NCBI RefSeq assembly: GCF_029910235.1
Contig: NZ_CP112876.1
Span: forward strand, 62,001 to 126,000
DNA from: Pseudanabaena galeata CCNP1313
Lineage (GTDB): Bacteria > Cyanobacteriota > Cyanobacteriia > Pseudanabaenales > Pseudanabaenaceae
Reading direction: 5' to 3'
Length of the DNA: 64,000 nucleotides
Under the pieces are notes generated by a model. That model did not search any database. It was not told where the DNA came from and saw only the letters and a list, made by a program, of their open reading frames with translations. The translations under genes were made by a program, and so were the position numbers. This document shows positions 1-64,000 of the stretch, piece by piece. Within the stretch, counting starts at the first letter, position 1; each line of letters opens with the position of its first letter.

Positions 1-2708
1 ATCGCATCCACTAGATCGGCTATTCCTAACTTGGCAATTACGGGTCGGGCATTTTTACTTGCGGAGGCGATCGCAATTTTTATTCCCGATTGTCTGAGTT
101 CTCCTAATAGCTCAATTACCCCTGACAGAACATCTTGGGGCGTAGTATCTTCGATTGATTCCACATAGTAGTGATTTTTGCGATCCATCATCTCTTGGAG
201 AACTTCTTCGGAATAATCGCGATCGCCGACAATTAGCATCAGCGATTCTCTTCTTGCCACACCGCGCAGGGCTTCATTTGCTTGGCGATTAAAGGGGATT
301 TTTTCTTCGTCAGCAAGCTTCTGCCAAGCCCGATAGTGGAATTCGGCAGTATCAGTCAAAACTCCATCGAGATCGAAGATGAAACCTTGAATGTCAGGTA
401 CTTGAGCAAGTGTGGGTGCTAAATCGAAACTATACCAAGTATCATGCCATTGCAGTTTGAATTTGAGATAAGTCCAAGAGGTCGGAAGATGTGGATTAGC
501 AACAGGTTGATCGTCCTTCAGTTGAATGCCGCCAAACCCAAACACCACAGCTTGCCAGATACCGCCTGCGGAAGCTGCATGAATCCCGTCTGGGGTGTTA
601 CCGCGATTATCTTCGAGATCGACCATCGCGGCTCGCATAAAGTGATGATCTGCCTCGGATGCAGCGCCGACATTAGCGGCGACGATCGCATGAATGGCGG
701 AGGTTAGGGATGAGCCGTAGGTGCTGTCGGTGCGGGGAGCGTAGTAGTTCCAATTCTTTTGCAGCCAGTCATGGCGATCGCTGAATTCTGGATGGTCACG
801 CATCAGGTATAGGATCATCAACACATCAGGTTGCTTGAGGACTTGGCTCTCATTGGTTGCATCCATGCCAAGAACTGCTTGAATTGAGCGATCGCGGGGT
901 TCGTAGGTGTTTAAGTCAATATCTTTAAGTTGAAAAAATCCATCACATTGTTCAATTACTTCTGTTTCTTGATTTTCTTGGTTGTAGGAAACATAGATTT
1001 TGGCGAGTTCTTCTTTCCATTTAAGCATTTGCTCTGGCGAAAGTTGTAGCTTTTGAGATAGGTCAGTAGCGCGATCGGGAAATTTCTGCTGTAGCCAATC
1101 ATAGACTGCTACCGCCTTTTCTAAATGCCACTGCGCCATGCGATTAGTGAAAGTATTGTTATTCACCTGCTCGTGGTATTCATCGGCTCCGATTACTCCA
1201 CAAAGCTCATAGCGTTCGAGGTTAGTATTCCATTCCAATCGACTGAACCAGAAGAGCGCCGTATCGAGAATGATTTCCGCTCCATAATCTCGTAGCCAGA
1301 GATCGTCACCCGTCGCTTGCCAATATTGCCAGACAGCATAGGCGATGTCAGCGCTAAGATGAATTTCGCGATCGCGACACCAGATTCTCACCGCTTTGGC
1401 ATAGGGATCGTTGGGCATAGACCAAAGAGGGGTCACTTCATCGCCCGTTGCTGCACTTTCCCAAGAAAACATCGCGCCTTTATAGCCGCTATCATTTGCC
1501 TTGCGTCTTGCACCATTGAGAGTGTGATAGCGATAGGTTAACAAATTGCGGGCGATCGCGGGTTGTGTAAAGGTAAAAAATGGCAGCATAAAAATCTCTG
1601 TATCCCAAAAAATGTGACCTCGATAGCCAAATCCTGATAGAGTTTTTGCGGGAATGCTGACGCGATCGTTATCGGGAGATGCGGCGATTAAAAGTTGGAA
1701 CAGATTATAGCGAACTGCCAACTGTGCTTGGACATTGCCACCAATCTCGATGTCACTACGTTCCCAAACTGATACCCACGCCTGTCGATGTGCTTCTAAT
1801 AATGTTGCATAGGATGGTAATTCTGCCAATTTGTCTTGAGCCGCTTGAAGGGGATTTTCTGTTTCCTGCGATGTAAACAGGGTCACGAGCTTCTCAATGT
1901 TGATTGTCTGTCCCTTGATGATGTTAAAAGTCGCGATCGCCGTGGGATATCCTGGGGTATTGGTCGTTTGTAAATTTGCCTCAACATCAATCACAGCAAG
2001 TTTTGCCGCCATACCCAGTTCTATGCGGGAACCACGAGTCCGCACCTGTAGCCAAATCCCTTCACTATTGGATTGGCGGCACAAAGCGCCGCCAATCTGA
2101 TCATCTTGCTCTAAGACTATTTTGTGATCGCTTTCTTTCTCAATCTTGCCTTGATCTAGTTGTTCCCAATGATTAAAGCCCTGATTGTCAGAATAGCCAT
2201 TGATACTGGCTTGCACCTCAATTGTGCCCTTAAAATCAATCGCTGTAATTTGGCAGCGCAAGCCTAACACTTGAGGATCGGTAAAACTGGCAAAACGTTC
2301 AAATCGTAAATCTAGGGTGTTTCCCTTGGGACTACGCCAACGCAGCGATCGCGTCAGCAATCCACAACGCAAGTCAAGCTGACGTTCATAATTGATGATT
2401 TCACCGCGATCGAGCCGAAATCGCTCACCGTTCACAATCACCAGTAATGATAGCCAATCGGGACAATTGACTAACTCGGTATAGACCACAGGCACATCAT
2501 CATAGACCCCATGCACCAAGGTAGTTGGCAAGGCATGGGGATAGCCCTCTTCAAAGCTGCCTCGCGTTCCCAAATACCCATTGCCGATCGTAAATATGGT
2601 TTCTCTAGAATGTAACTGTGCGGGATCGAATTGAGATTCGGTCAATGTCCAATCAGTATAAGTTAAATCAGGGGATCTTGGCAAATCATGGGAGTTGGAA
2701 GTTTTCAT
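1..2708 (-). CDS. GH65 disaccharide phosphorylase fused to beta-phosphoglucomutase, 3' end cut by window
   Basis: The reading frame starts at ATG 2708 and stays open to the window edge, giving about 902 visible residues. The N-terminal part (about 1-760) is a glycoside hydrolase family 65 enzyme of the maltose/kojibiose/trehalose phosphorylase kind. It begins with TIGNGYLGTRGSFEEG and has the catalytic segment GADEYHEQVNNN, whose Glu at about residue 510 is the family's general acid. From about residue 770 a HAD domain begins with FDLDGVLTDTAEFH, typical of beta-phosphoglucomutase. Together the parts would split a glucose disaccharide with phosphate to beta-glucose-1-phosphate and convert it to glucose-6-phosphate. 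The start lies 1 nt after the sucrose synthase stop, so the two are probably translationally coupled. The disaccharide used cannot be read from sequence. Confidence 0.88.
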   Translation of the reverse strand, partial: MKTSNSHDLPRSPDLTYTDWTLTESQFDPAQLHSRETIFTIGNGYLGTRGSFEEGYPHALPTTLVHGVYDDVPVVYTELVNCPDWLSLLVIVNGERFRLDRGEIINYERQLDLRCGLLTRSLRWRSPKGNTLDLRFERFASFTDPQVLGLRCQITAIDFKGTIEVQASINGYSDNQGFNHWEQLDQGKIEKESDHKIVLEQDDQIGGALCRQSNSEGIWLQVRTRGSRIELGMAAKLAVIDVEANLQTTNTPGYPTAIATFNIIKGQTINIEKLVTLFTSQETENPLQAAQDKLAELPSYATLLEAHRQAWVSVWERSDIEIGGNVQAQLAVRYNLFQLLIAASPDNDRVSIPAKTLSGFGYRGHIFWDTEIFMLPFFTFTQPAIARNLLTYRYHTLNGARRKANDSGYKGAMFSWESAATGDEVTPLWSMPNDPYAKAVRIWCRDREIHLSADIAYAVWQYWQATGDDLWLRDYGAEIILDTALFWFSRLEWNTNLERYELCGVIGADEYHEQVNNNTFTNRMAQWHLEKAVAVYDWLQQKFPDRATDLSQKLQLSPEQMLKWKEELAKIYVSYNQENQETEVIEQCDGFFQLKDIDLNTYEPRDRSIQAVLGMDATNESQVLKQPDVLMILYLMRDHPEFSDRHDWLQKNWNYYAPRTDSTYGSSLTSAIHAIVAANVGAASEADHHFMRAAMVDLEDNRGNTPDGIHAASAGGIWQAVVFGFGGIQLKDDQPVANPHLPTSWTYLKFKLQWHDTWYSFDLAPTLAQVPDIQGFIFDLDGVLTDTAEFHYRAWQKLADEEKIPFNRQANEALRGVARRESLMLIVGDRDYSEEVLQEMMDRKNHYYVESIEDTTPQDVLSGVIELLGELRQSGIKIAIASASKNARPVIAKLGIADLVDA

Positions 2709-2709
2709 T

Positions 2710-5154
2710 TTATCGCTGCATATGTTCTGCTAAAATCTGTTCGGCGCGAGGTTTGTAGAGCAAATAGAAGAGGGCTTCTAGATAATGTTGCCTCGCCTCA
2801 CGGTTGTCTGAGTAGATACAGTCCCAAAAGCTGTAAATCTTGGCTAACAGAAGCAGCTTTTGGGTATGATCTTGCCAGTTATACTGCTCTTGAATGCGTT
2901 GAATCGCAAGTTCAGAAATCTGAGTCCAGTATTCGCGATCGCTTTTACATTGATTGAGAAATTGCAAAATCTTTTTTGCAGTGCCATTCAAGTCCAAGGG
3001 ATTGATATGTAAGCCATTGATGCCATCTTGGATAATTTCTAAGCAACCGCCAAACTCAGTGGCAAAGGTGGGCAGTCCAGAAATCATCGCTTCGAGAATG
3101 GTACGCCCACAAGACTCAAACTTAGCAAAATGTATGAAGATTCCTTGGCGATCGGCGATCGCCCGATAGACTTCTCCCATATCACTATTGATAAGACGCA
3201 TACCTAACCAGCGAATATTCCCATGGAGATTGTATTGATAAATTAGAGTATGCAGTTTAGCCAGTTCCTTTGCATCGGAGTCACTGACATCACCAACCTC
3301 TAAAGCATCCGTAACTAAAATCAGGTTGCATTCTTTCTGCAATTCTGAGCTACGCCCAAAGCATTCTACTAAACCAGTCAGATTTTTAATTGTAGTGATC
3401 TTTGCCACAGCAAGGATTGGGCGTAGATTGGGCTGGACTAGATGACCGAAAACATGCCTGTTTTCCTGATTAAAGAGTAACGATTGAATGCGGTTGCGCT
3501 GCTCAAGATCGCGATTTTCGAGCTGATGATAAGGGAAAAATATTTGCTCATTCACTCCTGGCGGGACGCGATTGAACCTCGGACTGAACAAGTCAATGCC
3601 GTTCGTGACATGATACAAATTTGGCATCGTAAAGCATTGATAGGAATCATATTGACCAACACTTTCTGGCGTTCCCATGATTTCTTGATAGGATGAGGTG
3701 ATAATGAAGTCAGCCGCATTCATACCAATTAGCTCCGCCGTAAACTGGGATGAAAAGTGATACTGGGAATCTAAATCCTGCCAATAAAGGTTACTAAATA
3801 GATGCTTCGGTTTTTCTAGGGAATGGGCAATTTGGCAATGGATGGCGTTGAGCCGATTCGCTAATAGCGTAGCCACCAAATTTCCATCGCTGTAGTGGCC
3901 AATGATTAAATTTGGTTTGCCGCCTAGTTTCGCGATTAGTTCCCTTTCTGCATCTACTGCGAAGCTTTCGAGATAGGGCCAAATCTCAGACTTAGAAATC
4001 CAATGATCGGTCACGGCGGGATTAAATTTCTGAAAGGGTACGCGCAGAAACCAAGCATTGTCAGTGCCTTCAATCTTTTCCCAATCTAAATGGGATTGCG
4101 TTTCCATACAATTAGGTATCAGGCGCGTGAGGATAATCACTTGCGGACGAATACCCAGCAAGTCTAGTCCCGACTGTTGGATATTCATATGGATTTGTTG
4201 CTCAATACTGCGGGCTTGCTCCAGCACATAGGCGGCTTGACTGCAAGTTTCTGGCAGTCCCAAAGTACTTTCTTGACCGATCCATCCATGAATGGAAATA
4301 GATACTACACTGAAGATTGCAGGAACTCGTGATACGAAGGTATCCAAAATAGCAGGTTCGGGATCTTCAAGTAGATGATGGAGCAGTTCCATCATTTCGC
4401 GAGTACGTCCAACCGTATCTCCCCACCCTGCCTCAAATCCAAGGGCTTGGAGATCACTATGCACTTTTGCATAGGGAAGACTAGCATCTACTCGATCTAA
4501 AAGTTTGAGCGCAAGTTTTACCTGTTTAGCTAGTTCGACACCTGACTTAATGTGAGCATTGATCAGTAGCTGCATTCTGTCATGTTCAAGTATATGCAGA
4601 GACATGAATAGCGCCTCTACCCAGTGAGGGAAATCGCTCGTTAGCTTGTTGCATAGGTAGTTGCTAAGAAACGTTAGTCCCTGCCCCATATTTCGCGGAT
4701 CGCTAATGCGTGGAGAGCCTTCATAGAAAGGATTAAAGTCAATATTGAGAATGTGAGGCTGTTCTCGATTAACTAGGCGATCGCGTAGATTTAATAGTTC
4801 ATGAACGTCCATCTGAGTTTCTTTGGTGAGATCTGCGGTTAGCTTCCACACTTGCTGGCTACCAATCCAAGGACGCAGCACTAACCAAACACTGTTTTCT
4901 TTTAAATTCTCATTTAAGCTATTATCTAAATTCTCATCCAAAATTAATTCGTGGATATAGTTGATCAACTGACTTAGAGAAGAACTGTGATAGGCTTGAG
5001 TGTGCTGTGGTAATTGTTGACAAAGCTCTGTAAATGTTTGGAGAATCTCATTTCGCAAGAAGTAGCGCTTCCCATTGTCGCGTAAATTTGTAACTAGCTG
5101 CTCTAGAGTATTTCTCTCGTCACTATTCAAAATTGCTTGGATTAGTTTATGCAT
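2710..5154 (-). CDS. susA: Sucrose synthase
   Basis: This 814-residue protein has the usual length of cyanobacterial sucrose synthases (about 800). The enzyme interconverts sucrose + NDP with NDP-glucose + fructose in the cytoplasm. The N-terminal half carries the regulatory region; the GT-B catalytic half includes GHYSDGNLVATLLA, IAHSLEKPKHLFSNLYW and VTNGIDLFSPRFNRVPPG. The C-terminal nucleotide-sugar site FESCGRTILEAMISGLPTFA holds the E-x7-E pair. The gene is followed after 1 nt by the GH65-phosphoglucomutase gene, which suggests a joint sugar-cleavage operon feeding sugar phosphates. A debranching-type glucosidase and two GT4-like transferases lie at 49-55 kb on the same strand but too far away to be the same operon. 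Confidence 0.93.
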   Translation of the reverse strand: MHKLIQAILNSDERNTLEQLVTNLRDNGKRYFLRNEILQTFTELCQQLPQHTQAYHSSSLSQLINYIHELILDENLDNSLNENLKENSVWLVLRPWIGSQQVWKLTADLTKETQMDVHELLNLRDRLVNREQPHILNIDFNPFYEGSPRISDPRNMGQGLTFLSNYLCNKLTSDFPHWVEALFMSLHILEHDRMQLLINAHIKSGVELAKQVKLALKLLDRVDASLPYAKVHSDLQALGFEAGWGDTVGRTREMMELLHHLLEDPEPAILDTFVSRVPAIFSVVSISIHGWIGQESTLGLPETCSQAAYVLEQARSIEQQIHMNIQQSGLDLLGIRPQVIILTRLIPNCMETQSHLDWEKIEGTDNAWFLRVPFQKFNPAVTDHWISKSEIWPYLESFAVDAERELIAKLGGKPNLIIGHYSDGNLVATLLANRLNAIHCQIAHSLEKPKHLFSNLYWQDLDSQYHFSSQFTAELIGMNAADFIITSSYQEIMGTPESVGQYDSYQCFTMPNLYHVTNGIDLFSPRFNRVPPGVNEQIFFPYHQLENRDLEQRNRIQSLLFNQENRHVFGHLVQPNLRPILAVAKITTIKNLTGLVECFGRSSELQKECNLILVTDALEVGDVSDSDAKELAKLHTLIYQYNLHGNIRWLGMRLINSDMGEVYRAIADRQGIFIHFAKFESCGRTILEAMISGLPTFATEFGGCLEIIQDGINGLHINPLDLNGTAKKILQFLNQCKSDREYWTQISELAIQRIQEQYNWQDHTQKLLLLAKIYSFWDCIYSDNREARQHYLEALFYLLYKPRAEQILAEHMQR

Positions 5155-5399
5155 ATCCTAATTCCATAATTGGCGATCGCTCTAACTGATTGATTTGCTC
5201 TACTGTAGCTCTCTTTTAGTGGGTAATAGGGCAAATATGGACGTAAGTTCGTAAAGCTTTAAGACGTTGTAATACAAGTCATTCAACTCATACATTGCAT
5301 ATACATTATTTCAGACATCCTGATGTCATGTTAATCGCAAGTGACAATGATTATTTAGATAGAACTTGTAGTAACCTTCAATAAATATAGGCGAATATA

Positions 5400-5810
5400 A
5401 TGAATGATAAGAGTAATAAATTAGGACTTTGGATCGATCACAAGAAAGCTGTAATTGTATCTATGACCGAAACAGGAGAGCAGATTAAAGAGATCCTATC
5501 AGAAGTAGAATCTCAGCCTCGACGTACTAGTGATTCTTCCCTAAATATTATTTATGAATCGCTCAAAGTACCTGCCGATAATCGCCAGCAAAGAACTCTC
5601 ACTCAAGATTTCAACATTTATTATGACGAAGTGATTAACTACATTCGTGAGGCAGAATCTATTTTTATATTTGGACCAAGTAGTGCCAAAAATGAACTTA
5701 AAGAGCGCATGAATGGAAATAATTTGGGCGCAAGTATTGTTGGCATGGAAACCTCTGACAGTATGACAAATCCGCAGATTGCAGCAAAGGTTCGACAGTT
5801 TTTTGCGTAA
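5400..5810 (+). CDS. Small eRF1/host-attachment-like protein
   Basis: 136 residues, beginning LGLWIDHKKAVIVSM. This resembles the start of bacterial proteins with an archaeal-eRF1-like (ribonuclease H-like plus L7Ae-like) fold that are often labelled translational machinery or host attachment proteins. The C-terminal part, with IFIFGPSSAKNELKERM and a closing AAKVRQFF, also fits that family. No catalytic site is evident. An AT-rich 245-bp gap separates it from the divergent sucrose synthase gene. A PRC-barrel gene follows 84 bp downstream in the same direction. The family assignment is from resemblance only. Confidence 0.6.
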   Translation: MNDKSNKLGLWIDHKKAVIVSMTETGEQIKEILSEVESQPRRTSDSSLNIIYESLKVPADNRQQRTLTQDFNIYYDEVINYIREAESIFIFGPSSAKNELKERMNGNNLGASIVGMETSDSMTNPQIAAKVRQFFA

Positions 5811-5894
5811 TAGGAATCAATAAATTCAAATCGTCTAACGACTCAATCTCTATTTTAGAGAATTTACAATACTGAACGATATTAGGACTCAAAG

Positions 5895-6665
5895 ATGTTA
5901 ACTAAAGCCAAAACACTTAATGGATATAGCTTAAATAGCCTTGATGGGGAAATCGGAAAGGTCAAAGAATTCTACTTCGATGATCAGTATTGGACTATTC
6001 GCTATTTAGTCGCTGATACTGGAAACTGGCTTACGGGGAGGCAGGTGTTGCTCTCTCCCTATGCACTGGTCGCAGTGATTAAGGAACAACATGACATCAC
6101 AATCGATCTGACTAAGAAGCAGATTGAAAGTAGTCCCTCTTTGAGCAGTGACAAGCCCGTCTCCCAGCAATTTGAAATGTCCTACGTTGGGTATTATGGA
6201 TATCCGATGCATTGGAGTGGACCATATATGTGGGGGGCTTATCCTTACATTCAGCGTAACCCAGAGCTAATGACAGAATTCAATCCACAAAAATCATCGT
6301 GGGACTCCCATTTGCGTAGCACCCATGAGGTGAGTGGCTATCACATTCAAGCCACCGATGGTGAGATCGGTCATATTGAGGATTTTATTATTGACGATGA
6401 AACATGGGCGATTCGTTATCTCATCATCGATACAAACAACTGGTGGTTAGGGAAAAAGATCCTAATTTCTCCACAATGGATCGAGCAAGTTAGTTGGGAT
6501 GAATCAAAAGTCTTTGTGAATCATTCTCGCGAGACTATCAAGCGATCGCCAGAATATACAGACGAGTCTCTACTAACTCTCGATTACGAAACTAAATTGC
6601 ATCTTCATTACAACCGACAAGTATATTGGGTAGGGGACTTGATTGCCAAGGAGTCTTCCCATTGA
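5895..6665 (+). CDS. Protein with two PRC-barrel domains
   Basis: 256 residues with two similar halves: residues 1-75 (AKTLNGYSLNSLDGEIGKVK, then WTIRYLVADTGNWL) and about 138-215 (STHEVSGYHIQATDGEIGHI, then WAIRYLIIDTNNWWLGKKIL). The shared DGEIG...IRYL pattern is that of the PRC-barrel beta fold. A Tyr/Trp-rich linker (about residues 90-135) joins them. Such proteins are soluble and common in stress-related gene groups, but no reaction is known. The neighbours are an eRF1-like gene upstream and phosphoketolase downstream; a palindromic element lies between this gene and phosphoketolase. Confidence 0.85.
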   Translation: MLTKAKTLNGYSLNSLDGEIGKVKEFYFDDQYWTIRYLVADTGNWLTGRQVLLSPYALVAVIKEQHDITIDLTKKQIESSPSLSSDKPVSQQFEMSYVGYYGYPMHWSGPYMWGAYPYIQRNPELMTEFNPQKSSWDSHLRSTHEVSGYHIQATDGEIGHIEDFIIDDETWAIRYLIIDTNNWWLGKKILISPQWIEQVSWDESKVFVNHSRETIKRSPEYTDESLLTLDYETKLHLHYNRQVYWVGDLIAKESSH

Positions 6666-6693
6666 AATAGATTCCAAATCCTCATCTGCGATT

Positions 6694-6798
6694 TACAGGG
6701 CTTTGCGCTAAATTAAAACCCAGAGAAAGATTTGAAAGCGTCGCGAAGCACCGCTTTCAAATCTTTCTCTGTACCACTCAAAGCCTCAATAGGCTGTA
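6694..6798 (-). repeat. Palindromic element, family E, copy 1 (reverse orientation)
   Basis: A 105-bp element bounded by TACAGG and CTGTA with a central inverted repeat (CAGAGAAAGATTTGAAAGCG / CGCTTTCAAATCTTTCTCTG). Its flank GGGCTTTGCGCT matches, in reverse complement, the right ends of copies at 49125 and 51858. It lies just upstream of phosphoketolase and may affect its leader. Confidence 0.65.
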
Positions 6799-6837
6799 CA
6801 GACAATTGGAATTGAGATTACATAGGAGACTTAAACG

Positions 6838-9243
6838 ATGGAAACTACTACACTTCTCCTAGAGAAGAAGGCAAATACACTTTCTTCAGAACTGCTCGTC
6901 AAAATTGATGCTTATTGGCGAGCCGCTAATTATCTATCAGTTGGGCAAATTTATCTTTTAGACAATCCCCTGCTCCAACGCCCGTTAGTACCGACAGACA
7001 TCAAGCATATGCTACTCGGACATTGGGGGACGACACCAGGTCAGAATTTTATCTATGTGCATTTGAATCGGGTCATCAAAAAATACGACCTCAACATGAT
7101 CTATGTCTCTGGTCCTGGACATGGCGGCCCTGCCCTCGTTGGCAACACCTACCTTGAGGGAACTTACAGCGAGATCTATCCCCACATCAGTCAGGATGCG
7201 GCTGGGTTGCAAAAGCTTTTCAAACAGTTCTCTTTCCCAGGAGGCATTCCCAGTCACGTCTCGCCAGAATGTCCTGGTTCGATCCATGAGGGCGGTGAGT
7301 TGGGCTATTCCCTCAGCCATTCCTTCGGCGCGGTGTTCGACAATCCCGATCTCGTCGTGGCTTGCGTAATTGGCGATGGTGAGGCAGAAACTGGACCACT
7401 GGCTACCTCGTGGCAGTCCAATAAATTCCTAAATCCCATCACCGACGGTGCGGTGCTGCCGATCCTGCATCTCAATGGCTATAAGATCGCCACTCCGACT
7501 ATCTTAGCGCGGATCGAACCAGAAGAACTCGATCAGTTCCTGCGCGGCAATGGCTGGACACCTTACTACGTTGAGGGACAGGAACCGATGCTAATGCACG
7601 AGTCCATGGCGACGACCCTAGATCGGGTGATCGCCGACATCAAACGCATCCAGTACGAAGCCCGCGTCAACGGCAACAGCAAGCGTCCGCGCTGGCCAAT
7701 GATTGTGCTGCGATCGCCAAAGGGTTGGACGGGGCCAAAGTGGGTTGATGGTTTGCAAATCGAGGGATCGTTTCGGGCGCATCAAGTACCGCTCTCCGAT
7801 CCGCGATCGCATCCCGAACACCTTCAACAGCTTGAAGCATGGCTGCGTAGTTACCGACCAGAGGAACTCTTTGACGAACAAGGGAGGTTAAAGCCAGAGT
7901 TGGCAGAACTTGCGCCCAAAGGCGATCGGCGTATGGGTGCTAATCCCCATGCCAACGGCGGAATGCTGCTGCATGACCTGATCATGCCAGACTTTCGGGA
8001 CTACGCGGTGCAAGTAACTTCCCTTGGGGCGGTGAACGCATCCGATACCCATGAATTAGGCGTGTTCCTGCGCGACGTGGCAAAACTCAATCAATCGCAA
8101 CGTAATTTTCGGATCTTCGGGGCTGACGTGACACTTTCTGATCGATTGGGAGCCATATTCGAGGTGACAAATCGGCAATGGGAAGCTCGCACTCAGGAAA
8201 ACGACGAGTTTCTCGCCCAAGAGGGGCGCGTCATGGAGATGTTGAGCGAACACCAATGTGAAGGTTGGCTAGAAGGCTATCTGCTCACGGGGCGGCATGG
8301 GGTGTTTAACAGTTATGAAGCTTTCATTCACATTGTTGATTCGATGTTCAACCAGCACGCCAAGTGGTTGAATGTCTCATTGGAGCTACCGTGGCGGCGC
8401 AAAATTGCATCGCTAAACTACCTACTGGCTTCCCATGTCTGGCAACAAATGCACAATGGGCTGACCCATCAAGATCCTGGGTTCATCGATCTAGTCATGA
8501 ACAAAAAAGCTTCCGTGGTGCGCGTTTACCTGCCGCCTGATGCCAACTGCCTGCTGTCGGTTTGGGATCATTGTTTACGCAGCCGCCATTATGTCAACGT
8601 GGTGATCGCGGGTAAGTATCAAGCCCCGCAATGGCTAACGATGGAGGAAGCGGTCAAACATTGTACCGCAGGGCTTGGGATTTGGGACTGGGCTAGTAGC
8701 GATCGCGGTGGTGAACCCGATGTGGTCATGGCTTGCTGTGGCGATGTGCCTACCCTAGAGACCCTAGCTGCTGTTTCCATCCTCAGAAAGCATCTTCCGA
8801 CCCTAAAAATCCGTGTGGTCAATGTCGTTGACCTGATGCGATTGCAAACGGAAAGCGAGCATCCTCACGGACTCAGCGATCGCGATTTCGACCAACTTTT
8901 CACTCAGAATAAACCCGTCATCTTCGCTTTTCATGCCTACCCTTGGCTGATCCATCGGCTCACCTATCGCCGCACCAACCACAGCAATATCCATGTGCGC
9001 GGCTATAAGGAAGAAGGCACGATCACTACCCCCTTTGATATGACGGTGCTGAACGACCTCGATCGCTTTCATTTGGTGATGGATGTGACTAATCGCCTAC
9101 CGCATTTAGGGGCTGAAGGAACTGACCTGAAGCAAGCGATGCAAGCCAAACTGGTTCAGCACAGGCAGTACATCAACCAGAACGGTCAGGACTTGCCAGA
9201 AATTCGTAACTGGAAGTGGGGACAGAACGAGAATAATTCGTAA
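6838..9243 (+). CDS. xfp: Xylulose-5-P/fructose-6-P phosphoketolase
   Basis: 801 residues, the normal length for the family. The enzyme is thiamine diphosphate dependent and cleaves xylulose-5-phosphate (or fructose-6-phosphate) with phosphate to acetyl phosphate plus glyceraldehyde-3-phosphate (or erythrose-4-phosphate). Visible signatures are [19 protein letters not shown] (substrate-binding His), [20 protein letters not shown], the ThDP/Mg motif [14 protein letters not shown], and the C-terminal region [22 protein letters not shown] at 6824 supports this ATG. No acetate kinase gene is adjacent. Polyphosphate kinase 2 follows on the same strand after a broken gene and a mobile palindrome. 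Confidence 0.96.
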
Positions 9244-9320
9244 TTGATAGTTATTCGGTCATTCCATTTAAATATTGAGCCAATCACACTTACAACAGAA
9301 AATCACAACAGGAGAACATC

Positions 9321-9570
9321 GTGTAAACCAAAATCCTTGCTGGGCATAACATTGAAGGTCATGAAGCACTAGACACTCATTTTAACGTGAGTTCGATATA
9401 GCCATTTGCGGCGTGCTTCGCACGCCGCAAATGGCGAAAAATGGTAAGAATCGCTTAGCGATTCTTACCATTTTTCGCTTTCGTCGAACTGACGTCATTT
9501 TAGTGGTGTGGTGGAAGAGAGGCTAAGCCGTACTGACCCACCTCTGTCTAGCTCGATTAATAGTCAATAA
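9321..9570 (+). pseudogene. Broken hibernation-factor-like (HPF/RaiA) gene, split by a 111-bp element
   Basis: After AGGAGA at 9310, the frame TKILAGHNIEGHEALDTHF is followed, once the element at 9385-9495 is skipped, by SGVVEERLSR. This resembles short bacterial HPF/RaiA-like proteins starting NIEGHEAL..H..GVVE..LSR. The presumed start codon is followed by a stop (GTG TAA), and the frame ends early, at TAA 9568, so the gene is also decayed elsewhere. The CATTTTA duplication on both sides of the element shows that the element was inserted into this reading frame. The family assignment rests on about 30 residues. Confidence 0.5.
9385..9495 (+). repeat. Mobile palindromic element, family R, copy 1
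   Basis: Exactly 111 bp with near-perfect terminal repeats ACGTGAGTTCGA / TCGAACTGACGT (one mismatch). It is flanked by a 7-bp target duplication CATTTTA (9378-9384 and 9496-9502). It holds two adjacent hairpins, one closing on GC-TTC-GC and one on GC-TTA-GC. Copies of the same length lie at 47599 and 55467. It has no coding capacity, so it behaves like a MITE. Confidence 0.9.
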
Positions 9571-9674
9571 ATTTTCTGAGGAGTCGCTCAGCCGTCAGCC
9601 CACTCAAACGCGCTCAACAAACCTGCGCGTTGGTCGGACTGGATCAAATAGAATTACAATTTTTTGTGGAAAAT

Positions 9675-10592
9675 ATGACAGTTCATCAATTTGATAATTT
9701 ATTCCCAATCAAAAAACTTGACGATTTAATTCGTCCTTTTATTGTGCCACCAGAACGAAAAATTTCTCTTGCCAACGACTATGATCCCGATTACAAAGCC
9801 GATCACCTCAAAAAGTCGAAAGCTAAAGGTCAATTAAAAGAAGGTATTAAAGCCTTAGCTGAATATCAGGATGTTCTCTACGCCCAAAACACCCATGCTG
9901 TGCTAATTATCTTTCAGGCTATGGATGCGGCTGGTAAAGACAGCACGATTAAACACGTAATGTCAGGTATTAATCCTCAAGGATGTCAGGTGCATAGCTT
10001 TAAAGCTCCATCGATAGAAGAGTTAAATCATGGCTATTTGTGGCGATGTTCTAAGGCTTTACCCGAAAGAGGGAAAATTGGGATTTTTAATCGATCTTAT
10101 TATGAAGAAATCTTAGTAACAAGAGTGCATCCAGAAATCCTAGAGCAGCGACCGCTCTCTGTCAGTTTAATTGACAATGATATTTGGAATCGCCGCTTTG
10201 AAGAAATCAACAATTTTGAGAAGTATCTGGTCGATAATGGAACGATCATTCTTAAGTTTTTCCTCAATGTATCCAAAGAGGAGCAGAAAGAACGTTTTCT
10301 CGAACGGATTAATCGCCCTGAAAAGAATTGGAAATTTTCAGTAAATGATGCGAAAGCGCGGAGCTTTTGGGATGACTACATGAGTGTCTATGAGGATATG
10401 TTCAATCACACCAGTACAAAATATGCTCCTTGGTACATCATCCCCGCCGATCGCAAATGGTTTACGCGGCTGGTCGTAGCTGGCATTATTTATACCAAGT
10501 TGCAAGAATTGGATCTCAAGTATCCAAAGGTCAGTAAAGAAAAACATCAAGAACTTTTAGATGCAAAAAAAATTCTGGAGATCCAGAAATAA
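9675..10592 (+). CDS. ppk2: Polyphosphate kinase 2 family protein
   Basis: 305 residues from ATG 9675. A TTG at 9630 would add 15 unlikely residues, whereas VHQFDNLFPIKKLDDLIRPF fits the family start. The P-loop-like FQAMDAAGKDSTIKHVMSG, the NRSYYEEILVTRVHPE region and the lid arginines around ERFLERINRPEKNWKFS mark PPK2, which transfers phosphate between polyphosphate and nucleoside mono- or diphosphates. Which class (NDP or NMP kinase) it is cannot be settled here. It follows phosphoketolase and a pseudogene on the same strand, with its own 100-bp leader. Confidence 0.92.
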   Translation: MTVHQFDNLFPIKKLDDLIRPFIVPPERKISLANDYDPDYKADHLKKSKAKGQLKEGIKALAEYQDVLYAQNTHAVLIIFQAMDAAGKDSTIKHVMSGINPQGCQVHSFKAPSIEELNHGYLWRCSKALPERGKIGIFNRSYYEEILVTRVHPEILEQRPLSVSLIDNDIWNRRFEEINNFEKYLVDNGTIILKFFLNVSKEEQKERFLERINRPEKNWKFSVNDAKARSFWDDYMSVYEDMFNHTSTKYAPWYIIPADRKWFTRLVVAGIIYTKLQELDLKYPKVSKEKHQELLDAKKILEIQK

Positions 10593-10603
10593 GAATGAAA
10601 GTT

Positions 10604-10841
10604 GGTTAACTAAGATCTTGCACGATTCTGGGTAGGGGTTGCAAAAGAGTAAAAATGTGAAAGAAAGGGCATAGCAGTAATTTAAATAACGATTATGAAA
10701 AGCATCGTTAAGCACGCCCAATGACTAGTTTATGCCCTAATGTGTCTGATGCCAAGTGTGTATCAAATAGCGAGTCTCAATGCAATATTGGGGGTATTTA
10801 TCGAAGTCCTAGAACGACTAACTCACAAATTTATTTTATGA
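10604..10841 (+). pseudogene. 5' remnant of an insertion sequence with transposase start
   Basis: This stretch matches, at roughly three-quarters identity by eye, the reverse complement of 28975-28710. From ATG 10695 the frame reads MKSIVKHAQ, a stop, then LVYALMCLMPSVYQ, which resembles the N-terminus of a cyanobacterial transposase. The part before it (AAGATCTTGCAC...) would be the IS end. No catalytic domain remains. It lies 120 bp before the SBP gene and may supply part of its upstream region. Confidence 0.55.
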
Positions 10842-10960
10842 GTCAAATGAATTCTCTTATGTATCAAACTCTCTCTAGAACAGGATTTGTATCTACATTT
10901 ACAGATAGGCAGTGATCATCCTGAATTAATAGAGAAGAAAGAAATACAAGAGTGTTTGTC

Positions 10961-12427
10961 ATGAATGTAAAGCTGCCCTCTCGTAGAAGATTTTTATTTT
11001 CTATCTCATTGTTTTCTTTGAGTTTAATCACAGCCTGTAGCAGTAGTGTTGTCAGTAATCCGACTGATCAAGCTAGTTCTTCAGGCAACAAAAAAGTAAT
11101 TCGGATTGCGATCGCAACTCAAGATCAAACCATTAATACTGCGACAGGCGGCCCCGTTATTCGGGAAGAAAAGCTTCTTGAAAAGTATTTGCCGACGACA
11201 GGTAAATATGAGAATGTCGAATACAAAATTGAATGGTCGAGCCATACATCTGGCCCCCCAATTAATAACAAGATGTTGGCTAATCAAGTTGACATTGGCA
11301 TGATGGGTGACTTTCCCTTAGTCATCAATATGAATACATTCAGAGACAAAGGTGCTGGAATTAATAGTATTTATATTGCTACCCTATCCTATGGTGCAAC
11401 TGGAGCAGGCAATGCGGTCATGGTTCCCAAGGATAGTCCGATCAAGAGCATTGCGGATTTAAGAGGAAAGCAAGTCTCAGTTCCCTTTGGCTCGGCAGCG
11501 CACGGTATGTTGTTGGGCGCTTTAAAGAAGGAAGGGATTAATCCTGAGACTGAAGTCAAGCTAGTCAGCCAAGCACCTGAAGTTGGCGGTACGAGTTTGA
11601 AGACTAATCAGATTGATGCCCATGCTAACTTTGTACCCTTTGGTGAGCTATTCCCTTTACGCGGTTTTGCCCGTAAGATCTTTGATGGTGCGGAGTTAGG
11701 CGTACCCACATTTCACGGTGTCGTAGTGCGTTCTGACTTTGCCAAAGAGCATCCTGAACTAGTTGTTGCTTACCTAAAGGCTCTCTTGGCAGCTAATCAA
11801 ATGGTGCGCGAACAGCCTGAAGCGATCGCTGCAAAAATGGAGAAGTGGACAAGCGTAGAAAAAGAAGCTGTCTATATGTTCATTGGACCCAATGGTTTAC
11901 AGCAAATCAGTCCTGCAATTCTTCCTGTCCATTTAGAAGCGATGACCAACAGCATCAATACCCTCAAGCAACTCGGTAGAATGGATGCCAAGGTTGATGC
12001 TGCGGAAATCACGAAGCTCACCGATGACAGCTACTTAAAACTTGCTGCCAAAGAAATGGGGCTGAACTATGACGAAATGATAGCCAAGGCAGAAAAGTTC
12101 CCAATTTCTGGTGAAGATGCGGAAACCAAGCAAGCAATTACTGAGCCGAAACTAGCGGCACAGGTTTGGGTTGAGGGTGAAGAGAAGATCAGAAACTTCG
12201 CTTCTATCAAAAATATGGTAACGGCAGTGTCAAAACTGAAAGCTGAAGGCAAACAAGCCAAAAGCACTGTGTTTGTGCATGATTTCAACAAAGGCTGGAA
12301 ATTACTAGCTGCAAATTCCTTCTTTGTGCGTAAAGGTGATGATATTGCCGCATTCCTGACTGAAAAGGATGCTCTAGCCTATGCAGCAAGCCAAGGTGCT
12401 CAGGTTCTCTCCTTTGACGCGCTCTAG
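10961..12427 (+). CDS. ABC transporter substrate-binding lipoprotein (sulfonate/nitrate type) with NosL-like C-terminal domain
   Basis: 488 residues from ATG 10961, with AGAAGAAAG upstream. RRRFLFSISLFSLSLITACSS is a lipoprotein signal with lipobox Cys26. Residues about 50-340 are an NMT1/SsuA-like periplasmic binding fold (VDIGMMGDFPLVINMN, DLRGKQVSVPFGSAAHGMLL, IDAHANFVPFGELFP). The last 60 residues (STVFVHDFNKGWKLL, FFVRKGDDIAAFLTEKDALA, ending QGAQVLSFDAL) look like the C-terminal half of the NosL copper lipoprotein. That fusion is unusual, and I see no NosL copper ligands. The permease and ATPase genes follow. The LysR regulator at 15647 carries a homologous binding domain. The ligand is unknown; a sulfonate-like anion is the best guess from context. 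Confidence 0.85.
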   Translation: MNVKLPSRRRFLFSISLFSLSLITACSSSVVSNPTDQASSSGNKKVIRIAIATQDQTINTATGGPVIREEKLLEKYLPTTGKYENVEYKIEWSSHTSGPPINNKMLANQVDIGMMGDFPLVINMNTFRDKGAGINSIYIATLSYGATGAGNAVMVPKDSPIKSIADLRGKQVSVPFGSAAHGMLLGALKKEGINPETEVKLVSQAPEVGGTSLKTNQIDAHANFVPFGELFPLRGFARKIFDGAELGVPTFHGVVVRSDFAKEHPELVVAYLKALLAANQMVREQPEAIAAKMEKWTSVEKEAVYMFIGPNGLQQISPAILPVHLEAMTNSINTLKQLGRMDAKVDAAEITKLTDDSYLKLAAKEMGLNYDEMIAKAEKFPISGEDAETKQAITEPKLAAQVWVEGEEKIRNFASIKNMVTAVSKLKAEGKQAKSTVFVHDFNKGWKLLAANSFFVRKGDDIAAFLTEKDALAYAASQGAQVLSFDAL

Positions 12428-12485
12428 TAATTTGCTAATACAGAACAAAAACTTGGTGATGCTTATATTAGGCTTACCTAATCCA

Positions 12486-12520
12486 TGACTATGTAACGCG
12501 CTTTGCGCGTTACATAGTCA
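12486..12520. terminator. Perfect palindrome, 16-bp arms, loop TTT
   Basis: TGACTATGTAACGCGC - TTT - the exact reverse complement, lying between the SBP stop and the permease start. It has a GC-TTT-GC apex. It could damp read-through inside the transporter operon so that SBP is made in excess over permease. There is no strong U-run. Confidence 0.6.
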
Positions 12521-12552
12521 TCTCTATTAACTTAATATTGTGGAGATGATCG

Positions 12553-13443
12553 ATGTCTAACATCCCTTCTGAGCGATCGCTACCTATCGAATTTTGGAAT
12601 AGTTTTAGTTTGTCCCTCAAAAGTTTATTCGGACGCTCATCGGATGTGGTGAAAGAGCCATTTTCGGCACGCAAGCGTAATCAACTATTCAGAAGAATAC
12701 TATCCATAGTTTTATTTTTCGGTGTTTGGCAAATCCTTTGTATGGTGAAGTTTAATTTCTGGATTAACTTTTCCTTCTTGCCATCGCCCATAGAAGTATC
12801 AGAAGCGACGGTCAAGTTTTTCTCGACCAATGCCATGATTCATATTCAATCCAGTGTAATTCGGGTCTTGGCTGGTTATTTCTTTGCCACTATTTTAGGA
12901 GTAGGTTTAGGGATTTTGATTGGTTGGTTTCAGAAATTAGAGGATCTCGTATTTCTGCCATTAGAATTACTACGTCCAATTCCTGCGGTAGCTTGGATTC
13001 CCTTAGCAATTCTCATGTTTCCTGATGCTGAGTCGGGCATGATTTACATTACCTTTATCGGTGCATTTTTCCCGATTTTGATTAGTACGATTAAGGGAGT
13101 AGAGGGAGTGGATATGCTGCTTTTACGGGTTGGTCAATGTTTAGGGGCAGGACAATGGTATGTATTTAAAGATATTGTTGTGCCAGGGGCGATGCCTAGT
13201 ATTGCTAGCGGTTTGGTCATTGGCATGGGAAATTGCTGGTTTTGCTTGGTAACGGCGGAAATTTTGGCAGGTCGTTATGGCATTGGTTATATCACTTGGG
13301 AATCCTATGTTACCTCCAACTATCCACCGATTGTCATGGGTATGTTGATGATTGGTTTGATGGGTTCTCTTAGTTCTTGTTTAGTTGAGCGTTTAATTCA
13401 TTTGCTGATGCCTTGGCGCGTTACCAAAAAGAAAACTGCTTAA
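12553..13443 (+). CDS. ABC transporter permease, SsuC/TauC/NrtB type
   Basis: 296 residues with about six membrane segments (for example ILSIVLFFGVWQILCMV, VLAGYFFATILGVGLGILIG, GMIYITFIGAFFPILIST). The EAA-type cytoplasmic loop is LGAGQWYVFKDIVVPGAMPSIASG, the contact to the ATPase. It would form the inner-membrane channel for the ligand delivered by the lipoprotein upstream. The N-terminus has about 50 extra cytoplasmic residues. GTGGAG precedes the ATG. The ATPase gene follows after 63 bp. Confidence 0.92.
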   Translation: MSNIPSERSLPIEFWNSFSLSLKSLFGRSSDVVKEPFSARKRNQLFRRILSIVLFFGVWQILCMVKFNFWINFSFLPSPIEVSEATVKFFSTNAMIHIQSSVIRVLAGYFFATILGVGLGILIGWFQKLEDLVFLPLELLRPIPAVAWIPLAILMFPDAESGMIYITFIGAFFPILISTIKGVEGVDMLLLRVGQCLGAGQWYVFKDIVVPGAMPSIASGLVIGMGNCWFCLVTAEILAGRYGIGYITWESYVTSNYPPIVMGMLMIGLMGSLSSCLVERLIHLLMPWRVTKKKTA

Positions 13444-13506
13444 TATTAAGGATTTAATTTTGTTCCAAGTTTTTTTGTAACTGACATATAGCAAGGATTT
13501 ACGTTA

Positions 13507-14328
13507 ATGGCAAAGTTGCTCGAAAATAATCTGCGATCGCAGGTTAAAGGGTTAGTAGAGGTTGAGAATCTATCGGTAGGTTTTCGGCGCAAGGGAGTAT
13601 TTACTTCAGTTTTAGATAACATCAACTTTACGATTCAACCTGGGGAATTTATTTGTCTGCTCGGTCCCTCTGGCTGTGGTAAATCAACGATCTTGAATAC
13701 GATCGCAGGATTTATCAAGCCTTCTGTGGGTAATGTGTTGGTTGATTATCAAAGAATTATTAAACCAGGGGCCGATCGCGGTTTTGTATTTCAGCAATAT
13801 TCGCTTCTACCTTGGAAAACGACCTTCCAAAATGTGGAATTTGGGCTGAAGGTGCGAGGTGTACCTAAGGATGAACGCAAAGAACTTGTTGATTACTATT
13901 TAAATCGAGTGGGCTTGTCCAAATATCGCCATGCCTTTCCCTATCAGATGTCGGGGGGGATGCAACAGAGAGCGAGTATCATTCGCGCCTTAGTCAATTC
14001 GCCTTCGGTATTGCTGATGGATGAGCCTTTTGCCGCCCTAGATGCCCAAACCCGTCACATGATGCAGGAGCTATTGCTAGATATTTGGCAAGATTTAAAA
14101 TCTACGGTAGTGTTTGTGACCCATGATATTGAGGAAGCTGTATTTTTAAGCGATCGCATTTTTGTGATGGGGGTTAATCCTGGACATATTAAAACGATGG
14201 TCAATATTGATCTAGAACGTCCCCGCCATGTCGATTTAATGCTCACTCCCGAATTTATGCAACTCAATCGTCATGTATTCGACCTGATTCGTGAGGAGAC
14301 TTTAAAAAGTATGGCATTTGAGGATTAA
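13507..14328 (+). CDS. ABC transporter ATP-binding protein, SsuB/TauB/NrtD type
   Basis: 273 residues with Walker A GPSGCGKST, Q-loop FQQYSLLPWKT, signature MSGGMQQRASIIRA, Walker B VLLMDEPFAALD and switch His in VTHDIEEAVFLSDR. These are the features of the nitrate/sulfonate/taurine importer branch. It supplies energy to the permease upstream. No extra regulatory domain is present, unlike nitrate transporter NrtC. Confidence 0.94.
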   Translation: MAKLLENNLRSQVKGLVEVENLSVGFRRKGVFTSVLDNINFTIQPGEFICLLGPSGCGKSTILNTIAGFIKPSVGNVLVDYQRIIKPGADRGFVFQQYSLLPWKTTFQNVEFGLKVRGVPKDERKELVDYYLNRVGLSKYRHAFPYQMSGGMQQRASIIRALVNSPSVLLMDEPFAALDAQTRHMMQELLLDIWQDLKSTVVFVTHDIEEAVFLSDRIFVMGVNPGHIKTMVNIDLERPRHVDLMLTPEFMQLNRHVFDLIREETLKSMAFED

Positions 14329-14416
14329 TTGGCTAATTTGAATATTAACTCTGTTATGGAACAATGGATAGAACCACGAAAATCCTTGATCAGAGTAACC
14401 TTTAAGACTTCCAATC

Positions 14417-14572
14417 TAAGAAACCATTTAAGAAATACTTTTCTACGGTCAAAGACTCTAAGAGATCCCCCTCAATCCCCCTTAAAAAGGGGGAAGAAGA
14501 GAGTTTAATTGATTCTCCCCCCTTTCGTAAGGGGGGCTGGGGGGGAGCTAGACAATTCTTAAATGGGTTCTA
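14417..14572 (+). repeat. Palindromic element, family G, copy 1
   Basis: The terminal repeats AAGAAACCATTTAAGAA and TTCTTAAATGGGTTCT bracket a centre of CCCCCTCAATCCCCCTT and its complement. A close copy sits at 15457-15600, on the other side of the Crp-type gene. Cores of the same family occur at 22218 and 39466-39670. Confidence 0.75.
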
Positions 14573-14652
14573 AAATAGTTGATAGTCCTAGATTGGACTA
14601 AAAGACTTCTTGAGCTTATTCCCCCACAGGTCTATTTGTACCTTACGCTTTT

Positions 14653-15282
14653 ATGGCATATACGTTCTCAAGCTTTGATCTTAATTCCACAAATTCTGTA
14701 ACCGATTGGCGGCGATCGCTCGAAGAAATTTATCGTGGTCACACCATGCACACTTACAAGAGGGGACAAATTATTCCCATGTATCCTCATAAAGTTTGGG
14801 TGGTTTGTCGTGGTGTTGTGCAACTAAATACCTTGCATCCGTCAGGTGATGAAGTTTTGGTTGGCTTAGCAATGCAAGCTATGCCCTTTGGCTTACCATT
14901 AACTAATCTAGAACCTTATCAAGCGATTTCCCTATCAGATGTTGACTTGATACAGTTTACCTTGATTGAGCTAGAACAATCGCCGCAACTTTATCATGGC
15001 ATTTTGCAACATCTCAATCGTCGCCTTCAGCAAACGGAAGCTTTGCTAGCGCTAGTTAGTAATAAACGGGTAGAAGAGCGTCTCCGCCAAATCCTACTTC
15101 TGCTCAAGCAGGAAGTTGGCATTCCTGTTGATGGTGGAACTCGCCTGACTGTACGTTTTACACACCAGCACCTTGCTAGTGCCATTAGCAGCACTCGTGT
15201 CACAGTCACTAGAGCCATGAAATTATTACAAGATGAAGGATGGTTAAAAATTGATCGCGATCGCTATATCGTTCTTACATAA
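14653..15282 (+). CDS. Crp/Fnr-family transcription regulator (CysR/NtcA-like)
   Basis: 209 residues. The N-terminal part (about 25-120) is a cyclic-nucleotide-binding-like beta roll that lacks a clear cAMP-binding Arg/Ser signature. The C-terminal winged helix reads RFTHQHLASAISSTRVTVTRAMKLL, very close to the recognition helix pattern of cyanobacterial NtcA and CysR. In cyanobacteria CysR controls sulfate uptake, so a regulator of this kind between a sulfonate-type transporter and an AprA-like enzyme fits sulfur control. A role in nitrogen control cannot be excluded. Two family G elements flank the gene. Confidence 0.85.
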   Translation: MAYTFSSFDLNSTNSVTDWRRSLEEIYRGHTMHTYKRGQIIPMYPHKVWVVCRGVVQLNTLHPSGDEVLVGLAMQAMPFGLPLTNLEPYQAISLSDVDLIQFTLIELEQSPQLYHGILQHLNRRLQQTEALLALVSNKRVEERLRQILLLLKQEVGIPVDGGTRLTVRFTHQHLASAISSTRVTVTRAMKLLQDEGWLKIDRDRYIVLT

Positions 15283-15350
15283 AAACAGAGGAGCAAAGTG
15301 TCTGTTTTTCATTTCTTGAGAAAAACAAGAGCGGTATATTAAATTATACC

Positions 15351-15383
15351 AAAACATAAAATGGCATAGCCATTTTATGTTTT
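15351..15383. terminator. Perfect palindrome after the Crp-type gene, 15-bp arms, loop ATA
   Basis: AAAACATAAAATGGC - ATA - exact complement ending TTTT. The A-tract and T-tract arms could act as a bidirectional terminator. The apex is GC-ATA-GC. Confidence 0.6.
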
Positions 15384-15456
15384 TAAAACCCTTACTGCAT
15401 TTGGCTTTTAATTCACGAAACTGTTGTCACACTTTTGTGAATTGGTATTACAGGCT

Positions 15457-15600
15457 TAAGAATCCATTTAAGAATTACTTTCTGCGGTTAAAAGCTTTAA
15501 GAGATCCCCCTCAATCCCCCTTAAAAAGGGGGAAGAATTTAATTCTCTCCCCTTTTTAAGGGGGGCTGGGGGGATCTAGACAATTCTTAAATGGTTTCTA
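15457..15600 (+). repeat. Palindromic element, family G, copy 2
   Basis: The terminal repeats AAGAATCCATTTAAGAA and TTCTTAAATGGTTTCT enclose the same CCCCCTCAATCCCCCTT core and its complement. It is in the same orientation as copy 1 at 14417, with the Crp-type gene between them. Confidence 0.75.
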
Positions 15601-15602
15601 AA

Positions 15603-15647
15603 ATAGTAAAGAAATGACAGCGCGAAGCGCTGTCATTTCTTTACTAT
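15603..15647. terminator. Perfect palindrome at the 3' end of the LysR-SBP gene, 21-bp arms, loop GAA
   Basis: ATAGTAAAGAAATGACAGCGC - GAA - exact complement. It touches the stop codon of the reverse-strand LysR-SBP gene and lies between two converging genes, so a bidirectional terminator role is likely. Confidence 0.65.
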
Positions 15648-17647
15648 CAAGAGTGGTAGGTTTGCTTGAGAAATTCTGGCTGAATCCAGCGATCAAGATT
15701 AATTTTGGTGAGGGTTTCGTTATTAGGAATCTTGCTGAGGTGGTCAATATGCAATTTCAGCCAGTCGGGACGGATTACAGTTTCCGAAAAGAATCGTGCT
15801 GTTTGTTCAGGATGGTAAGAACCATTGAGAATCTCAGTTACTAAATCTAGATCCAAACGAGTCCATTGAGCCACCTGAGCAGGAGCTGAAGGCGTGTTGT
15901 CATACCAATATTGGGCAGCCTTAAGGGATTGTAAATAGGCAATCACAACTTCAGGATAGCGATCGGCGAGGTCATGATTGACAACAACACCATAAAAGGA
16001 TGGCAGAATATCGAGATTGCCATCAGCGAGATAGCGAAATTTTCCACAACGGCAAGCGACATCATGGAAAGGTGCGAAATGAGCATAGCTATCGGCTAAA
16101 TGTAAGGGAAAGTTAAAGCCACGAATCGCTTGAATATGTTCAAGGGAGATTAATTCCACCTGATCTAGTAGGTTTGCCGCCTGTAGCGATCGCATCACCA
16201 TGCCATGTGCCGAAGACCGTAATGGCACAGCAATATTTTGCCCCCGCAGATCGGTGATCGTTTCTACTTTTGATTGATGTGGCACGATGAAGGCATTGCC
16301 AGAACCATCGGGATTACTAGACACAAAGCTGACTAAACGAGTGTTGTACTGAGCTGTCTCAGGATTTGGCAAAGCACTCAGTAGTAATGGATAGTCCCCC
16401 AAAATGCCAATATTCAATGTTCCAGAATCTAGCCCCGTCACAATTGGTGAACCCGTCGCAAAATTTTGCCATTCAATCTGAAACTGGATGCCACTGTAGC
16501 GCCCATCCTTGGGTAAAAAATGAGATAGCAACTGCAAACGCTGAATAATTAGCCCTGCCGTCACCGAGGGAATGGTGCCATTTTGAATACCAATCGAGAG
16601 GGTGAGCGTTTCAGGTCGATTGCTATTAGCGGTACGTAGTGCGAAACTAGGCGATCGCATTTGCATCGCATTATTAACATTAGTACTAATATCTACTTGT
16701 TGATGTTCTTGAAGTAATTTTACTAATTTTTGTGTAGGTGTGAGATCTACAGTCCCCCGTGACAATTTAGGTAATTTATGATCATTTAAGTCATTAATCT
16801 CGCTAATTCCCTTAGGAGTTAGTAAAAAGACACTGCCTGACAAAGCAAATTCTTGCAAAGAAATTGCGATCAAGTTCCCAGCTTGACATTCCAACTGGAA
16901 TTCAAAATTAGAAGCAAAGCCCAAATATGCTCCTTGAGTCATATAGGTTCGCATGAGACTGGATGTGTCTACAGTTTCCACATCAGAAAAATCGCTAAGA
17001 GATAGCCCAATTTCTGTCAAGCGTGATTCCAAAACCTTACGGCTAGGGGCTTCAGAATTCATTAACACCCAAGGATGATGCTTTAAATCGCTAAGGCTAA
17101 GCCACTTTTTGTGGGCGAGGGGGTGATGAGCAGACACAAACAGCGAGTAGCGAATTGACGCGATCGCGATCGAAGAAATTTCGGCAACATCGGCAAAATT
17201 AATATCGGAGAAGCCAATATCAATCTCATTATTAATGATGCTCCGATATAACAACTCGACAGAATCAAAAATATTACATTGGATTTGTAAATTTGGATAC
17301 TTTTGTCGGTACGCAAATAGTTTTGTTGGCAGCCATCCATTACCTATTTCTGAAGTACAACCAATTTTAATTATTCCAGATTTACCCTTTTTTATATGCT
17401 CAATTTCCTGCAATAAATCGTTTTCTAGATCGATTAGTTTAGGACCATTTTCAAGAAGGAATTCTCCCACATCTGTAAGCTGGATTTTGCGCCCCAGTCG
17501 ATGAAATAATGGAGTACCCAACTCTGTTTCTAGAGATTTGATTTTAGCGCTAACTGCTGGTTGCGTAAGGTTTAAAACATCAGATGCCTCCGTAAAACTT
17601 AAATGCCGAGCCACTTCAAGAAATACACGAATTTGATAAACTTCCAT
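15647..17647 (-). CDS. LysR-type regulator fused to an SsuA-like binding-protein domain
   Basis: 666 residues, about twice a normal LysR regulator. Residues 1-65 are the LysR winged helix (VARHLSFTEASDVLNLTQPA, VSAKIKSLETELGTPLFHRL). Residues about 90-300 are the usual effector domain (IIKIGCTSEIGNGWLPTKLF). From about 345 to the end a second periplasmic-binding fold appears. It is clearly related to the SBP at 10961: compare LNIGILGDYPLLLSALP, DLRGQNIAVPLRSSAHGMV and SYAHFAPFHDVA with that protein. There is no signal peptide, so it would sense a ligand in the cytoplasm. It is divergent from the AprA-like gene, with a dyad at 17783 between them. It probably controls that gene and perhaps the transporter. 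Confidence 0.9.
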   Translation of the reverse strand: MEVYQIRVFLEVARHLSFTEASDVLNLTQPAVSAKIKSLETELGTPLFHRLGRKIQLTDVGEFLLENGPKLIDLENDLLQEIEHIKKGKSGIIKIGCTSEIGNGWLPTKLFAYRQKYPNLQIQCNIFDSVELLYRSIINNEIDIGFSDINFADVAEISSIAIASIRYSLFVSAHHPLAHKKWLSLSDLKHHPWVLMNSEAPSRKVLESRLTEIGLSLSDFSDVETVDTSSLMRTYMTQGAYLGFASNFEFQLECQAGNLIAISLQEFALSGSVFLLTPKGISEINDLNDHKLPKLSRGTVDLTPTQKLVKLLQEHQQVDISTNVNNAMQMRSPSFALRTANSNRPETLTLSIGIQNGTIPSVTAGLIIQRLQLLSHFLPKDGRYSGIQFQIEWQNFATGSPIVTGLDSGTLNIGILGDYPLLLSALPNPETAQYNTRLVSFVSSNPDGSGNAFIVPHQSKVETITDLRGQNIAVPLRSSAHGMVMRSLQAANLLDQVELISLEHIQAIRGFNFPLHLADSYAHFAPFHDVACRCGKFRYLADGNLDILPSFYGVVVNHDLADRYPEVVIAYLQSLKAAQYWYDNTPSAPAQVAQWTRLDLDLVTEILNGSYHPEQTARFFSETVIRPDWLKLHIDHLSKIPNNETLTKINLDRWIQPEFLKQTYHS

Positions 17648-17782
17648 GGTAGTTACAACAAAAGTAGGATGATCTATCTGTAATGATTTTACCTAATGGT
17701 ACATTCTATTGATTCAATGAATTTATCAGTCTATAAAATACCTCGATAAACTAACCCTGAAATCCATTGCATAATGAAGTCA

Positions 17783-17816
17783 AGAAATGCAATACAAACT
17801 GTATTGTTGCATTTCT
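17783..17816. promoter_or_regulatory. 34-bp dyad between divergent LysR-SBP and AprA-like genes; candidate operator
   Basis: The outer arms AGAAATGCAA / TTGCATTTCT and inner arms CAATACA / TGTATTG overlap in one dyad, 136 bp from the LysR start and 155 bp from the AprA-like start. LysR regulators usually bind such AT-rich dyads in the divergent promoter. The rest of the 324-bp gap holds no other clear signal. No binding is shown. Confidence 0.5.
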
Positions 17817-17971
17817 GAAAGGGATTAAATAGATCTCAATGAACATAGTTCTCTAAAATTCGCTTGCAGTCATTTTGTCTGTATTGTTAGCAACATTTTA
17901 CGAACAAATATTCAAGTGATTTTTCCCATGATTCAGGTTCGACTTTCTTTAGAAACGAGGAGGATTTCAAA

Positions 17972-19675
17972 TTGAATACTCAATGGCTCAAGACAGATGT
18001 TTTGGTAATTGGTGGTGGTACAGCAGGAACGATGGCAGCCATCAAAGCCAAACAAGCCAATCCAGATGGCGATGTTCTGGTACTAGAGAAAGCCAATATT
18101 CGTCGTAGTGGTGCGATCGCCATGGGTATGGATGGTGTCAATACGGCAGTTATCCCCGGAAATTCCACTCCAGAGCAGTACGTCCGTGAAATCACGATCG
18201 CCAATGATGGCATTCTCAACCAAAATGCTGTCTATCAGACTGGTAAACTCGGCTTTTCGGTCATTCAAGAACTTGAGCAATGGGGCGTAAAGTTTCAAAA
18301 GGATACGCAGGGGGATTACGACCTCAAACAGGTACACCGCGTTGGTAAATATGTATTGCCAATGCCAGAGGGTAAGGATCTCAAAACGATTTTGGCGCGT
18401 CAGGTCAAACGCCACAAGGCAAGAGTGACCAATCGCGTCATGGCAACCCGTGTATTGGTTAAAGATGGTCGAGCGATCGGGGCAATTGGCTTTGATGTTC
18501 GCAATGGTGATTTTGTAGTCATCCAAGCTAAAGCTGTGATTCTCTGCACAGGAGCCTGTGGCAGATTGGGACTACCTGCTTCTGGTTATCTCTATGGAAC
18601 CTATGAAAACCCCACCAATGCAGGTGATGGCTATTCGATGGCATATCATGCGGGTGCAGAACTGAGTAACATTGAGTGCTTCCAAATCAATCCTTTAATG
18701 AAGGATTACAACGGCCCTGCCTGTGCCTATGTGGCTAGTCCCTTTGGTGGTTACACTGCCAACGCAGAAGGCAACCGCTTCATTAGCTGTGACTATTGGA
18801 GTGGACAAATGATGCTAGAGGTTTGGAAAGAATTGAACTCTGGTAAAGGTCCAATTCAGCTTAAAATGACTCATTTGGATGAGAATACGATCGCGGAAAT
18901 CGAATCAATTCTCTGGGCAAATGAACGTCCTAGCCGTGGTAGATTTCACCAAGGGCGCGGCGAGAACTATCGCACCAAGGGCGTAGAAATGAACATTTCC
19001 GAGATTGGTCTCTGTAGTGGTCACAGTGCATCGGGCGTATGGGTCAATGAGAAAGCCGAAACTTCCATTAAAGGACTCTATGCTGCTGGTGACATGGCAA
19101 GTGTTCCCCATAACTACATGATTGGAGCCTTTGTATTTGGGCGCATCGCTGGTGAGAATGCGGTGGAGTATGTCCAAGGTTTGGAACATCTCGATCCCGA
19201 TCCTGAATTTGTGGCAAACGAGAAAGCCCGCATCTATGCACCACTCGATCGCCCCAATGGTATTCCCCATACCCAAGTTGAATACAAGTTGCGCCGCTTG
19301 GTCAATGACTATCTTCAACCCCCCAAGTCGGCGAACCGCATGGAAATTGGCTTGAGCAATTTCGTTAATTACCACTCTAGCCTCGAGCAGATGGGCGCAC
19401 AAGATCCCCATGAACTGATGCGTTGCATGGAGGTTCACTTTATTCGTGATTGTGCAGAAATGGCGGCGAGAGCGTCACTCTATCGCAAAGAAAGCCGTTG
19501 GGGTCTCTATCACTATCGCGTCGATTATCCTGAAAAGAACAATGAAGAATGGTTCTGCCACGTCCATCTCAAAAAGGATGAAGCTGATCAGATGGTGCTA
19601 TTCAAGCGTCCGATTGAGCCTTACATTGTGGATGTGAATGTTGAAACGGAAGTTTATGACGTGGCTGTGCGCTAA
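17972..19675 (+). CDS. AprA-like FAD oxidoreductase (fumarate reductase/adenylylsulfate reductase alpha family)
   Basis: 567 residues from a TTG start, chosen because ACGAGGAGGA ends 9 bp before it. DVLVIGGGTAGTMAAIKA is the FAD Rossmann motif; residues about 100-300 carry the capping domain; GLYAAGDMASVPHNYMIGAF near 368 is the second FAD contact. The C-terminal helical part resembles AprA but is shorter (AprA is about 640). A two-cluster ferredoxin subunit follows after 58 bp, as in aprAB. Sulfate adenylyltransferase and QmoABC are not present, so I do not call it dissimilatory APS reductase. The substrate is unknown; an organosulfur or sulfite-forming step is inferred from the neighbouring transporter and exporters. 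Confidence 0.82.
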   Translation: MNTQWLKTDVLVIGGGTAGTMAAIKAKQANPDGDVLVLEKANIRRSGAIAMGMDGVNTAVIPGNSTPEQYVREITIANDGILNQNAVYQTGKLGFSVIQELEQWGVKFQKDTQGDYDLKQVHRVGKYVLPMPEGKDLKTILARQVKRHKARVTNRVMATRVLVKDGRAIGAIGFDVRNGDFVVIQAKAVILCTGACGRLGLPASGYLYGTYENPTNAGDGYSMAYHAGAELSNIECFQINPLMKDYNGPACAYVASPFGGYTANAEGNRFISCDYWSGQMMLEVWKELNSGKGPIQLKMTHLDENTIAEIESILWANERPSRGRFHQGRGENYRTKGVEMNISEIGLCSGHSASGVWVNEKAETSIKGLYAAGDMASVPHNYMIGAFVFGRIAGENAVEYVQGLEHLDPDPEFVANEKARIYAPLDRPNGIPHTQVEYKLRRLVNDYLQPPKSANRMEIGLSNFVNYHSSLEQMGAQDPHELMRCMEVHFIRDCAEMAARASLYRKESRWGLYHYRVDYPEKNNEEWFCHVHLKKDEADQMVLFKRPIEPYIVDVNVETEVYDVAVR

Positions 19676-19733
19676 TTAGGATCATAATAAGGTTTGTTCA
19701 CAATATGCAAAGTTTGGAGTATCAGAAATCATT

Positions 19734-19961
19734 ATGGCTTTAACCTCTCAACGAGTTGACGTACCTGTAATCGTCGATGAGTCTAAATGCTTGGAAAAGT
19801 GTGTGGCTTGTATTGAAGTTTGCCCCCTTGATGTATTGGTAAAGAACCCTGAAACGGGTAAAGCCTATATGAAATACGATGAGTGCTGGTTTTGTCTTCC
19901 TTGCGAAAAGGAATGTCCCACCAATGCGATCACCGTCCAAATTCCATTCTTATTACGCTAA
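19734..19961 (+). CDS. AprB-like 2[4Fe-4S] ferredoxin subunit
   Basis: 75 residues with eight cysteines. C19-x3-C23-x2-C26-x3-C30-P and C51-x2-C54-x2-C57-x3-C61-P are enough for two [4Fe-4S] clusters. The layout resembles the start of AprB, but the long AprB tail is absent. It is the likely electron partner of the flavoprotein just upstream and probably forms a heterodimer in the cytoplasm. The first cluster motif has CxxxC in place of the usual CxxC. Confidence 0.88.
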   Translation: MALTSQRVDVPVIVDESKCLEKCVACIEVCPLDVLVKNPETGKAYMKYDECWFCLPCEKECPTNAITVQIPFLLR

Positions 19962-19975
19962 GGGAGGCACGCTTC

Positions 19976-20938
19976 ATGGATAGTGAAATGGATCAATGGT
20001 TAGAAATGTTGCGATCACCGAATGTGGATGATCGCCTCGTAGCAGTTAAAAGCTTGCAACATATCGGTGATGAAGAAATCTTTGCGCCGTTACTAGAAGC
20101 CGTCAAGGATGAAAGCCCCCTCGTCCAAAAGTTGGCAGTTACCACTCTCTGGGAACTCGCCAACCCTGCGGCAGTCCCTGCGTTGGTCGAATGTCTTGCC
20201 TCACCAGTGGAAGACATTCGCGAAGAGGCTAAATCCGCTTTAGGGGAATTGGTTGCCCCCGATCATCTGTTGCTGTTGCTAGATGCACTATTGCGCGATG
20301 ACATCAATCTCCAACTGAATATTCTATTTCTATTGCGGAAGATTCATGATGCTCAGTGCTTACCCTATGTAATGCCATTCTTTGACTCAACCTTGCCAGA
20401 ACTACGGGAAGCGGCGATCACCACCCTCAGATACTTAAATCAGGTGGAGCGCTGCGAGCCTGCCCTCGCCTTGATGTCCGATCCTGAAGCAACAGTCCGT
20501 CGGGCAGCGGCTCTAACCCTTGGGCATTTAGCGGATGCCGAAGTTGTACCCATTCTCTGCAAAGCTGTTACTGACGATCCAGATTGGGAAGTGCGTCGCA
20601 ATGCCGCCAAGTCTCTCACTACTCATGCTCATCCCGATGCGATCGCTGCTTTGGAAAAGTCCGCCGAAGATCAGCATTGGCAAGTTCGCAAGTTTAGCCT
20701 CCAAGCTTTACAAAAAATTGCCGCCGATCGCACCTTACCTCTATTCATCAAAGCTCTAACCGATGAATATTCGGACGTGCGCCGTGAAGGTGTAATTGCG
20801 ATGCGGATTTTAAATAATCCCGTGGCGCTCACACCTTTACAGCAAGCCCTTGATGACCCCGATCGCGATGTGTGTATCTTTGCTCAACGCGCCATTCAAA
20901 GCATCCAAGATAGCATTCAAGAGACTTCCAATGCCTAG
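19976..20938 (+). CDS. HEAT-repeat protein (PBS-lyase-type repeats)
   Basis: 320 residues from ATG 19976. AGGGAGG lies 9 bp upstream, and an earlier in-frame start would overlap the ferredoxin gene. It consists of about nine HEAT repeats such as LVAVKSLQHIGDEEIFAPLL, ATVRRAAALTLGHLADAEVV and WEVRRNAAKSLTTHAHPDAI, an alpha solenoid used for protein contacts. Cyanobacterial relatives (CpcE/F-type) act on phycobiliproteins. Here, between the AprB-like and Mrp genes, a scaffold or maturation role for the flavin/Fe-S enzyme is more likely. It overlaps the next start by 8 bp. Confidence 0.88.
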   Translation: MDSEMDQWLEMLRSPNVDDRLVAVKSLQHIGDEEIFAPLLEAVKDESPLVQKLAVTTLWELANPAAVPALVECLASPVEDIREEAKSALGELVAPDHLLLLLDALLRDDINLQLNILFLLRKIHDAQCLPYVMPFFDSTLPELREAAITTLRYLNQVERCEPALALMSDPEATVRRAAALTLGHLADAEVVPILCKAVTDDPDWEVRRNAAKSLTTHAHPDAIAALEKSAEDQHWQVRKFSLQALQKIAADRTLPLFIKALTDEYSDVRREGVIAMRILNNPVALTPLQQALDDPDRDVCIFAQRAIQSIQDSIQETSNA

Positions 20939-22040
20939 CCATACTTCCCCCTTCCAAAGAGCAGAACACCCTGTACCACCACCGACCGATCCCCAAGTTG
21001 AGGTCAAGGAGCTAGCGGTAAAATCTCTGCTTAAAACGGTGATCGAGCCAATACTGAACATGGATATTGTCAGTTTGGGCATGGTGCGAAATCTGCGAAT
21101 TGTCGATGACTATGTGTACCTGCGCCTCTATGTGGGTAAACATCAATTTGCCCTCAAAGCGCAAATCATGGAGCTTTTGTCATCGTCTCTAGATTGGTGC
21201 AAAAAGTCCTATGTGGAGGTTTGCACGATCGCTGGAGTTCGTACCACGATCGCCGTGTCCAGTGGTAAGGGTGGTGTAGGCAAATCGACAACAGCCGTAA
21301 ATTTAGCCGCCGCTTTGCGATCGCAAGGTAACAAGGTGGGCTTACTAGATGCTGATGTCTATGGTCCAAACGTGCCACAGATGCTAGGACTAGCTCAAGA
21401 GGATGTGAAGGTAATAGACACACCCACAGGTCAACGCTTTATTCCCCTTGAGGCGCATGGGATTAAGGTGATGTCGGTGGGGTTACTTGCCGCGCCCGAT
21501 CATCCCCTTGCATGGCGGGGGCCAGTTCTCCACAAGATCATCACCCAATTCATTCAAGAAGTGGAATGGGGAGATTTAGACTATCTCTTGATTGATTTGC
21601 CCCCTGGTACGGGTGATGCTCAGATTACGATCGTGCAAGAAAGTCCTATCTGTGGCGTGATTTTAGTCACGACTCCGCAGCAGGTCGCTGTTGCCGATGT
21701 CCGTCGCAGCATTCATATGTTTCGTCGAGTGGGCATTCCCGTTCTCGGCATCATCGAGAATATGAGTTACCTGCTCTGTGGACATTGTGGTACGCCCAAC
21801 CCAATTTTTGGTAGTGGCGGTGGTCAGCAACTTGCCGATGAACTGCAAGCACCCTTGCTTGGAAAGGTTCCCATTGATGCCAAAATCTGTACAGGTGGTG
21901 ATATCGGCACTCCGCTTACCCTTAGCGATCCTCATTCGGCAGTTGCGGAAGTGTTTACCAAAATTGCGATCGCCCTTGACCATAGTTTTGCAGAACGTCA
22001 GCTCATCGAACCAGTTCTTGAGGCTGTTCGACCCTCCTAG
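20931..22040 (+). CDS. Mrp/ApbC-type Fe-S cluster carrier ATPase
   Basis: 369 residues from ATG 20931, which overlaps the HEAT gene stop, so the two are probably coupled. Residues about 25-100 are a MIP18/DUF59 domain; the deviant Walker A SGKGGVGKS is at 111-119; DADVYGPNVPQML and LIDLPPGTGDAQ follow. The CGHCG pair (Cys283, Cys286) would hold a bridging [4Fe-4S] cluster at the dimer interface. The DUF59 domain lacks an obvious cysteine ligand. Its place in the operon suggests it loads clusters on the AprB-like subunit. A housekeeping Mrp may exist elsewhere. Confidence 0.92.
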   Translation: MPSHTSPFQRAEHPVPPPTDPQVEVKELAVKSLLKTVIEPILNMDIVSLGMVRNLRIVDDYVYLRLYVGKHQFALKAQIMELLSSSLDWCKKSYVEVCTIAGVRTTIAVSSGKGGVGKSTTAVNLAAALRSQGNKVGLLDADVYGPNVPQMLGLAQEDVKVIDTPTGQRFIPLEAHGIKVMSVGLLAAPDHPLAWRGPVLHKIITQFIQEVEWGDLDYLLIDLPPGTGDAQITIVQESPICGVILVTTPQQVAVADVRRSIHMFRRVGIPVLGIIENMSYLLCGHCGTPNPIFGSGGGQQLADELQAPLLGKVPIDAKICTGGDIGTPLTLSDPHSAVAEVFTKIAIALDHSFAERQLIEPVLEAVRPS

Positions 22041-22078
22041 CTTTAAGTAGGTCAGCAAAAGAAACCTGTAAATGCCCA

Positions 22079-22141
22079 GATCCCCGACTTTTTCTAGGCA
22101 AGCAAAGACAATTTGCAAATTTACAAAAAAGTCGGGGATCT
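22079..22141. terminator. Inverted repeat after the Mrp gene
   Basis: AGATCCCCGACTTTTT and its complement are separated by about 30 bp. It lies 40 bp after the Mrp stop and could form a long stem that ends the aprA-mrp transcript. It may itself be a mobile repeat. Confidence 0.5.
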
Positions 22142-22185
22142 TAATTTTAAACGGAATTTTAAGCATTATGTGATTCTTAAAGTAG

Positions 22186-22262
22186 ACACAAGTTATCAGC
22201 AATACCGTAAGTTACCAAAGATCCCCCTCAATCCCCCTTAAAAAGGGGGAAGAAGAAAAAGA
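22186..22262 (+). repeat. Truncated family G palindrome
   Basis: ACACAAGTTATCAGC...GATCCCCCTCAATCCCCCTT runs up to 9 bp before the YeiH-type start. The same flank and core occur at 39550-39610. The right half is missing. Confidence 0.6.
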
Positions 22263-22270
22263 GAAAAACG

Positions 22271-23290
22271 ATGAACATATCTTCACCTTCGCAAGTTTGG
22301 AGATGGGTTTCTCAACATATCTATGGACTTTACCTGACGATCGCCTTAGCGGTAATAGCCTATTTATTGCGAAATCTACCAATATTTGATCTGTTCAGTC
22401 CCTTGATTATTGCGATTATTCTCGGCATTCTATTTCGCAACATCATCGGAATGCCAGCTTATTGCCAAGTGGGCGTAACCTTCTCCATGAAGCGAATTTT
22501 GCGATTCGCAATTATTCTCTTAGGAATGCAACTCAGCTTTGTGCAGGTCTTGGCAATCGGAGTCAAAGGAATTGGATTGATTATATTTACATTATTTAGC
22601 ACCTTTGGCTTTACCTACTGGCTAGGAAAACAATTAGGAGTTAGCAAGAACTTAACCTATTTGATCGCATCAGGGACATCCATTTGTGGAGCTTCCGCCG
22701 TAGTTGCCACTAGTAGCGCTACACATAGTTCCGATCGCGATACCAGCTATGCCGTAGCGATTGTCACCATATTTGGAACTCTATCAATGTTCCTTTATCC
22801 ACTATTACCAACTTTGCTCAGTCTGACTCCTGAGACCTTTGGTATTTGGTGCGGAGCTTCGATCCATGAGGTGGCGCAGGTCTTGGCGGCAGCTTATCAA
22901 GTCAGTCCAATTAGTGGCGAATTAGCAAGTATTACTAAGTTATCAAGAGTATTATGGTTAGCACCTGTCATTCTAGGCATTAGTTATCTATATTCCCAGC
23001 GTAAGCAAAACTATAATCATCAATCACCAACTGCGATCGCAATTCCTTGGTTTATCTTTTATTTCATTTTATTGATCATTCTGAATAGCTTGAATATTTT
23101 CCCAAGTGAGTTTAAAAGTGCGATCGGGCAAATCAACAAGTTCTTATTGACAATCTCAATGGCTGCGATGGGTTTAGAAACGAAGTTACAACAGCTTCGG
23201 GAAACTGGACTTAAACCTCTTTATTTAGGAGCAGGTTCTTGGTTGTTTATCTCTATATTTAGCTATGGATTAGTCAAGATCTTTTATTAA
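22271..23290 (+). CDS. YeiH/UPF0324 family putative sulfate exporter
   Basis: 339 residues, about ten membrane segments. The family signatures are FAIILLGMQLSFVQV, the Gly/Ala-rich LIASGTSICGASAVVATS, GTLSMFLYPLL and GASIHEVAQVLAAAYQVSP. The family is annotated as putative sulfate/sulfite exporters, but transport has rarely been shown. It follows the AprA-like operon on the same strand and is followed by a TauE/SafE protein, so removal of a sulfur oxyanion product is plausible. Confidence 0.88.
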   Translation: MNISSPSQVWRWVSQHIYGLYLTIALAVIAYLLRNLPIFDLFSPLIIAIILGILFRNIIGMPAYCQVGVTFSMKRILRFAIILLGMQLSFVQVLAIGVKGIGLIIFTLFSTFGFTYWLGKQLGVSKNLTYLIASGTSICGASAVVATSSATHSSDRDTSYAVAIVTIFGTLSMFLYPLLPTLLSLTPETFGIWCGASIHEVAQVLAAAYQVSPISGELASITKLSRVLWLAPVILGISYLYSQRKQNYNHQSPTAIAIPWFIFYFILLIILNSLNIFPSEFKSAIGQINKFLLTISMAAMGLETKLQQLRETGLKPLYLGAGSWLFISIFSYGLVKIFY

Positions 23291-23303
23291 TCTTTTATTA
23301 AAT

Positions 23304-23332
23304 GGTAAGAATGAGCGATGCTCATTCTTACC
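23304..23332. terminator. Perfect palindrome before the TauE-type start, 13-bp arms, loop GAT
   Basis: GGTAAGAATGAGC - GAT - exact complement, between the two exporter genes. The ATG at 23302 lies at its edge, so the gene start is better placed at 23353. Confidence 0.55.
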
Positions 23333-23352
23333 TATTGCAGAATAGTGAATTC

Positions 23353-24075
23353 ATGGCATCACCAACCCTGACAGTTTTAACAGCTTTTATTCTTTTTGTT
23401 TGTACATTTGTCCGTTCTGCTGTGGGGTTTGGCGATGCTTTACTTGCTATGCCATTGCTGGGACTAATTATGAGCCTCCAGACTGCTTCTCCAGTCGTTG
23501 CTTTTATGGGATTCATGATTAGTCTTACGATCCTGATCAGTGATCCTAAATCCGTTGACTTTAAATCAGCTTGGCGATTGATCATCGCGACGATTATCGG
23601 TGTTCCCCTTGGACTATTACTCCTCAATTATGCTCCTGAACGATTAGTCAAAGTAATCCTTGGGTTACTGCTGATTCTTTATGGTATCGGCAACCTCGTT
23701 ACACCAAGAATGCCGAGGCTCCAGAATGAAAAATATGCGTTTATCTTTGGATTTATTGCAGGCATTCTCGGTGGTGCATACAACACCAATGGACCTCCGA
23801 TCGCCATTTATGGAACATTACGCCGTTGGCGACCTGACTATTTTCGAGCAACGATGCAATGCTATTTTCTATTTTCAGGGATTGCCACCATTGCAGGGCA
23901 TGGACTCGTCGGGCTATGGACTCCCACAGTTTGGCATTTGTTTTTATGGTCTTTACCGAGTATTTTTTTAGGGGTTTATATTGGCGGCAAAGTGAATCAA
24001 TGGATTCCCCAACCAATGTTTAATCAAATCATTTTTAGCTTGTTAGTTGTTGTGGGGTTTCTATTTTTGTTATAG
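23353..24075 (+). CDS. TauE/SafE family sulfite/sulfonate exporter
   Basis: 240 residues from ATG 23353, which gives a clean start in the first membrane helix (LTVLTAFILFVCTFVRSAVG). Two repeats of the TauE/SafE fold (DUF81) are visible: RSAVGFGDALLAMPLLGLI, and FGFIAGILGGAYNTNGPPIAIYG with the conserved NGPP. Seven or eight helices are predicted. Family members export sulfite, sulfoacetate or related anions. It sits directly after a YeiH-type exporter at the end of the sulfur island. Confidence 0.88.
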   Translation: MASPTLTVLTAFILFVCTFVRSAVGFGDALLAMPLLGLIMSLQTASPVVAFMGFMISLTILISDPKSVDFKSAWRLIIATIIGVPLGLLLLNYAPERLVKVILGLLLILYGIGNLVTPRMPRLQNEKYAFIFGFIAGILGGAYNTNGPPIAIYGTLRRWRPDYFRATMQCYFLFSGIATIAGHGLVGLWTPTVWHLFLWSLPSIFLGVYIGGKVNQWIPQPMFNQIIFSLLVVVGFLFLL

Positions 24076-24186
24076 AACTCATTTGGTATTCCAGAAAGAT
24101 CTAGCAAGGTGCTTAAGCATCAATCTGCTAAAGCAAAGTGTCAATTCTAAGCATGCAATGTAACGAGATCTGTTGGAGTAAAGAGC

Positions 24187-24292
24187 GTTATCAAGGGCAA
24201 GCAATGAACTACAAGAAAGACTTTGAAAGTGTTGCTTTGCAACACTTTCAAAGTCTTTCTTGATTTGGATTTGAGTGCAAATGGCTATAATG
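24187..24292 (+). repeat. Palindromic element, family E, copy 2 (ends diverged)
   Basis: AACTACAAGAAAGACTTTGA...TCTTTCTTGATTTGGATTTGAG follows the same plan as the copies at 49125 and 51858 (ACAAGAAAA - palindrome - TTTTTCTTGG - TTTGAGCGCAAA). It is part of a 568-bp gene-free gap that also holds element B1 and the left end of the IS4 element. Confidence 0.55.
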
Positions 24293-24345
24293 GGGATTAG
24301 CGTATTACGAGATCATCCTTGAATTGGCGTTGTTTCTTCCACCTA

Positions 24346-24416
24346 TAGCGCTCCTAAATAGATTGCGAGAGTGCGCCCCGAAGGGGCGCACTCTCGCAAT
24401 CTATTTAGGAACGCTA
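24346..24416. repeat. Small TA-flanked palindrome, family B, copy 1
   Basis: A 71-bp near-perfect palindrome. TAGCGCTCCTAAATAGATTG pairs with CAATCTATTTAGGAACGCTA, TA lies on both sides, and the apex is CCCC-GAA-GGGG. The same ends occur in the element that breaks the GST gene at 32859. TA duplication with TAGC ends fits mobilisation by IS630-type transposases. Confidence 0.75.
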
Positions 24417-24575
24417 TAACATCAGTTAAATATTTACAAAAAAATCTTTAATTGTGTTTTTAAATAAAAAGAGAGAAGCAGAAATTTCTATTGTTGCCAC
24501 TAAGAATTCTATTGTAAAGATTTATTTGGTATTGATACAATTCAATCAATTTATATATTCCTAAAACATGAGATC

Positions 24576-25751
24576 CAGAAGTGTTGAACCAAAAGTGAAG
24601 AAACACCAAAAATGGATACACTACACCTATCAAAATAGTGATTTCAGCTTAAAATCACTATCCTCCTAAACCAATGTAAGTAGCTAATATTCTCACACAT
24701 AAATGCTTGTAAATATCGCAGTTTATCTAACATCTTTGAACCAAACTCTTTTGGTATATTGACTAGCTCTAGTAAAACATAAGCAATTAAGCAAGTGTAA
24801 ATTTGAATAGTAATACCATTGACATTTTTAGTGATCAATCGATCTAACTTCAAATGCATTTTCAAGAACTTCCAAAGCAGTTCAATTTGCCATCGCTTTT
24901 TATATATCTCTGCAATTTCGTCATTACTTACTGTTTGATTGTCTGTCTCTGACAAGTTTGTTGCTAGTCGAAATTCACTACGGGTTTCTAAATCTGAAAA
25001 AATAACTAATCTTACTTCTACTTTATCTTTACCTGTCCCTAATATAGCATTACCATTATCTAATAATTCTAGGTTAATGTTGTTCTTCACCCTAATTACA
25101 AAATAGCGGTCTTTTAATTTTATTAAATTCCTGATACGTTCAAGCTTAGCAAAACCTCGATCCATTATCCCAACTCCATTTTCTGGTATTGCTCTTATTG
25201 TTGGTTCACCATATTTACTGTCATGTCCAGCACCAAAATGTATCACTATACCATCAGGTTCATTGTTGCAAATATTGATGCCACTGAACAGTTTTACTTG
25301 TCCATATCCTTGATTCCACATTAGTTTACTAGTTAGGGTAACTATGGTTGAATCTAGAGGAAATAATACTAAATCTTCTTTACCTAATTTTTTCTCTTTC
25401 TTTAGCTGCCTTCTTAAATCTACAAACAAATTATAAAAAATATTAGAACATCTCGTTTTACTGGCTTTGGAAAATGTTGATATGTCTATATCAATTCCTC
25501 TCATATTCAACCGTTGGAATAGACTTCTCATACTTGTTTGACCTTGGTCAAGTACATAACTAAGCCAGCAAGATACAAATAAAAATGTACTTAACTTTGG
25601 ATAATCGTTTTGGGGCAAGTTTTTGAGTAGTTGTTTGACAATCTTAGGGAAGTTAGATAACATTGTTAACATTATTTTTTGTTTTGACGCTTCTAATTTA
25701 TCAAATTAGAAGCGTGTTTTTCTAGCTTTTTTCTATCATTCAACACTTCTG
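24576..25751 (-). mobile_element. IS4-family insertion sequence, complete
   Basis: 1176 bp with perfect 13-bp terminal repeats CAGAAGTGTTGAA / TTCAACACTTCTG. A 9-bp target duplication CATGAGATC lies at 24567-24575 and 25752-25760. It holds one intact transposase. The identical duplications mean a recent insertion. It landed between genes and broke nothing recognisable. Confidence 0.93.
24644..25672 (-). CDS. IS4-family DDE transposase
   Basis: 342 residues with the DDE triad at Asp107 (LFPLDSTIV), Asp171 (VGIMDRGF) and Glu264 in YKKRWQIELLWKFLK, the Y-x2-R-x3-E-x6-K signature of IS4 transposases. It is uninterrupted, so probably active. The start follows the IS end by about 80 bp. Confidence 0.93.
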   Translation of the reverse strand: MLTMLSNFPKIVKQLLKNLPQNDYPKLSTFLFVSCWLSYVLDQGQTSMRSLFQRLNMRGIDIDISTFSKASKTRCSNIFYNLFVDLRRQLKKEKKLGKEDLVLFPLDSTIVTLTSKLMWNQGYGQVKLFSGINICNNEPDGIVIHFGAGHDSKYGEPTIRAIPENGVGIMDRGFAKLERIRNLIKLKDRYFVIRVKNNINLELLDNGNAILGTGKDKVEVRLVIFSDLETRSEFRLATNLSETDNQTVSNDEIAEIYKKRWQIELLWKFLKMHLKLDRLITKNVNGITIQIYTCLIAYVLLELVNIPKEFGSKMLDKLRYLQAFMCENISYLHWFRRIVILS

Positions 25752-25828
25752 CATGAGATCAAACAATCGGTTGTTAGGTTGAGTCTTAACAAATGTATTA
25801 AAGACATAATAAAGTTAAGTGAGAAATA

Positions 25829-26308
25829 ATGGCTAATATTTCAGTCAATGCAAGTAGTAATGTTTTTTCTAAAACTCTAACTACCAAGGTTCCAGTAACT
25901 TTAATGAACAATATCAAAAAAATCTTTCTTTTTGCTGTTGCTTTATCACTAGTTTTGATGATGCAGGTTAGCTTTTTTAATGAAAATGCGATCGCCTCTC
26001 CCTTAGCTAGTATTGGGAGCCAAGTTGATAAATTGAGCGACACCTCTAAAACCCTTGCCAAGGATACAGGAAATCGGGCTAAGGACTTAGCCAACAATTT
26101 GAAAACAGGTACTAAGGAAAATGTTGATAAAGCTAAGGATATGGCTAAAAATGGTAAAGGCAGGATTGCTGACGGTGTAGACAAAACCAAGGAGATGGCA
26201 GGCGATCGCGCCAATGAAGCCCAAGAAAATACCCAAGCTCTATCAGATAAAGCTAGTAACAAGGTTGAAGAAGCGATTGATTCTGTCAAAAACTTCTTGG
26301 GTCAGTAA
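25829..26308 (+). CDS. Exported LEA-like hydrophilic repeat protein
   Basis: 159 residues. A membrane or signal segment (IFLFAVALSLVLMMQVSFF, ending near ANENAIAS) is followed by about 110 residues rich in Lys, Asp, Ala and Asn in an 11-residue-like helical rhythm (LAKDTGNRAKDLANNLKTG, KENVDKAKDMAKNGKG, KTKEMAGDRANEAQ). This pattern is typical of group 3 LEA or CsbD/YtjA-like stress proteins. Translation may instead begin at ATG 25904 just before the signal segment. A GlsB-type and a glycine-zipper protein follow, which suggests an envelope-stress group. Confidence 0.7.
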   Translation: MANISVNASSNVFSKTLTTKVPVTLMNNIKKIFLFAVALSLVLMMQVSFFNENAIASPLASIGSQVDKLSDTSKTLAKDTGNRAKDLANNLKTGTKENVDKAKDMAKNGKGRIADGVDKTKEMAGDRANEAQENTQALSDKASNKVEEAIDSVKNFLGQ

Positions 26309-26390
26309 TACCAAAAAAGATAGGTAACTTGAAAATCAACCTATTCTCTTCATTCACAAATTTTTGAAATGGACAAACGGAGAAAATCTA

Positions 26391-26636
26391 ATGGAATTTA
26401 TTTGGTTTATTTTGATTGGACTTATCGCCGGAGCCTTAGCTGGTCAGATAGTTCGAGGCGGTGGCTACGGTGTGCTGGGCGATATTATTGTTGGTATTGT
26501 CGGCGCATTATTAGGTGGTTTCCTCTTTAATACCTTTGGTGTCTCGACAGGTGGTGGCTTGATCGGTAGCTTGGTTGTGGCAACCATTGGCGCAGTAGTT
26601 TTACTATATGGAATTCGCCTAGTTAAAACTTCTTAG
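26391..26636 (+). CDS. GlsB/YeaQ/YmgE-family small membrane protein
   Basis: 81 residues from ATG 26391 with ACGGAGAAAA upstream. The hydrophobic helices FIWFILIGLIAGALAGQIV, GDIIVGIVGALLGGFLF and LIGSLVVATIGAVVLLYGI have the GG-rich turns of the transglycosylase-associated family. Members are linked to envelope or acid stress without a known reaction. The gene follows an LEA-like gene by 82 bp. Confidence 0.9.
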   Translation: MEFIWFILIGLIAGALAGQIVRGGGYGVLGDIIVGIVGALLGGFLFNTFGVSTGGGLIGSLVVATIGAVVLLYGIRLVKTS

Positions 26637-26653
26637 AATCTTTTAAGAATTAC

Positions 26654-26782
26654 TGATGTTAAGTGGAACCCTCATCCCTTCTCCCGCAGGAGAAGGGGAG
26701 CAAAACCCATATTTTTCTTGTTCCCCTCTCCTGAGGGAGAGGGGCTAGGGGTGAGGATCTTAGAAACTTCCACGAAACATCA
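26654..26782. repeat. Palindromic element, family F, copy 1
   Basis: The ends TGATGTTAAGTGGAA and TTCCACGAAACATCA bracket a CTCATCCCTTCTCC core and its complement. It lies after the GlsB-type gene. Other copies are at 27522, 37731 and 51755. Confidence 0.7.
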
Positions 26783-26828
26783 GTAATTCAAATCCAGACA
26801 AATTACTTAAACTTAAAGGACAGGCAAA

Positions 26829-27401
26829 ATGACTAATAGAAATGTAAATAGAGATGTAAATAGAGATGTAAATAGAGATGTAAATAGAGATGTAAATAGA
26901 GATGTAAATAGAGATGTAAATCCTACCGATCAAAGTGATGCCAATCTCGATCCAATTACGGGAGAAGTTGGGTCGCATCCTTTGGGAACGGGTGTAGGAG
27001 CTACAGGTGCTGGCACTGTAGCCACAGTCATCGGTGGTGCTGTTGGTGGACCAGTTGGTGCTGTCGTTGGTGCTGTCATCGGATCAGTCGTTGGTGGTTT
27101 AGCGGGCAAGGATATAGCTGAGCAAGTTAATCCTACTTTTGAAGAAACCAATTGGCAGGAGACTTATACTTCTAGCACCTATATTGATTCTGATAAAACT
27201 TACGAAGATTATCAACCAGCCTATCGTACTGGCTATGAAGGATACGAGCGCTATGGGCAGAGTGGTCGCACTTATAGCGAAGTTGATACGGATTTGCGGC
27301 GTGACTATCAAGCTAATCAAACTGGAAGTTTACCTTGGGAACAGGCTAAATATGCAGTGAAAGATGCTTGGAATCAAGCCTCTAAATCATTTAACCGATA
27401 A
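26829..27401 (+). CDS. Glycine-zipper protein with N-terminal VNRD repeats
   Basis: 190 residues. AAAGGACAGG precedes the ATG. The N-terminus is a run of seven near-identical 4-residue units (VNRD). Then comes a Gly/Ala/Val zipper (VATVIGGAVGGPVGAVVGAV, IGSVVGGLAGKDIAEQVNP) that could form a membrane hairpin. The acidic, Tyr-rich tail (SSTYIDSDKTYEDYQPAYR) ends in LPWEQAKYAVKDAWN. It resembles cyanobacterial proteins annotated only as hypothetical. The 12-bp DNA repeat makes copy number prone to change. Confidence 0.8.
   Translation: MTNRNVNRDVNRDVNRDVNRDVNRDVNRDVNPTDQSDANLDPITGEVGSHPLGTGVGATGAGTVATVIGGAVGGPVGAVVGAVIGSVVGGLAGKDIAEQVNPTFEETNWQETYTSSTYIDSDKTYEDYQPAYRTGYEGYERYGQSGRTYSEVDTDLRRDYQANQTGSLPWEQAKYAVKDAWNQASKSFNR
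26835..26918 (+). repeat. Seven 12-bp in-frame tandem repeats
   Basis: The unit AATAGAGATGTA occurs seven times (the first has one change) and encodes N-R-D-V. Because the unit is a multiple of three, slippage would change protein length without breaking the frame. Confidence 0.92.
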
Positions 27402-27521
27402 AACCCATTTTTGAGACTGTGTAAATGCTTTGCAATCTGGAAATGAAGTTTAGTAGAGAATGAGTTCTATTACAATTTATTTCATAGTAAAGCAAGTTCA
27501 TCAAGTCACTCAAGTAGTAAC

Positions 27522-27658
27522 AGATGTTACGTGGAAGTTTCTAGACTCCTCACCCCTCACTCCTCACCCAAAAGGAGAGAGGGGCATAAGAAATTAGTCT
27601 TACTCCCCCCTCTTCCTTGATGGGAGAGCAGGGGGCGAGAAACTTCCACGTAACATCT
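27522..27658. repeat. Palindromic element, family F, copy 2
   Basis: The ends AGATGTTACGTGGAAGTTTC and GAAACTTCCACGTAACATCT are perfect 20-bp complements around a CTCACCCCTCACTCC core. It is followed within 5 bp by a family C element, so the 430-bp gap 27402-27830 is almost all repeat. Confidence 0.8.
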
Positions 27659-27662
27659 GTAG

Positions 27663-27783
27663 TAAGTAGCTAGGCATGAGTAAACTTAAACCCAAATTGC
27701 TAGACCGCCTGTTGAGCAGACGACCCGACAGTATCGTGCATCACAGGTTTTAGCTTTAGTTCTTAATTATGCCTAGCTACTTA
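27663..27783. repeat. TA-type element, family C, copy 1
   Basis: The terminal repeats TAAGTAGCTAGGCATGAGTA and TTATGCCTAGCTACTTA enclose about 85 bp of unrelated sequence with no coding frame. The second copy, at 46244, has the same ends but a different, palindromic centre. Confidence 0.75.
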
Positions 27784-27830
27784 GATTGTATCTATCACTA
27801 TTTATTTGGATTATTTTGGAGAGATTAACT

Positions 27831-28556
27831 ATGATTAGCAAGAAGATGCCTTCTACCTCTCGACGTTCCCTGATCAAATGGGGGATTTATGGAATTGGTG
27901 GTATTGCAATTGGGGCTATGCCGCAAGCGATCTATGCCCAGTCAAACAGTCGTGGCAAGATGCTCAGCTTTAATGCTAATGATATTGGCATTCTCAACTT
28001 CGCTTTGTTATTAGAAGAAATTGAAGCTGCTTTTTATAAAGCCGTAGTCAGTTCGGGCAAAATTACAAATAGTCGAGAACTTGAATATATGAAGTATTTC
28101 GGCACTCAAGAGGTTTCCCATGTGAAATTTCTTCGTAGTGTTTTAGCTAACCAAGCTCTCTTTACAACAGAAGATTTAAGTTTTAATTTCTCTGGTCTCA
28201 ACGATATTCTTTCTAACCGCGATCGCATTTTAGATACCGCAGTTACGCTAGAAGATCTGGGCGTACATGCCTATAATGGCGCAGGCATGAGCATGACTAA
28301 TCCCACATTTTTGCTTGCGGCTGGTTCGATTGTCTCTGTAGAAGCTAGACATGCCGCTGGAGTAAGGGCGCTACTTAACAGACCAACGATAGAACCAGAT
28401 GGCGATCGCTTAGTTGATGATGCCAACTTAGATGCTACCCTCAATCCTTTTAAAGGCAAGTCTTACGACGAGCTATATACGCCTAAGCAGATTGTGGCGA
28501 TCGTGAGTTCACTAAATATACTCACCAATCCCATTGGCGGCGCTCTCATTAGCTAA
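27831..28556 (+). CDS. Tat-exported ferritin-like domain protein
   Basis: 241 residues from ATG 27831, with GGAGAG upstream. STSRRSLIKWGIYGIGGIAI is a twin-arginine signal ending near IYAQ. The mature part is a four-helix ferritin-like domain (ALLLEEIEAAFYKAVV, YFGTQEVSHVKFLRSVL, TLEDLGVHAYNGAG, IVSVEARHAAGVRALL) with E..H pairs spaced as in desiccation-related PCC13-62 proteins. These may bind a di-metal centre, but activity is unproven. It closes a group of stress/envelope genes. Confidence 0.88.
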   Translation: MISKKMPSTSRRSLIKWGIYGIGGIAIGAMPQAIYAQSNSRGKMLSFNANDIGILNFALLLEEIEAAFYKAVVSSGKITNSRELEYMKYFGTQEVSHVKFLRSVLANQALFTTEDLSFNFSGLNDILSNRDRILDTAVTLEDLGVHAYNGAGMSMTNPTFLLAAGSIVSVEARHAAGVRALLNRPTIEPDGDRLVDDANLDATLNPFKGKSYDELYTPKQIVAIVSSLNILTNPIGGALIS

Positions 28557-28689
28557 AGCCGATACACCACACTTGCGAATACACTCATGCAAAAGGATAC
28601 AGCTAAGATGACCATCTACTCCTCTACTTTGAGAACGAAGCTTAAGAGCGTGTTTGAGAAGTCTTTTATTTAGCGTAAATGGTAACTAC

Positions 28690-28975
28690 TCAGGATTCAG
28701 ACTGGCTTTTTGATACACACTGGGATAAAGCACAGAAGGCTATAAACTAGTAGACTGCCAAAGGAAATTTGCGGGGTTATCGAAACGAGCAAAGCTCGTT
28801 TCGATAACCCCCAACTAGTCAAAGTTCTAGTGGCGGACTACTAGCCTTTGGGCGTGCTTAACTATGGTTTCCATATCGTTATTTAAATTAGTACTACGCC
28901 CTTTTTTTCACATCTCTCGTCTTTTCGCAACCCCTTTTTAGGATGGTGCAAGATCTCAGATAAGGATCTCAGTCA
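28690..28975 (-). pseudogene. IS 5' remnant, second copy, itself interrupted by a small palindrome
   Basis: On the reverse strand the sequence from 28975 matches 10604-10790. Skipping the insertion, it reads METIVKHAQRLVYSLLCFIPVCIKKPV and a stop. It is the same transposase N-terminus as at 10695, with the frame better kept. The 90-bp element at 28751-28840 splits it. The remaining bases 28557-28690 show no feature. Confidence 0.55.
28751..28840. repeat. 90-bp palindromic element, family D, inserted in the IS remnant
   Basis: The ends TAGACTGCCA and TGGCGGACTA (8 of 10 complementary) bracket a hairpin GGGTTATCGAAACGAGC - AAA - complement. CTAG lies on each side (28747-28750, 28841-28844). 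The homologous site at 10725-10728 has a single CTAG, which shows the empty site. Confidence 0.85.
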
Positions 28976-28999
28976 AACCCTTTAACTAACTTCACCTAT

Positions 29000-29656
29000 C
29001 TACCTAGTTGAGTGTAAATCTTTGAGAATCGTGACAATTTTCTCTGGCTCTAGCCTTTGGGTATAGTCAGTATCTACAAAAGCGTAGACGATCGCTCCAT
29101 CAGTATTGATAATATAGGTCGCAGGAATCGGCAACTCAAAACTCTGATCGCCATTGCTTGCAGGTAAATCAACTCCAAACTTGGCATAGATCGGGCGAAG
29201 ATTTTCAGGCACTGTAAACACTAATCCAAATTCCCTTGCTACATAATTACCAACATCGCTTAGAACCTCAAAGGAGAGTTTAGCTTTCTCTACCGTTGAC
29301 AGAGAATTGTCGGGAGTTTGGGGAGAAATAGCAACTAGAATCGCTCCCTGTGCTTGAATTTCAGGTAAAGCTTGCTGCAAAGCCCGTAACTCTAAATTGC
29401 AATAGGGACACCAGCCGCCACGATAGAAAGAAATTACGACAGATCCATGTTTGAGAAGATTTTGAATACTTACAGGTTCACCAATTACATTGGGTAAATT
29501 CACATCGGGAATATTGTCACCAATTCGCAAACTATGATTGACAATTCCCGAACTTGCCAGTTCTCCTGCTGCTTGTTGCATGATTGCTTTGATTTCTGGA
29601 GGAACCTGCAATTGTGTTTGTGCAGAAAAGCTGGCTAAATCTTCGGTTAGGCTCAT
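29000..29656 (-). CDS. Peroxiredoxin-like AhpC/TSA thiol peroxidase
   Basis: 218 residues, start supported by AAAGGAGAG. The thioredoxin fold contains SFYRGGWCPYCNLELRALQ (Cys83, Cys86), FEVLSDVGNYVAREFGLVF and AIVYAFVDTDYTQRLEP. The CPYC pair is that of the AhpC/TSA subgroup often fused or linked to thioredoxin-like reductants. It probably reduces alkyl hydroperoxides in the cytoplasm. It is transcribed after a CopZ-type domain gene and remnants of a thioredoxin cluster, which could supply electrons. Confidence 0.88.
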   Translation of the reverse strand: MSLTEDLASFSAQTQLQVPPEIKAIMQQAAGELASSGIVNHSLRIGDNIPDVNLPNVIGEPVSIQNLLKHGSVVISFYRGGWCPYCNLELRALQQALPEIQAQGAILVAISPQTPDNSLSTVEKAKLSFEVLSDVGNYVAREFGLVFTVPENLRPIYAKFGVDLPASNGDQSFELPIPATYIINTDGAIVYAFVDTDYTQRLEPEKIVTILKDLHSTR

Positions 29657-29698
29657 AATATACTCTCCTTTAATTTTTTAAGTTTTTTAATCTAATGT

Positions 29699-30013
29699 TT
29701 AGGTAGCGCATAAGCATAGGATGAGCGCCGCTCGTCCTATCCAAAAATTCTGCATATTTTGAAAGACTGGGATTTTCAATTGATCTGTATTAAATACCTG
29801 TTGGCTTTCTGAGTAATAAACAACTGGGCAATCACTACTTTTGCAAAAGTGATAGATAGATTCAGCATTGATTTGCTCCAAAGCTGTGGGAATAAGTAAA
29901 CTCTTAAGAGTGACTAATCCAGCTAATTTACCTTGCTTGCCATTGTGAGGGCAAATTAGGACAGATTTTTTAACAGGAAATTTATCATTAGATGGAGTGC
30001 AGCAATCATACAT
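29699..30013 (-). CDS. Stand-alone CopZ-type zinc/Fe-S domain protein, C-terminus altered by a hairpin
   Basis: 104 residues. YDCCTPSNDK, SVLICPHNGKQGKLAGLVTL, ESIYHFCKSSDCPVVYY and VFNTDQLKIPVFQ match the N-terminal zinc/[2Fe-2S] domain of CopZ-type copper chaperones. The copper-binding HMA domain is absent. The last 14 or so codons (WIGRAALILCLCAT) read through a palindrome at 29715-29741 (ATAGGATGAGC - GCC - GCTCGTCCTAT), so the natural end was probably earlier. Confidence 0.75.
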   Translation of the reverse strand: MYDCCTPSNDKFPVKKSVLICPHNGKQGKLAGLVTLKSLLIPTALEQINAESIYHFCKSSDCPVVYYSESQQVFNTDQLKIPVFQNMQNFWIGRAALILCLCAT

Positions 30014-30035
30014 AAATAACCTCTATCCAAGTAAG

Positions 30036-30317
30036 TTATAGAGGCTTCTGAATTATCTCAGCATAAAACCTTTTGGGCTTAAGTCCTGCAATTTTCTCAA
30101 TTAGGCGATCGCCTTTGAATAGAACCACTGTTGGCGCAGAGCGAACACCTAACTTAATTGCCAAGTCTGGCTCTTCAGTCATATCAATATCAGCTAGATA
30201 GAATTTGCCTTCTTGTTCAGCAGCAAGTTGATGGAGCAGAGGTTCTAAGGTTTCGCAAGCACTGCAATTTTGCATAACAAGATCGGTATCGCGATCAGGT
30301 TTCTGAAGGTGTTTCAT
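30036..30317 (-). CDS. Chimeric thioredoxin: CcdA N-terminus joined to thioredoxin C-terminal part
   Basis: 93 residues. MKHLQKPDRDTDLVMQ matches the first 16 residues of the CcdA gene at 59085. From NCSACETL onward it matches residues 32-108 of the thioredoxin at 56163. A deletion between ccdA and trx in a duplicated cluster would make this joint. It keeps the CSAC pair but lacks the first beta strand, so folding is doubtful. It may be a remnant rather than a working protein. Confidence 0.7.
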   Translation of the reverse strand: MKHLQKPDRDTDLVMQNCSACETLEPLLHQLAAEQEGKFYLADIDMTEEPDLAIKLGVRSAPTVVLFKGDRLIEKIAGLKPKRFYAEIIQKPL

Positions 30318-30395
30318 AAAGGGTTCCTGAGATGGGAGATGAAAAGCATTCCATTTATCTAGTTTTTTTTTAGGACAAATGGAATGCTTTTGTAT

Positions 30396-30887
30396 TTATT
30401 TTGTCAGAGCAGCATCTAATACTTTGGAGTAAGCTGTTTTGTCTGGATTATTGCGTTATTGCGCCAAGATTTTGCCCGTGGCAGGATCGACAATTGTGAG
30501 CGATCCTGTTTGGGTTTTATTCTCGGCAAGAAATTTGCTCAGTCCTAGCTCTTGAGCAATAGCTTCCACCGCCGCCGTGGTGAATTTGTCCGATACATCA
30601 AGTACAACAAATTCCACTTTGCCTTCGTATTCTTTTTTAGATCGGAGACGGTTGGGGCGATGTTTTTGCAAGCAGGACACCAACTAGCATAAATATCAAC
30701 AACTACAGGCTTGCCTTGCAACTTTTTGGCGAGCGGTCCACCGACATTAGCGGATTGGGCCTAGGCGGCTTCACCTGCGATCGCTTCGGATAGAGATTGT
30801 TGCAGAGATGCTGGCTTTACCAAGGCGATCACTGTGCCAACACTTAAAGGCGATCGCGGTCAAAGTTGTCAAATACTTAACTTTCAT
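30396..30887 (-). pseudogene. Decayed exported thioredoxin, recombinant of two paralogues
   Basis: The 5' part (signal region, GEAAxAQSxNVGGPLAKKLQG) matches the gene at 60398. The 3' part (GLSKFLAENKTQTGSLTIVD, ATGKILAQ) matches the gene at 59815. Frames are broken: a stop in CCTAGG near 30762, a shift near 30640 and an early stop near 30456. Upstream sequence to about 31110 also matches that before 60398, so a whole region was duplicated. The rest of the gap to 31262 holds only the palindrome at 31166. Confidence 0.85.
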
Positions 30888-31165
30888 AGAGATTTCTCAG
30901 GTGAAATATGAGACTGATTTCAAGACTGAGTCTATTAAAGATGAGAAAAATGAGTCTCAGATGAGGGGTAGATGGATATTAAATAAAGCTTGCATTCTTG
31001 CAAAACTTTTCTTGCGATTCGCTTGATCGGTAATTGCTGTAGGAAAGTGAATCTCCTACATTGTGAAGTTTATCTGATTGAGAATTATTTATTTATTACT
31101 CATGTCAGCTTCATCTTGGATGGATATCTTATAGATGTATGCATTCCTCTCACACCTAATTTTTA

Positions 31166-31216
31166 CAGTGAAATTTTTAAAATTACTGCAAAGCAGTAAT
31201 TTTAAAAATTTCACTG
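31166..31216. repeat. Perfect palindrome, 24-bp arms, loop AAA, before DUF3179 gene
   Basis: CAGTGAAATTTTTAAAATTA CTGC - AAA - exact complement. The apex is GC-AAA-GC. It lies 46 bp before the DUF3179 start, so in the transcript leader it could form a strong stem. Confidence 0.65.
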
Positions 31217-31262
31217 ATTTTTATTTTAGAAGGATGAATTCACTAACTAAATATATAAAACC

Positions 31263-32279
31263 ATGAAGTATTCCAAAAAAATAGTATTTATCGGCGGAGC
31301 CAGCCTAATAATTTTGATGACAACTTTAGCCGTTCAAGCCATTGGACAAGACAACTTAAAACTGAAGATGTTTGCTTTGACACAACATTTTCACGATCAA
31401 AATAAAGAGCTAGGCGATTTGCGATCGCAGAATGTTGATCCAGATAAAAATACAAGGATTGATCTGACCCAACTACTAAATGGCGGGCCGCCTAAAGATG
31501 GAATTCCCAGCATTGACAAACCAGTTTTTGATAATGCTCAAACGACCTCTTTTAAAAGTGATGAGCAGGTAATTGGTGTAGTGATTAATGGAGAAGCAAA
31601 AGCCTATCCATTGGGAATTTTAAATTGGCATGAAATCGTTAATGATCGTCTTGGCGATCGTAATATTACAGTTTCCTATTGTCCTCTCTGTGATACAGGA
31701 ATAGCTTTTGAGCGTGGTAATAGTACCTATGGGGTTTCAGGAAAGCTCTATCAAAGCTGTTTAGTTATGTACGATCGCGCTGATGATACTCTCTATGCAC
31801 AACCTTGGGCAATAGGCGTAGTGGGTTCTCAAGTAAACCGACCTTTAAAACGTTTGCCAATTGTCAAAACTAACCTTGGCAATTGGCTCAAAAAATATCC
31901 CAATAGCCAAGTTCTATCTACCGAAACAGGTCATAGCCGAGACTACTTCCGTTATCCCTATGGTGAATACTTAACCAGTAAAGATCTTGTGTTTCCTGTT
32001 CGTAATCAAGACAAACTCGCTCATCATCCCAAAGCGATCGTTAGCTATGTATGGGAACCCGATCAGAAAACGCCAAACAATCTCTTCTCAGGAGTCAGTC
32101 ATCAATTTATCCATGAGGAAGTAAAACGTGTTAGCAACCAGACCATCAACTTCAATGGTCGTCAAATTCGCGCCCGATGGGAACAACAATTAGAAACAGT
32201 AATTATTGAAGAAAGTGATGGTTCTACAGTTCCCAGCACTACCGCTTTTGCCTTTGTATATCCAGCCTTTTTTAGGTAA
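31263..32279 (+). CDS. DUF3179 protein with N-terminal signal/anchor
   Basis: 338 residues. A signal or anchor helix (IVFIGGASLIILMTTLAVQA) is followed by DUF3179 features: VIGVVINGEAKAYPLGILNW, VSYCPLCDTGIAFER (two Cys), YGVSGKLYQSCLVMYDR and YPYGEYLTS near the end. The function of the family is unknown. It probably sits in the periplasm or on the inner membrane. No clear ribosome site is visible before this ATG. A palindrome follows its stop. Confidence 0.88.
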   Translation: MKYSKKIVFIGGASLIILMTTLAVQAIGQDNLKLKMFALTQHFHDQNKELGDLRSQNVDPDKNTRIDLTQLLNGGPPKDGIPSIDKPVFDNAQTTSFKSDEQVIGVVINGEAKAYPLGILNWHEIVNDRLGDRNITVSYCPLCDTGIAFERGNSTYGVSGKLYQSCLVMYDRADDTLYAQPWAIGVVGSQVNRPLKRLPIVKTNLGNWLKKYPNSQVLSTETGHSRDYFRYPYGEYLTSKDLVFPVRNQDKLAHHPKAIVSYVWEPDQKTPNNLFSGVSHQFIHEEVKRVSNQTINFNGRQIRARWEQQLETVIIEESDGSTVPSTTAFAFVYPAFFR

Positions 32280-32311
32280 TTGCTAAATGGCATAGAATGC
32301 CATTTAGCAAT
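32279..32311. terminator. Perfect palindrome at the DUF3179 stop, 15-bp arms, loop AGA
   Basis: ATTGCTAAATGGCAT - AGA - exact complement, beginning on the stop codon. It probably acts as a terminator. Confidence 0.6.
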
Positions 32312-32348
32312 ACTTTATGATCTTTAAATAAACAGGAAATATAATAAA

Positions 32349-32744
32349 ATGAGTCAATTTGGCTATTCTTCCAAACATCTCCAATGGTTATCGAATGCTG
32401 CCAAGTATCTATCTATTGACAAGACTATTAATAGAGCAAATAGTGATCATGCTCAACAATCTAGCGATCGCCACATCACCAAACCTAATGAGCTTGAAGA
32501 ACTACTTTTACAGGTTCTAGAAATTGTCGGATTAGCTTGTTGGATTGAGATTGAGACCCTAAATCCCAATTATATTTATTATTTTGGTCCTTTTGTGAAT
32601 CTTGAGCAGGCTAAAGATTCACAAGCTATCTATATCGAAGATTTGACTCAAGAAAATGCTATTTGTCAGCGAATTGAAATTAAGTTCTGTCGTCCCAAAT
32701 CTCTAACTGTGGAATTACCAGAGCCAACATCTAAGACTTTATGA
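32349..32744 (+). CDS. DUF1816 (CpcD-related) protein
   Basis: 131 residues. The C-terminal part (about 55-118) is LACWIEIETLNPNYIYYFGP, FVNLEQAKDSQAIYIEDLTQ, ENAICQRIEIKFCRP, the DUF1816 pattern found almost only in cyanobacteria and distantly like phycobilisome CpcD. The first 50 residues are unmatched. Its stop overlaps the start of a GST-type gene (ATGA), now broken. Confidence 0.83.
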   Translation: MSQFGYSSKHLQWLSNAAKYLSIDKTINRANSDHAQQSSDRHITKPNELEELLLQVLEIVGLACWIEIETLNPNYIYYFGPFVNLEQAKDSQAIYIEDLTQENAICQRIEIKFCRPKSLTVELPEPTSKTL

Positions 32745-33404
32745 GACTTTTTTATACCCCAGCCTCTCCGTATGCCAGAATTGTCAGAATCATAATTTTG
32801 GAACTGGGACTAAATGCTCGCGTTCAGCTAGAAATTGTCTCTTTGTGCGATCGCCATATAGCAATCCTAAATAGGTTGTGAGAGCGCCCCTTCGGGGCGC
32901 TCTCTCACAACACTCAAAATCTTACAACTCATTTAGGAGCGCCATAGTGAGTTATTAAAATATAACCCTATTGGCAAAGTACCCACTCTAGAGACAGATG
33001 ATCAATTTATCTTAGTCGAAACAGAATTAATTGGTAGATATCTGAATCAACTTAACCCTGATATCGCTCTATTCCCTGAGCCTAATGATCTTTTCGCTCA
33101 ACATTTATATGGGATGACCACATCTTTTCTAGAAGGAGTCTGTACTTGGGCAAGAGAATATTTACGTCCATGTCATGAACAATCATTAGCAATTATCGAC
33201 CTAGAGCAATTAAGAGCATCTCGATGTTTAGATTATTTTGAAAAAATCGCTCATAAATTAGGACAAAATCTTTCTCTAACTCATGTCATCCTTGCTGTAG
33301 CTCTGAGTATGGAAAAGCAAACTAACTGGCTATGGCAGCCCAATTATCCGCAATTAGCAATATGGTATCAACAATTTTGTCAGCGCCCATCTATGAGAAT
33401 ATAA
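32741..33404 (+). pseudogene. Glutathione S-transferase gene broken by an 86-bp element
   Basis: The N-terminal thioredoxin fold starts RLFYTPASPYARIVRIIILE (Ser in the usual catalytic place) and runs to about 32858. After the element at 32859-32944 it resumes SELLKYNPIGKVPTLETDD with the conserved cis-Pro VPTL, then the helical domain to 33404. Removing the element plus one TA restores ...CDRHSELLKYNP... in frame. With it, translation stops about seven codons into the insert. The rest of the frame is intact, so the loss is recent. Confidence 0.9.
32859..32944. repeat. TA-flanked palindrome, family B, copy 2, inside the GST gene
   Basis: 86 bp from TAGCAATCCTAAATAG to ATTTAGGAGCGCCA with TA on both sides (32857-58, 32945-46). 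Its GCGCCCC-TTC-GGGGCGC centre is like that of copy 1 at 24346, but the loop is flipped (TTC against GAA). Confidence 0.85.
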
Positions 33405-33409
33405 ACCCC

Positions 33410-33444
33410 AAAACCTGTGCCACGCTTTGCGTGGCACAGGTTTT
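33410..33444. terminator. Perfect palindrome with A/T tracts, 16-bp arms, loop TTT
   Basis: AAAACCTGTGCCACGC - TTT - exact complement, followed by ATTTTT. It is a good intrinsic terminator for the operon ending in the GST pseudogene. Confidence 0.75.
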
Positions 33445-33639
33445 ATTTTTTCCGATTAAGTAGTTTACTATACCGACAACTATATGTTTTATATGATATT
33501 AAGCCACCCCTCATATAGGACTCATCTAAGGAGTAGAGAATATATTCATCAACAAATTAGCGGTCTGGAAAGTTTCTTCTGAAGTACTTTAAGCCTTAAC
33601 TCTCCACAAGCTAATACAAAATATATGGAGACTCGTAAT

Positions 33640-34215
33640 ATGTTTAACCGAAATAATGAAAATGCAAAACTATCTTTCCTCTCGCTTCTCGCTTCAAGCG
33701 CCTTGGTTTTAGGTGGTATTGCATTTGTTGCGCCAGCCAATGCTGTGCAATTCAGCAATGGCGAAACCGCTTTCAATAGTCCGCCAACCCTGATTGATAG
33801 TGATACTGACTCTTTAACCTTAGATAGAGCAACAACTTATTACTTCACAGTCAAGGTTCCTGAAAATGCTGGAAAACCTCTGAAGAGCTTACAAATCAAA
33901 CAGACTAGTAATATAGATCCAGTTGAGTTTGTTGCCAATGAAAGTCGAGCCTATTTTGGTAACGGATTATCTGGAGCAGCAACAATTGCTTTGGCTAGTG
34001 TCGGCGGAGAATCTCCTGCCCGTGGTAATGCATCAGTGGTTTTTGCAGAACCGATCGCTCCTGGGAAAACGGTAACGATCGCTATACGCGCAAAGAACAA
34101 TCTTTCTAATGGAGGCAGTGGTGTGTATCTATTTGGTGTGACCGCATTTCCAGAAGGTCAAACCAGTCGTGGACAATTTCTGGGCTTTGGACGTTTACAT
34201 TTTTATAATCAGTAA
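33640..34215 (+). CDS. Exported DUF2808 protein
   Basis: 191 residues from ATG 33640, chosen because GGAG ends 9 bp before it while the ATG at 33625 has none. The signal peptide LSFLSLLASSALVLGGIAFV ends near ANA. The mature part is DUF2808: FNSPPTLIDSDTDSLTLDRA, YYFTVKVPENAGKPLKSLQI, EPIAPGKTVTIAIRAKNN, closing YLFGVTAFPEGQ. The family is largely cyanobacterial and extracytoplasmic, with unknown function. Confidence 0.87.
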   Translation: MFNRNNENAKLSFLSLLASSALVLGGIAFVAPANAVQFSNGETAFNSPPTLIDSDTDSLTLDRATTYYFTVKVPENAGKPLKSLQIKQTSNIDPVEFVANESRAYFGNGLSGAATIALASVGGESPARGNASVVFAEPIAPGKTVTIAIRAKNNLSNGGSGVYLFGVTAFPEGQTSRGQFLGFGRLHFYNQ

Positions 34216-34228
34216 CATTCAGCTACAC

Positions 34229-34279
34229 CCAAAAAAGCATAAAAAATGCGGCGGAGCCGCATTTTTTATGCTTTTTTGG
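34229..34279. terminator. Perfect palindrome between converging genes, 24-bp arms, loop GGA
   Basis: CCAAAAAAGCATAAAAAATG CGGC - GGA - exact complement with T-rich outer arms. It lies between DUF2808 (+) and pstB (-), so it is probably a bidirectional terminator. Confidence 0.75.
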
Positions 34280-34286
34280 CTATTTT

Positions 34287-35063
34287 TTAGCCTTTTCTTC
34301 CTGAGATATAAGCATTAGTTAAAGAATGTTGAGGGGACTCGAAAATCTGCGCGGTTGTACCTGACTCGATTAATCTGCCAATTTGATCTTGTACCCAGAA
34401 AACTGCAACTTGATCGGCGATACGCCGCGCTTGGGAAAGATTGTGCGTAACCACGATTAAAGTATATTGATTGCGTAAATGTAGCATTAAATCTTCGATA
34501 ACTTCGCTAGAGATGGGATCGAGAGCGCTACATGGTTCATCCATTAATAATATTTCTGGTTGCAGGGCGATCGCACGGGCTAGACAGAGGCGCTGCTGTT
34601 GCCCACCAGAAAGAGACAGTGCAGAGCTTTGGAGCCGATCTTTTACTTCCTGCCAGAGTCCCACCTGTTGCAGACTAGATTCGATAATCTCATCAATTTG
34701 TTGGCGCTGCTTGATGCCATGCTCACGCAAAGGGAATTCCAGATTTTTGATAATCGATAATGGAAAAGGATTCGGCTTCTGAAACAACATCCCCACGCGG
34801 CGGCGCAAATTGACGACATTAATCCTGTGGATATCTTCACCATCAAGAAGAACTTCTCCTGAGAGTTGATATTTTGGCGTAAGTTCAATCAGTCGATTGA
34901 GGCAATTAAGAAAGCTCGTCTTACCACAGCCCGATGGTCCGATTAGAGCCGTAATGCTATTCGGGAGAATCGCTAAGTTAATATTCTCAAAGGCTGGCTT
35001 TTTGCCATAGCATAAGGATAAATTTTGTGTTTGCAATATTGGAGAAATAGAATTAGTTGACAT
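34287..35063 (-). CDS. pstB: Phosphate ABC transporter ATP-binding protein PstB
   Basis: 258 residues. Walker A GPSGCGKTS, signature LSLSGGQQQRLCLARA, Walker B ILLMDEPCSALD and VVTHNLSQARRIADQVAVFW with LIESGTTAQIFESPQ near the end are the PstB pattern. It drives phosphate import with PstA and PstC and is last in the operon. A 25-bp palindrome separates it from pstA. Confidence 0.95.
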   Translation of the reverse strand: MSTNSISPILQTQNLSLCYGKKPAFENINLAILPNSITALIGPSGCGKTSFLNCLNRLIELTPKYQLSGEVLLDGEDIHRINVVNLRRRVGMLFQKPNPFPLSIIKNLEFPLREHGIKQRQQIDEIIESSLQQVGLWQEVKDRLQSSALSLSGGQQQRLCLARAIALQPEILLMDEPCSALDPISSEVIEDLMLHLRNQYTLIVVTHNLSQARRIADQVAVFWVQDQIGRLIESGTTAQIFESPQHSLTNAYISGRKG

Positions 35064-35090
35064 AGGATTTAAATAGTAATATTGAGTGAA

Positions 35091-35115
35091 AGAGAAAGCG
35101 CTTCGCGCTTTCTCT
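35091..35115. repeat. Small palindrome between pstA and pstB, loop TTC
   Basis: AGAGAAAGCGC - TTC - GCGCTTTCTCT. It may lower pstB expression relative to pstA or stabilise the upstream message. Confidence 0.5.
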
Positions 35116-35116
35116 T

Positions 35117-35962
35117 CTAAAAATCATGGCGAAACCATGCACCAAGCCATGAAACAACCCCGTTGATTGTCACTAGGCTGATCACTAAAACTAAGGCTGT
35201 CGCATAGGCTTTGGGTTCACCTCCTGAGATATTCATGGCAAGGTCATAAATATGCACTGACAGCGATCGCCCCGAATCTAGTAAAGAAGTTGGCATCCGA
35301 TCCACATAACCACTCGTAAAAATTAAGGCGGCTGTTTCGGCGATCGCCCTGCCCAAGCCTAGTAAAATCCCCACCACGATCGCAGGCATTGCCGCAGGTA
35401 ACAGCAATGTCCATAAAACCGATGGGCGCGACAGCCCCAGAGCCGCCGCCGAGCGCCGATAATCCTCTGGCACTGACCTTAATCCCTCTTGAGTGGAACG
35501 AATTAAAATCGGTAAGACCATACAGGCTAAAGTTAGCCCACCTGACAAAATGGAGAATCCTAAACCAAGAGTCTTGCTAAAAAAGGCATTGCCAAATAGT
35601 CCAAAGGCGATCGATGGCACACCTGCTAATACATCTAAACTTAGACGGACTAAGCGCCCCCAAAGGTTTTCCCAAGAATTTGATTGTGGACTAAACTCAG
35701 CTAACATAATCGCTGTGCCAATTCCCAACGGTAGAGAAACTCCCAAACATACAAGCACAATCAAAGACGTTGATACTAGAATTGGCGCAAGCCCGCCGTC
35801 ACGTCCTGCATTGCGCGGCGCAGTGGTTAAAAATTGCCAATTAATTTGTCCAATGCCATGCTGCACAACATCGCTGAGCAACCAAAATAGGGGGGCAATT
35901 ACTAAGATTGCCATTAACCAGATAGAGACTGCGATCGAGCGATCGCGATGTTCATTATTCAT
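35117..35962 (-). CDS. pstA: Phosphate ABC transporter permease PstA
   Basis: 281 residues with six membrane helices and the EAA loop ALGLSRPSVLWTLLLPAAMP. LGIGTAIMLAEFSPQS and AETAALIFTSGYVDRMPTSL are typical for PstA. The start overlaps the pstC stop by one base. Confidence 0.94.
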   Translation of the reverse strand: MNNEHRDRSIAVSIWLMAILVIAPLFWLLSDVVQHGIGQINWQFLTTAPRNAGRDGGLAPILVSTSLIVLVCLGVSLPLGIGTAIMLAEFSPQSNSWENLWGRLVRLSLDVLAGVPSIAFGLFGNAFFSKTLGLGFSILSGGLTLACMVLPILIRSTQEGLRSVPEDYRRSAAALGLSRPSVLWTLLLPAAMPAIVVGILLGLGRAIAETAALIFTSGYVDRMPTSLLDSGRSLSVHIYDLAMNISGGEPKAYATALVLVISLVTINGVVSWLGAWFRHDF

Positions 35963-36870
35963 TACTGAGCGCTTTGCTCCTGATTAATTACTTCAGCGAT
36001 CGCCACGAGTAGCATAATTAAACTCATTAGCACCACACCACTAACAAACAAAGCGGAGCGGTGGTCATCTATGGCATATGCCATTTCCAGAGCAATATTT
36101 GCAGTTAGAGTTCGCACTGGCGCAAATATGCTGTCAGGAACCTGTACCACATTGCCACTAACCATCAATACCGCCATTGTCTCGCCGATCGCCCGACCTG
36201 TTTCTAGAATGACACCCGCAATCAAGCCCGACTTTGCCGCAGGAAAAACCACATTCCGAATCATCGCCCAACGTCCAACGCCCAACGCTGCGGCTCCACG
36301 CAGATAAGCATCTGGCACATTTGCAAAACTCGCCTCCGCAACTAGAGTGATCGTCGGTAAAATCATCAAAGTCAAAATCAAAATTCCTGCTAATAAACTT
36401 GCCCCAGGAGGACGGATTTTGCCAATCAAAGGCACAATTACCACCAATCCCCAAAAGCCATAAACTACCGATGGAATTCCTGCCAACAGTTCAATAAGGC
36501 GGCGATAAATTAGCGCGATCATTGGCGGCGCATAATATTGCATAAACACCGCCGCGCAAATTCCCAAAGGTGTTGCCAAACATACCGATCCCGCCATCAC
36601 CAAGATCGTTCCCCATAGCATCGGTACAAGATTAAATTCTTGACTAGCAGGATGCCAAGAAGCATCGTTCCAAAAGCGTGGCAGTCCGATTTTGGTGAGT
36701 AAAGGTAAAGCTTCCCAAATTAGAAAACCCACAATTAACAACACAATCATGCCTGAGATTGCCGCGAGAATCCGCAAAACCCAAGACAAGATTGATTCAT
36801 TGATGGAGCTATTAGTTGGTTTGTTAATTGATTTATTATTGAATGGGGACAAAATATTGGGCTTTAACAA
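35962..36870 (-). CDS. pstC: Phosphate ABC transporter permease PstC
   Basis: 302 residues, six membrane helices, EAA loop ALGVGRWAMIRNVVFPAAKS and the GETMAVLMVSGNVVQVP segment of PstC. The start overlaps the pstS end by 35 bp; the next in-frame ATG lies within the first helix, so the early start is kept. Confidence 0.93.
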   Translation of the reverse strand: MLKPNILSPFNNKSINKPTNSSINESILSWVLRILAAISGMIVLLIVGFLIWEALPLLTKIGLPRFWNDASWHPASQEFNLVPMLWGTILVMAGSVCLATPLGICAAVFMQYYAPPMIALIYRRLIELLAGIPSVVYGFWGLVVIVPLIGKIRPPGASLLAGILILTLMILPTITLVAEASFANVPDAYLRGAAALGVGRWAMIRNVVFPAAKSGLIAGVILETGRAIGETMAVLMVSGNVVQVPDSIFAPVRTLTANIALEMAYAIDDHRSALFVSGVVLMSLIMLLVAIAEVINQEQSAQ

Positions 36871-37693
36871 GGTCGTTTACCTCTGGAGAACGCGCAAAAT
36901 CGATAAAGTCTTTTTGAAGTCCTGTGGGAGTTGCTTTGGTGACAAGATTGAGAGGGCGAGAGATGGGGAATGTTTTATTAGCAACATTGACGATCGCTGC
37001 TTCTACACCATTCATCGGTAATAACTTAATTGCTACGCCATTATTGGCACTATATTCTGCCGAACCAATGGATACATAACCGATCGCATTAGGATTACCT
37101 GCGATAGTTTTAATCCCCTGTTCGTTATCACCAATCACTACATCTGCTTTGATTTCCGTGGTTTTCAATTTAAAAAATTGGGCAAAGAGTTCCAACGTAG
37201 AGCGCCCTTCAGCTTTATTGACAACTGTAATCGGCGCATCTTTGCCACCCACTTGCTTCCAGTTATCCACCTTCTTGGTATAGATATCAACAATCTGGCG
37301 ATCGCTAAGACTGGCGATTGAATTCTCTTTATGCACAATTACTGATATTCCATCTCTCGCAACGGTAAATGATTGCAAATCTCTTTCGCTTTCCTTAAGA
37401 TCTCGCGATACCATGCCAATATCCGCAACTCCCTGACGCGCATCAGCAATACCTCGTGAAGAACCGCCTGACTGTACATCAATCCTCACACCATTATGTT
37501 TCGATTCATAGCGCTTGCCAATTTCTGACAGTAAAGGAGCAACGGTACTCGATCCTGTTAATACGAGTTTTCCCTGTAAGGCAGGAGTAGCAGAATTAGC
37601 AGAAGATGGAGTATTGCTAGGGGAACAGGCTTGCAGCGAGAGCAGAGCGATCGCGCCAAAAGTTAGGGGAGTTAATGTTTTGAAATGTTTCAC
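36836..37693 (-). CDS. pstS: Phosphate-binding lipoprotein PstS
   Basis: 285 residues with a lipobox LLSLQACSPS. KLVLTGSSTVAPLLSEIG, VDVQSGGSSRGIADARQG-like segments (here IDVQSGGSSRGIADARQG), IGMVSRDLKESE and GRSTLELFAQFF are phosphate-site features shared with PstS proteins. It would capture phosphate, and also arsenate to some degree, in the periplasm. It lies downstream of an ArsR gene, with a family F palindrome in between. Confidence 0.93.
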   Translation of the reverse strand: MKHFKTLTPLTFGAIALLSLQACSPSNTPSSANSATPALQGKLVLTGSSTVAPLLSEIGKRYESKHNGVRIDVQSGGSSRGIADARQGVADIGMVSRDLKESERDLQSFTVARDGISVIVHKENSIASLSDRQIVDIYTKKVDNWKQVGGKDAPITVVNKAEGRSTLELFAQFFKLKTTEIKADVVIGDNEQGIKTIAGNPNAIGYVSIGSAEYSANNGVAIKLLPMNGVEAAIVNVANKTFPISRPLNLVTKATPTGLQKDFIDFARSPEVNDLVKAQYFVPIQ

Positions 37694-37730
37694 GGATAAG
37701 CCTTTTATGATTGATTTTTAGTTAGTAATT

Positions 37731-37823
37731 CATGTTACGCAGATAGAAAATCTGCTCTCATCCTCTCTCCCCTTCTCCCCTCTTGGGAGAAGGGGAGAGA
37801 GGATGAGGGTTCCACATAACAGG
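37731..37823. repeat. Palindromic element, family F, copy 3, between arsR and pstS
   Basis: CATGTTACGCAG and TTCCACATAACAG bound a core CTCATCCTCTCTCCCCTTCT and complement. It fills the space where a pstS promoter or Pho box would be expected; I see no Pho-box repeats nearby. Confidence 0.7.
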
Positions 37824-37824
37824 A

Positions 37825-38160
37825 TTAAATTTCATTGGGGAAAGAGAGAACGCAGCAGCCAAGATTAATGCCGATCGCGCCATTTTCAGATTGCAGATCG
37901 GCGACAGAATGATAAAGCACGGCTTTACCGTCACGGACAGATCTCACAAAACCTGCTTCCCGCAACACCTTGAGATGGTGAGAAAGCAAACTCTGTTCTA
38001 AACCAAGCGCTGCATTGATTTCACCAACGTGCCTTGGCTGTTCTCTCAGTAACTCTAAAACTGATAAGCGCGTGGCATCAGCTAAAACCTTGAGCTTTTC
38101 AGCACAAAAATTTGGGGCTGGTTTTGTCGAACTTAATCTGGATCTTGGGGACGCATTCAT
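37825..38160 (-). CDS. arsR: ArsR/SmtB-family metalloregulator
   Basis: 111 residues. The winged helix LADATRLSVLELLREQPRHV, GEINAALGLEQSLLSHHLKV and GFVRSVRDGKAVLYHSV is standard. Cys19 (NFCAEKLKVLAD) and the C-terminal pair Cys102-Cys103 (NLGCCVLSF) could bind As(III) or another soft metal, though they differ from the ELCVCDL site of classic ArsR. It is the first gene of a strand with pstSCAB, so it may repress phosphate/arsenate uptake or mark an old ars operon. The true effector is unknown. Confidence 0.88.
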   Translation of the reverse strand: MNASPRSRLSSTKPAPNFCAEKLKVLADATRLSVLELLREQPRHVGEINAALGLEQSLLSHHLKVLREAGFVRSVRDGKAVLYHSVADLQSENGAIGINLGCCVLSFPNEI

Positions 38161-38232
38161 AGGTATAGCGATCGCGCGATCGGCAAAGAAGAAGATGTGT
38201 TATAGCTATAGCCACCTGTATCAGGGCAAATC

Positions 38233-38287
38233 AAAACCCAAATAGTGTGAAGTGGCGCGAAGCGCCACTTCACACTATTTGGGTTTT
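38233..38287. repeat. Perfect palindrome upstream of arsR, 26-bp arms, loop GAA
   Basis: AAAACCCAAATAGTGTGAAG TGGCGC - GAA - exact complement. It lies in the 626-bp gap before the cupin gene. The rest of the gap shows only the dyad at 38325 and no reading frame. Confidence 0.7.
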
Positions 38288-38324
38288 ATGTCCTAACAAG
38301 ACTGACTACAGCTATAATACTGGC

Positions 38325-38340
38325 ATGAAAATTTATTCAT
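38325..38340. promoter_or_regulatory. Candidate ArsR-type operator
   Basis: ATGAA-AATTTA-TTCAT is a dyad with the TGAA/TTCA half-sites seen in ArsR/SmtB operators, next to a TATAAT at 38313. It is 165 bp from the arsR start, with a palindrome in between, so the link is tentative. Confidence 0.3.
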
Positions 38341-38786
38341 ATCAATATTAATTCATATTAAAACCATAGCTTTCATTTGATTTCAGAATATGAGGAGATC
38401 ATGAATGAGAAATAAAGAGTTAGTTAAAAGATATGAGTAGCTTTCATCTCACAATTCGAGATTTGCTCCCTAATTCTTTTAATAATCACTAAATTTTGGT
38501 CGCCAATGCGATCTTTGAGACAGGAAAATACACCATCAAGTTATAACAATCCTAAAAGAACCGTGAGAATCTAAAGCTTATAAATAAAGGGTTAAACCAT
38601 GCCTTTCTTACAAATGATTTAGGGATTGCTATACACCTAAGCCCGATCAACAAACAAAATACAATCTTTATCAAAAATTTATCTTAGAGTCACACGGCAC
38701 TCATCAATAACCTTCAACCAAGCTCTAGACTAGAACAAACCCATATTTCAGGCTATAGCGGCTTTCATTCGAGGAAGGAAAATCTA

Positions 38787-39443
38787 GTGCAATCAACAGA
38801 ATTAAAGCAAGCGATCGCTCAAGACTGGTTAGTTAACAATGAAAGCCAATGTATTTCCTTTGAATCTATGCAAAAAGATTTGCAAGAAGATTCATTCACA
38901 GAAAAATATCCCATCCCCTATCGACTCTATCGATTTCTCACCGATGTGGAGAATATCATCTGGCAAGAGGCAGACGATCGCTTGCGATTGCAAAAAATCT
39001 GTCCATTAGTGCGGCGCTTGCTCAATGAATCGGAATGGATTTTGACTAGTTTTGCCCTGCCCGATCGCGAAACGGGTTGGTCTGTGCAGATGATCTATGA
39101 TGAGCCAGATTTTGCGCTAACGGTGCAGACAGTCGCTTGGTCGCCACAGCGTGTTTCGTCAATTCATAATCATGCAACTTGGGGAATTGTGGCGCTGATT
39201 GATGGCGAAGAGAAAAACACTTTTTGGCAGCGATCGCCTAGTGCTGAATATCCCGATCGCCTTACTAAAACAGGAGAGCATACACTTACATCTGGTGACA
39301 TTCTCTGTCTGATGCCTGAGGCAATCCATCAGATCGAAGCGATCGGCGATGAACCCACGATCAGTTTCAACATTTACGGCATAACTAACTATAGCCAACG
39401 TTTTGAGTTTGATATAGAGCAGCACACCGCTAAAATTTTTTAG
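38787..39443 (+). CDS. Cupin protein of the cysteine dioxygenase-like superfamily
   Basis: 218 residues from a GTG preceded by GAGGAAGGAAAA. After a helical N-terminus, the cupin barrel has VSSIHNHATWGIVALIDGEE (metal ligands His-x-His), followed by TLTSGDILCLMPEAIHQIEA with a third His, and FNIYGITNYSQRFEF. This fits iron thiol dioxygenase-like proteins, but the cysteine-binding residues of true CDO cannot be assigned. It stands alone before the two-component genes. Confidence 0.75.
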   Translation: MQSTELKQAIAQDWLVNNESQCISFESMQKDLQEDSFTEKYPIPYRLYRFLTDVENIIWQEADDRLRLQKICPLVRRLLNESEWILTSFALPDRETGWSVQMIYDEPDFALTVQTVAWSPQRVSSIHNHATWGIVALIDGEEKNTFWQRSPSAEYPDRLTKTGEHTLTSGDILCLMPEAIHQIEAIGDEPTISFNIYGITNYSQRFEFDIEQHTAKIF

Positions 39444-39465
39444 TCAACTCCTATGATTAAAAGCA

Positions 39466-39670
39466 TCAAGAGATCCCCCTCAATCCCCCTTGTAAAGGGG
39501 GAAGAAGAAAATTTAATTTGTTCTCCCCCTTTAAAAAGCTACCGTGTACACACAAGTTATCAGCTATAGCATGAGTTACGAAAGATCCCCCTCAATCCCC
39601 CTTGCAAAGGGGGAAGAAGAAAATTTAATTTATTCTCCCCCCTTTCTCAAGGGGGGGCTGGGGGGGATCA
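39466..39670 (+). repeat. Two family G palindromes in tandem
   Basis: The core GATCCCCCTCAATCCCCCTT occurs at 39472 and 39583. The second is complete with the complement CCCCCTTTCTCAAGGGGGGG...; the first ends at CTCCCCCTTTAAAAAG. The flank ACACAAGTTATCAGC at 39550 also precedes the truncated copy at 22188. They fill the 311-bp gap before the kinase. Confidence 0.7.
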
Positions 39671-39754
39671 ACACCTAGAAGCGAAGACAGACAGAATCGT
39701 TTACGCACCATGTTTTTTAAGGGGATCTGAATAACTATTCACGAAACAAAGCCA

Positions 39755-41194
39755 ATGTATAAATCAATTAGAAATGTGATCGCGAATATATTTAAAAAGC
39801 GAGTTTCCCCAAACTCCCTACAGTTTCGTTTAACTGTAGAATTGATCGCTATGTCTGTAATTAGCTTAACGGGGGTGTCTGTTTGGGCAGGTTGGAAAAT
39901 GGAACAGACAGTGGTTAATGGTCACAAGCAAATGCTGGAATATGTGGCGATGCGTTTTCCCGATCAAGTGGAAATGTATATGGAAACAGGGGGAGTTAAA
40001 GCAGGAATAGAACGCACATCTAACAAAGTTGCCACTTCTGATTTAGCGATTCTCGTTAAGGGTGACAATGGCGAAGTTATTGCCAAATCAGCAAATAACT
40101 ATGACCTATCCGCAGATTTACAAAATATTGGCTATACCGAAGTACCAACCACGCCACAGGTGATCCAAATCGGCGATCGCTATGTGGTGATGTGCGGTAA
40201 TAATCTAACGGTCAATGGAAAACTTGTTGGCAAGGTCTATCTTTCCCAAGATGTTACCAACGACCAGTTACAGTTAAATAATGGTCTTTATGGATTGATC
40301 ATCGTTAGTATTAGTGCAACGGTGATCTTGATTGTGGCGATCGCCCTGCGAATTCGCAAAGCCCTCTCGCCTTTGCAAGAAATGAGTCAGATGGCAAGCG
40401 TGATCTCCATTGATGATCTCAGTGATGCCAAATTGGAACTAGCAAAAGCTCCCGATGAGATTTTGGGATTGGCGCAGACTTTTAATGAAATGCTCCAGAG
40501 ATTATCGAGCGCTTGGGAGCAGCAGCGTCAATTTGTCGGCAATGTATCCCATGAGTTACGCACGCCTTTGACCGTGATCTGTGGCTATTTGCAAAGCTTG
40601 CTACGTCGTGGCGACAACCTCAGCATTTATCAAAAACAAGCGATCGAAACCGCTAGCGCCGAAACCGAGCGCACGATCCAGATGCTCCAAGATTTATTAG
40701 ATCTTGCCCGTGCCGATAGTGGCAATTTACATTTTCGGCAAGCTCCCGTTTTTTTAAATACCTTAGTTGCGGAAGTGGCGGCGATGAGTGCCAAGGTTAG
40801 TGATCGCTCAGTTACAGCCATTGTCCAAGATCAAGATATTGTTGCTCTGGCTGATCAAGATCGGCTGCAACAGGTTTTGATTAATTTAGTGGATAATGCC
40901 ATTAAATATTCTGCCGATCCAGTGGAAATCCAAATGGAAACTAGAGAAGATCAAGCGATGATCCATGTATGCGATCGCGGCATTGGCATTGCCCTTGTCC
41001 ACCAACATCGGGTATTTGAGCGTTTTTATCGCAGTGACGATCCTTCCACTCGTTCTCGTGACGGCACGGGACTGGGCTTAGCGATCGCCAAGAGCTTAGT
41101 GGAAGGCATGAATGGCAAAATCAGCCTCATGTCCAAACCAAATGAGGGTAGTATTTTTACAATCAGTTTACCCCTATGGAATCCGCAACGATGA
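39755..41194 (+). CDS. Membrane sensor histidine kinase
   Basis: 479 residues. One membrane helix lies at about 30-48 and another at about 178-201, bracketing a 130-residue periplasmic sensor region. Then comes HAMP and HisKA (VGNVSHELRTPLTVICGYLQ, phospho-His near 266) and an HATPase with DRLQQVLINLVDNAIKYS and GTGLGLAIAKSLVEGM. It overlaps the response regulator gene (ATGA). The signal is unknown; the downstream MerA/ArsM/ArsS genes suggest metal or oxidative stress, but this is inference. Confidence 0.94.
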   Translation: MYKSIRNVIANIFKKRVSPNSLQFRLTVELIAMSVISLTGVSVWAGWKMEQTVVNGHKQMLEYVAMRFPDQVEMYMETGGVKAGIERTSNKVATSDLAILVKGDNGEVIAKSANNYDLSADLQNIGYTEVPTTPQVIQIGDRYVVMCGNNLTVNGKLVGKVYLSQDVTNDQLQLNNGLYGLIIVSISATVILIVAIALRIRKALSPLQEMSQMASVISIDDLSDAKLELAKAPDEILGLAQTFNEMLQRLSSAWEQQRQFVGNVSHELRTPLTVICGYLQSLLRRGDNLSIYQKQAIETASAETERTIQMLQDLLDLARADSGNLHFRQAPVFLNTLVAEVAAMSAKVSDRSVTAIVQDQDIVALADQDRLQQVLINLVDNAIKYSADPVEIQMETREDQAMIHVCDRGIGIALVHQHRVFERFYRSDDPSTRSRDGTGLGLAIAKSLVEGMNGKISLMSKPNEGSIFTISLPLWNPQR

Positions 41195-41871
41195 ATAATC
41201 GCATTCTACTGATTGAAGATGACCCCAAGTTATCGAAATTTATCGAAATGGAACTTGGCTTAGAAGGTTATCAAATAACTGTGGCGACGACTGGCTTAGA
41301 TGGTTTGCAACTAGCCCGTGATACGCAGCCCGATCTGGTAATTTTAGATTGGATGTTACCCGAAATATCAGGATTAGATATCTGCACAAGGCTACGCAAA
41401 ACGGGGGGACAAGTGCCGATCATTATGCTGACGGCTAAGGATGAAATCAGCGATCGCGTCACTGGCTTAAACGCAGGAGCCGATGACTATCTCACTAAGC
41501 CCTTTAGCATTGAGGAGCTACTTGCCAGAATCAATGCAAGAATGCGGCGGATGTATCCCGAAGCGAACGATAATTTGCAGTTTGAAGATATTACTTTAAG
41601 CCACACTTCCCGCGAAGTCCGTCGGTCAGGGCAGAGGGTCGATCTGACTGCCAAAGAGTTTGATTTACTAGAATTTATGCTGCGCCATCCCCAGCAGGTT
41701 TTAACCCGTGACCAGATCCTCGAATCGGTGTGGGGCTATGACTTCATGGGCGAGTCGAATATTATTGAAGTCTACATTCGGGCTTTACGCATCAAGTTAG
41801 AAGTGCATAATCCGAAACGGCTACTGCATACAGTGCGCGGCGTGGGTTATGTTCTACGCAGTCAAGGGTAA
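41191..41871 (+). CDS. OmpR-family response regulator
   Basis: 226 residues from ATG 41191, which overlaps the kinase stop. The receiver has acidic ED10-D11, phospho-acceptor Asp53 (LVILDWMLPE) and Lys in DYLTKPFSIEELLARI. The C-terminal winged helix is VDLTAKEFDLLEFMLRHPQQ, then RALRIKLEVHNPKRLLHTVR. It is the likely partner of the kinase just upstream. A hairpin follows the stop. Confidence 0.95.
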   Translation: MNNRILLIEDDPKLSKFIEMELGLEGYQITVATTGLDGLQLARDTQPDLVILDWMLPEISGLDICTRLRKTGGQVPIIMLTAKDEISDRVTGLNAGADDYLTKPFSIEELLARINARMRRMYPEANDNLQFEDITLSHTSREVRRSGQRVDLTAKEFDLLEFMLRHPQQVLTRDQILESVWGYDFMGESNIIEVYIRALRIKLEVHNPKRLLHTVRGVGYVLRSQG

Positions 41872-41872
41872 C

Positions 41873-41912
41873 CTCGTCAGGGTGTAGCACTTCTTTCACT
41901 GCCCCTGACGAG
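41873..41912 (+). terminator. Hairpin after the response regulator
   Basis: CTCGTCAGGG and CCCTGACGAG with a 20-nt loop, 2 bp after the stop codon. The U-run is weak. Confidence 0.6.
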
Positions 41913-42011
41913 ATATTCATTTCAAAAAATTTATTTCTCCCTCATAAAACTACTCTTTTAACAGGTTACATTTAAATTAGGTCGATACAACTTGAGAGTT
42001 TGACATATCCC

Positions 42012-42731
42012 ATGGCGAGATCTCGATTAACTAAATATCGATTTTGGTTAAGAATAATTCTTAATGCGATCGCGATCGCCTTGTTAGTGATGATATTTCA
42101 CTACCTGAATATCAATGGGTTACTGCAAAGTATCATTACTTGGATCAAAGATCAGGGAGTAATTGGCATCGTTGCCTTCATTATTGTTTATAATCTTGCC
42201 ACAGTTTTATTTATTCCTGGCTCGTTCCTAACCCTAGGGGGGGGCGCTCTCTATGGTGTGTTTTTTGGTTCAATCTATGTGTTTATTGCCGCAACCTTAG
42301 GCGCAACCTTTGCCTTTTTAATTGGACGATATTGTGCTAGAGGCTATGTCAGTCAAAAAATTCGGAATAATATGACCTTCAGAGCGATCGATGCAGCCAT
42401 CTGTAAAGAAGGATTCAAAATCGTTTTGCTAACTCGTCTTTCACCCATCTTTCCATTTAATATGCTTAATTATGCTTTTGGAATTACCCGTGTCGCCTTA
42501 AAAGACTATATTTTAGGCTCAATCGGCATGATTCCCAGCACGATTATGTATGTCTATCTTGGTTCTTTGGCTATGGATGTTAACCTGATTAACTCTCAAC
42601 TAGACAGTAGTCCACAAACGCAAATCATTCAATGGAGTCTGCGCTTAGTTGGACTACTTGCCACCATATTTGTGAGCATTTATATTGCCCGAATTGCTAA
42701 GCGATCGCTCCAGCAAATCACCAAAGACTAA
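42012..42731 (+). CDS. TVP38/TMEM64 (DedA-like) membrane protein, copy 1
   Basis: 239 residues from ATG 42012. LATVLFIPGSFLTLGGGALY, FGSIYVFIAATLGATFAFLIGRY, EGFKIVLLTRLSPIFPFNML and LGSIGMIPSTIMYVYLGSLA are the VTT-domain signatures, with reentrant loops. It is about 50-60% identical by eye to the protein at 45452, so the pair is a local duplication that flanks MerA-like and ArsM. In cyanobacteria such proteins often neighbour metal and arsenic genes. What they transport is unknown. Confidence 0.9.
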   Translation: MARSRLTKYRFWLRIILNAIAIALLVMIFHYLNINGLLQSIITWIKDQGVIGIVAFIIVYNLATVLFIPGSFLTLGGGALYGVFFGSIYVFIAATLGATFAFLIGRYCARGYVSQKIRNNMTFRAIDAAICKEGFKIVLLTRLSPIFPFNMLNYAFGITRVALKDYILGSIGMIPSTIMYVYLGSLAMDVNLINSQLDSSPQTQIIQWSLRLVGLLATIFVSIYIARIAKRSLQQITKD

Positions 42732-42747
42732 GACAGGCTTCCTTTTT

Positions 42748-42830
42748 ATTCAAATATTTATTCAAATATTTATTCAAATATTTATTCAAATATTTATTCA
42801 AATATTTAGCCAAATATTTAACCAAATATC
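42748..42830. repeat. AT-rich 12-bp tandem repeat
   Basis: ATTCAAATATTT occurs about five times, then two degenerate units (AGCCAAATATTT, AACCAAATATCT). It lies 40 bp before the MerA-like start and may change promoter spacing by slippage. Confidence 0.85.
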
Positions 42831-42870
42831 TTTAGTTCACAACCGTCCTTAAATCAAGAGACTAAAATCA

Positions 42871-44430
42871 ATGAGTGCTTCTGACCAACATAGCTTAAAT
42901 GAATATGAATCATTCATTCAACCGATGGATGAATATAATCAAGCTCTTCTCGCGGATGTGCATCCACGCGATTGGGTCAATCCTGATCCTGCGAGGTGCT
43001 ATGACTTAGTAGTAATTGGGGCAGGTACGGCTGGACTGGTGGTCGCCGCAGGAGCCGCAGGGCTAGGTTTAGGACTAAAAGTTGCGCTGATTGAAAAGAA
43101 CCTCATGGGCGGGGATTGTCTGAATGTAGGCTGTGTCCCATCTAAATGTGTAATTCGTTCAGCAAGAGTAATATCAGATATTCTCAATGGTGCTACTTTT
43201 GGTATTCATGCTAGAGATATTGACATTGACTTTGCTGCGGTCATGCAAAGAATGCGACGTATAAGGGCTAGTATCAGTCACCATGACTCAGTGAAAAGAT
43301 TCCATAACCTTGGAATTGACGTGTTTTTGGGAGCAGCTACATTTGTCGATGAGAAGTCTGTGGAGGTAAATGGAGCGCGATTACAATTTAAAAAAGCGGT
43401 AATTGCTACAGGTGCGCGAGCAGCACGCCCACAGGTTGCAGGCTTAGGCGAGACAGGATATCTCACCAATGAAACTGTATTTACGCTTACCGAACGCCCC
43501 AAACGTTTGGCGGTGATTGGTGGTGGGCCAATTGGCTGTGAACTCGCTCAAGCTTTCCATCGCTTGGGTTGTGAAGTGACTTTAATTCACAAAAACAGTC
43601 ATCTCCTTGATCGCGAAGATACAGATGCTGCTGAAATCGTTCAAACCAGTTTATTGAATGACGGAGTCACGCTGGTTTTAGGAGCAAAATTAGAATCCGT
43701 TGAAGCCAAAGATTATGGCAAAGTCATCAGCTATCAGCAAAATGGAGAGTCTAAGACCATATCAATTGATGAGATTTTGGTTGGAACTGGGCGATCGCCA
43801 AATGTGGAAGGATTAAATCTAGAGGTGGTGGGCGTAGATTACGACAAGCGCCGTGGGGTCGTAGTCAATGATTATCTGCAAACCACTAATCCCCACATCT
43901 ATGCCGCAGGTGATATCTGCTCAAATTTCAAGTTTACGCATACTGCCGATGCCGCCGCCCGCATCGTGATCAAAAATACGCTATTCTCTCCCTTTAGCTT
44001 AGGACGTAGCAAAGTTAGTGATTTGGTGGTGCCTTGGGTGACCTTTACCGATCCTGAAATTGCCCATGTGGGAATGTATGCTAGTGAGGCTCGTGCCAAA
44101 GGACTGGAAACCGATGAGATTAAGATTCCCTTTACTGCTGTCGATCGCGCTATCTTTGATGGTGAAACGGAGGGCTTTGTGAAGATCTTGCATCAAAAAG
44201 GTAGCGATCGCATTCTTGGCGGCACGATTGTCGCCCGTCATGCTGGCGAAATGATTGGCGAAATTAGTTTAGCGATCGTCGCCAAACAGGGCTTAAATAC
44301 TCTATCCAGTGTGATTCATTCCTATCCCACCCAAGCCGATGCGATCAAAAAAGCCGCCGATGCCTATCGTAAAACTCTACTTACTCCCCGCACCCAGTCA
44401 TTCTTAAAGTTATTAACTAAGTTCAGTTAA
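42871..44430 (+). CDS. MerA-like FAD disulfide oxidoreductase
   Basis: 519 residues. FAD motif DLVVIGAGTAGLVVAAGAAG, redox pair Cys83/Cys88 in GGDCLNVGCVPSK, NAD(P)H motif LAVIGGGPIGCELAQAFHRL, TNPHIYAAGDIC and the C-terminal dimer domain VIHSYPTQADAIKKAADAY. It is close to mercuric reductase, but the N-terminal HMA domain and the C-terminal Cys-Cys of true MerA are missing. It also has about 45 extra residues at the start. The substrate could be Hg(II) or another soft-metal or disulfide compound. ArsM follows 14 bp downstream. Confidence 0.88.
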   Translation: MSASDQHSLNEYESFIQPMDEYNQALLADVHPRDWVNPDPARCYDLVVIGAGTAGLVVAAGAAGLGLGLKVALIEKNLMGGDCLNVGCVPSKCVIRSARVISDILNGATFGIHARDIDIDFAAVMQRMRRIRASISHHDSVKRFHNLGIDVFLGAATFVDEKSVEVNGARLQFKKAVIATGARAARPQVAGLGETGYLTNETVFTLTERPKRLAVIGGGPIGCELAQAFHRLGCEVTLIHKNSHLLDREDTDAAEIVQTSLLNDGVTLVLGAKLESVEAKDYGKVISYQQNGESKTISIDEILVGTGRSPNVEGLNLEVVGVDYDKRRGVVVNDYLQTTNPHIYAAGDICSNFKFTHTADAAARIVIKNTLFSPFSLGRSKVSDLVVPWVTFTDPEIAHVGMYASEARAKGLETDEIKIPFTAVDRAIFDGETEGFVKILHQKGSDRILGGTIVARHAGEMIGEISLAIVAKQGLNTLSSVIHSYPTQADAIKKAADAYRKTLLTPRTQSFLKLLTKFS

Positions 44431-44443
44431 CCATCACAAAATC

Positions 44444-45412
44444 ATGACCTATCTCGAAACCACTGCTAAATTTTACGCCGAAGCCGCCCAAACCCCTCAA
44501 GTTGGTCTGTGCTGTATCAGTACCCCACCCTTACAATATCCCGATCTGAAAATTCCCGAAATTATTCAACAAATGAACTATGGCTGTGGTACAACCATTC
44601 AGCCAACGGAATTAACAGGATCACCAACGGTTCTCTATATTGGGGTCGGTGGTGGTTTAGAAGCATTGCAATTTGCCTATTTCTGTCGTCGTCCATCGGC
44701 GGTGATTGCTGTCGATCCTGTCGCCGAGATGCGCGATGCGGCTACTCGCAATCTCCAACTCGCAGCAAAAGAAAATACTTGGTTTGATGCCAGCTTTGTC
44801 AAAATCCTTGACGGTGATGCGTTTAACTTGCCTGTCCCCGATGCTTCTGTGGATGTAGTTGCTCAGAATTGCCTATTTAATATCTTTGAACCTGACGATT
44901 TGCAACGCGCTCTTAAGGAAGTCTATCGTGTTCTCAAACCCAAAGGGCGATTAATCATGAGTGACCCGATCGCCACTCGCCCCATCCCTAGCCATTTGCA
45001 AGCCGATCAGCGTCTGCGAGCGATGTGTCTCTCTGGAGCGATGACCTATGCGGAATATACCCAACAGCTTGTTGATGCAGGCTTTGGACAGGTGGAAATT
45101 CGCGCCCGTCGTCCCTATCGCCTGCTTGATACGCAAACATTTCAATTAGATGCACCACTATTACTGGAGAGTTTAGATTCTGTATCTTTTAAAGTTCCCA
45201 TCGCTCAAGATGGCGCTTGCATCTTTACGGGTAGAACTGCCATTTATAATGGAACTGAAGAGATTTTAGACGATCGCGCTGGGCATGTTTTGTTGCGCGG
45301 CAATCCCGTCGCTGTCTGTGATAAAACCGCCAAAAATCTTGCTAATAAGTTCCCGCAAGAAGTAATGATCACTGATTCTACTTGGCATTACAACGGTGGT
45401 GGCTGTTGTTAA
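44444..45412 (+). CDS. arsM: Arsenite S-adenosylmethionine methyltransferase (arsenosugar type)
   Basis: 322 residues. The N-terminal VGLCCISTPPLQYPDLKIPE and MNYGCGTTI segments hold cysteines of the As(III) site. LYIGVGGGLEALQFAYFCRR is the SAM motif, and VDVVAQNCLFNIFEPDDLQR has the further Cys. The tail GGGCC is typical of the arsenosugar-linked ArsM group. It methylates As(III) toward dimethylarsinic species, the precursor for ArsS, which lies 1 kb downstream. Confidence 0.92.
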   Translation: MTYLETTAKFYAEAAQTPQVGLCCISTPPLQYPDLKIPEIIQQMNYGCGTTIQPTELTGSPTVLYIGVGGGLEALQFAYFCRRPSAVIAVDPVAEMRDAATRNLQLAAKENTWFDASFVKILDGDAFNLPVPDASVDVVAQNCLFNIFEPDDLQRALKEVYRVLKPKGRLIMSDPIATRPIPSHLQADQRLRAMCLSGAMTYAEYTQQLVDAGFGQVEIRARRPYRLLDTQTFQLDAPLLLESLDSVSFKVPIAQDGACIFTGRTAIYNGTEEILDDRAGHVLLRGNPVAVCDKTAKNLANKFPQEVMITDSTWHYNGGGCC

Positions 45413-45416
45413 TTTG

Positions 45417-45447
45417 AAAATAGAACAGGCTTCGCTTGTTCTATTTT
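45417..45447. terminator. Palindrome after arsM, loop TTC
   Basis: AAAATAGAACAGGC - TTC - GCTTGTTCTATTTT with one arm mismatch, then TTTT. It is a good intrinsic terminator. It lies directly before the next start. Confidence 0.7.
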
Positions 45448-45451
45448 TTTA

Positions 45452-46246
45452 ATGAATTTGGATAACCTACAACTAAAGCTAAAAACTATGCTGATCGACA
45501 AAATTATATCGCTGAGATTAGGGCGATCGCTAATTCATTTAGCACCAAATTTAGCTCTAGCAGCGATCGCCTTTCTTTTGATGGCGAGTCCAGCTTTAGC
45601 CCAAACAACCGCCCCCACAGCAGGGTTTAATCCCCAAGAATTACTTCGTAATGCTTTGCAATGGGTAGAAAGCCTTGGCTATGTCGGTGGAATAGCCTTT
45701 ATTGGGATTTACATCATCGCCACTGTTGCCTTTTTACCAGGTTCCATTCTCACATTGGGTGCAGGCGTGGTATTTGGAGTATTCCTTGGCTCAATCTATG
45801 TATTTATCGGTGCAACGATCGGCGCGATCGCCGCTTTTCTGGTCGGACGTTATCTCGCACGTGGCTGGATCGGCAAAAAAATTGCTGGTAATCAAAAATT
45901 TAATGCGATCGACAAGGCTGTAGCCCATGAAGGATTCAAGATTGTTTTATTAACTCGCCTTTCACCAATCTTCCCTTTCAATTTGCTCAATTATGCCTTT
46001 GGGGTCACGGGAGTCTCACTCAAAGACTATGCCTTAGCCTCCGTGGGGATGTTCCCTGGTACGGTGATGTACGTTTACATTGGCTCTCTAGCAGGTGATC
46101 TCGCCAGAATTGGCGGCGAGAATCAACCCACCGATCCCATAATTCAATGGATTATTCGCATTGTCGGTTTTATTGCTACGGTAGCTGTCACCGTATATGT
46201 TACCCGCATTGCCCGTAAAGCTCTAGATGAGAAAGTAACTGAATAA
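45452..46246 (+). CDS. TVP38/TMEM64 (DedA-like) membrane protein, copy 2
   Basis: 264 residues. The core, VAFLPGSILTLGAGVVFGVF, EGFKIVLLTRLSPIFPFNLL and LASVGMFPGTVMYVYIGSLA, matches copy 1. It has an extra N-terminal hydrophobic stretch ending SPALAQ that looks like a signal peptide; a start at ATG 45488 is also possible. Its stop TAA coincides with the first bases of a family C element. Confidence 0.9.
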   Translation: MNLDNLQLKLKTMLIDKIISLRLGRSLIHLAPNLALAAIAFLLMASPALAQTTAPTAGFNPQELLRNALQWVESLGYVGGIAFIGIYIIATVAFLPGSILTLGAGVVFGVFLGSIYVFIGATIGAIAAFLVGRYLARGWIGKKIAGNQKFNAIDKAVAHEGFKIVLLTRLSPIFPFNLLNYAFGVTGVSLKDYALASVGMFPGTVMYVYIGSLAGDLARIGGENQPTDPIIQWIIRIVGFIATVAVTVYVTRIARKALDEKVTE

Positions 46247-46347
46247 GTAGCTAGGCATAAGTAAACTAAAAACCTAGAAAGTTGTCCCGCCCACTACGCG
46301 GGCGGGACAACTTCTAGCTTTAGGTTTTACTTATGCCTAGCTACTTA
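46244..46347. repeat. TA-type element, family C, copy 2, at a stop codon
   Basis: The ends TAAGTAGCTAGGCATAAGTA and TTTACTTATGCCTAGCTACT enclose a hairpin AGTTGTCCCGCCC...GGGCGGGACAACT. The element starts on the TAA stop of the TVP38 gene and keeps the stop. The same ends occur at 27663. Confidence 0.8.
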
Positions 46348-46443
46348 AATGCTCTTAGCAAGAGTTTTGATTGTGCTGCAAGCAAAATCAAAAACCACAC
46401 CACCGCCAATTTATTAGCTTATCTCTCCCTCTTCTAAACAACT

Positions 46444-47529
46444 ATGTCCCCCACCGCAACTACTTCTCTAAACCAACGTCACGCTGCTTTATCTAGTCCC
46501 CAAAATCAAATTGAACTATTAGAATCCCTTGACCTTGAACACTTGCCAGCGCAAGGTGATTTTGCCTCAACTATTAGTAAAAATGGTTGGCAACAACTAA
46601 CTCCATCCAAGTTAGAAATCTTCCAAATCAATATTGGTAAACTTTGCAATATGACCTGTCGGCACTGTCATGTTGATGCGGGGCCCGATCGCCGCGAAAA
46701 TATGGATCGCCAAACTATTGATGACTGCCTCAAGGCCCTCGATCAGACGGAAGCCCATACTGTCGATATTACAGGTGGCGCTCCTGAATTAAATCCCCAT
46801 TTTCGCTATTTGGTTGAGCAATGTGTCGTGCGTGGTAAGCATGTAATCGATCGCTGCAATCTCACTGTGCTGCTTCTTCCTACGATGCAGGATTTACCAA
46901 AATGGCTTGCCGAACATAGAGTAGAAGTTGTTTGCTCTCTTCCCCATTTTCGTCAGCCAAATACCGATAAACAGCGAGGTGATGGCACTTTTGAGCAGTC
47001 TATAGAAGCTCTGCATCGCCTAAATGCAGTGGGTTATGGCAAAGGTGATCCGCATCTCAAACTAACTCTAGTCAGCAATCCTGCCGATGCTACCCTATCT
47101 TGCAATCAAGCGGCGTTACTAGAGCAGATGTGGAAGCAAGGTTTAAGCGAAAATCATGGAATTACCTTCGATCGCCTAATTGCGATTAACAATATGCCAA
47201 TTTCTCGTCATCTGGAATGGCTAGAGCAGTCTGGTAATTTGTCAGCTTATATGGAACTGCTAGTCAATTCCTATAACCCTGACACCGTATCAGGTTTAAT
47301 GTGTCGAAATACGATTTCTGTATCTTGGGATGGGAGATTATTTGATTGCGACTTCAATCAGATGTTGGATTTAGAAATTCAATTAGATAGTCAAATGGGC
47401 GATCGCCAATATTTGCATATCCGTGATTTTAATCCTCAATTATTAGCCGATCGCCAAATCATCACGGGTCGTCATTGTTTTGGGTGTACCGCAGGCAAGG
47501 GTAGTTCTTGTAGTGGTGCGATCGCTTAA
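46444..47529 (+). CDS. arsS: Arsenosugar biosynthesis radical SAM protein
   Basis: 361 residues. The radical SAM cluster motif is C68-x3-C72-x2-C75 (LCNMTCRHCHVDAGPDRREN). DITGGAPELNPHF is the SAM-binding GGxP-like loop. The C-terminal Cys-rich region (DCDFNQML, RHCFGCTAGKGSSCSGAIA) is shared with the ArsS family (DUF3641). It joins a 5'-deoxyadenosyl group to dimethylarsinous acid, the step after ArsM. It lies on the same strand as arsM, separated by TVP38 and the family C element. Confidence 0.93.
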   Translation: MSPTATTSLNQRHAALSSPQNQIELLESLDLEHLPAQGDFASTISKNGWQQLTPSKLEIFQINIGKLCNMTCRHCHVDAGPDRRENMDRQTIDDCLKALDQTEAHTVDITGGAPELNPHFRYLVEQCVVRGKHVIDRCNLTVLLLPTMQDLPKWLAEHRVEVVCSLPHFRQPNTDKQRGDGTFEQSIEALHRLNAVGYGKGDPHLKLTLVSNPADATLSCNQAALLEQMWKQGLSENHGITFDRLIAINNMPISRHLEWLEQSGNLSAYMELLVNSYNPDTVSGLMCRNTISVSWDGRLFDCDFNQMLDLEIQLDSQMGDRQYLHIRDFNPQLLADRQIITGRHCFGCTAGKGSSCSGAIA

Positions 47530-47533
47530 GACC

Positions 47534-47566
47534 AAAGCAAAAAATGGCGCAGCCATTTTTTGCTTT
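47534..47566. terminator. Perfect palindrome after arsS, 15-bp arms, loop GCA
   Basis: AAAGCAAAAAATGGC - GCA - exact complement with T-rich 3' arm, 4 bp after the stop. It is the probable arsS terminator. Confidence 0.7.
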
Positions 47567-47598
47567 TAAAACTCCTGCTGGACTTAGTTTTTAATTCA

Positions 47599-47709
47599 AC
47601 GTGAGTTCGATATAGCCATTTGCGTCGTGCTTCGCACGACGCAAATGGCGAAAAATAGTAAGAATCGCTTAGCGATTCTTACTATTTTTCGCTTTTGTCG
47701 AACTGACGT
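47599..47709 (+). repeat. Mobile palindromic element, family R, copy 2
   Basis: 111 bp, ends ACGTGAGTTCGA / TCGAACTGACGT, flanked by a 7-bp duplication TAATTCA (47592-47598, 47710-47716). Paired changes against copy 1 keep both hairpins perfect. A further hairpin, AATTCACAAAAGTG...CACTTTTGTGAATT, follows at 47711-47744. Confidence 0.9.
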
Positions 47710-47752
47710 TAATTCACAAAAGTGTCGTCGCACTTTTGTGAATTAAAATTTA

Positions 47753-47802
47753 TAGCGTTTATTATTCAGGGTGAATGTACCTCGCTTGCTTGAAAAACGC
47801 TA
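47753..47802. repeat. 50-bp IS630-end-like remnant
   Basis: TAGCGTTTATTATTC and GCTTGAAAAACGCTA with TA on both sides. The right end in complement (TAGCGTTTTTCAAGC) is close to the IS630 end at 56342 (TAGCGGTTTTCAAATG). It may be a deleted IS630 copy. It lies 40 bp before purT. Confidence 0.5.
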
Positions 47803-47840
47803 TAACTATGCAATAACTATGCAATAACAAGGTGAATTTC

Positions 47841-49013
47841 ATGGCGATCACATTACCAAAAAAAATTATGCTTCTTGGCTCTGGAGAACTGGGTAAAGAG
47901 GTTGTTATTGCTGCCCAAAGACTGGGTAATACGGTGATTGCAGTCGATCGCTATGACAATGCTCCTGCGATGCAAGTAGCCGATAATCGAGAAGTGATTT
48001 CAATGTTAGATGGGGAGTCCCTTGAGGCTGTCGTAAAGAAACATCAGCCTGATTTAATCGTGCCAGAAGTGGAAGCAATCCGCACCGAGAAACTACTCGA
48101 ACTGGAAGCTCAAGGTTATACCGTTATTCCCACTGCTGCCGCAACCAATTTCACTATGAACCGCGATCGCATTCGAGATTTGGCAAGTAGTGAATTGGGG
48201 CTACGAACTGCCAGATACGCTTATGCCAACAGCCTTGATGAACTAAAAACCGTTGCTGCCGAAATTGGTTTTCCAAATGTGATTAAACCTGTAATGTCTT
48301 CCTCTGGCAAAGGTCAATCCGTTGTGCAAAATGCAAATGAACTGGAGAAAGCTTGGGACTATGCTATCGCTGGAGGGCGAGGTGATACTGCTAAAATTAT
48401 TATTGAGGAATTTATCGATTTTGAAGTCGAAATCACCCTGTTAACAATCCGTCAATGGCAGGGGGAGACACTATTTTGTGAAGCAATTGGGCATCGTCAG
48501 GAACGAGGCGATTATCAAGAATCATGGCAACCCGTCGGCTTAACGTCAGTTCAGGTTAAACAAGCTCAAGATATTGCCCGCAAGGTCACCGATAAGCTTG
48601 GCGGTGCAGGGCTTTTTGGAGTAGAGTTTTTTATCACCAAAGATGAAGTAATTTTCTCTGAACTGTCTCCCCGTCCCCACGACACGGGAATGGTTACCCT
48701 CATATCTCAAAACCTTAACGAATTTGAACTCCATCTACGCGCAATTTTAGGCTTACAATTGCTTAGCCCGTCGGCAAGTGCGGTCATTCTTGCCAGCGAA
48801 ACTAGCGCTAACATTTCCTTTACAGGCGTTGAAGAAGCTCTTAAGATTCCTAACACAGAAATTCGTTTGTTTGGCAAGCCAGATTCTCGCCCCTACCGTC
48901 GCATGGGTGTTGCCTTGGCAAAGGGAAAAGATGCTATAGAATCTCGTCAAAAGGCAACAGAAGCTGCATCCAAAGTCAAAATCGTCAATTATAGCAATGT
49001 AAGTTTTGCTTAG
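47841..49013 (+). CDS. purT: Formate-dependent GAR transformylase PurT, C-terminus replaced by a mobile element
   Basis: 390 residues from ATG 47841 with AAGGTGA upstream. This ATP-grasp enzyme makes formyl-GAR from GAR, formate and ATP in purine synthesis. [69 protein letters not shown] and the end [20 protein letters not shown] are PurT motifs. The native protein ended ...KVKIVN-TAA. A 112-bp element inserted in that TAA adds YSNVSFA and a TAG, so 7 residues and the stop come from the element. The enzyme is probably still active. Confidence 0.94.
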
Positions 49014-49103
49014 GAGATAAAACCAAAAAGATGAGTGGCGGCGCTTCGCGCCGCCACTCATCTTTTTGGTTTTGATTTTTCCTATCTATCTCTTGCGTTG
49101 CTA
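48992..49103 (+). repeat. Mobile palindromic element, family A, copy 1, in the purT stop codon
   Basis: 112 bp, TAGCAATGTAAGTTTTGC ... CTCTTGCGTTGCTA, with TA at 48990-48991 and 49104-49105. The central palindrome is ACCAAAAAGATGAGTGGCGG CGC - TTC - complement. Removing it with one TA restores AAT TAA. The second copy, at 55726, has the same length. Confidence 0.92.
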
Positions 49104-49124
49104 TAAGTCCTATGCTATCGAAGA

Positions 49125-49232
49125 TACAGCAATTTACAATCAAACGAACCACAAGAAAAAAACTTAAAAGCTTTGCAAAGCAAAGCTTTTAAGTTTTTTT
49201 CTTGGCTTTGGGTTTGAGCACAAAGCGTTGTA
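49125..49232 (+). repeat. Palindromic element, family E, copy 3
   Basis: TACAGCAATTTACAATCAAA, CGAACCACAAGAAAAA, palindrome of AACTTAAAAGCTTTGC and complement, then TTTGAGCACAAAGCGTTGTA. It lies 22 bp from family A copy 1, in the gap between converging purT and the glucosidase gene. Confidence 0.7.
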
Positions 49233-49281
49233 AAAGGTGGCGCAGGGAGTCACCTTTTAAAAAATAGATGCGATTTTTTAG

Positions 49282-51558
49282 CTAAGCCTCGATAATGACA
49301 CGGACATTGCCGCGTTTTTTATTGACTCGACAAGCAGTGGTATCACCCGATCGCTCAAACTCTAGATCTAGTAACGTTTGTCCAATGCGTAGGTTTTGAA
49401 TGGATAGACGATTAATGGAATTGAGTAAGCAGGGATCGATAATTCGCAATTGATTATTAGGGGCATCGGGTACAAAATTAACCATGATTCCGATTAACTG
49501 GAATATACTTCCTGTTGCCCAAGCTTGTGGTGAGCAGGCGACAGGATATTGTACAGGGAAGCTAAAGCCATCATGCTCGTAGCCACACAATAATTCTGGA
49601 GGACGATGATAGGGCTGAGCGATCGTCATGTCGATTAAGCCTTGCGCGATTCTCAAGGATTGTTTGACGAGACTATGTGATCGCATACCGATCGCAATCA
49701 AGCTATTGTCATGGGGCCAGACGGAACCAATGTGATATCCCATGGGATTATAGGCGGGAGATAGACTGCTCAGAGTCCGAATCCCCCAGCCGTTGAACAT
49801 ATCAGGCGCATTTAAACGGGCAGCTACACTTAGAGCCTTTTCGTAATCAAAAATACCTAAATTTAAGCAATGTCCAGCATTAGAAGCAATACTATCCACC
49901 TGCTTACCTGCACCATCTAAGGCGATCGCGCAATAGTCTTGATCGGGCATCCAAAAATCTTGATTGAACCGCAATTTCAATTCTCTTGCCTGCGATCGCC
50001 AAAGTTCGGCAAGATCGAATAATTGTCTTTTTTCGGCTAATTCACTCATGCGGATTTTGGCAGCATAGACGTAGCCCTGTACTTCACAGAGCGCGATCGC
50101 TCCTTCGGCAATTTCTCCTTTGCTATTGACAATGCAATTTTCGGAATCTTTCCAGCCCTGATTGAGCAAACCTTTTCCCGAAGAGCGATAATAATGGAGA
50201 TATCCCGTTTCTTGGCAGTTACGATCAATCCATGCCATCGCCGAGAGGGCATTGGGCCATAGTTGCTCTAAAGTAGCGCGATCGGCAGTCCACGCATAAT
50301 ATTCGGCATAGAGCATTAACCAAAGGGGAGTTGCATCCACGGTTCCATAATAGGGAGTATGGGGAACTTCGTGACAACGCGCCATTTCTCCTAGCCTGAT
50401 TTCGTGGAGAATTTTCCCCTTCTGTTCATCTTGCCATTCATTGTCAACTTTACCTTGGAAGTAAGCTAAGAGGGTGAGAGTATCACGGGCAATCGTGGGA
50501 TCTAAAACCAAAGTTTGCGAAGCCGAAATGATCGAATCTCTCCCAAATAAAGTCGAAAACCAAGGCACTCCTGCCGAGAGAAAGTTATACTTTTCTGATG
50601 TCTGTCTGAGCAAATAAATATCCTGCACAGCGCGATCAATGACATGATTTAAGGATTTATTATCAACTTGAATCTTCGTAATTTGTTCTGTCCAAAGTGT
50701 CTCTTCTAATAGTTCCTCTGTTTTTGCCTGTGTAAAGGTTTCAGGTGCGCTAACGATTGAGGTTGGACAATTATTTGTAAATAAATGGATACAATAGCCG
50801 ATGGTTCTCGATTCATGGGCTGCTAAATCGAAATGCCAAATAGCGGTATAGTCTTGAATTTCTTGGGGCTGAAAAGAATTAAATTGAATTCGTGATTCCA
50901 TCAAAGAACCATCTAATCCTTCATAGGCAAGTACAATTTCCTTAGGCAATATTTCCGTCGATTTCTGATCTTGATTTGGTAGATAGCGAAGAAAATTACC
51001 CCTTTTTTCGCGCTTACTTCCCCTCACTTCAAATAGGTCTAGAAAATCAGCATCTAAGCTTAAGCTGAGTGTAAAGCTCACTGGATGAGTATTGTAGTTA
51101 GTTACTTGTGTCTGCTCAAAAAAACCACCTTTTATCACAATTTCTCGATGGATATCAATGGTTTCTGCCTTGATTTGACCTCCCTTTTTATTATCGATTT
51201 CGGGATTTGCACATAAAACAGTCATCGCAAAGCCCTTACGCGCTGTACTGCTAAATGAAATAGGCGATCGCCCCTCAATTTGTAACTCTAGCCGACTCAG
51301 AAATCTAGTGTCACGACAAAATAATCCCATGCTGTCTTCAATACCGCCAAGGCGACAGCTCAGATCTGAAATATTGCCTAGTGTGTCTGTAATCAGAAAT
51401 AAATCATCATCTTTTAAGGTTAAGGTGGCGATCGGATGCTCGCCAATGACACAAACCCAAGGAGAAATCAGATTTCTATCAATAGGAATATATGTCCTTC
51501 CTCCGACTTCAATAGTGTTGGGTTCAATTATGGCTGGTGGTGGAGTGGTGTCGGGCAT
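49282..51558 (-). CDS. Amylo-alpha-1,6-glucosidase-like protein (GDE N-terminal + (alpha/alpha)6 domain)
   Basis: 758 residues. The N-terminal beta domain (about 40-270) has LFLITDTLGNISDLSCRLGG and MGLFCRDTRFLSRLELQIEG, as in glycogen-debranching N-terminal domains. The helical barrel has SAGVPWFSTLFGRDSIISAS, ATPLWLMLYAEYYAW and GSVWPHDNSLIAIGMRSHS with candidate catalytic acids. Members often act on sucrose- or glucoside-type substrates rather than glycogen, and this one is not GlgX. It is followed on the same strand by nothing in 230 bp, and preceded by a GIN protein and glycosyltransferases. Confidence 0.87.
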   Translation of the reverse strand: MPDTTPPPAIIEPNTIEVGGRTYIPIDRNLISPWVCVIGEHPIATLTLKDDDLFLITDTLGNISDLSCRLGGIEDSMGLFCRDTRFLSRLELQIEGRSPISFSSTARKGFAMTVLCANPEIDNKKGGQIKAETIDIHREIVIKGGFFEQTQVTNYNTHPVSFTLSLSLDADFLDLFEVRGSKREKRGNFLRYLPNQDQKSTEILPKEIVLAYEGLDGSLMESRIQFNSFQPQEIQDYTAIWHFDLAAHESRTIGYCIHLFTNNCPTSIVSAPETFTQAKTEELLEETLWTEQITKIQVDNKSLNHVIDRAVQDIYLLRQTSEKYNFLSAGVPWFSTLFGRDSIISASQTLVLDPTIARDTLTLLAYFQGKVDNEWQDEQKGKILHEIRLGEMARCHEVPHTPYYGTVDATPLWLMLYAEYYAWTADRATLEQLWPNALSAMAWIDRNCQETGYLHYYRSSGKGLLNQGWKDSENCIVNSKGEIAEGAIALCEVQGYVYAAKIRMSELAEKRQLFDLAELWRSQARELKLRFNQDFWMPDQDYCAIALDGAGKQVDSIASNAGHCLNLGIFDYEKALSVAARLNAPDMFNGWGIRTLSSLSPAYNPMGYHIGSVWPHDNSLIAIGMRSHSLVKQSLRIAQGLIDMTIAQPYHRPPELLCGYEHDGFSFPVQYPVACSPQAWATGSIFQLIGIMVNFVPDAPNNQLRIIDPCLLNSINRLSIQNLRIGQTLLDLEFERSGDTTACRVNKKRGNVRVIIEA

Positions 51559-51754
51559 AATGTTTTATAATCGATCATCTCAAAGGTAAAAAGGTAAGGG
51601 CTATGAGAATTAATTCCATCATATAAAGAGATAAAGATACACCTAATAAAAATAATTTGTAAATTTTAAATATGAGAGGCGATCGCTTGATTTCGCGGAT
51701 GATTTGATTGACTACGCTACAAAATGTAACTGAAAGCCCCTGAAACTAAATAAT

Positions 51755-52006
51755 TGATGTTACGTGGAAGGCTAAGATTTGAGCTTGGAGACCAAGCCCC
51801 TATCTTTACGAATATGTAGGGATTTGGTCTCCAAATCCTCTTTCCTAAATCCTCTTTTACAGTAATTACCGATCAAACGAACCACAAGAAAAAATTTGAA
51901 AGCATTGCAAAGCAAAGCTTTCAAATTTTTTTGTTTGGGGCTTGAGCGCAAAGCGCTGTAAGATGACATAGAAACATTATGATAATCTTTGTTCCACGTA
52001 ACATCA
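51755..52006. repeat. Family F element carrying a nested family E element
   Basis: Outer ends TGATGTTACGTGGAA and TTCCACGTAACATCA, perfect 15-bp complements. Inside, at 51858-51960, lies a full family E copy (TACAGTAATTACCGATCAAA...GAGCGCAAAGCGCTGTA). The outer element was inserted first. A palindrome AAAGCACAAAATGGC-TTA-GCTATTTTGTGCTTT follows at 52078-52111. No gene is seen in 51559-52150. Confidence 0.8.
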
Positions 52007-52150
52007 GTAAATAATATCAATTCACGAAAGCAAGGCAACACCTTTGCAAATTAAAAGCTAAACCCAGCAAGGGTTTTAAAAGCACAAAATGGCTTAGCTA
52101 TTTTGTGCTTTAGGATAATATAGAAAAGCTATGCTCCGAAATATCTATTT

Positions 52151-52819
52151 TCAAATTCTTTTCTTAATTTCCCCCAGCCCTTTTACAGATTTGGAAACTT
52201 GAGGAGAACCAATATATTCTATTGATCCTATTCCTGATACAGATGCATCTAACTGTTCACTCACATTAACTAATGCACTACCTACGCCTTTATTACGAAC
52301 TGTAGCCTGTCTAGCTTTTAACTCTTCACCATTAAAGCTGCCAACACCAGAAAGATCGAGATCTAATACATCCACATTTCCTGCGATCGCTACATTACCC
52401 ACACCATCAAGGGAAATCGACAATCTTTTGCCTTGAATATCCTTAACTTCAATACTCCCAACTGCTTTTGTCTCCAAATTCTCTAAATTCTTCACCTCGA
52501 CAATAAACTCAATCGGCTTACTAGGATTAATACTTGAATTATTCTCATTACTGATGTACAAGATTTGATCGGATATTTGACTCTGTAGAATTGGCAAAAT
52601 ATTTTCATCAGCAATAATTGTGAGAGATTCTTTACCCGTCTGCTGAATTTTGAGTTTGCCAACAGATTTAAAAGAGATAGTTGAAAATGTAGTCACTTCT
52701 CTAACTTCTGTTCTTAAAACTCCAGATCCTCTAATTCCATTCAGACTAATAGTACAGGCTGTAAATATACTTAAAGCCACTATAAACACAGTAAAAAAGT
52801 ATATTAGCCTATTTTTCAT
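52151..52819 (-). CDS. Lipoprotein with GIN domain (DUF2807)
   Basis: 222 residues. Lipoprotein signal YFFTVFIVALSIFTACTIS. The mature part is a parallel-beta GIN/auto-transporter adhesin head (VREVTTFSTISFKSVGKLKI, LSGVGSFNGEELKARQAT, ASVSGIGSIEYIGSPQVSKS) with the repeated V-G-S turns of DUF2807. It probably sits in the periplasm or outer membrane; role unknown. It is 23 bp after the glycosyltransferase gene stop, same strand. Confidence 0.87.
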   Translation of the reverse strand: MKNRLIYFFTVFIVALSIFTACTISLNGIRGSGVLRTEVREVTTFSTISFKSVGKLKIQQTGKESLTIIADENILPILQSQISDQILYISNENNSSINPSKPIEFIVEVKNLENLETKAVGSIEVKDIQGKRLSISLDGVGNVAIAGNVDVLDLDLSGVGSFNGEELKARQATVRNKGVGSALVNVSEQLDASVSGIGSIEYIGSPQVSKSVKGLGEIKKRI

Positions 52820-52842
52820 TGTATTACCGTTCGTATTGTGAT

Positions 52843-54171
52843 TTATTGAAGTAAGGCAGTATCTACAGTTCTACTGTATGCCGATCTATTCATGCTTGGC
52901 ATCTTGTAACTCCAAGCCTGCTCATGCATAATTGATCGCGCTAATACGTGACGATAGAGTTCACTCAGTTGGATCGTCACACCTGTCCAACTATAGTGCT
53001 GATTCACATTCGCTGAAGACTGCTTCCGCATTTTTCTAACCCATAATTCATCAAAGAGAATTCGATGAATACTATTAGCAAAATCTTCATTATTCTTCGG
53101 CTCAACTAATAATCCTGTTTCTTCATGAATGATGGTAAATTTCAATCCACCGACATTAGATGCGACCACAGGTACACCACAAGCCATAGCCTCGATCGCA
53201 ACTAGTCCGAAAGGTTCATAATGACTAGGAATTACGCACACATCAGCCGCAGTATAATAAAGCGGTAAAATATCATGTCCAATCCTACCTGCAAAAACGG
53301 TAGAATCCCTAAGCCCCAGTTCATCTATAAGGTTTTCAATTCTATTTCTTTCAGCACCATCAGACATATTGATCGAGCTACCGCCGACAATGATCAACTT
53401 GAGATTTTTCAGATCATGACTTTTGAGGATGGCAAAGGCGCGTACTAAAGTCTCAATCCCTTTTCTCTCATCAAATCTACCAACATAGAGAACAACTTTT
53501 TCGCAGTTATCTAACTTCAACTTAGCGCGAGCATGGGCCTGTGATGAGGGGTGAAATTTGGTTATATCAGTTCCACAGGGAATAACTTCGATTTGACCGC
53601 GAGTTGAAACCAGCGATCGTAAAGTCTCCTGCTCCTGAGGACTAGTTGCTACGACACAATTAGCCTGTTCTAAAATCTCACGCTCAATCCTTAAACGGGT
53701 GTTGGCAACTTGAGGGATTTCTACTAAAGATTGATATTTTACGGCTGCTAAGGAATGATAAGTATGTACCAACTGGATTCCACTGGTTTTCTGTAATTCC
53801 ATGCCAACCCAAGCTGATAGCCAATAATTTGTATGAACTAAAGGATAATTTATTCCCTGAATCTTTTGGAATGCTTGAAATGAATTCAAAAATTCTGGCA
53901 TAAGTTCAAACAGTCGATCTCTGGGAATATGCGACTCCATACCTGCTTTGAGCCGAATCGTTCGACAATGGGGCGAATGCTGCACGATCGCATCAGTATC
54001 AGGATGGCTCTTACGCGTAAACATATCCACTTGCCAACCCAAAGCAGCAAGGGTTTCACCCACATGACGCACGTATACATTTTGTCCCCCAGCTTCTTCT
54101 GAGCCAATTTCTGCCGCAGGATCGGCATGATCAGAAATAAGAGCGATCGCCTGTCTATTCAAACTTAACAT
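52843..54171 (-). CDS. GT4-family glycosyltransferase (GT-B fold)
   Basis: 442 residues from ATG 54171, chosen for AAAGGAGAA just upstream; an earlier in-frame ATG (54222) would overlap a palindrome. AEIGSEEAGGQNVYVRHVGE is the glycine-rich acceptor loop of sucrose-phosphate-synthase/MshA-like enzymes. VLYVGRFDERKGIETLVRAF and PSHYEPFGLVAIEAMACGVP with the E-x7-E pair are the donor site. It could make sucrose phosphate or another glycoside, but the acceptor is unknown. It is adjacent to another GT4 gene on the same strand. Confidence 0.88.
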   Translation of the reverse strand: MLSLNRQAIALISDHADPAAEIGSEEAGGQNVYVRHVGETLAALGWQVDMFTRKSHPDTDAIVQHSPHCRTIRLKAGMESHIPRDRLFELMPEFLNSFQAFQKIQGINYPLVHTNYWLSAWVGMELQKTSGIQLVHTYHSLAAVKYQSLVEIPQVANTRLRIEREILEQANCVVATSPQEQETLRSLVSTRGQIEVIPCGTDITKFHPSSQAHARAKLKLDNCEKVVLYVGRFDERKGIETLVRAFAILKSHDLKNLKLIIVGGSSINMSDGAERNRIENLIDELGLRDSTVFAGRIGHDILPLYYTAADVCVIPSHYEPFGLVAIEAMACGVPVVASNVGGLKFTIIHEETGLLVEPKNNEDFANSIHRILFDELWVRKMRKQSSANVNQHYSWTGVTIQLSELYRHVLARSIMHEQAWSYKMPSMNRSAYSRTVDTALLQ

Positions 54172-54190
54172 AGTCTTTTTCTCCTTTTGT

Positions 54191-54231
54191 ATTAAAGAAT
54201 TGTTGGCGCTTAGCGCCAACAATTCTTTAAT
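54191..54231. repeat. Perfect palindrome between two glycosyltransferase genes, 19-bp arms, loop TTA
   Basis: ATTAAAGAATTGTTGGCGC - TTA - exact complement. It overlaps the last bases (including the stop) of the upstream gene and sits 20 bp before the next start. Confidence 0.65.
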
Positions 54232-55303
54232 AGGTTTGCATTACCAAGTCGTGCTTCTGCCCATTTCGAGAATACTTTTCTGCCAAAATCTTTTGATATA
54301 CAGCTTCATAGCCATCTGTCATGCGTTTTGCTGTGAAATTTATCAAGACATGATCGCGACAAGTGCGCCGATCTAATCTAGCTGCGAGGGCGATCGCATC
54401 TACACATTCATCAACAGTCTGACAGAGAAACCCGCTCACTCCATCGGCGATTACTTCGGGAGCTGAACCTAAACTGATGGCAATTACAGGAGTTCCTGTT
54501 ACCATCGATTCGATCATTACTAGTCCAAAGGGTTCTTTCCATGTAATGGGAAAAAGCGTTGCCACAGCTCCACCCATAAGAACACTCTTTTGATGGTGAT
54601 TAGCCTCGCCTAGAAATTCAATTTGGCTGCCACCAATATGGGGAAGAATTTTTGTCTCAAAGTATTCCAAATCTACAGCATCAACTTTTCCAGCCATTTT
54701 AAGATGCCACCCTGAACGTTTGGCGATCTCAATCGCTAAATGCGCTCCCTTTTCAGGAGAGATTCGACCCAAAAAAGCCAGATACGGTGGACGTTCTGGC
54801 TTGGGATAAAAACTATAAGTATTAGGAGCAATGCCGTTATAAACTGTAGATACATAGTTTAAGCCTAAATTCATATCCCTCTGAGAGTTAGAAATGCTAA
54901 TGAATGGTTGATTTCTTACATGGCTAAATAGCTTCTCATTATCGGGTGTGAAAATGCCATGGAGAGTATGAACTGTAGGCGTTTTCACTAAATTGGTATA
55001 GGGCAATGATACACAACCTACATGGGAATGGATTATATCAAATTGAGCAGCATTTTCGTACACACGACTCATGTTTAACATGTCATAGATGTTGGGATCT
55101 TTAACGCTGGTATCTAAACGTAATGCTCTGGGATGAACGGATTCTAACTTAGCTGAGGTTATAGAATCTCCTGAAGCAAATAGAGTGACATCATGACCAC
55201 GCTTGACTAATTCTTCGGTGAGTAAGCTGACCACAAGTTCAGTACCGCCATAGGCGGGGGGAGGAACCTGCTCCCATAGTGGGGCAATTTGGGCAATTCT
55301 CAT
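54227..55303 (-). CDS. GT4-family glycosyltransferase
   Basis: 358 residues from ATG 55303, with ACAGGAGA upstream. RIAQIAPLWEQVPPPAYGGT, ELVVSLLTEELVKRGHDVTL is the family start; PPYLAFLGRISPEKGAHLAI and FPITWKEPFGLVMIESMVTG with E-x7-E form the nucleotide-sugar site. It resembles cyanobacterial transferases of unknown acceptor that often neighbour SPS-like and debranching genes. Last 11 bp lie within a palindrome. Confidence 0.88.
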   Translation of the reverse strand: MRIAQIAPLWEQVPPPAYGGTELVVSLLTEELVKRGHDVTLFASGDSITSAKLESVHPRALRLDTSVKDPNIYDMLNMSRVYENAAQFDIIHSHVGCVSLPYTNLVKTPTVHTLHGIFTPDNEKLFSHVRNQPFISISNSQRDMNLGLNYVSTVYNGIAPNTYSFYPKPERPPYLAFLGRISPEKGAHLAIEIAKRSGWHLKMAGKVDAVDLEYFETKILPHIGGSQIEFLGEANHHQKSVLMGGAVATLFPITWKEPFGLVMIESMVTGTPVIAISLGSAPEVIADGVSGFLCQTVDECVDAIALAARLDRRTCRDHVLINFTAKRMTDGYEAVYQKILAEKYSRNGQKHDLVMQTY

Positions 55304-55466
55304 TATGAATCTCCTGTCTATAACTTTTATCACAGGCTGTTATGATGGCTGCGATAGAAATTTGTTGTCTTACTAGGAAGACCATAACTGAGCAATGGTT
55401 GAGATCATGTATGCCAAAATCGCTAAATTACTTGATTTGTATAGGAACGTATTGAAACTTGATAGA

Positions 55467-55577
55467 ACGTCAGTTCGACGAAAGCGAAAAATGGTAAGAA
55501 TCGCTTAGCGATTCTTACCATTTTTCGCCATTTGCGTCGTGCGAAGCACGCCGCAAATGGCTATATCGAACTCACGT
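55467..55577 (-). repeat. Mobile palindromic element, family R, copy 3 (reverse)
   Basis: 111 bp, ACGTCAGTTCGA / TCGAACTCACGT. The flanking 7-mers TGATAGA and TAAAGAT do not match, so the duplication has decayed or ends recombined. One hairpin has a single mismatched pair, half-way between copies 1 and 2. It is part of the 510-bp gene-free gap 55304-55815. Confidence 0.88.
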
Positions 55578-55614
55578 TAAAGATGTATGCAGATGGCTAG
55601 AAGCAATCAAAACC

Positions 55615-55719
55615 TACAGCAATTGCTGATCGGATGAGCCACAAGAAAAAATCTTGAAAATATTATTTTGCAACATTTTCAGGATTTTTCTTGGTTTGGT
55701 TTTGATCGCAAGTCCCTAG
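55615..55719 (+). repeat. Palindromic element, family E, copy 5, right end diverged
   Basis: TACAGCAATTGCTGATCGGA, TGAGCCACAAGAAAAA, imperfect palindrome, TTTTTCTTGGTTTGGTTTTG, ATCGCAAG. It abuts family A copy 2 with 6 bp between. Confidence 0.6.
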
Positions 55720-55725
55720 TTTTTA

Positions 55726-55837
55726 TAGCAATGTAAGTTTTGCTTAGGACATAAAACCAAAAAGGTGAGTGGCGGCGCGAAGCGCCGCCACTCACCTTTT
55801 TGGTTTTGATTTTTTCTAGATATCTCTTGCGTTGCTA
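55726..55837 (+). repeat. Mobile palindromic element, family A, copy 2, in a thioredoxin stop codon
   Basis: 112 bp with the same ends as copy 1 and TA at 55724-55725 and 55838-55839. The palindrome ACCAAAAAGGTGAGTGGCGG CGC - GAA - complement differs from copy 1 by a paired arm change and a flipped loop. Removing it with one TA restores TTA TAA in the reverse-strand thioredoxin. Confidence 0.92.
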
Positions 55838-56163
55838 TATAAAGACTTCTGAATTGTTTCAGAATAGAACTTTTTAGGCTTAAGTCCTGCAATTTTCTCA
55901 ATTAGGCGATCGCCTTTGAATAGAAGCACTGTTGGGGCAGAGCGCACACCAAATTCAATAGCTAAGTCTGGCTCTTCGGTCATATCAATATCAACTAGAT
56001 AGAAATTGCCATCTTGTTCGGCAGCAAGTTGATGGAGCAAAGGTTTTAAGGTTTCGCAAGCACTACAATGGGGCGCACCAACTTCCAGAAGAATCAACTT
56101 ATCCGATTCTGCTTTCAGCTTCTCAAAAGCAAGACGACCTTGAAATACAACTTGTTCTGACAC
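55816..56163 (-). CDS. Cytoplasmic thioredoxin-like protein, C-terminus extended by a mobile element
   Basis: 115 residues, AAGGAGAAAT upstream. The active site is Cys33-Ser-Ala-Cys36 (EVGAPHCSACETLKPLL) instead of CGPC, with cis-Pro in SAPTVLLFKGD. The native end was ...ETIQKSL-TAA, as in the paralogue at 30036 (IIQKPL-TAA). The family A insertion in that TAA adds YSNARDI and a TAG. It is last in the ccdA-trxB cluster and would pass electrons from TrxB if TrxB were intact. Confidence 0.88.
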   Translation of the reverse strand: MSEQVVFQGRLAFEKLKAESDKLILLEVGAPHCSACETLKPLLHQLAAEQDGNFYLVDIDMTEEPDLAIEFGVRSAPTVLLFKGDRLIEKIAGLKPKKFYSETIQKSLYSNARDI

Positions 56164-56211
56164 GATTATTTCTCCTTTTTTTTGATTAAACTTTTTACTT
56201 TTTACTTTTTA

Positions 56212-57359
<1,148 letters not shown>

Positions 57360-58209
57360 TAGTAGTTTTATCAATGGTTTTGATATAGCCTTTTTCATCT
57401 AAATCAATTTGACCTGCAAAAAGCTGCGTATTTGGTGTATGCCCGATCGCATAAAACAGACCACCAACTTGTAATTCAGCAATAGCATGATCTTTCTGAT
57501 CTTGAATCTGAATACTTTGCAATACATCATCACCTTGGGCGCTTATCGGTAAGACTTGCCAATGGATTTGGATTTTGTCATGGCTTAGAACTCGCTCTTG
57601 CATTACCTTAGAAGCACGAAGGCGATCGCTACGCACTAGCAAATGCACCTTACTCGCATATTTGGTTAAATAGAGTGCCTCTTCCGCCGCCGAATCACCA
57701 CCACCAACTACCGCGATTTCCACATTCTGAAATAAGGGATTTGTACCATCACAAATTGCACAGGCGGAAATGCCGTTATTCCAAAATTGCGTTTCCCCTT
57801 CGATATGTAAGCGCTTGGCGGTTGCTCCTGTGGCAATAATCACCGCTTTCGCTTTCACCTCAAGATCGTCAGATGTGATCGTAAAAGGGCGATCGCCAAA
57901 ATCCACTTTGACCACATCATCAGTAATTAGCTTAGTTCCCCATCGCAAAGCCTGTTGGCGCATTTCCTTCATTAATTGTGGTCCTTGAATTCCTTTGGAA
58001 AATCCAGGGAAATTCTCCACTTCGGTAGTGGTCATCAATTGCCCACCTGGTAAACCTCCTGCGGCAAATCCTTCAAACATCAAAGGTTCAAGTTGAGCGC
58101 GAGCCGCATAGATTGCCGCCGTATAACCTGCGGGACCTGAACCAATAATTACCAGTTGTTCTACCATGTATATCTATCCTTGAGATTCTTAATTAATTCC
58201 CAATAGAAC

Positions 58210-59085
58210 TTAACCGCCAATAAACCACTGTACACCTACAAATAGATAGTAAATTCCTGCCAAAATCAGCGCGATACTTCCAAATTTGGTGATTCCTTCC
58301 GAGTATTTCATCAGCAGGTTGGCTTGCTTGGCAAAACCAGTCAACAAACTAGATAAGAAGATCACAATCGTATAGCCCAAGGCATAACTTACCATCGTCA
58401 ATACCGATAGAACTTGTGAACCACTTGCCGCCGAAGCCGCAATCACTGCAAACAGCACAGGACTAGCACAGGGAGAACTAACCAAAGCGTAGGTTAAACC
58501 AACTCCAAAAGGACCAAAATTAGTTCCGCCAACATTAACTTGAGGTAAAGGAATCTTAATCAAGCCCAACAAACCGAGTCCCATGATTAAAATAATTGCT
58601 CCGACAGCCACATTAATGTGACCGCGATATTCCACAATTACAAATCCTGCGAAGGAAGAGACTAATCCAAATAGGCTAAGAATAATTACGTTGCCAAGTA
58701 CAAACATTCCCGCTTTGATAAAGGCATCCTTGCGAGAGGTAATGTTGCGAGTACCGATATAACTCAAATTGAGGGGCAGCATGGCAAGAATGCAGGGAGA
58801 AATACTAGCAATCAAACCACCAATAAATGCGAGAGGCATCAGTACCAATGGATTAGCTGTGTCTTGTTGCGCGAACCATTCCTGATAGCGATTTTCCACA
58901 ACAGAGATGGCATATTCCAGTCCCTTAGATACTGGGTCAATAATTAATAGAGCGAGTACAAACCCTAGAAGTGCTAATCCTCCAAAAACAAACCATTTTT
59001 TAGGTATTTTAGGGCTGTTTTTTTTGGTAGTAGTAGTTTGCATAACAAGATCGGTATCGCGATCGGGTTTCTGAAGGTGGTTCAT
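58210..59085 (-). CDS. ccdA: CcdA-type thiol-electron transporter
   Basis: 291 residues. A short hydrophilic start (HLQKPDRDTDLVMQTTTTKK) and one anchor helix precede the six-helix CcdA/DsbD core. Its two redox cysteines lie in ISPCILAMLPLNLSYIG and LVSSPCASPVLFAVIAA. It moves reducing equivalents from cytoplasmic thioredoxin to extracytoplasmic thioredoxin-like proteins, here most likely the two exported ones encoded just upstream. A trxB and a thioredoxin gene follow, so both sides of the membrane are covered by one cluster. The first 16 residues recur in the chimeric gene at 30036. Confidence 0.9.
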   Translation of the reverse strand: MNHLQKPDRDTDLVMQTTTTKKNSPKIPKKWFVFGGLALLGFVLALLIIDPVSKGLEYAISVVENRYQEWFAQQDTANPLVLMPLAFIGGLIASISPCILAMLPLNLSYIGTRNITSRKDAFIKAGMFVLGNVIILSLFGLVSSFAGFVIVEYRGHINVAVGAIILIMGLGLLGLIKIPLPQVNVGGTNFGPFGVGLTYALVSSPCASPVLFAVIAASAASGSQVLSVLTMVSYALGYTIVIFLSSLLTGFAKQANLLMKYSEGITKFGSIALILAGIYYLFVGVQWFIGG

Positions 59086-59152
59086 AAAAGGTTCCTGAGA
59101 TGAATGATGAAAAGCATTCCATTTGTCTTAGACAAATGGAATGCTTTTGAGA

Positions 59153-59815
59153 TTATTTTGTCAGCGCAGCATCCAAAACTTTGGTGTAAGCCATTTTGTC
59201 GGCATTGTTGCGATGTTGAGCCAAGATTTTGCCCGTGGCAGGATCGACAATTGTGAGAGATCCCGTTTGGGTTTTATTCTCGGCAAGAAATTTGCTCAGT
59301 CCTAGCTCTTGAGCAGTAGCTTCCGCTGCCGCCGTGGTGGATTTGTCAGATACATCTAGCACCACAAATTCCACTTTACCTTCATATTCCTTTTTTAGAT
59401 CGGAGACGGTTGGGGCGATATTTTTGCAAGCAGAACACCAACTAGCATAAACATCAACCACAACGGGCTTGCCTTGCAGCTTTTGCGCCAGAGGTCCACC
59501 AATAGAAGCGGCCGAGGCAGATTTTGCAGCACAAGGGTCAGCTTTCTTCGCAGCACAAGGGTCAGCAGATTTTGCAGCACAAGGATCGGCTTTCTTGGCA
59601 GCACAAGGGTCAGCAGATTTTGCAGCACAAGGATCGGCTTTCTTGGCGGCGCAAGGGTCAGCAGATTTTGCAGCACAAGGATCGGGTTTAGTTGCCGTAG
59701 TGGTTGTGGTGCTAGCAGCATTGTCTTTGGATGCTTCTGGTGTAGCGCAAGCAATAAATACGCCCGTACTCAAGAGTGCGATCGCTGCGAATGAAGCCAG
59801 ATACTTAATTTTCAT
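59153..59815 (-). CDS. Exported thioredoxin lipoprotein with cysteine-containing tandem repeat linker
   Basis: 220 residues. Lipoprotein signal LASFAAIALLSTGVFIACAT (Cys23 anchor). Residues about 45-98 are seven copies of DPCAAK(S/K)A, placing a cysteine every eight residues. The thioredoxin domain follows: VVVDVYASWCSACKNIAPTV with Cys-Ser-Ala-Cys, then GSLTIVDPATGKILAQ. It is probably reduced by the CcdA protein encoded next. The seven linker cysteines could bind soft metals or form mixed disulfides; this is inference. It is a paralogue of the gene upstream. Confidence 0.9.
   Translation of the reverse strand: MKIKYLASFAAIALLSTGVFIACATPEASKDNAASTTTTTATKPDPCAAKSADPCAAKKADPCAAKSADPCAAKKADPCAAKSADPCAAKKADPCAAKSASAASIGGPLAQKLQGKPVVVDVYASWCSACKNIAPTVSDLKKEYEGKVEFVVLDVSDKSTTAAAEATAQELGLSKFLAENKTQTGSLTIVDPATGKILAQHRNNADKMAYTKVLDAALTK
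59521..59683 (-). repeat. 24-bp tandem repeats coding DPCAAK(S/K)A
   Basis: Seven 24-bp units, alternating AAA-AGC/GCT and AAG-AAA ends so that every second unit is most alike, which suggests expansion by doubling of a 48-bp pair. The frame is kept. Confidence 0.9.
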
Positions 59816-59900
59816 GTAGTTCTTTCCTGTTTAGAATATTGTTAGGTAAATGTAATGTCAGTAACTTGGTATAAATGGGTTGAGGGTAAGCGAGAATGTC

Positions 59901-60398
59901 TTACCTTTTTGCCAAAGCTGCATCTAAGACCTTGGTATAGGTAGACTTATTAGCATTATTGCGGTGTTGCGAAAGGATTTTGCCTGAAGATGGATCGACA
60001 ATAGTTAAAGAACCTGTTTGAGTTTTATTGGCGGCAAAGAAATTGCTGAGTCCTAGCTCTTTGGCGATCGCCTCTGATTTGGCTGTGCTGGATCGATCTG
60101 ATACATCTAGCACTACAAAGTGAACTTTGCCTGCGTATTGTTGTTTAAGTTGGGAAAGGGTTGGGGCAACATTTTTGCAAGCAGCACACCAACTAGCGTA
60201 GATATCAACAACGACAGGCTTACCTTGCAACTTTTTGGCGAGAGGTCCACCGACAGAGGTGGATTGGGCATAGGCGGCTTCACCTGCGATCGCTTCCGAT
60301 AGGGATTTTTGGAGCGATTCTGGCTTTGCTAAGGCGATCGCTGTGCCAACACTTAACAGGGCGATCGCGGTCAATGTTCTCAGGTACTTAACTTTCAT
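59901..60398 (-). CDS. Exported thioredoxin-like protein
   Basis: 165 residues. Signal peptide LRTLTAIALLSVGTAIALA, linker, then VVVDIYASWCAACKNVAPTL with Cys-Ala-Ala-Cys and GSLTIVDPSSGKILSQHRNN. It is highly similar to the domain of the lipoprotein downstream but lacks the cysteine-repeat linker and lipobox. It is first in the redox cluster. Its upstream region (60399-60600) is duplicated at 30888-31110, before a decayed copy of the gene. That leader shows no clear promoter. Confidence 0.9.
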   Translation of the reverse strand: MKVKYLRTLTAIALLSVGTAIALAKPESLQKSLSEAIAGEAAYAQSTSVGGPLAKKLQGKPVVVDIYASWCAACKNVAPTLSQLKQQYAGKVHFVVLDVSDRSSTAKSEAIAKELGLSNFFAANKTQTGSLTIVDPSSGKILSQHRNNANKSTYTKVLDAALAKR

Positions 60399-60789
60399 TG
60401 GAATTGCTCAGGTGAAATATTGGGCTGAATTCAAGACTAAGCCTATTAAAGATGAGAAAAATGAGTGTCAGATGAGGAGTAGATGGATATTACATAAAGC
60501 TTGCAAATTTAGGAAGGTATCGCTTCCACCTTGGGAGGTTTATCCGATCAAGAATTATTTATTTGTTTCTTATGTCAAGGTAGTGTCAAAGTCAAATTTG
60601 TAACAAATGATACTTTTTGAAATAATCTGACTACTCGTATAAGCTGGAATGGCTGGATGGTAAGCAGGTGAAGATGGGGTTTATCTCAGTGTCTAAACAA
60701 TGCTGATACATCGGTTGATGACTATATTAGTTATTGCCTATTGCCAAAAGACAAATTGGCGTAGCCATTACTCAACTAACAGCCGTGCA

Positions 60790-60826
60790 GTTTCAATCCC
60801 TAAAAGGGTTTCAGAGGCTTTGAATC
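60790..60826 (+). CRISPR. Single CRISPR-like repeat beside the Tn3 transposon
   Basis: A 37-bp sequence starting GTTTCAATCCCTAAAAGGG and ending AGAGGCTTTGAATC, close in plan to the GTTTCAATCCCTxATAGGG repeats common in cyanobacteria. It is followed by 36 bp with no match in the window, the size of a spacer, and then by GGGGG, the likely Tn3 end. No second repeat and no cas gene is visible. The rest of the 535-bp gap before the transposase shows no gene. Confidence 0.45.
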
Positions 60827-60862
60827 CCGCCCGTCGTGAACTCAGGCAAGATTAAGCCACTA

Positions 60863-63800
60863 GGGGGTAGCTACAGGATACGTGTAAAAACCTGCAAGAT
60901 AGCCTTCAAATATAGACCAGTCATACATTTGAGCTATACCGAATCAAGAGGGATTAAAATAGCACCTTCCAAGGGAAATGGAATAGATTGCAAATCAATC
61001 ACAAAATCGCCATAGCGCTTCAAATGCCTCGTCAAGTAAGGGCTGAGAGTCACCAACATCGAACGATCAAACTTGAAACCCTCCGCCTTGAGTTGCTGAA
61101 TCACGAGAGAAAGGTCAACAGCATTATGAAGAATGACCGCATTAGCAACCAGATCGAGATACTTGAGACGCTTCTCCTGCTCTTCAGGATCATTTTCCGT
61201 AATAACACCCTCCTTACCAAAAAATATCCAATCAAGGAAATGATTGTAGCCCTCCACCACATTTGTACAAGCCGTAATCTCGCGGCGCAAACCACGGTCA
61301 GAAATATATTCCAGTAGAAATACTGTACGAACAACCCGTCCTAATTCCCTGAAAGCCTGATAGAGACGATTTTTGCGACTGTAACTACCAAGCTTTCGTA
61401 ACAGCGTCGAAGGCAACAACTTACCTGATTGAATTGATAAAACAACCCGCATCAAATCCTGCCAGTGAGTACGAATTAACGACCAATCAACCACATCTTT
61501 AAACAATGGGTCAATATACTCATAAACAGAGTCCAGACTGGGACGAAAGAACTTACAGTCCTGCCAGTTACGAATCCGAGGCATGAGTTTAATTCCCAAC
61601 AGATAAGACAAGCCAAACACAGTAGTAGACTGTCCTTGGGTATCAGCGTGCAAAGTATCAGGTTGGATATCGGAAGTATTCTTGAGTAAACCATCAAGAA
61701 TATAAACTGCTTCCCAAACACCACAATTGATGAAATGGGTAAACAGAGCAATATAAGTATCAGATACATGATGGTAAGCAATCCCCCCATAGCCACCATA
61801 ACGAATGTGATACTCAGACATTAAATTATTCTCATAAAGCTGAAACTTACTACCATCAGCCGCCGCCCGTTTGCCAGTTCCCCAACACTTCGGTAACTCC
61901 AAGCGATTATAAGCATTAATCAAATCTCGCATCGCCGCCTCAAGTTGAGGAATCGAAATATGTTGACGATTCACATAAGCCAGCATCCTTGAACTGACCT
62001 GTCCGCGAGTATGACGAGCAGTTTGATTAGGACCAAGATTACAACCATAGCCAAACACCGTTAAGATATAACGTTCAGACGGATTCTCAATCTTTGACTC
62101 AGAACCAGAAACATGACCAAAGTGGCGCACCCAATTGAGCCAATGTTCCACATTACAGAGAATATCCAAAACACTACGTTCAGGGAGCCGTTGTAAAATT
62201 GCCGACTCCAACTCTATCGCACCCGATGGAGGCGGCTCCGCCGTAATCCTTTTGAGTACAGGTACAGCATCAGCACTAATCGTCACTTGTGTACCATCCT
62301 TACAGATTTGGTCTACAGCAATCGCAGTTTGAGTCAAACAAGATTGAAGCTGTTCAACAAATTTAGCCGCCGTAAGCGCCATACCTGTTTGTTGGCAGTA
62401 ATCAGCCAATTTTGGCTGACACTCATCCCAAGACAATAACTGTTCGCGGAAGTCAGCATAGTTTTCCGAACCCACCACACAAGCATCACCACTTTTCAAC
62501 TCGGCTGCCAAATAGGTAAAGACACAGACCTCGAATTGCTGACGGACTAACTGTGAAATACCATCAGATTCAACCACCACTAATCGTCGCCAGCGATCGC
62601 TCATAAAGCTTAAATCGAGATCTTCCGCAGACAACCATTTAGAGCGACGGTTTTCATGAGCCAAAACCAGAGTCAAAGCTGCCGTCAAGGAAAGATCTTG
62701 GCTAGCAGACTGGATTTCTAACCCACGCACCAAGGGAAACAAAACCGAACGATAGCGACTATAAAACCGCCATATTAAAGGCAAATAATTATCGGTATTG
62801 TAAGCCGTAATCTCCTCGCACTGTGCTAATAAAGCGGCAGCTCCCCCATGGGTTTCCAAAACAGATTGCACCCGTCCACCCAAACTCGCCGTATCAGTCT
62901 CCCCAGTTGATGTCTGTAAAATCTCGGTTAGCACTGCCAACATCGATTCAGTTTTGGTCAAATTCTGTTCTCGTAACTCCACCAATTTATCTTTGGCACA
63001 TTGATGCATTTTCTGCACGCGCTTGAGAAACATCTCTACTAAATGGTCACGGGTTTTAACTTGCACACGATAGAGCAGGCATACCAACAGAGCGCGACGT
63101 TTCGCTAGATTCATCTCTCGGAGATCTGTCATTGCCAAGGCTTTTGCTTGTGCTGCAAAAGATTTGACCTTGGCAGGGGCAATTTTCAGCAGCAACTGCC
63201 TTGCATCACCAAAAGTAAGTATTTGGTCAAACTTAGTTTGTAAAGCCTGAATATGAGAGAGGCGATCACTTTTCGGTGCTGCTCTCAATAAGCTGAAAGT
63301 TAATTCCGATTCTGGCGTTGAATTAGAGACCAATTCATCCACAAAGGCTTGTTGATTTGGACTCATCGCCTTAGCAATACGCTGAAACAAGCGGTTATTC
63401 ACAACAGCACGGATATGACCGACCAAACGATCAATCGTACTAAAAGCAGGTAATTCATAACGCGCTTTCACCAACTCTTCAACCGCAACATTGATTAAAT
63501 CAGCAGGATATTCCATGATCTCCGCCGATGTAGCAATGACAGTAGCGATCGCCGTTTGCGCCTTGCGGTCGAAAGGACTAACTCTCAAATAAGCCCGAAT
63601 CGCCTCAGCATAGTAGTAACGAGAACGTTCGGGCGGGATAGCACAGATATTAGCACTGAGGTTTAAGCAAGCCCGAATATGACTGATCACTGTGGGCGGT
63701 ACATCGGATGACAGTGGGAAATATCCCAATCGTTGAAATGACTTGAGCATGACTAAAAATCGCAGTAACCCCCGCTTACTTTTGACATGACCCTTCGCTA

Positions 63801-64000
63801 GATTTATCTCAGATGCTGACGGAGTATATAGTTCAGCAAGTTCTTTCACGGTTGCTTGAGATTTGAATCGAGGATAAGCCGTGCGTTCAATAGCAGTCAT
63901 AGAGACGTTTAGAGGACAAGTAAGCTAGTGCTGGCTGTAGGAACACTCAGTTTGCGTAGACAGAGTATAACCAATACTCTATCAATTTTGAATAAACACC
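60863..64000 (-). mobile_element. Tn3-family transposon, right end outside the window
   Basis: The candidate left end GGGGGTAGCTACAGGATACG at 60863 lies 71 bp past the transposase stop, as usual for Tn3. No complementary end is found in the last 100 bp of the window, so the element continues. No resolvase is seen in the part shown. Confidence 0.7.
60934..63900 (-). CDS. tnpA: Tn3-family transposase TnpA
   Basis: 988 residues, normal for the family (about 1000). The N-terminus (RTAYPRFKSQATVKELAELY, then RGLLRFLVMLKSFQRLGYFP) is the DNA-binding DUF4158 type. The catalytic half has GTGKRAAADGSKFQLYENNL (first Asp), DTLHADTQGQSTTVFGLSYL, LMPRIRNWQDCKFFRP and NVVEGYNHFLDWIFFGKEGV (Glu). The frame is intact, so it may be active. 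Confidence 0.95.
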   Translation of the reverse strand: MTAIERTAYPRFKSQATVKELAELYTPSASEINLAKGHVKSKRGLLRFLVMLKSFQRLGYFPLSSDVPPTVISHIRACLNLSANICAIPPERSRYYYAEAIRAYLRVSPFDRKAQTAIATVIATSAEIMEYPADLINVAVEELVKARYELPAFSTIDRLVGHIRAVVNNRLFQRIAKAMSPNQQAFVDELVSNSTPESELTFSLLRAAPKSDRLSHIQALQTKFDQILTFGDARQLLLKIAPAKVKSFAAQAKALAMTDLREMNLAKRRALLVCLLYRVQVKTRDHLVEMFLKRVQKMHQCAKDKLVELREQNLTKTESMLAVLTEILQTSTGETDTASLGGRVQSVLETHGGAAALLAQCEEITAYNTDNYLPLIWRFYSRYRSVLFPLVRGLEIQSASQDLSLTAALTLVLAHENRRSKWLSAEDLDLSFMSDRWRRLVVVESDGISQLVRQQFEVCVFTYLAAELKSGDACVVGSENYADFREQLLSWDECQPKLADYCQQTGMALTAAKFVEQLQSCLTQTAIAVDQICKDGTQVTISADAVPVLKRITAEPPPSGAIELESAILQRLPERSVLDILCNVEHWLNWVRHFGHVSGSESKIENPSERYILTVFGYGCNLGPNQTARHTRGQVSSRMLAYVNRQHISIPQLEAAMRDLINAYNRLELPKCWGTGKRAAADGSKFQLYENNLMSEYHIRYGGYGGIAYHHVSDTYIALFTHFINCGVWEAVYILDGLLKNTSDIQPDTLHADTQGQSTTVFGLSYLLGIKLMPRIRNWQDCKFFRPSLDSVYEYIDPLFKDVVDWSLIRTHWQDLMRVVLSIQSGKLLPSTLLRKLGSYSRKNRLYQAFRELGRVVRTVFLLEYISDRGLRREITACTNVVEGYNHFLDWIFFGKEGVITENDPEEQEKRLKYLDLVANAVILHNAVDLSLVIQQLKAEGFKFDRSMLVTLSPYLTRHLKRYGDFVIDLQSIPFPLEGAILIPLDSV

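Follow-up and report, generated by a model that had tools for sequence, protein, structure and literature searches.

The gene purT of Pseudanabaena galeata CCNP1313 ends in borrowed sequence: its final seven residues and its stop codon are element sequence and not original gene sequence. The element is a palindrome which, very probably, is a non-autonomous MITE related to IS630 that lands at TA dinucleotides, is purged from the bodies of genes, and replaces a stop codon by means of a TAG inherited in its own ends. Two copies lie in the window, i.e., the whole stretch of 64,000 nucleotides that was analysed, and the features at both sites are collected in Table 1.

Table 1. Features of the two genes in the window whose ends are made by the element.
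Feature	Position	Strand	Remarks
purT (formate-dependent phosphoribosylglycinamide formyltransferase)	47832..49013	+	393 aa in current reading; Pfam PurT_C
IS630-type MITE copy	48990..49105	+	116 bp including TA at each end; end A towards purT
Added purT tail YSNVSFA with stop TAG	48990..49013	+	made by element end A
Perfect hairpin in purT copy	49019..49073	.	26-bp arms, 3-nt loop; terminator-like on both strands
Thioredoxin-like gene	55816..56163	-	115 aa in current reading; last 7 residues and stop from second copy
Second MITE copy	55724..55839	+	116 bp; end B towards thioredoxin-like gene
New tail YSNARDI and stop TAG	55816..55839	-	made by element end B
Perfect hairpin of second copy	55753..55807	.	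26-bp arms

At the purT locus, the flanks join without the element as GTC AAT TAA, which reads KIVN followed by the stop codon TAA, and the last eight codons of the present gene are supplied by end A. The Pfam PurT_C match covers residues 314-382 and ends ahead of the added tail; named relatives of the protein are 89-92% identical and belong mostly to Pseudanabaena. The copy runs from TATAGC to GCTATA, and its RNA folds at -73.2 kcal/mol (z -15) in a hairpin whose stem begins 5 nt past the replacement TAG. An initial annotation of this DNA had described a mobile palindrome of 112 bp with a TA duplication, sitting at the end of purT and providing a replacement stop, the seven-residue tail YSNVSFA and then a hairpin. 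The reading frame and the joined flanks bear this out, and the length agrees as well, with 112 bp of element and two TAs adding up to 116 bp. The annotation had also pointed to an element-free purT with the same tail as the case that would speak against it; purT was matched in 21 of 26 genus genomes, the own genome included (E 1e-50), and YSNVSFA occurs in none of the 20 other purT genes.

The second copy acts on the minus strand, where it turns KSL-TAA into KSL-YSNARDI-TAG with the last eight codons coming from end B, and its RNA fold reaches -56.1 kcal/mol (z -11.5). Orthologues of this thioredoxin-like gene were found in two other genomes only (G008 and G005), and both end exactly at KSL-stop, which confirms the empty site. 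The stop codon rebuilt with one TA is the stop of both orthologues found, pointing to duplication of the TA upon insertion. The further claim that the same family had ended a second gene by way of its other end thus holds, in the frame as well as in the empty stops of G008 and G005. A second thioredoxin-like stretch is present at 30039-30272 and is 83% identical across residues 31-108 of the gene in Table 1.

The element belongs to a large family. A pattern made from its two ends, TATAGCAAN{75,105}TTGCTATA, matches twice in the window and in none of 100 shuffles. Its 71 matches in the genome of 5.84 Mb include, among those listed, a few that represent another palindrome family; the reversed control gives no match. 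End A with up to 3 mismatches is found at 121 places in the host genome, and all 26 genus genomes, the own genome included, contain a match to the element at E 0.001 or better, the weakest best E being 6.6e-12. The properties are those of a MITE, i.e., a length of 116 bp, many copies, no transposase gene, and terminal inverted repeats in the form of TATAGCAAYGYAAG-like sequence at both ends. Moreover, of the 126 own copies that score 70 bits or more, 84 are flanked by TA on either side and have no more than one mismatch in either end. No Rfam family matched at the gathering score between 48700 and 56200.

The replacement stop follows from the frame in which such an element would be read. Insertion into TAA or TAG always sets the element end in a single frame (TAT AGC AA...), whose codon 8 is, for either end, usually TAG; across the copies at large, this is the case for end A in 160/175 and for end B in 129/175. 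Since both ends usually have it, a gene that is hit in its stop codon loses its own stop and gains seven residues, a TAG and a hairpin. Where the TA of the target occupies codon positions 2-3, the frame usually closes immediately, at the TAG within TATAGC (167/175 for end A, 163/175 for end B). In 93 of 175 copies, one frame entered from end B is free of stops over the full length of the element (112 + 2 bp make 38 codons); read-through along this frame was considered, and no called gene uses it in the 175 copies.

The likely parentage was traced through an IS630 element of 954 bp in the genome G014, which encodes a transposase with the domains HTH_Tnp_IS630 (PF01710) and DDE_3 (PF13358) and has the ends TATAGCAAAAAAAGGGAGAGATAGGACATAA and TATAGCAAAAGAAGGGATAGTTAGGACAA. 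With the first of these ends, MITE end A agrees at 20/30 positions and MITE end B at 24/30; the means for 197 background TATAGC sites are 13.4 (A) and 12.8 (B). Among these background sites, which pool MITE copies with other sites, 9 reach the same similarity for A and 3 for B (maximum 30/30), and some of those 9 and 3 must be MITE copies. Right ends in G016 are nearer still to end B, with 28/31 at the locus L450 when compared by eye. Transposases of the G014 type are present in 6 of 26 genomes (E 1e-30), over the full query length in G014 and G011 and in pieces in G016, G009 and G020, and more distant matches occur in G016 and G025. The host genome has no match at E 1e-30, so the mover was not identified there. 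TATAGC ends, a TA on both sides, many copies and ends that match IS630 together class the palindrome, as judged from sequence, as a MITE of the IS630 (Tc1/mariner-like) type. Presumably, the palindrome would be moved in trans by an IS630 transposase and joined at a TA, which is duplicated in the process.

The replacement TAG itself points to the same parentage. Inspection by eye found TAG at bases 22-24 in 7/7 ends of the close IS630 group (both ends of L443, and L444, L445, L446, L449 and L450) and in 4/4 ends beside distant transposases of 43-45% identity (L451, L452 and both ends of L453), two of the latter four also stopping earlier; L447 was excluded from the IS630 ends for the MITE-like end A beside its transposase fragment. 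As TAG at this position belongs to the ends of the IS630 group, the replacement stop is a group feature and not an adaptation of the palindrome, which has it in common with the ends of the parent transposon and probably inherited it from them. The ends at L451, L452 and L453 also keep TTAGGACG where the MITE has TTAGGACA, a motif that may thus have long been common to these terminal repeats.

Other mobile elements occur close by. An IS630-type transposon at 56340-57361, with ends TATAGCGGTTTTCAAATGAG, two overlapping reading frames and 7 genome copies, lies inserted, by eye, in an apparent thioredoxin reductase gene next door. It was considered as a source and rejected, as it shares TATAGC but agrees with the four MITE ends compared at just 10 to 13 of 30 places. 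A transposase remnant beside the copy at C1:36817 was likewise set aside, having the look of a chance neighbour. A second palindrome family (CAGCAATT...ATCAAACGAACCACAAGAAAA at the first site) adjoins both copies in the window, at 49130-49230 and 55618-55710, and by eye its edge resembles the TACAGCAAATTCCGATCAAA ends of IS630 in L415, L421 and L439. L438 contains an element that is bounded by TATAGCAATCCGAAATGATT, has a transposase-like gene and is similar to yet another palindrome family of the host (TATAGCAATCCTAAATGATT, C1:1587544). Several pairs of MITE and IS630 may thus coexist.

The purT genes of the relatives bear on the order of events at this locus. Among the 20 relatives, the encoded C-terminus is KII or KIV in 14, KIIY or QIIY in three, KINDFPS in two and TITPFPAKN in one, and the rebuilt purT stop lies one codon downstream of the stop in the 14 KII/KIV relatives, a 1-bp shift being involved. 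Two orders are possible: direct entry into the TAA of purT, or landing 3 bp downstream of the former TAA (compare TAATTA) with a later loss of 1 bp in this TAA that opened the frame, so that the element never sat in a stop codon. Along with the earlier end of these 14 relatives, four of them (G013, G015, G019 and G020) read TAATTG or TAATTA at the stop where the present flank reads GTC-AATTA, in keeping with the second order. However, this route requires the same number of events as the direct one, the present flanks rebuild an in-frame TAA, and the case of the thioredoxin-like gene requires no frame-slip step. We regard the frame-slip order as rather unlikely, and direct entry into the stop codon as the more probable of the two.

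The end of purT has also been entered elsewhere in the genus. In G011 (L218 1412-1507), the gene has another MITE at its end, 96 bp long with ends TACTCCCTTCCCA; without it the gene ends KVTII-stop, and with it the final codon and the stop are replaced by TPFPAKN-TAG. A member of this 96-bp TACTCCCTTCCCA-ended family also lies 7 bases 3' of the purT stop in G020. Thus, the last codons of purT have been entered by two MITE families in two species, the 116-bp family here and the 96-bp family in G011.

The distribution of insertions was determined by a census. Copies were found by profile and kept if both ends lay within one mismatch and both TAs were present; in the own genome the 84 copies mentioned above were kept and the 42 others, which have no intact end or TA, were not. 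Among relatives, 91 of 109 copies were kept, 15 being dropped because an end or TA was missing or the flanks were short, and 3 more because their flanks were shared; they derive from 100 stretches in 12 of the 25 other genomes, among the matches listed, with at most 34 candidates scored per genome. Gene calls came from a home-made caller based on codon usage, applied to the joined flanks after removal of the element, and four own-genome ORFs with a negative coding score were excluded as genes. Background TAs come from 364 kb of host DNA, comprising twenty evenly spaced 15-kb stretches and the window.

In the own genome, 77 of the 84 copies are intergenic, 5 lie in stop codons and 2 in the last three codons of a gene; at the lowest gene-call threshold (4), a 62-aa ORF also counts and raises the number in stop codons to 6/84. 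The 91 copies in 12 relatives comprise 85 intergenic ones, 2 in stop codons (one of them at a weak 45-aa ORF; 1/91 at the highest threshold), 3 in the last six codons and 1 near a gene start. For the pooled sets, insertions per 1000 background TAs, all taken from the host genome, amount to 33.6 in intergenic DNA, 27.9 in stop codons, 14.6 in the last six codons and 0.06 in gene bodies, and five of the six coding-region insertions fall within the last six codons (P about 1e-8). This distribution suggests that copies land at many TA sites and that selection removes the ones in gene bodies, while copies in intergenic DNA, in stop codons and in the last few codons persist; the tail of seven residues would be nearly neutral.

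Within intergenic DNA, the copies crowd towards gene ends. The following counts cover 161 of the 162 intergenic copies, one having no called gene on one side, and again refer to background TAs of the host genome. For 51/161 copies, the nearest gene 3' end is no more than 40 bp away (background 731/4596; odds ratio 2.45, p 1e-6), and 55/161 lie between convergent genes (background 592/4596, p 1e-11). Gene starts are avoided, with 13/161 copies within 60 bp as opposed to 1223/4596 background TAs (p 1e-8). The 3' excess persists inside tandem regions (27/75 within 40 bp vs. 542/2717, p 0.001) and, weakly, inside convergent ones (24/55 vs. 189/592 within 40 bp, p 0.10; 38/55 vs. 318/592 within 80 bp, p 0.03). 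The loss of harmful insertions, as suggested by the distribution, would explain much of this pattern, and the further pull towards 3' ends in tandem and, weakly, in convergent regions may reflect use of the hairpin.

A terminator activity of the hairpin is conceivable, and one explanation goes as far as to propose that purT has adopted it as its working terminator and that such use makes copies accumulate at gene ends. In shape and stability, the stem is indeed terminator-like on both strands and very stable, a perfect hairpin stands near the purT stop in 8/21 loci including this one (by a strict rule, and with less than 35 nt of downstream sequence at two loci), and the tandem and convergent excess described above fits as well. 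However, copies show no orientation bias towards the gene (28/51 within 40 bp), and the loss of insertions near gene starts would likewise lead to crowding at 3' ends. This proposal is tentative and, on balance, doubtful. It is very unlikely that the IS630 lineage, in its autonomous and miniature forms alike, keeps both ends self-stopping in the frame of TAA or TAG insertions, whereby hits in stop codons would be rendered harmless and MITEs would rewrite gene ends throughout the genus.

The least credible explanation, which the counts contradict and which we consider very unlikely, is a family that has stop codons as its targets, or that is specifically kept there, as a mobile cassette of stop and terminator. 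In its favour, both window copies sit in stop codons, an in-frame TAG stands at codon 8 in 7/7 stop-codon copies, and the 40 bp next to gene 3' ends and the space between convergent genes are crowded with copies. Yet the 7/7 (3 via A, 4 via B) is unremarkable, with a chance of about 0.23, as a codon-8 TAG is common at large, and the orientation of copies is unbiased, as stated above. At the middle threshold, 251 background TAs lie in stop codons and 4818 in intergenic DNA, and over the three thresholds stop codons make up 4.2-5.3% of non-coding plus stop TAs in the host and 3.2-4.0% around the relatives' copies. Against the host share, 5 of 82 non-coding-or-stop copies of the own genome in stop codons represent no excess (P 0.26-0.44), and setting aside the two copies of the window, which had prompted the question, leaves 3 of 82 copies of all classes. 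Favoured targets have A/T at -3 and +3, T at -2 and G/T at +1, a context that TAG stops fit well (mean weight 1.6) and TAA stops poorly (0.6). With weights for this context, which were derived from the same copies, the expected stop share becomes 4.4%, and 7.4 stop-codon copies are expected where 7/169 are seen in both sets. Relative to the 40 bp behind genes, stop codons even hold less than their TA share (7/58, P 0.01), and the combined class of stop codons and last six codons accounts for 12/174 copies vs. 11% expected (P 0.05). The initial annotation had implied a specialisation for stop codons and had called for a genome-wide count against TA content and gene avoidance; this count gives 5/84 here and 2/91 in relatives vs. 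about 3-5% expected from TA content, and the excess at stop codons was not found. Stop codons are struck no more than other harmless sites, and the purT case is ordinary.

Comparable elements have been described in other bacteria. ERIC and RU-1 of enterobacteria are likewise palindromic and MITE-like, with terminal TA and TA duplication, and occur as fusions to the 3' ends of genes; for RU-1/ERIC in such a position, the normal stop is described as apparently lost (Delihas, 2007; PMC2759123). They differ from the present element in sequence and host, and their tail is longer, spanning residues 463-496 (PMC2759123). In Coxiella burnetii, several copies of QMITE1 and QMITE2 extend into the ends of genes over 1 to 50 bp, and one QMITE presumably supplies 33 C-terminal residues of a protein; sequence and host are again different, and a link to IS630 is absent from the description (PMC5896051). 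QMITE2 is mainly found in 3' untranslated regions, and a review calls terminator roles conceivable (PMC10969869). The RUP of Streptococcus pneumoniae, a MITE of 107 bp, resembles the present family in its TA target and in being thought to be mobilised by an IS630 (IS630-Spn1), and has stops in all six frames; unlike the family described here, RUP is reported to be intergenic and inside IS elements, and its terminal repeats differ (PMC2229807). Among cyanobacteria, the MITEs of Anabaena sp. 90 are mostly intergenic and hairpin-forming, but 15 of 147 are reported from ORFs that are disrupted, and no IS in the genome of this strain matched the ends of these MITEs (PMC3542288); Nezha (cited in PMC10969869) is another cyanobacterial MITE, also mostly intergenic.

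C-terminal tails made by MITEs are thus already in print, for ERIC/RU-1 and for the QMITEs of Coxiella. Among the open-licence papers listed in literature searches, judged by titles and the openings of abstracts, none presents a stop-codon census for a bacterial MITE. The present analysis adds a measured survival gradient for a bacterial miniature transposon, which runs from intergenic DNA via the stop codon and the last six codons to the gene body. The striking replacement stop is common to the ends of the parent transposon and probably inherited from them. Caution is advised with short C-terminal tails in the annotations of this genus, as these can be the ends of transposons.
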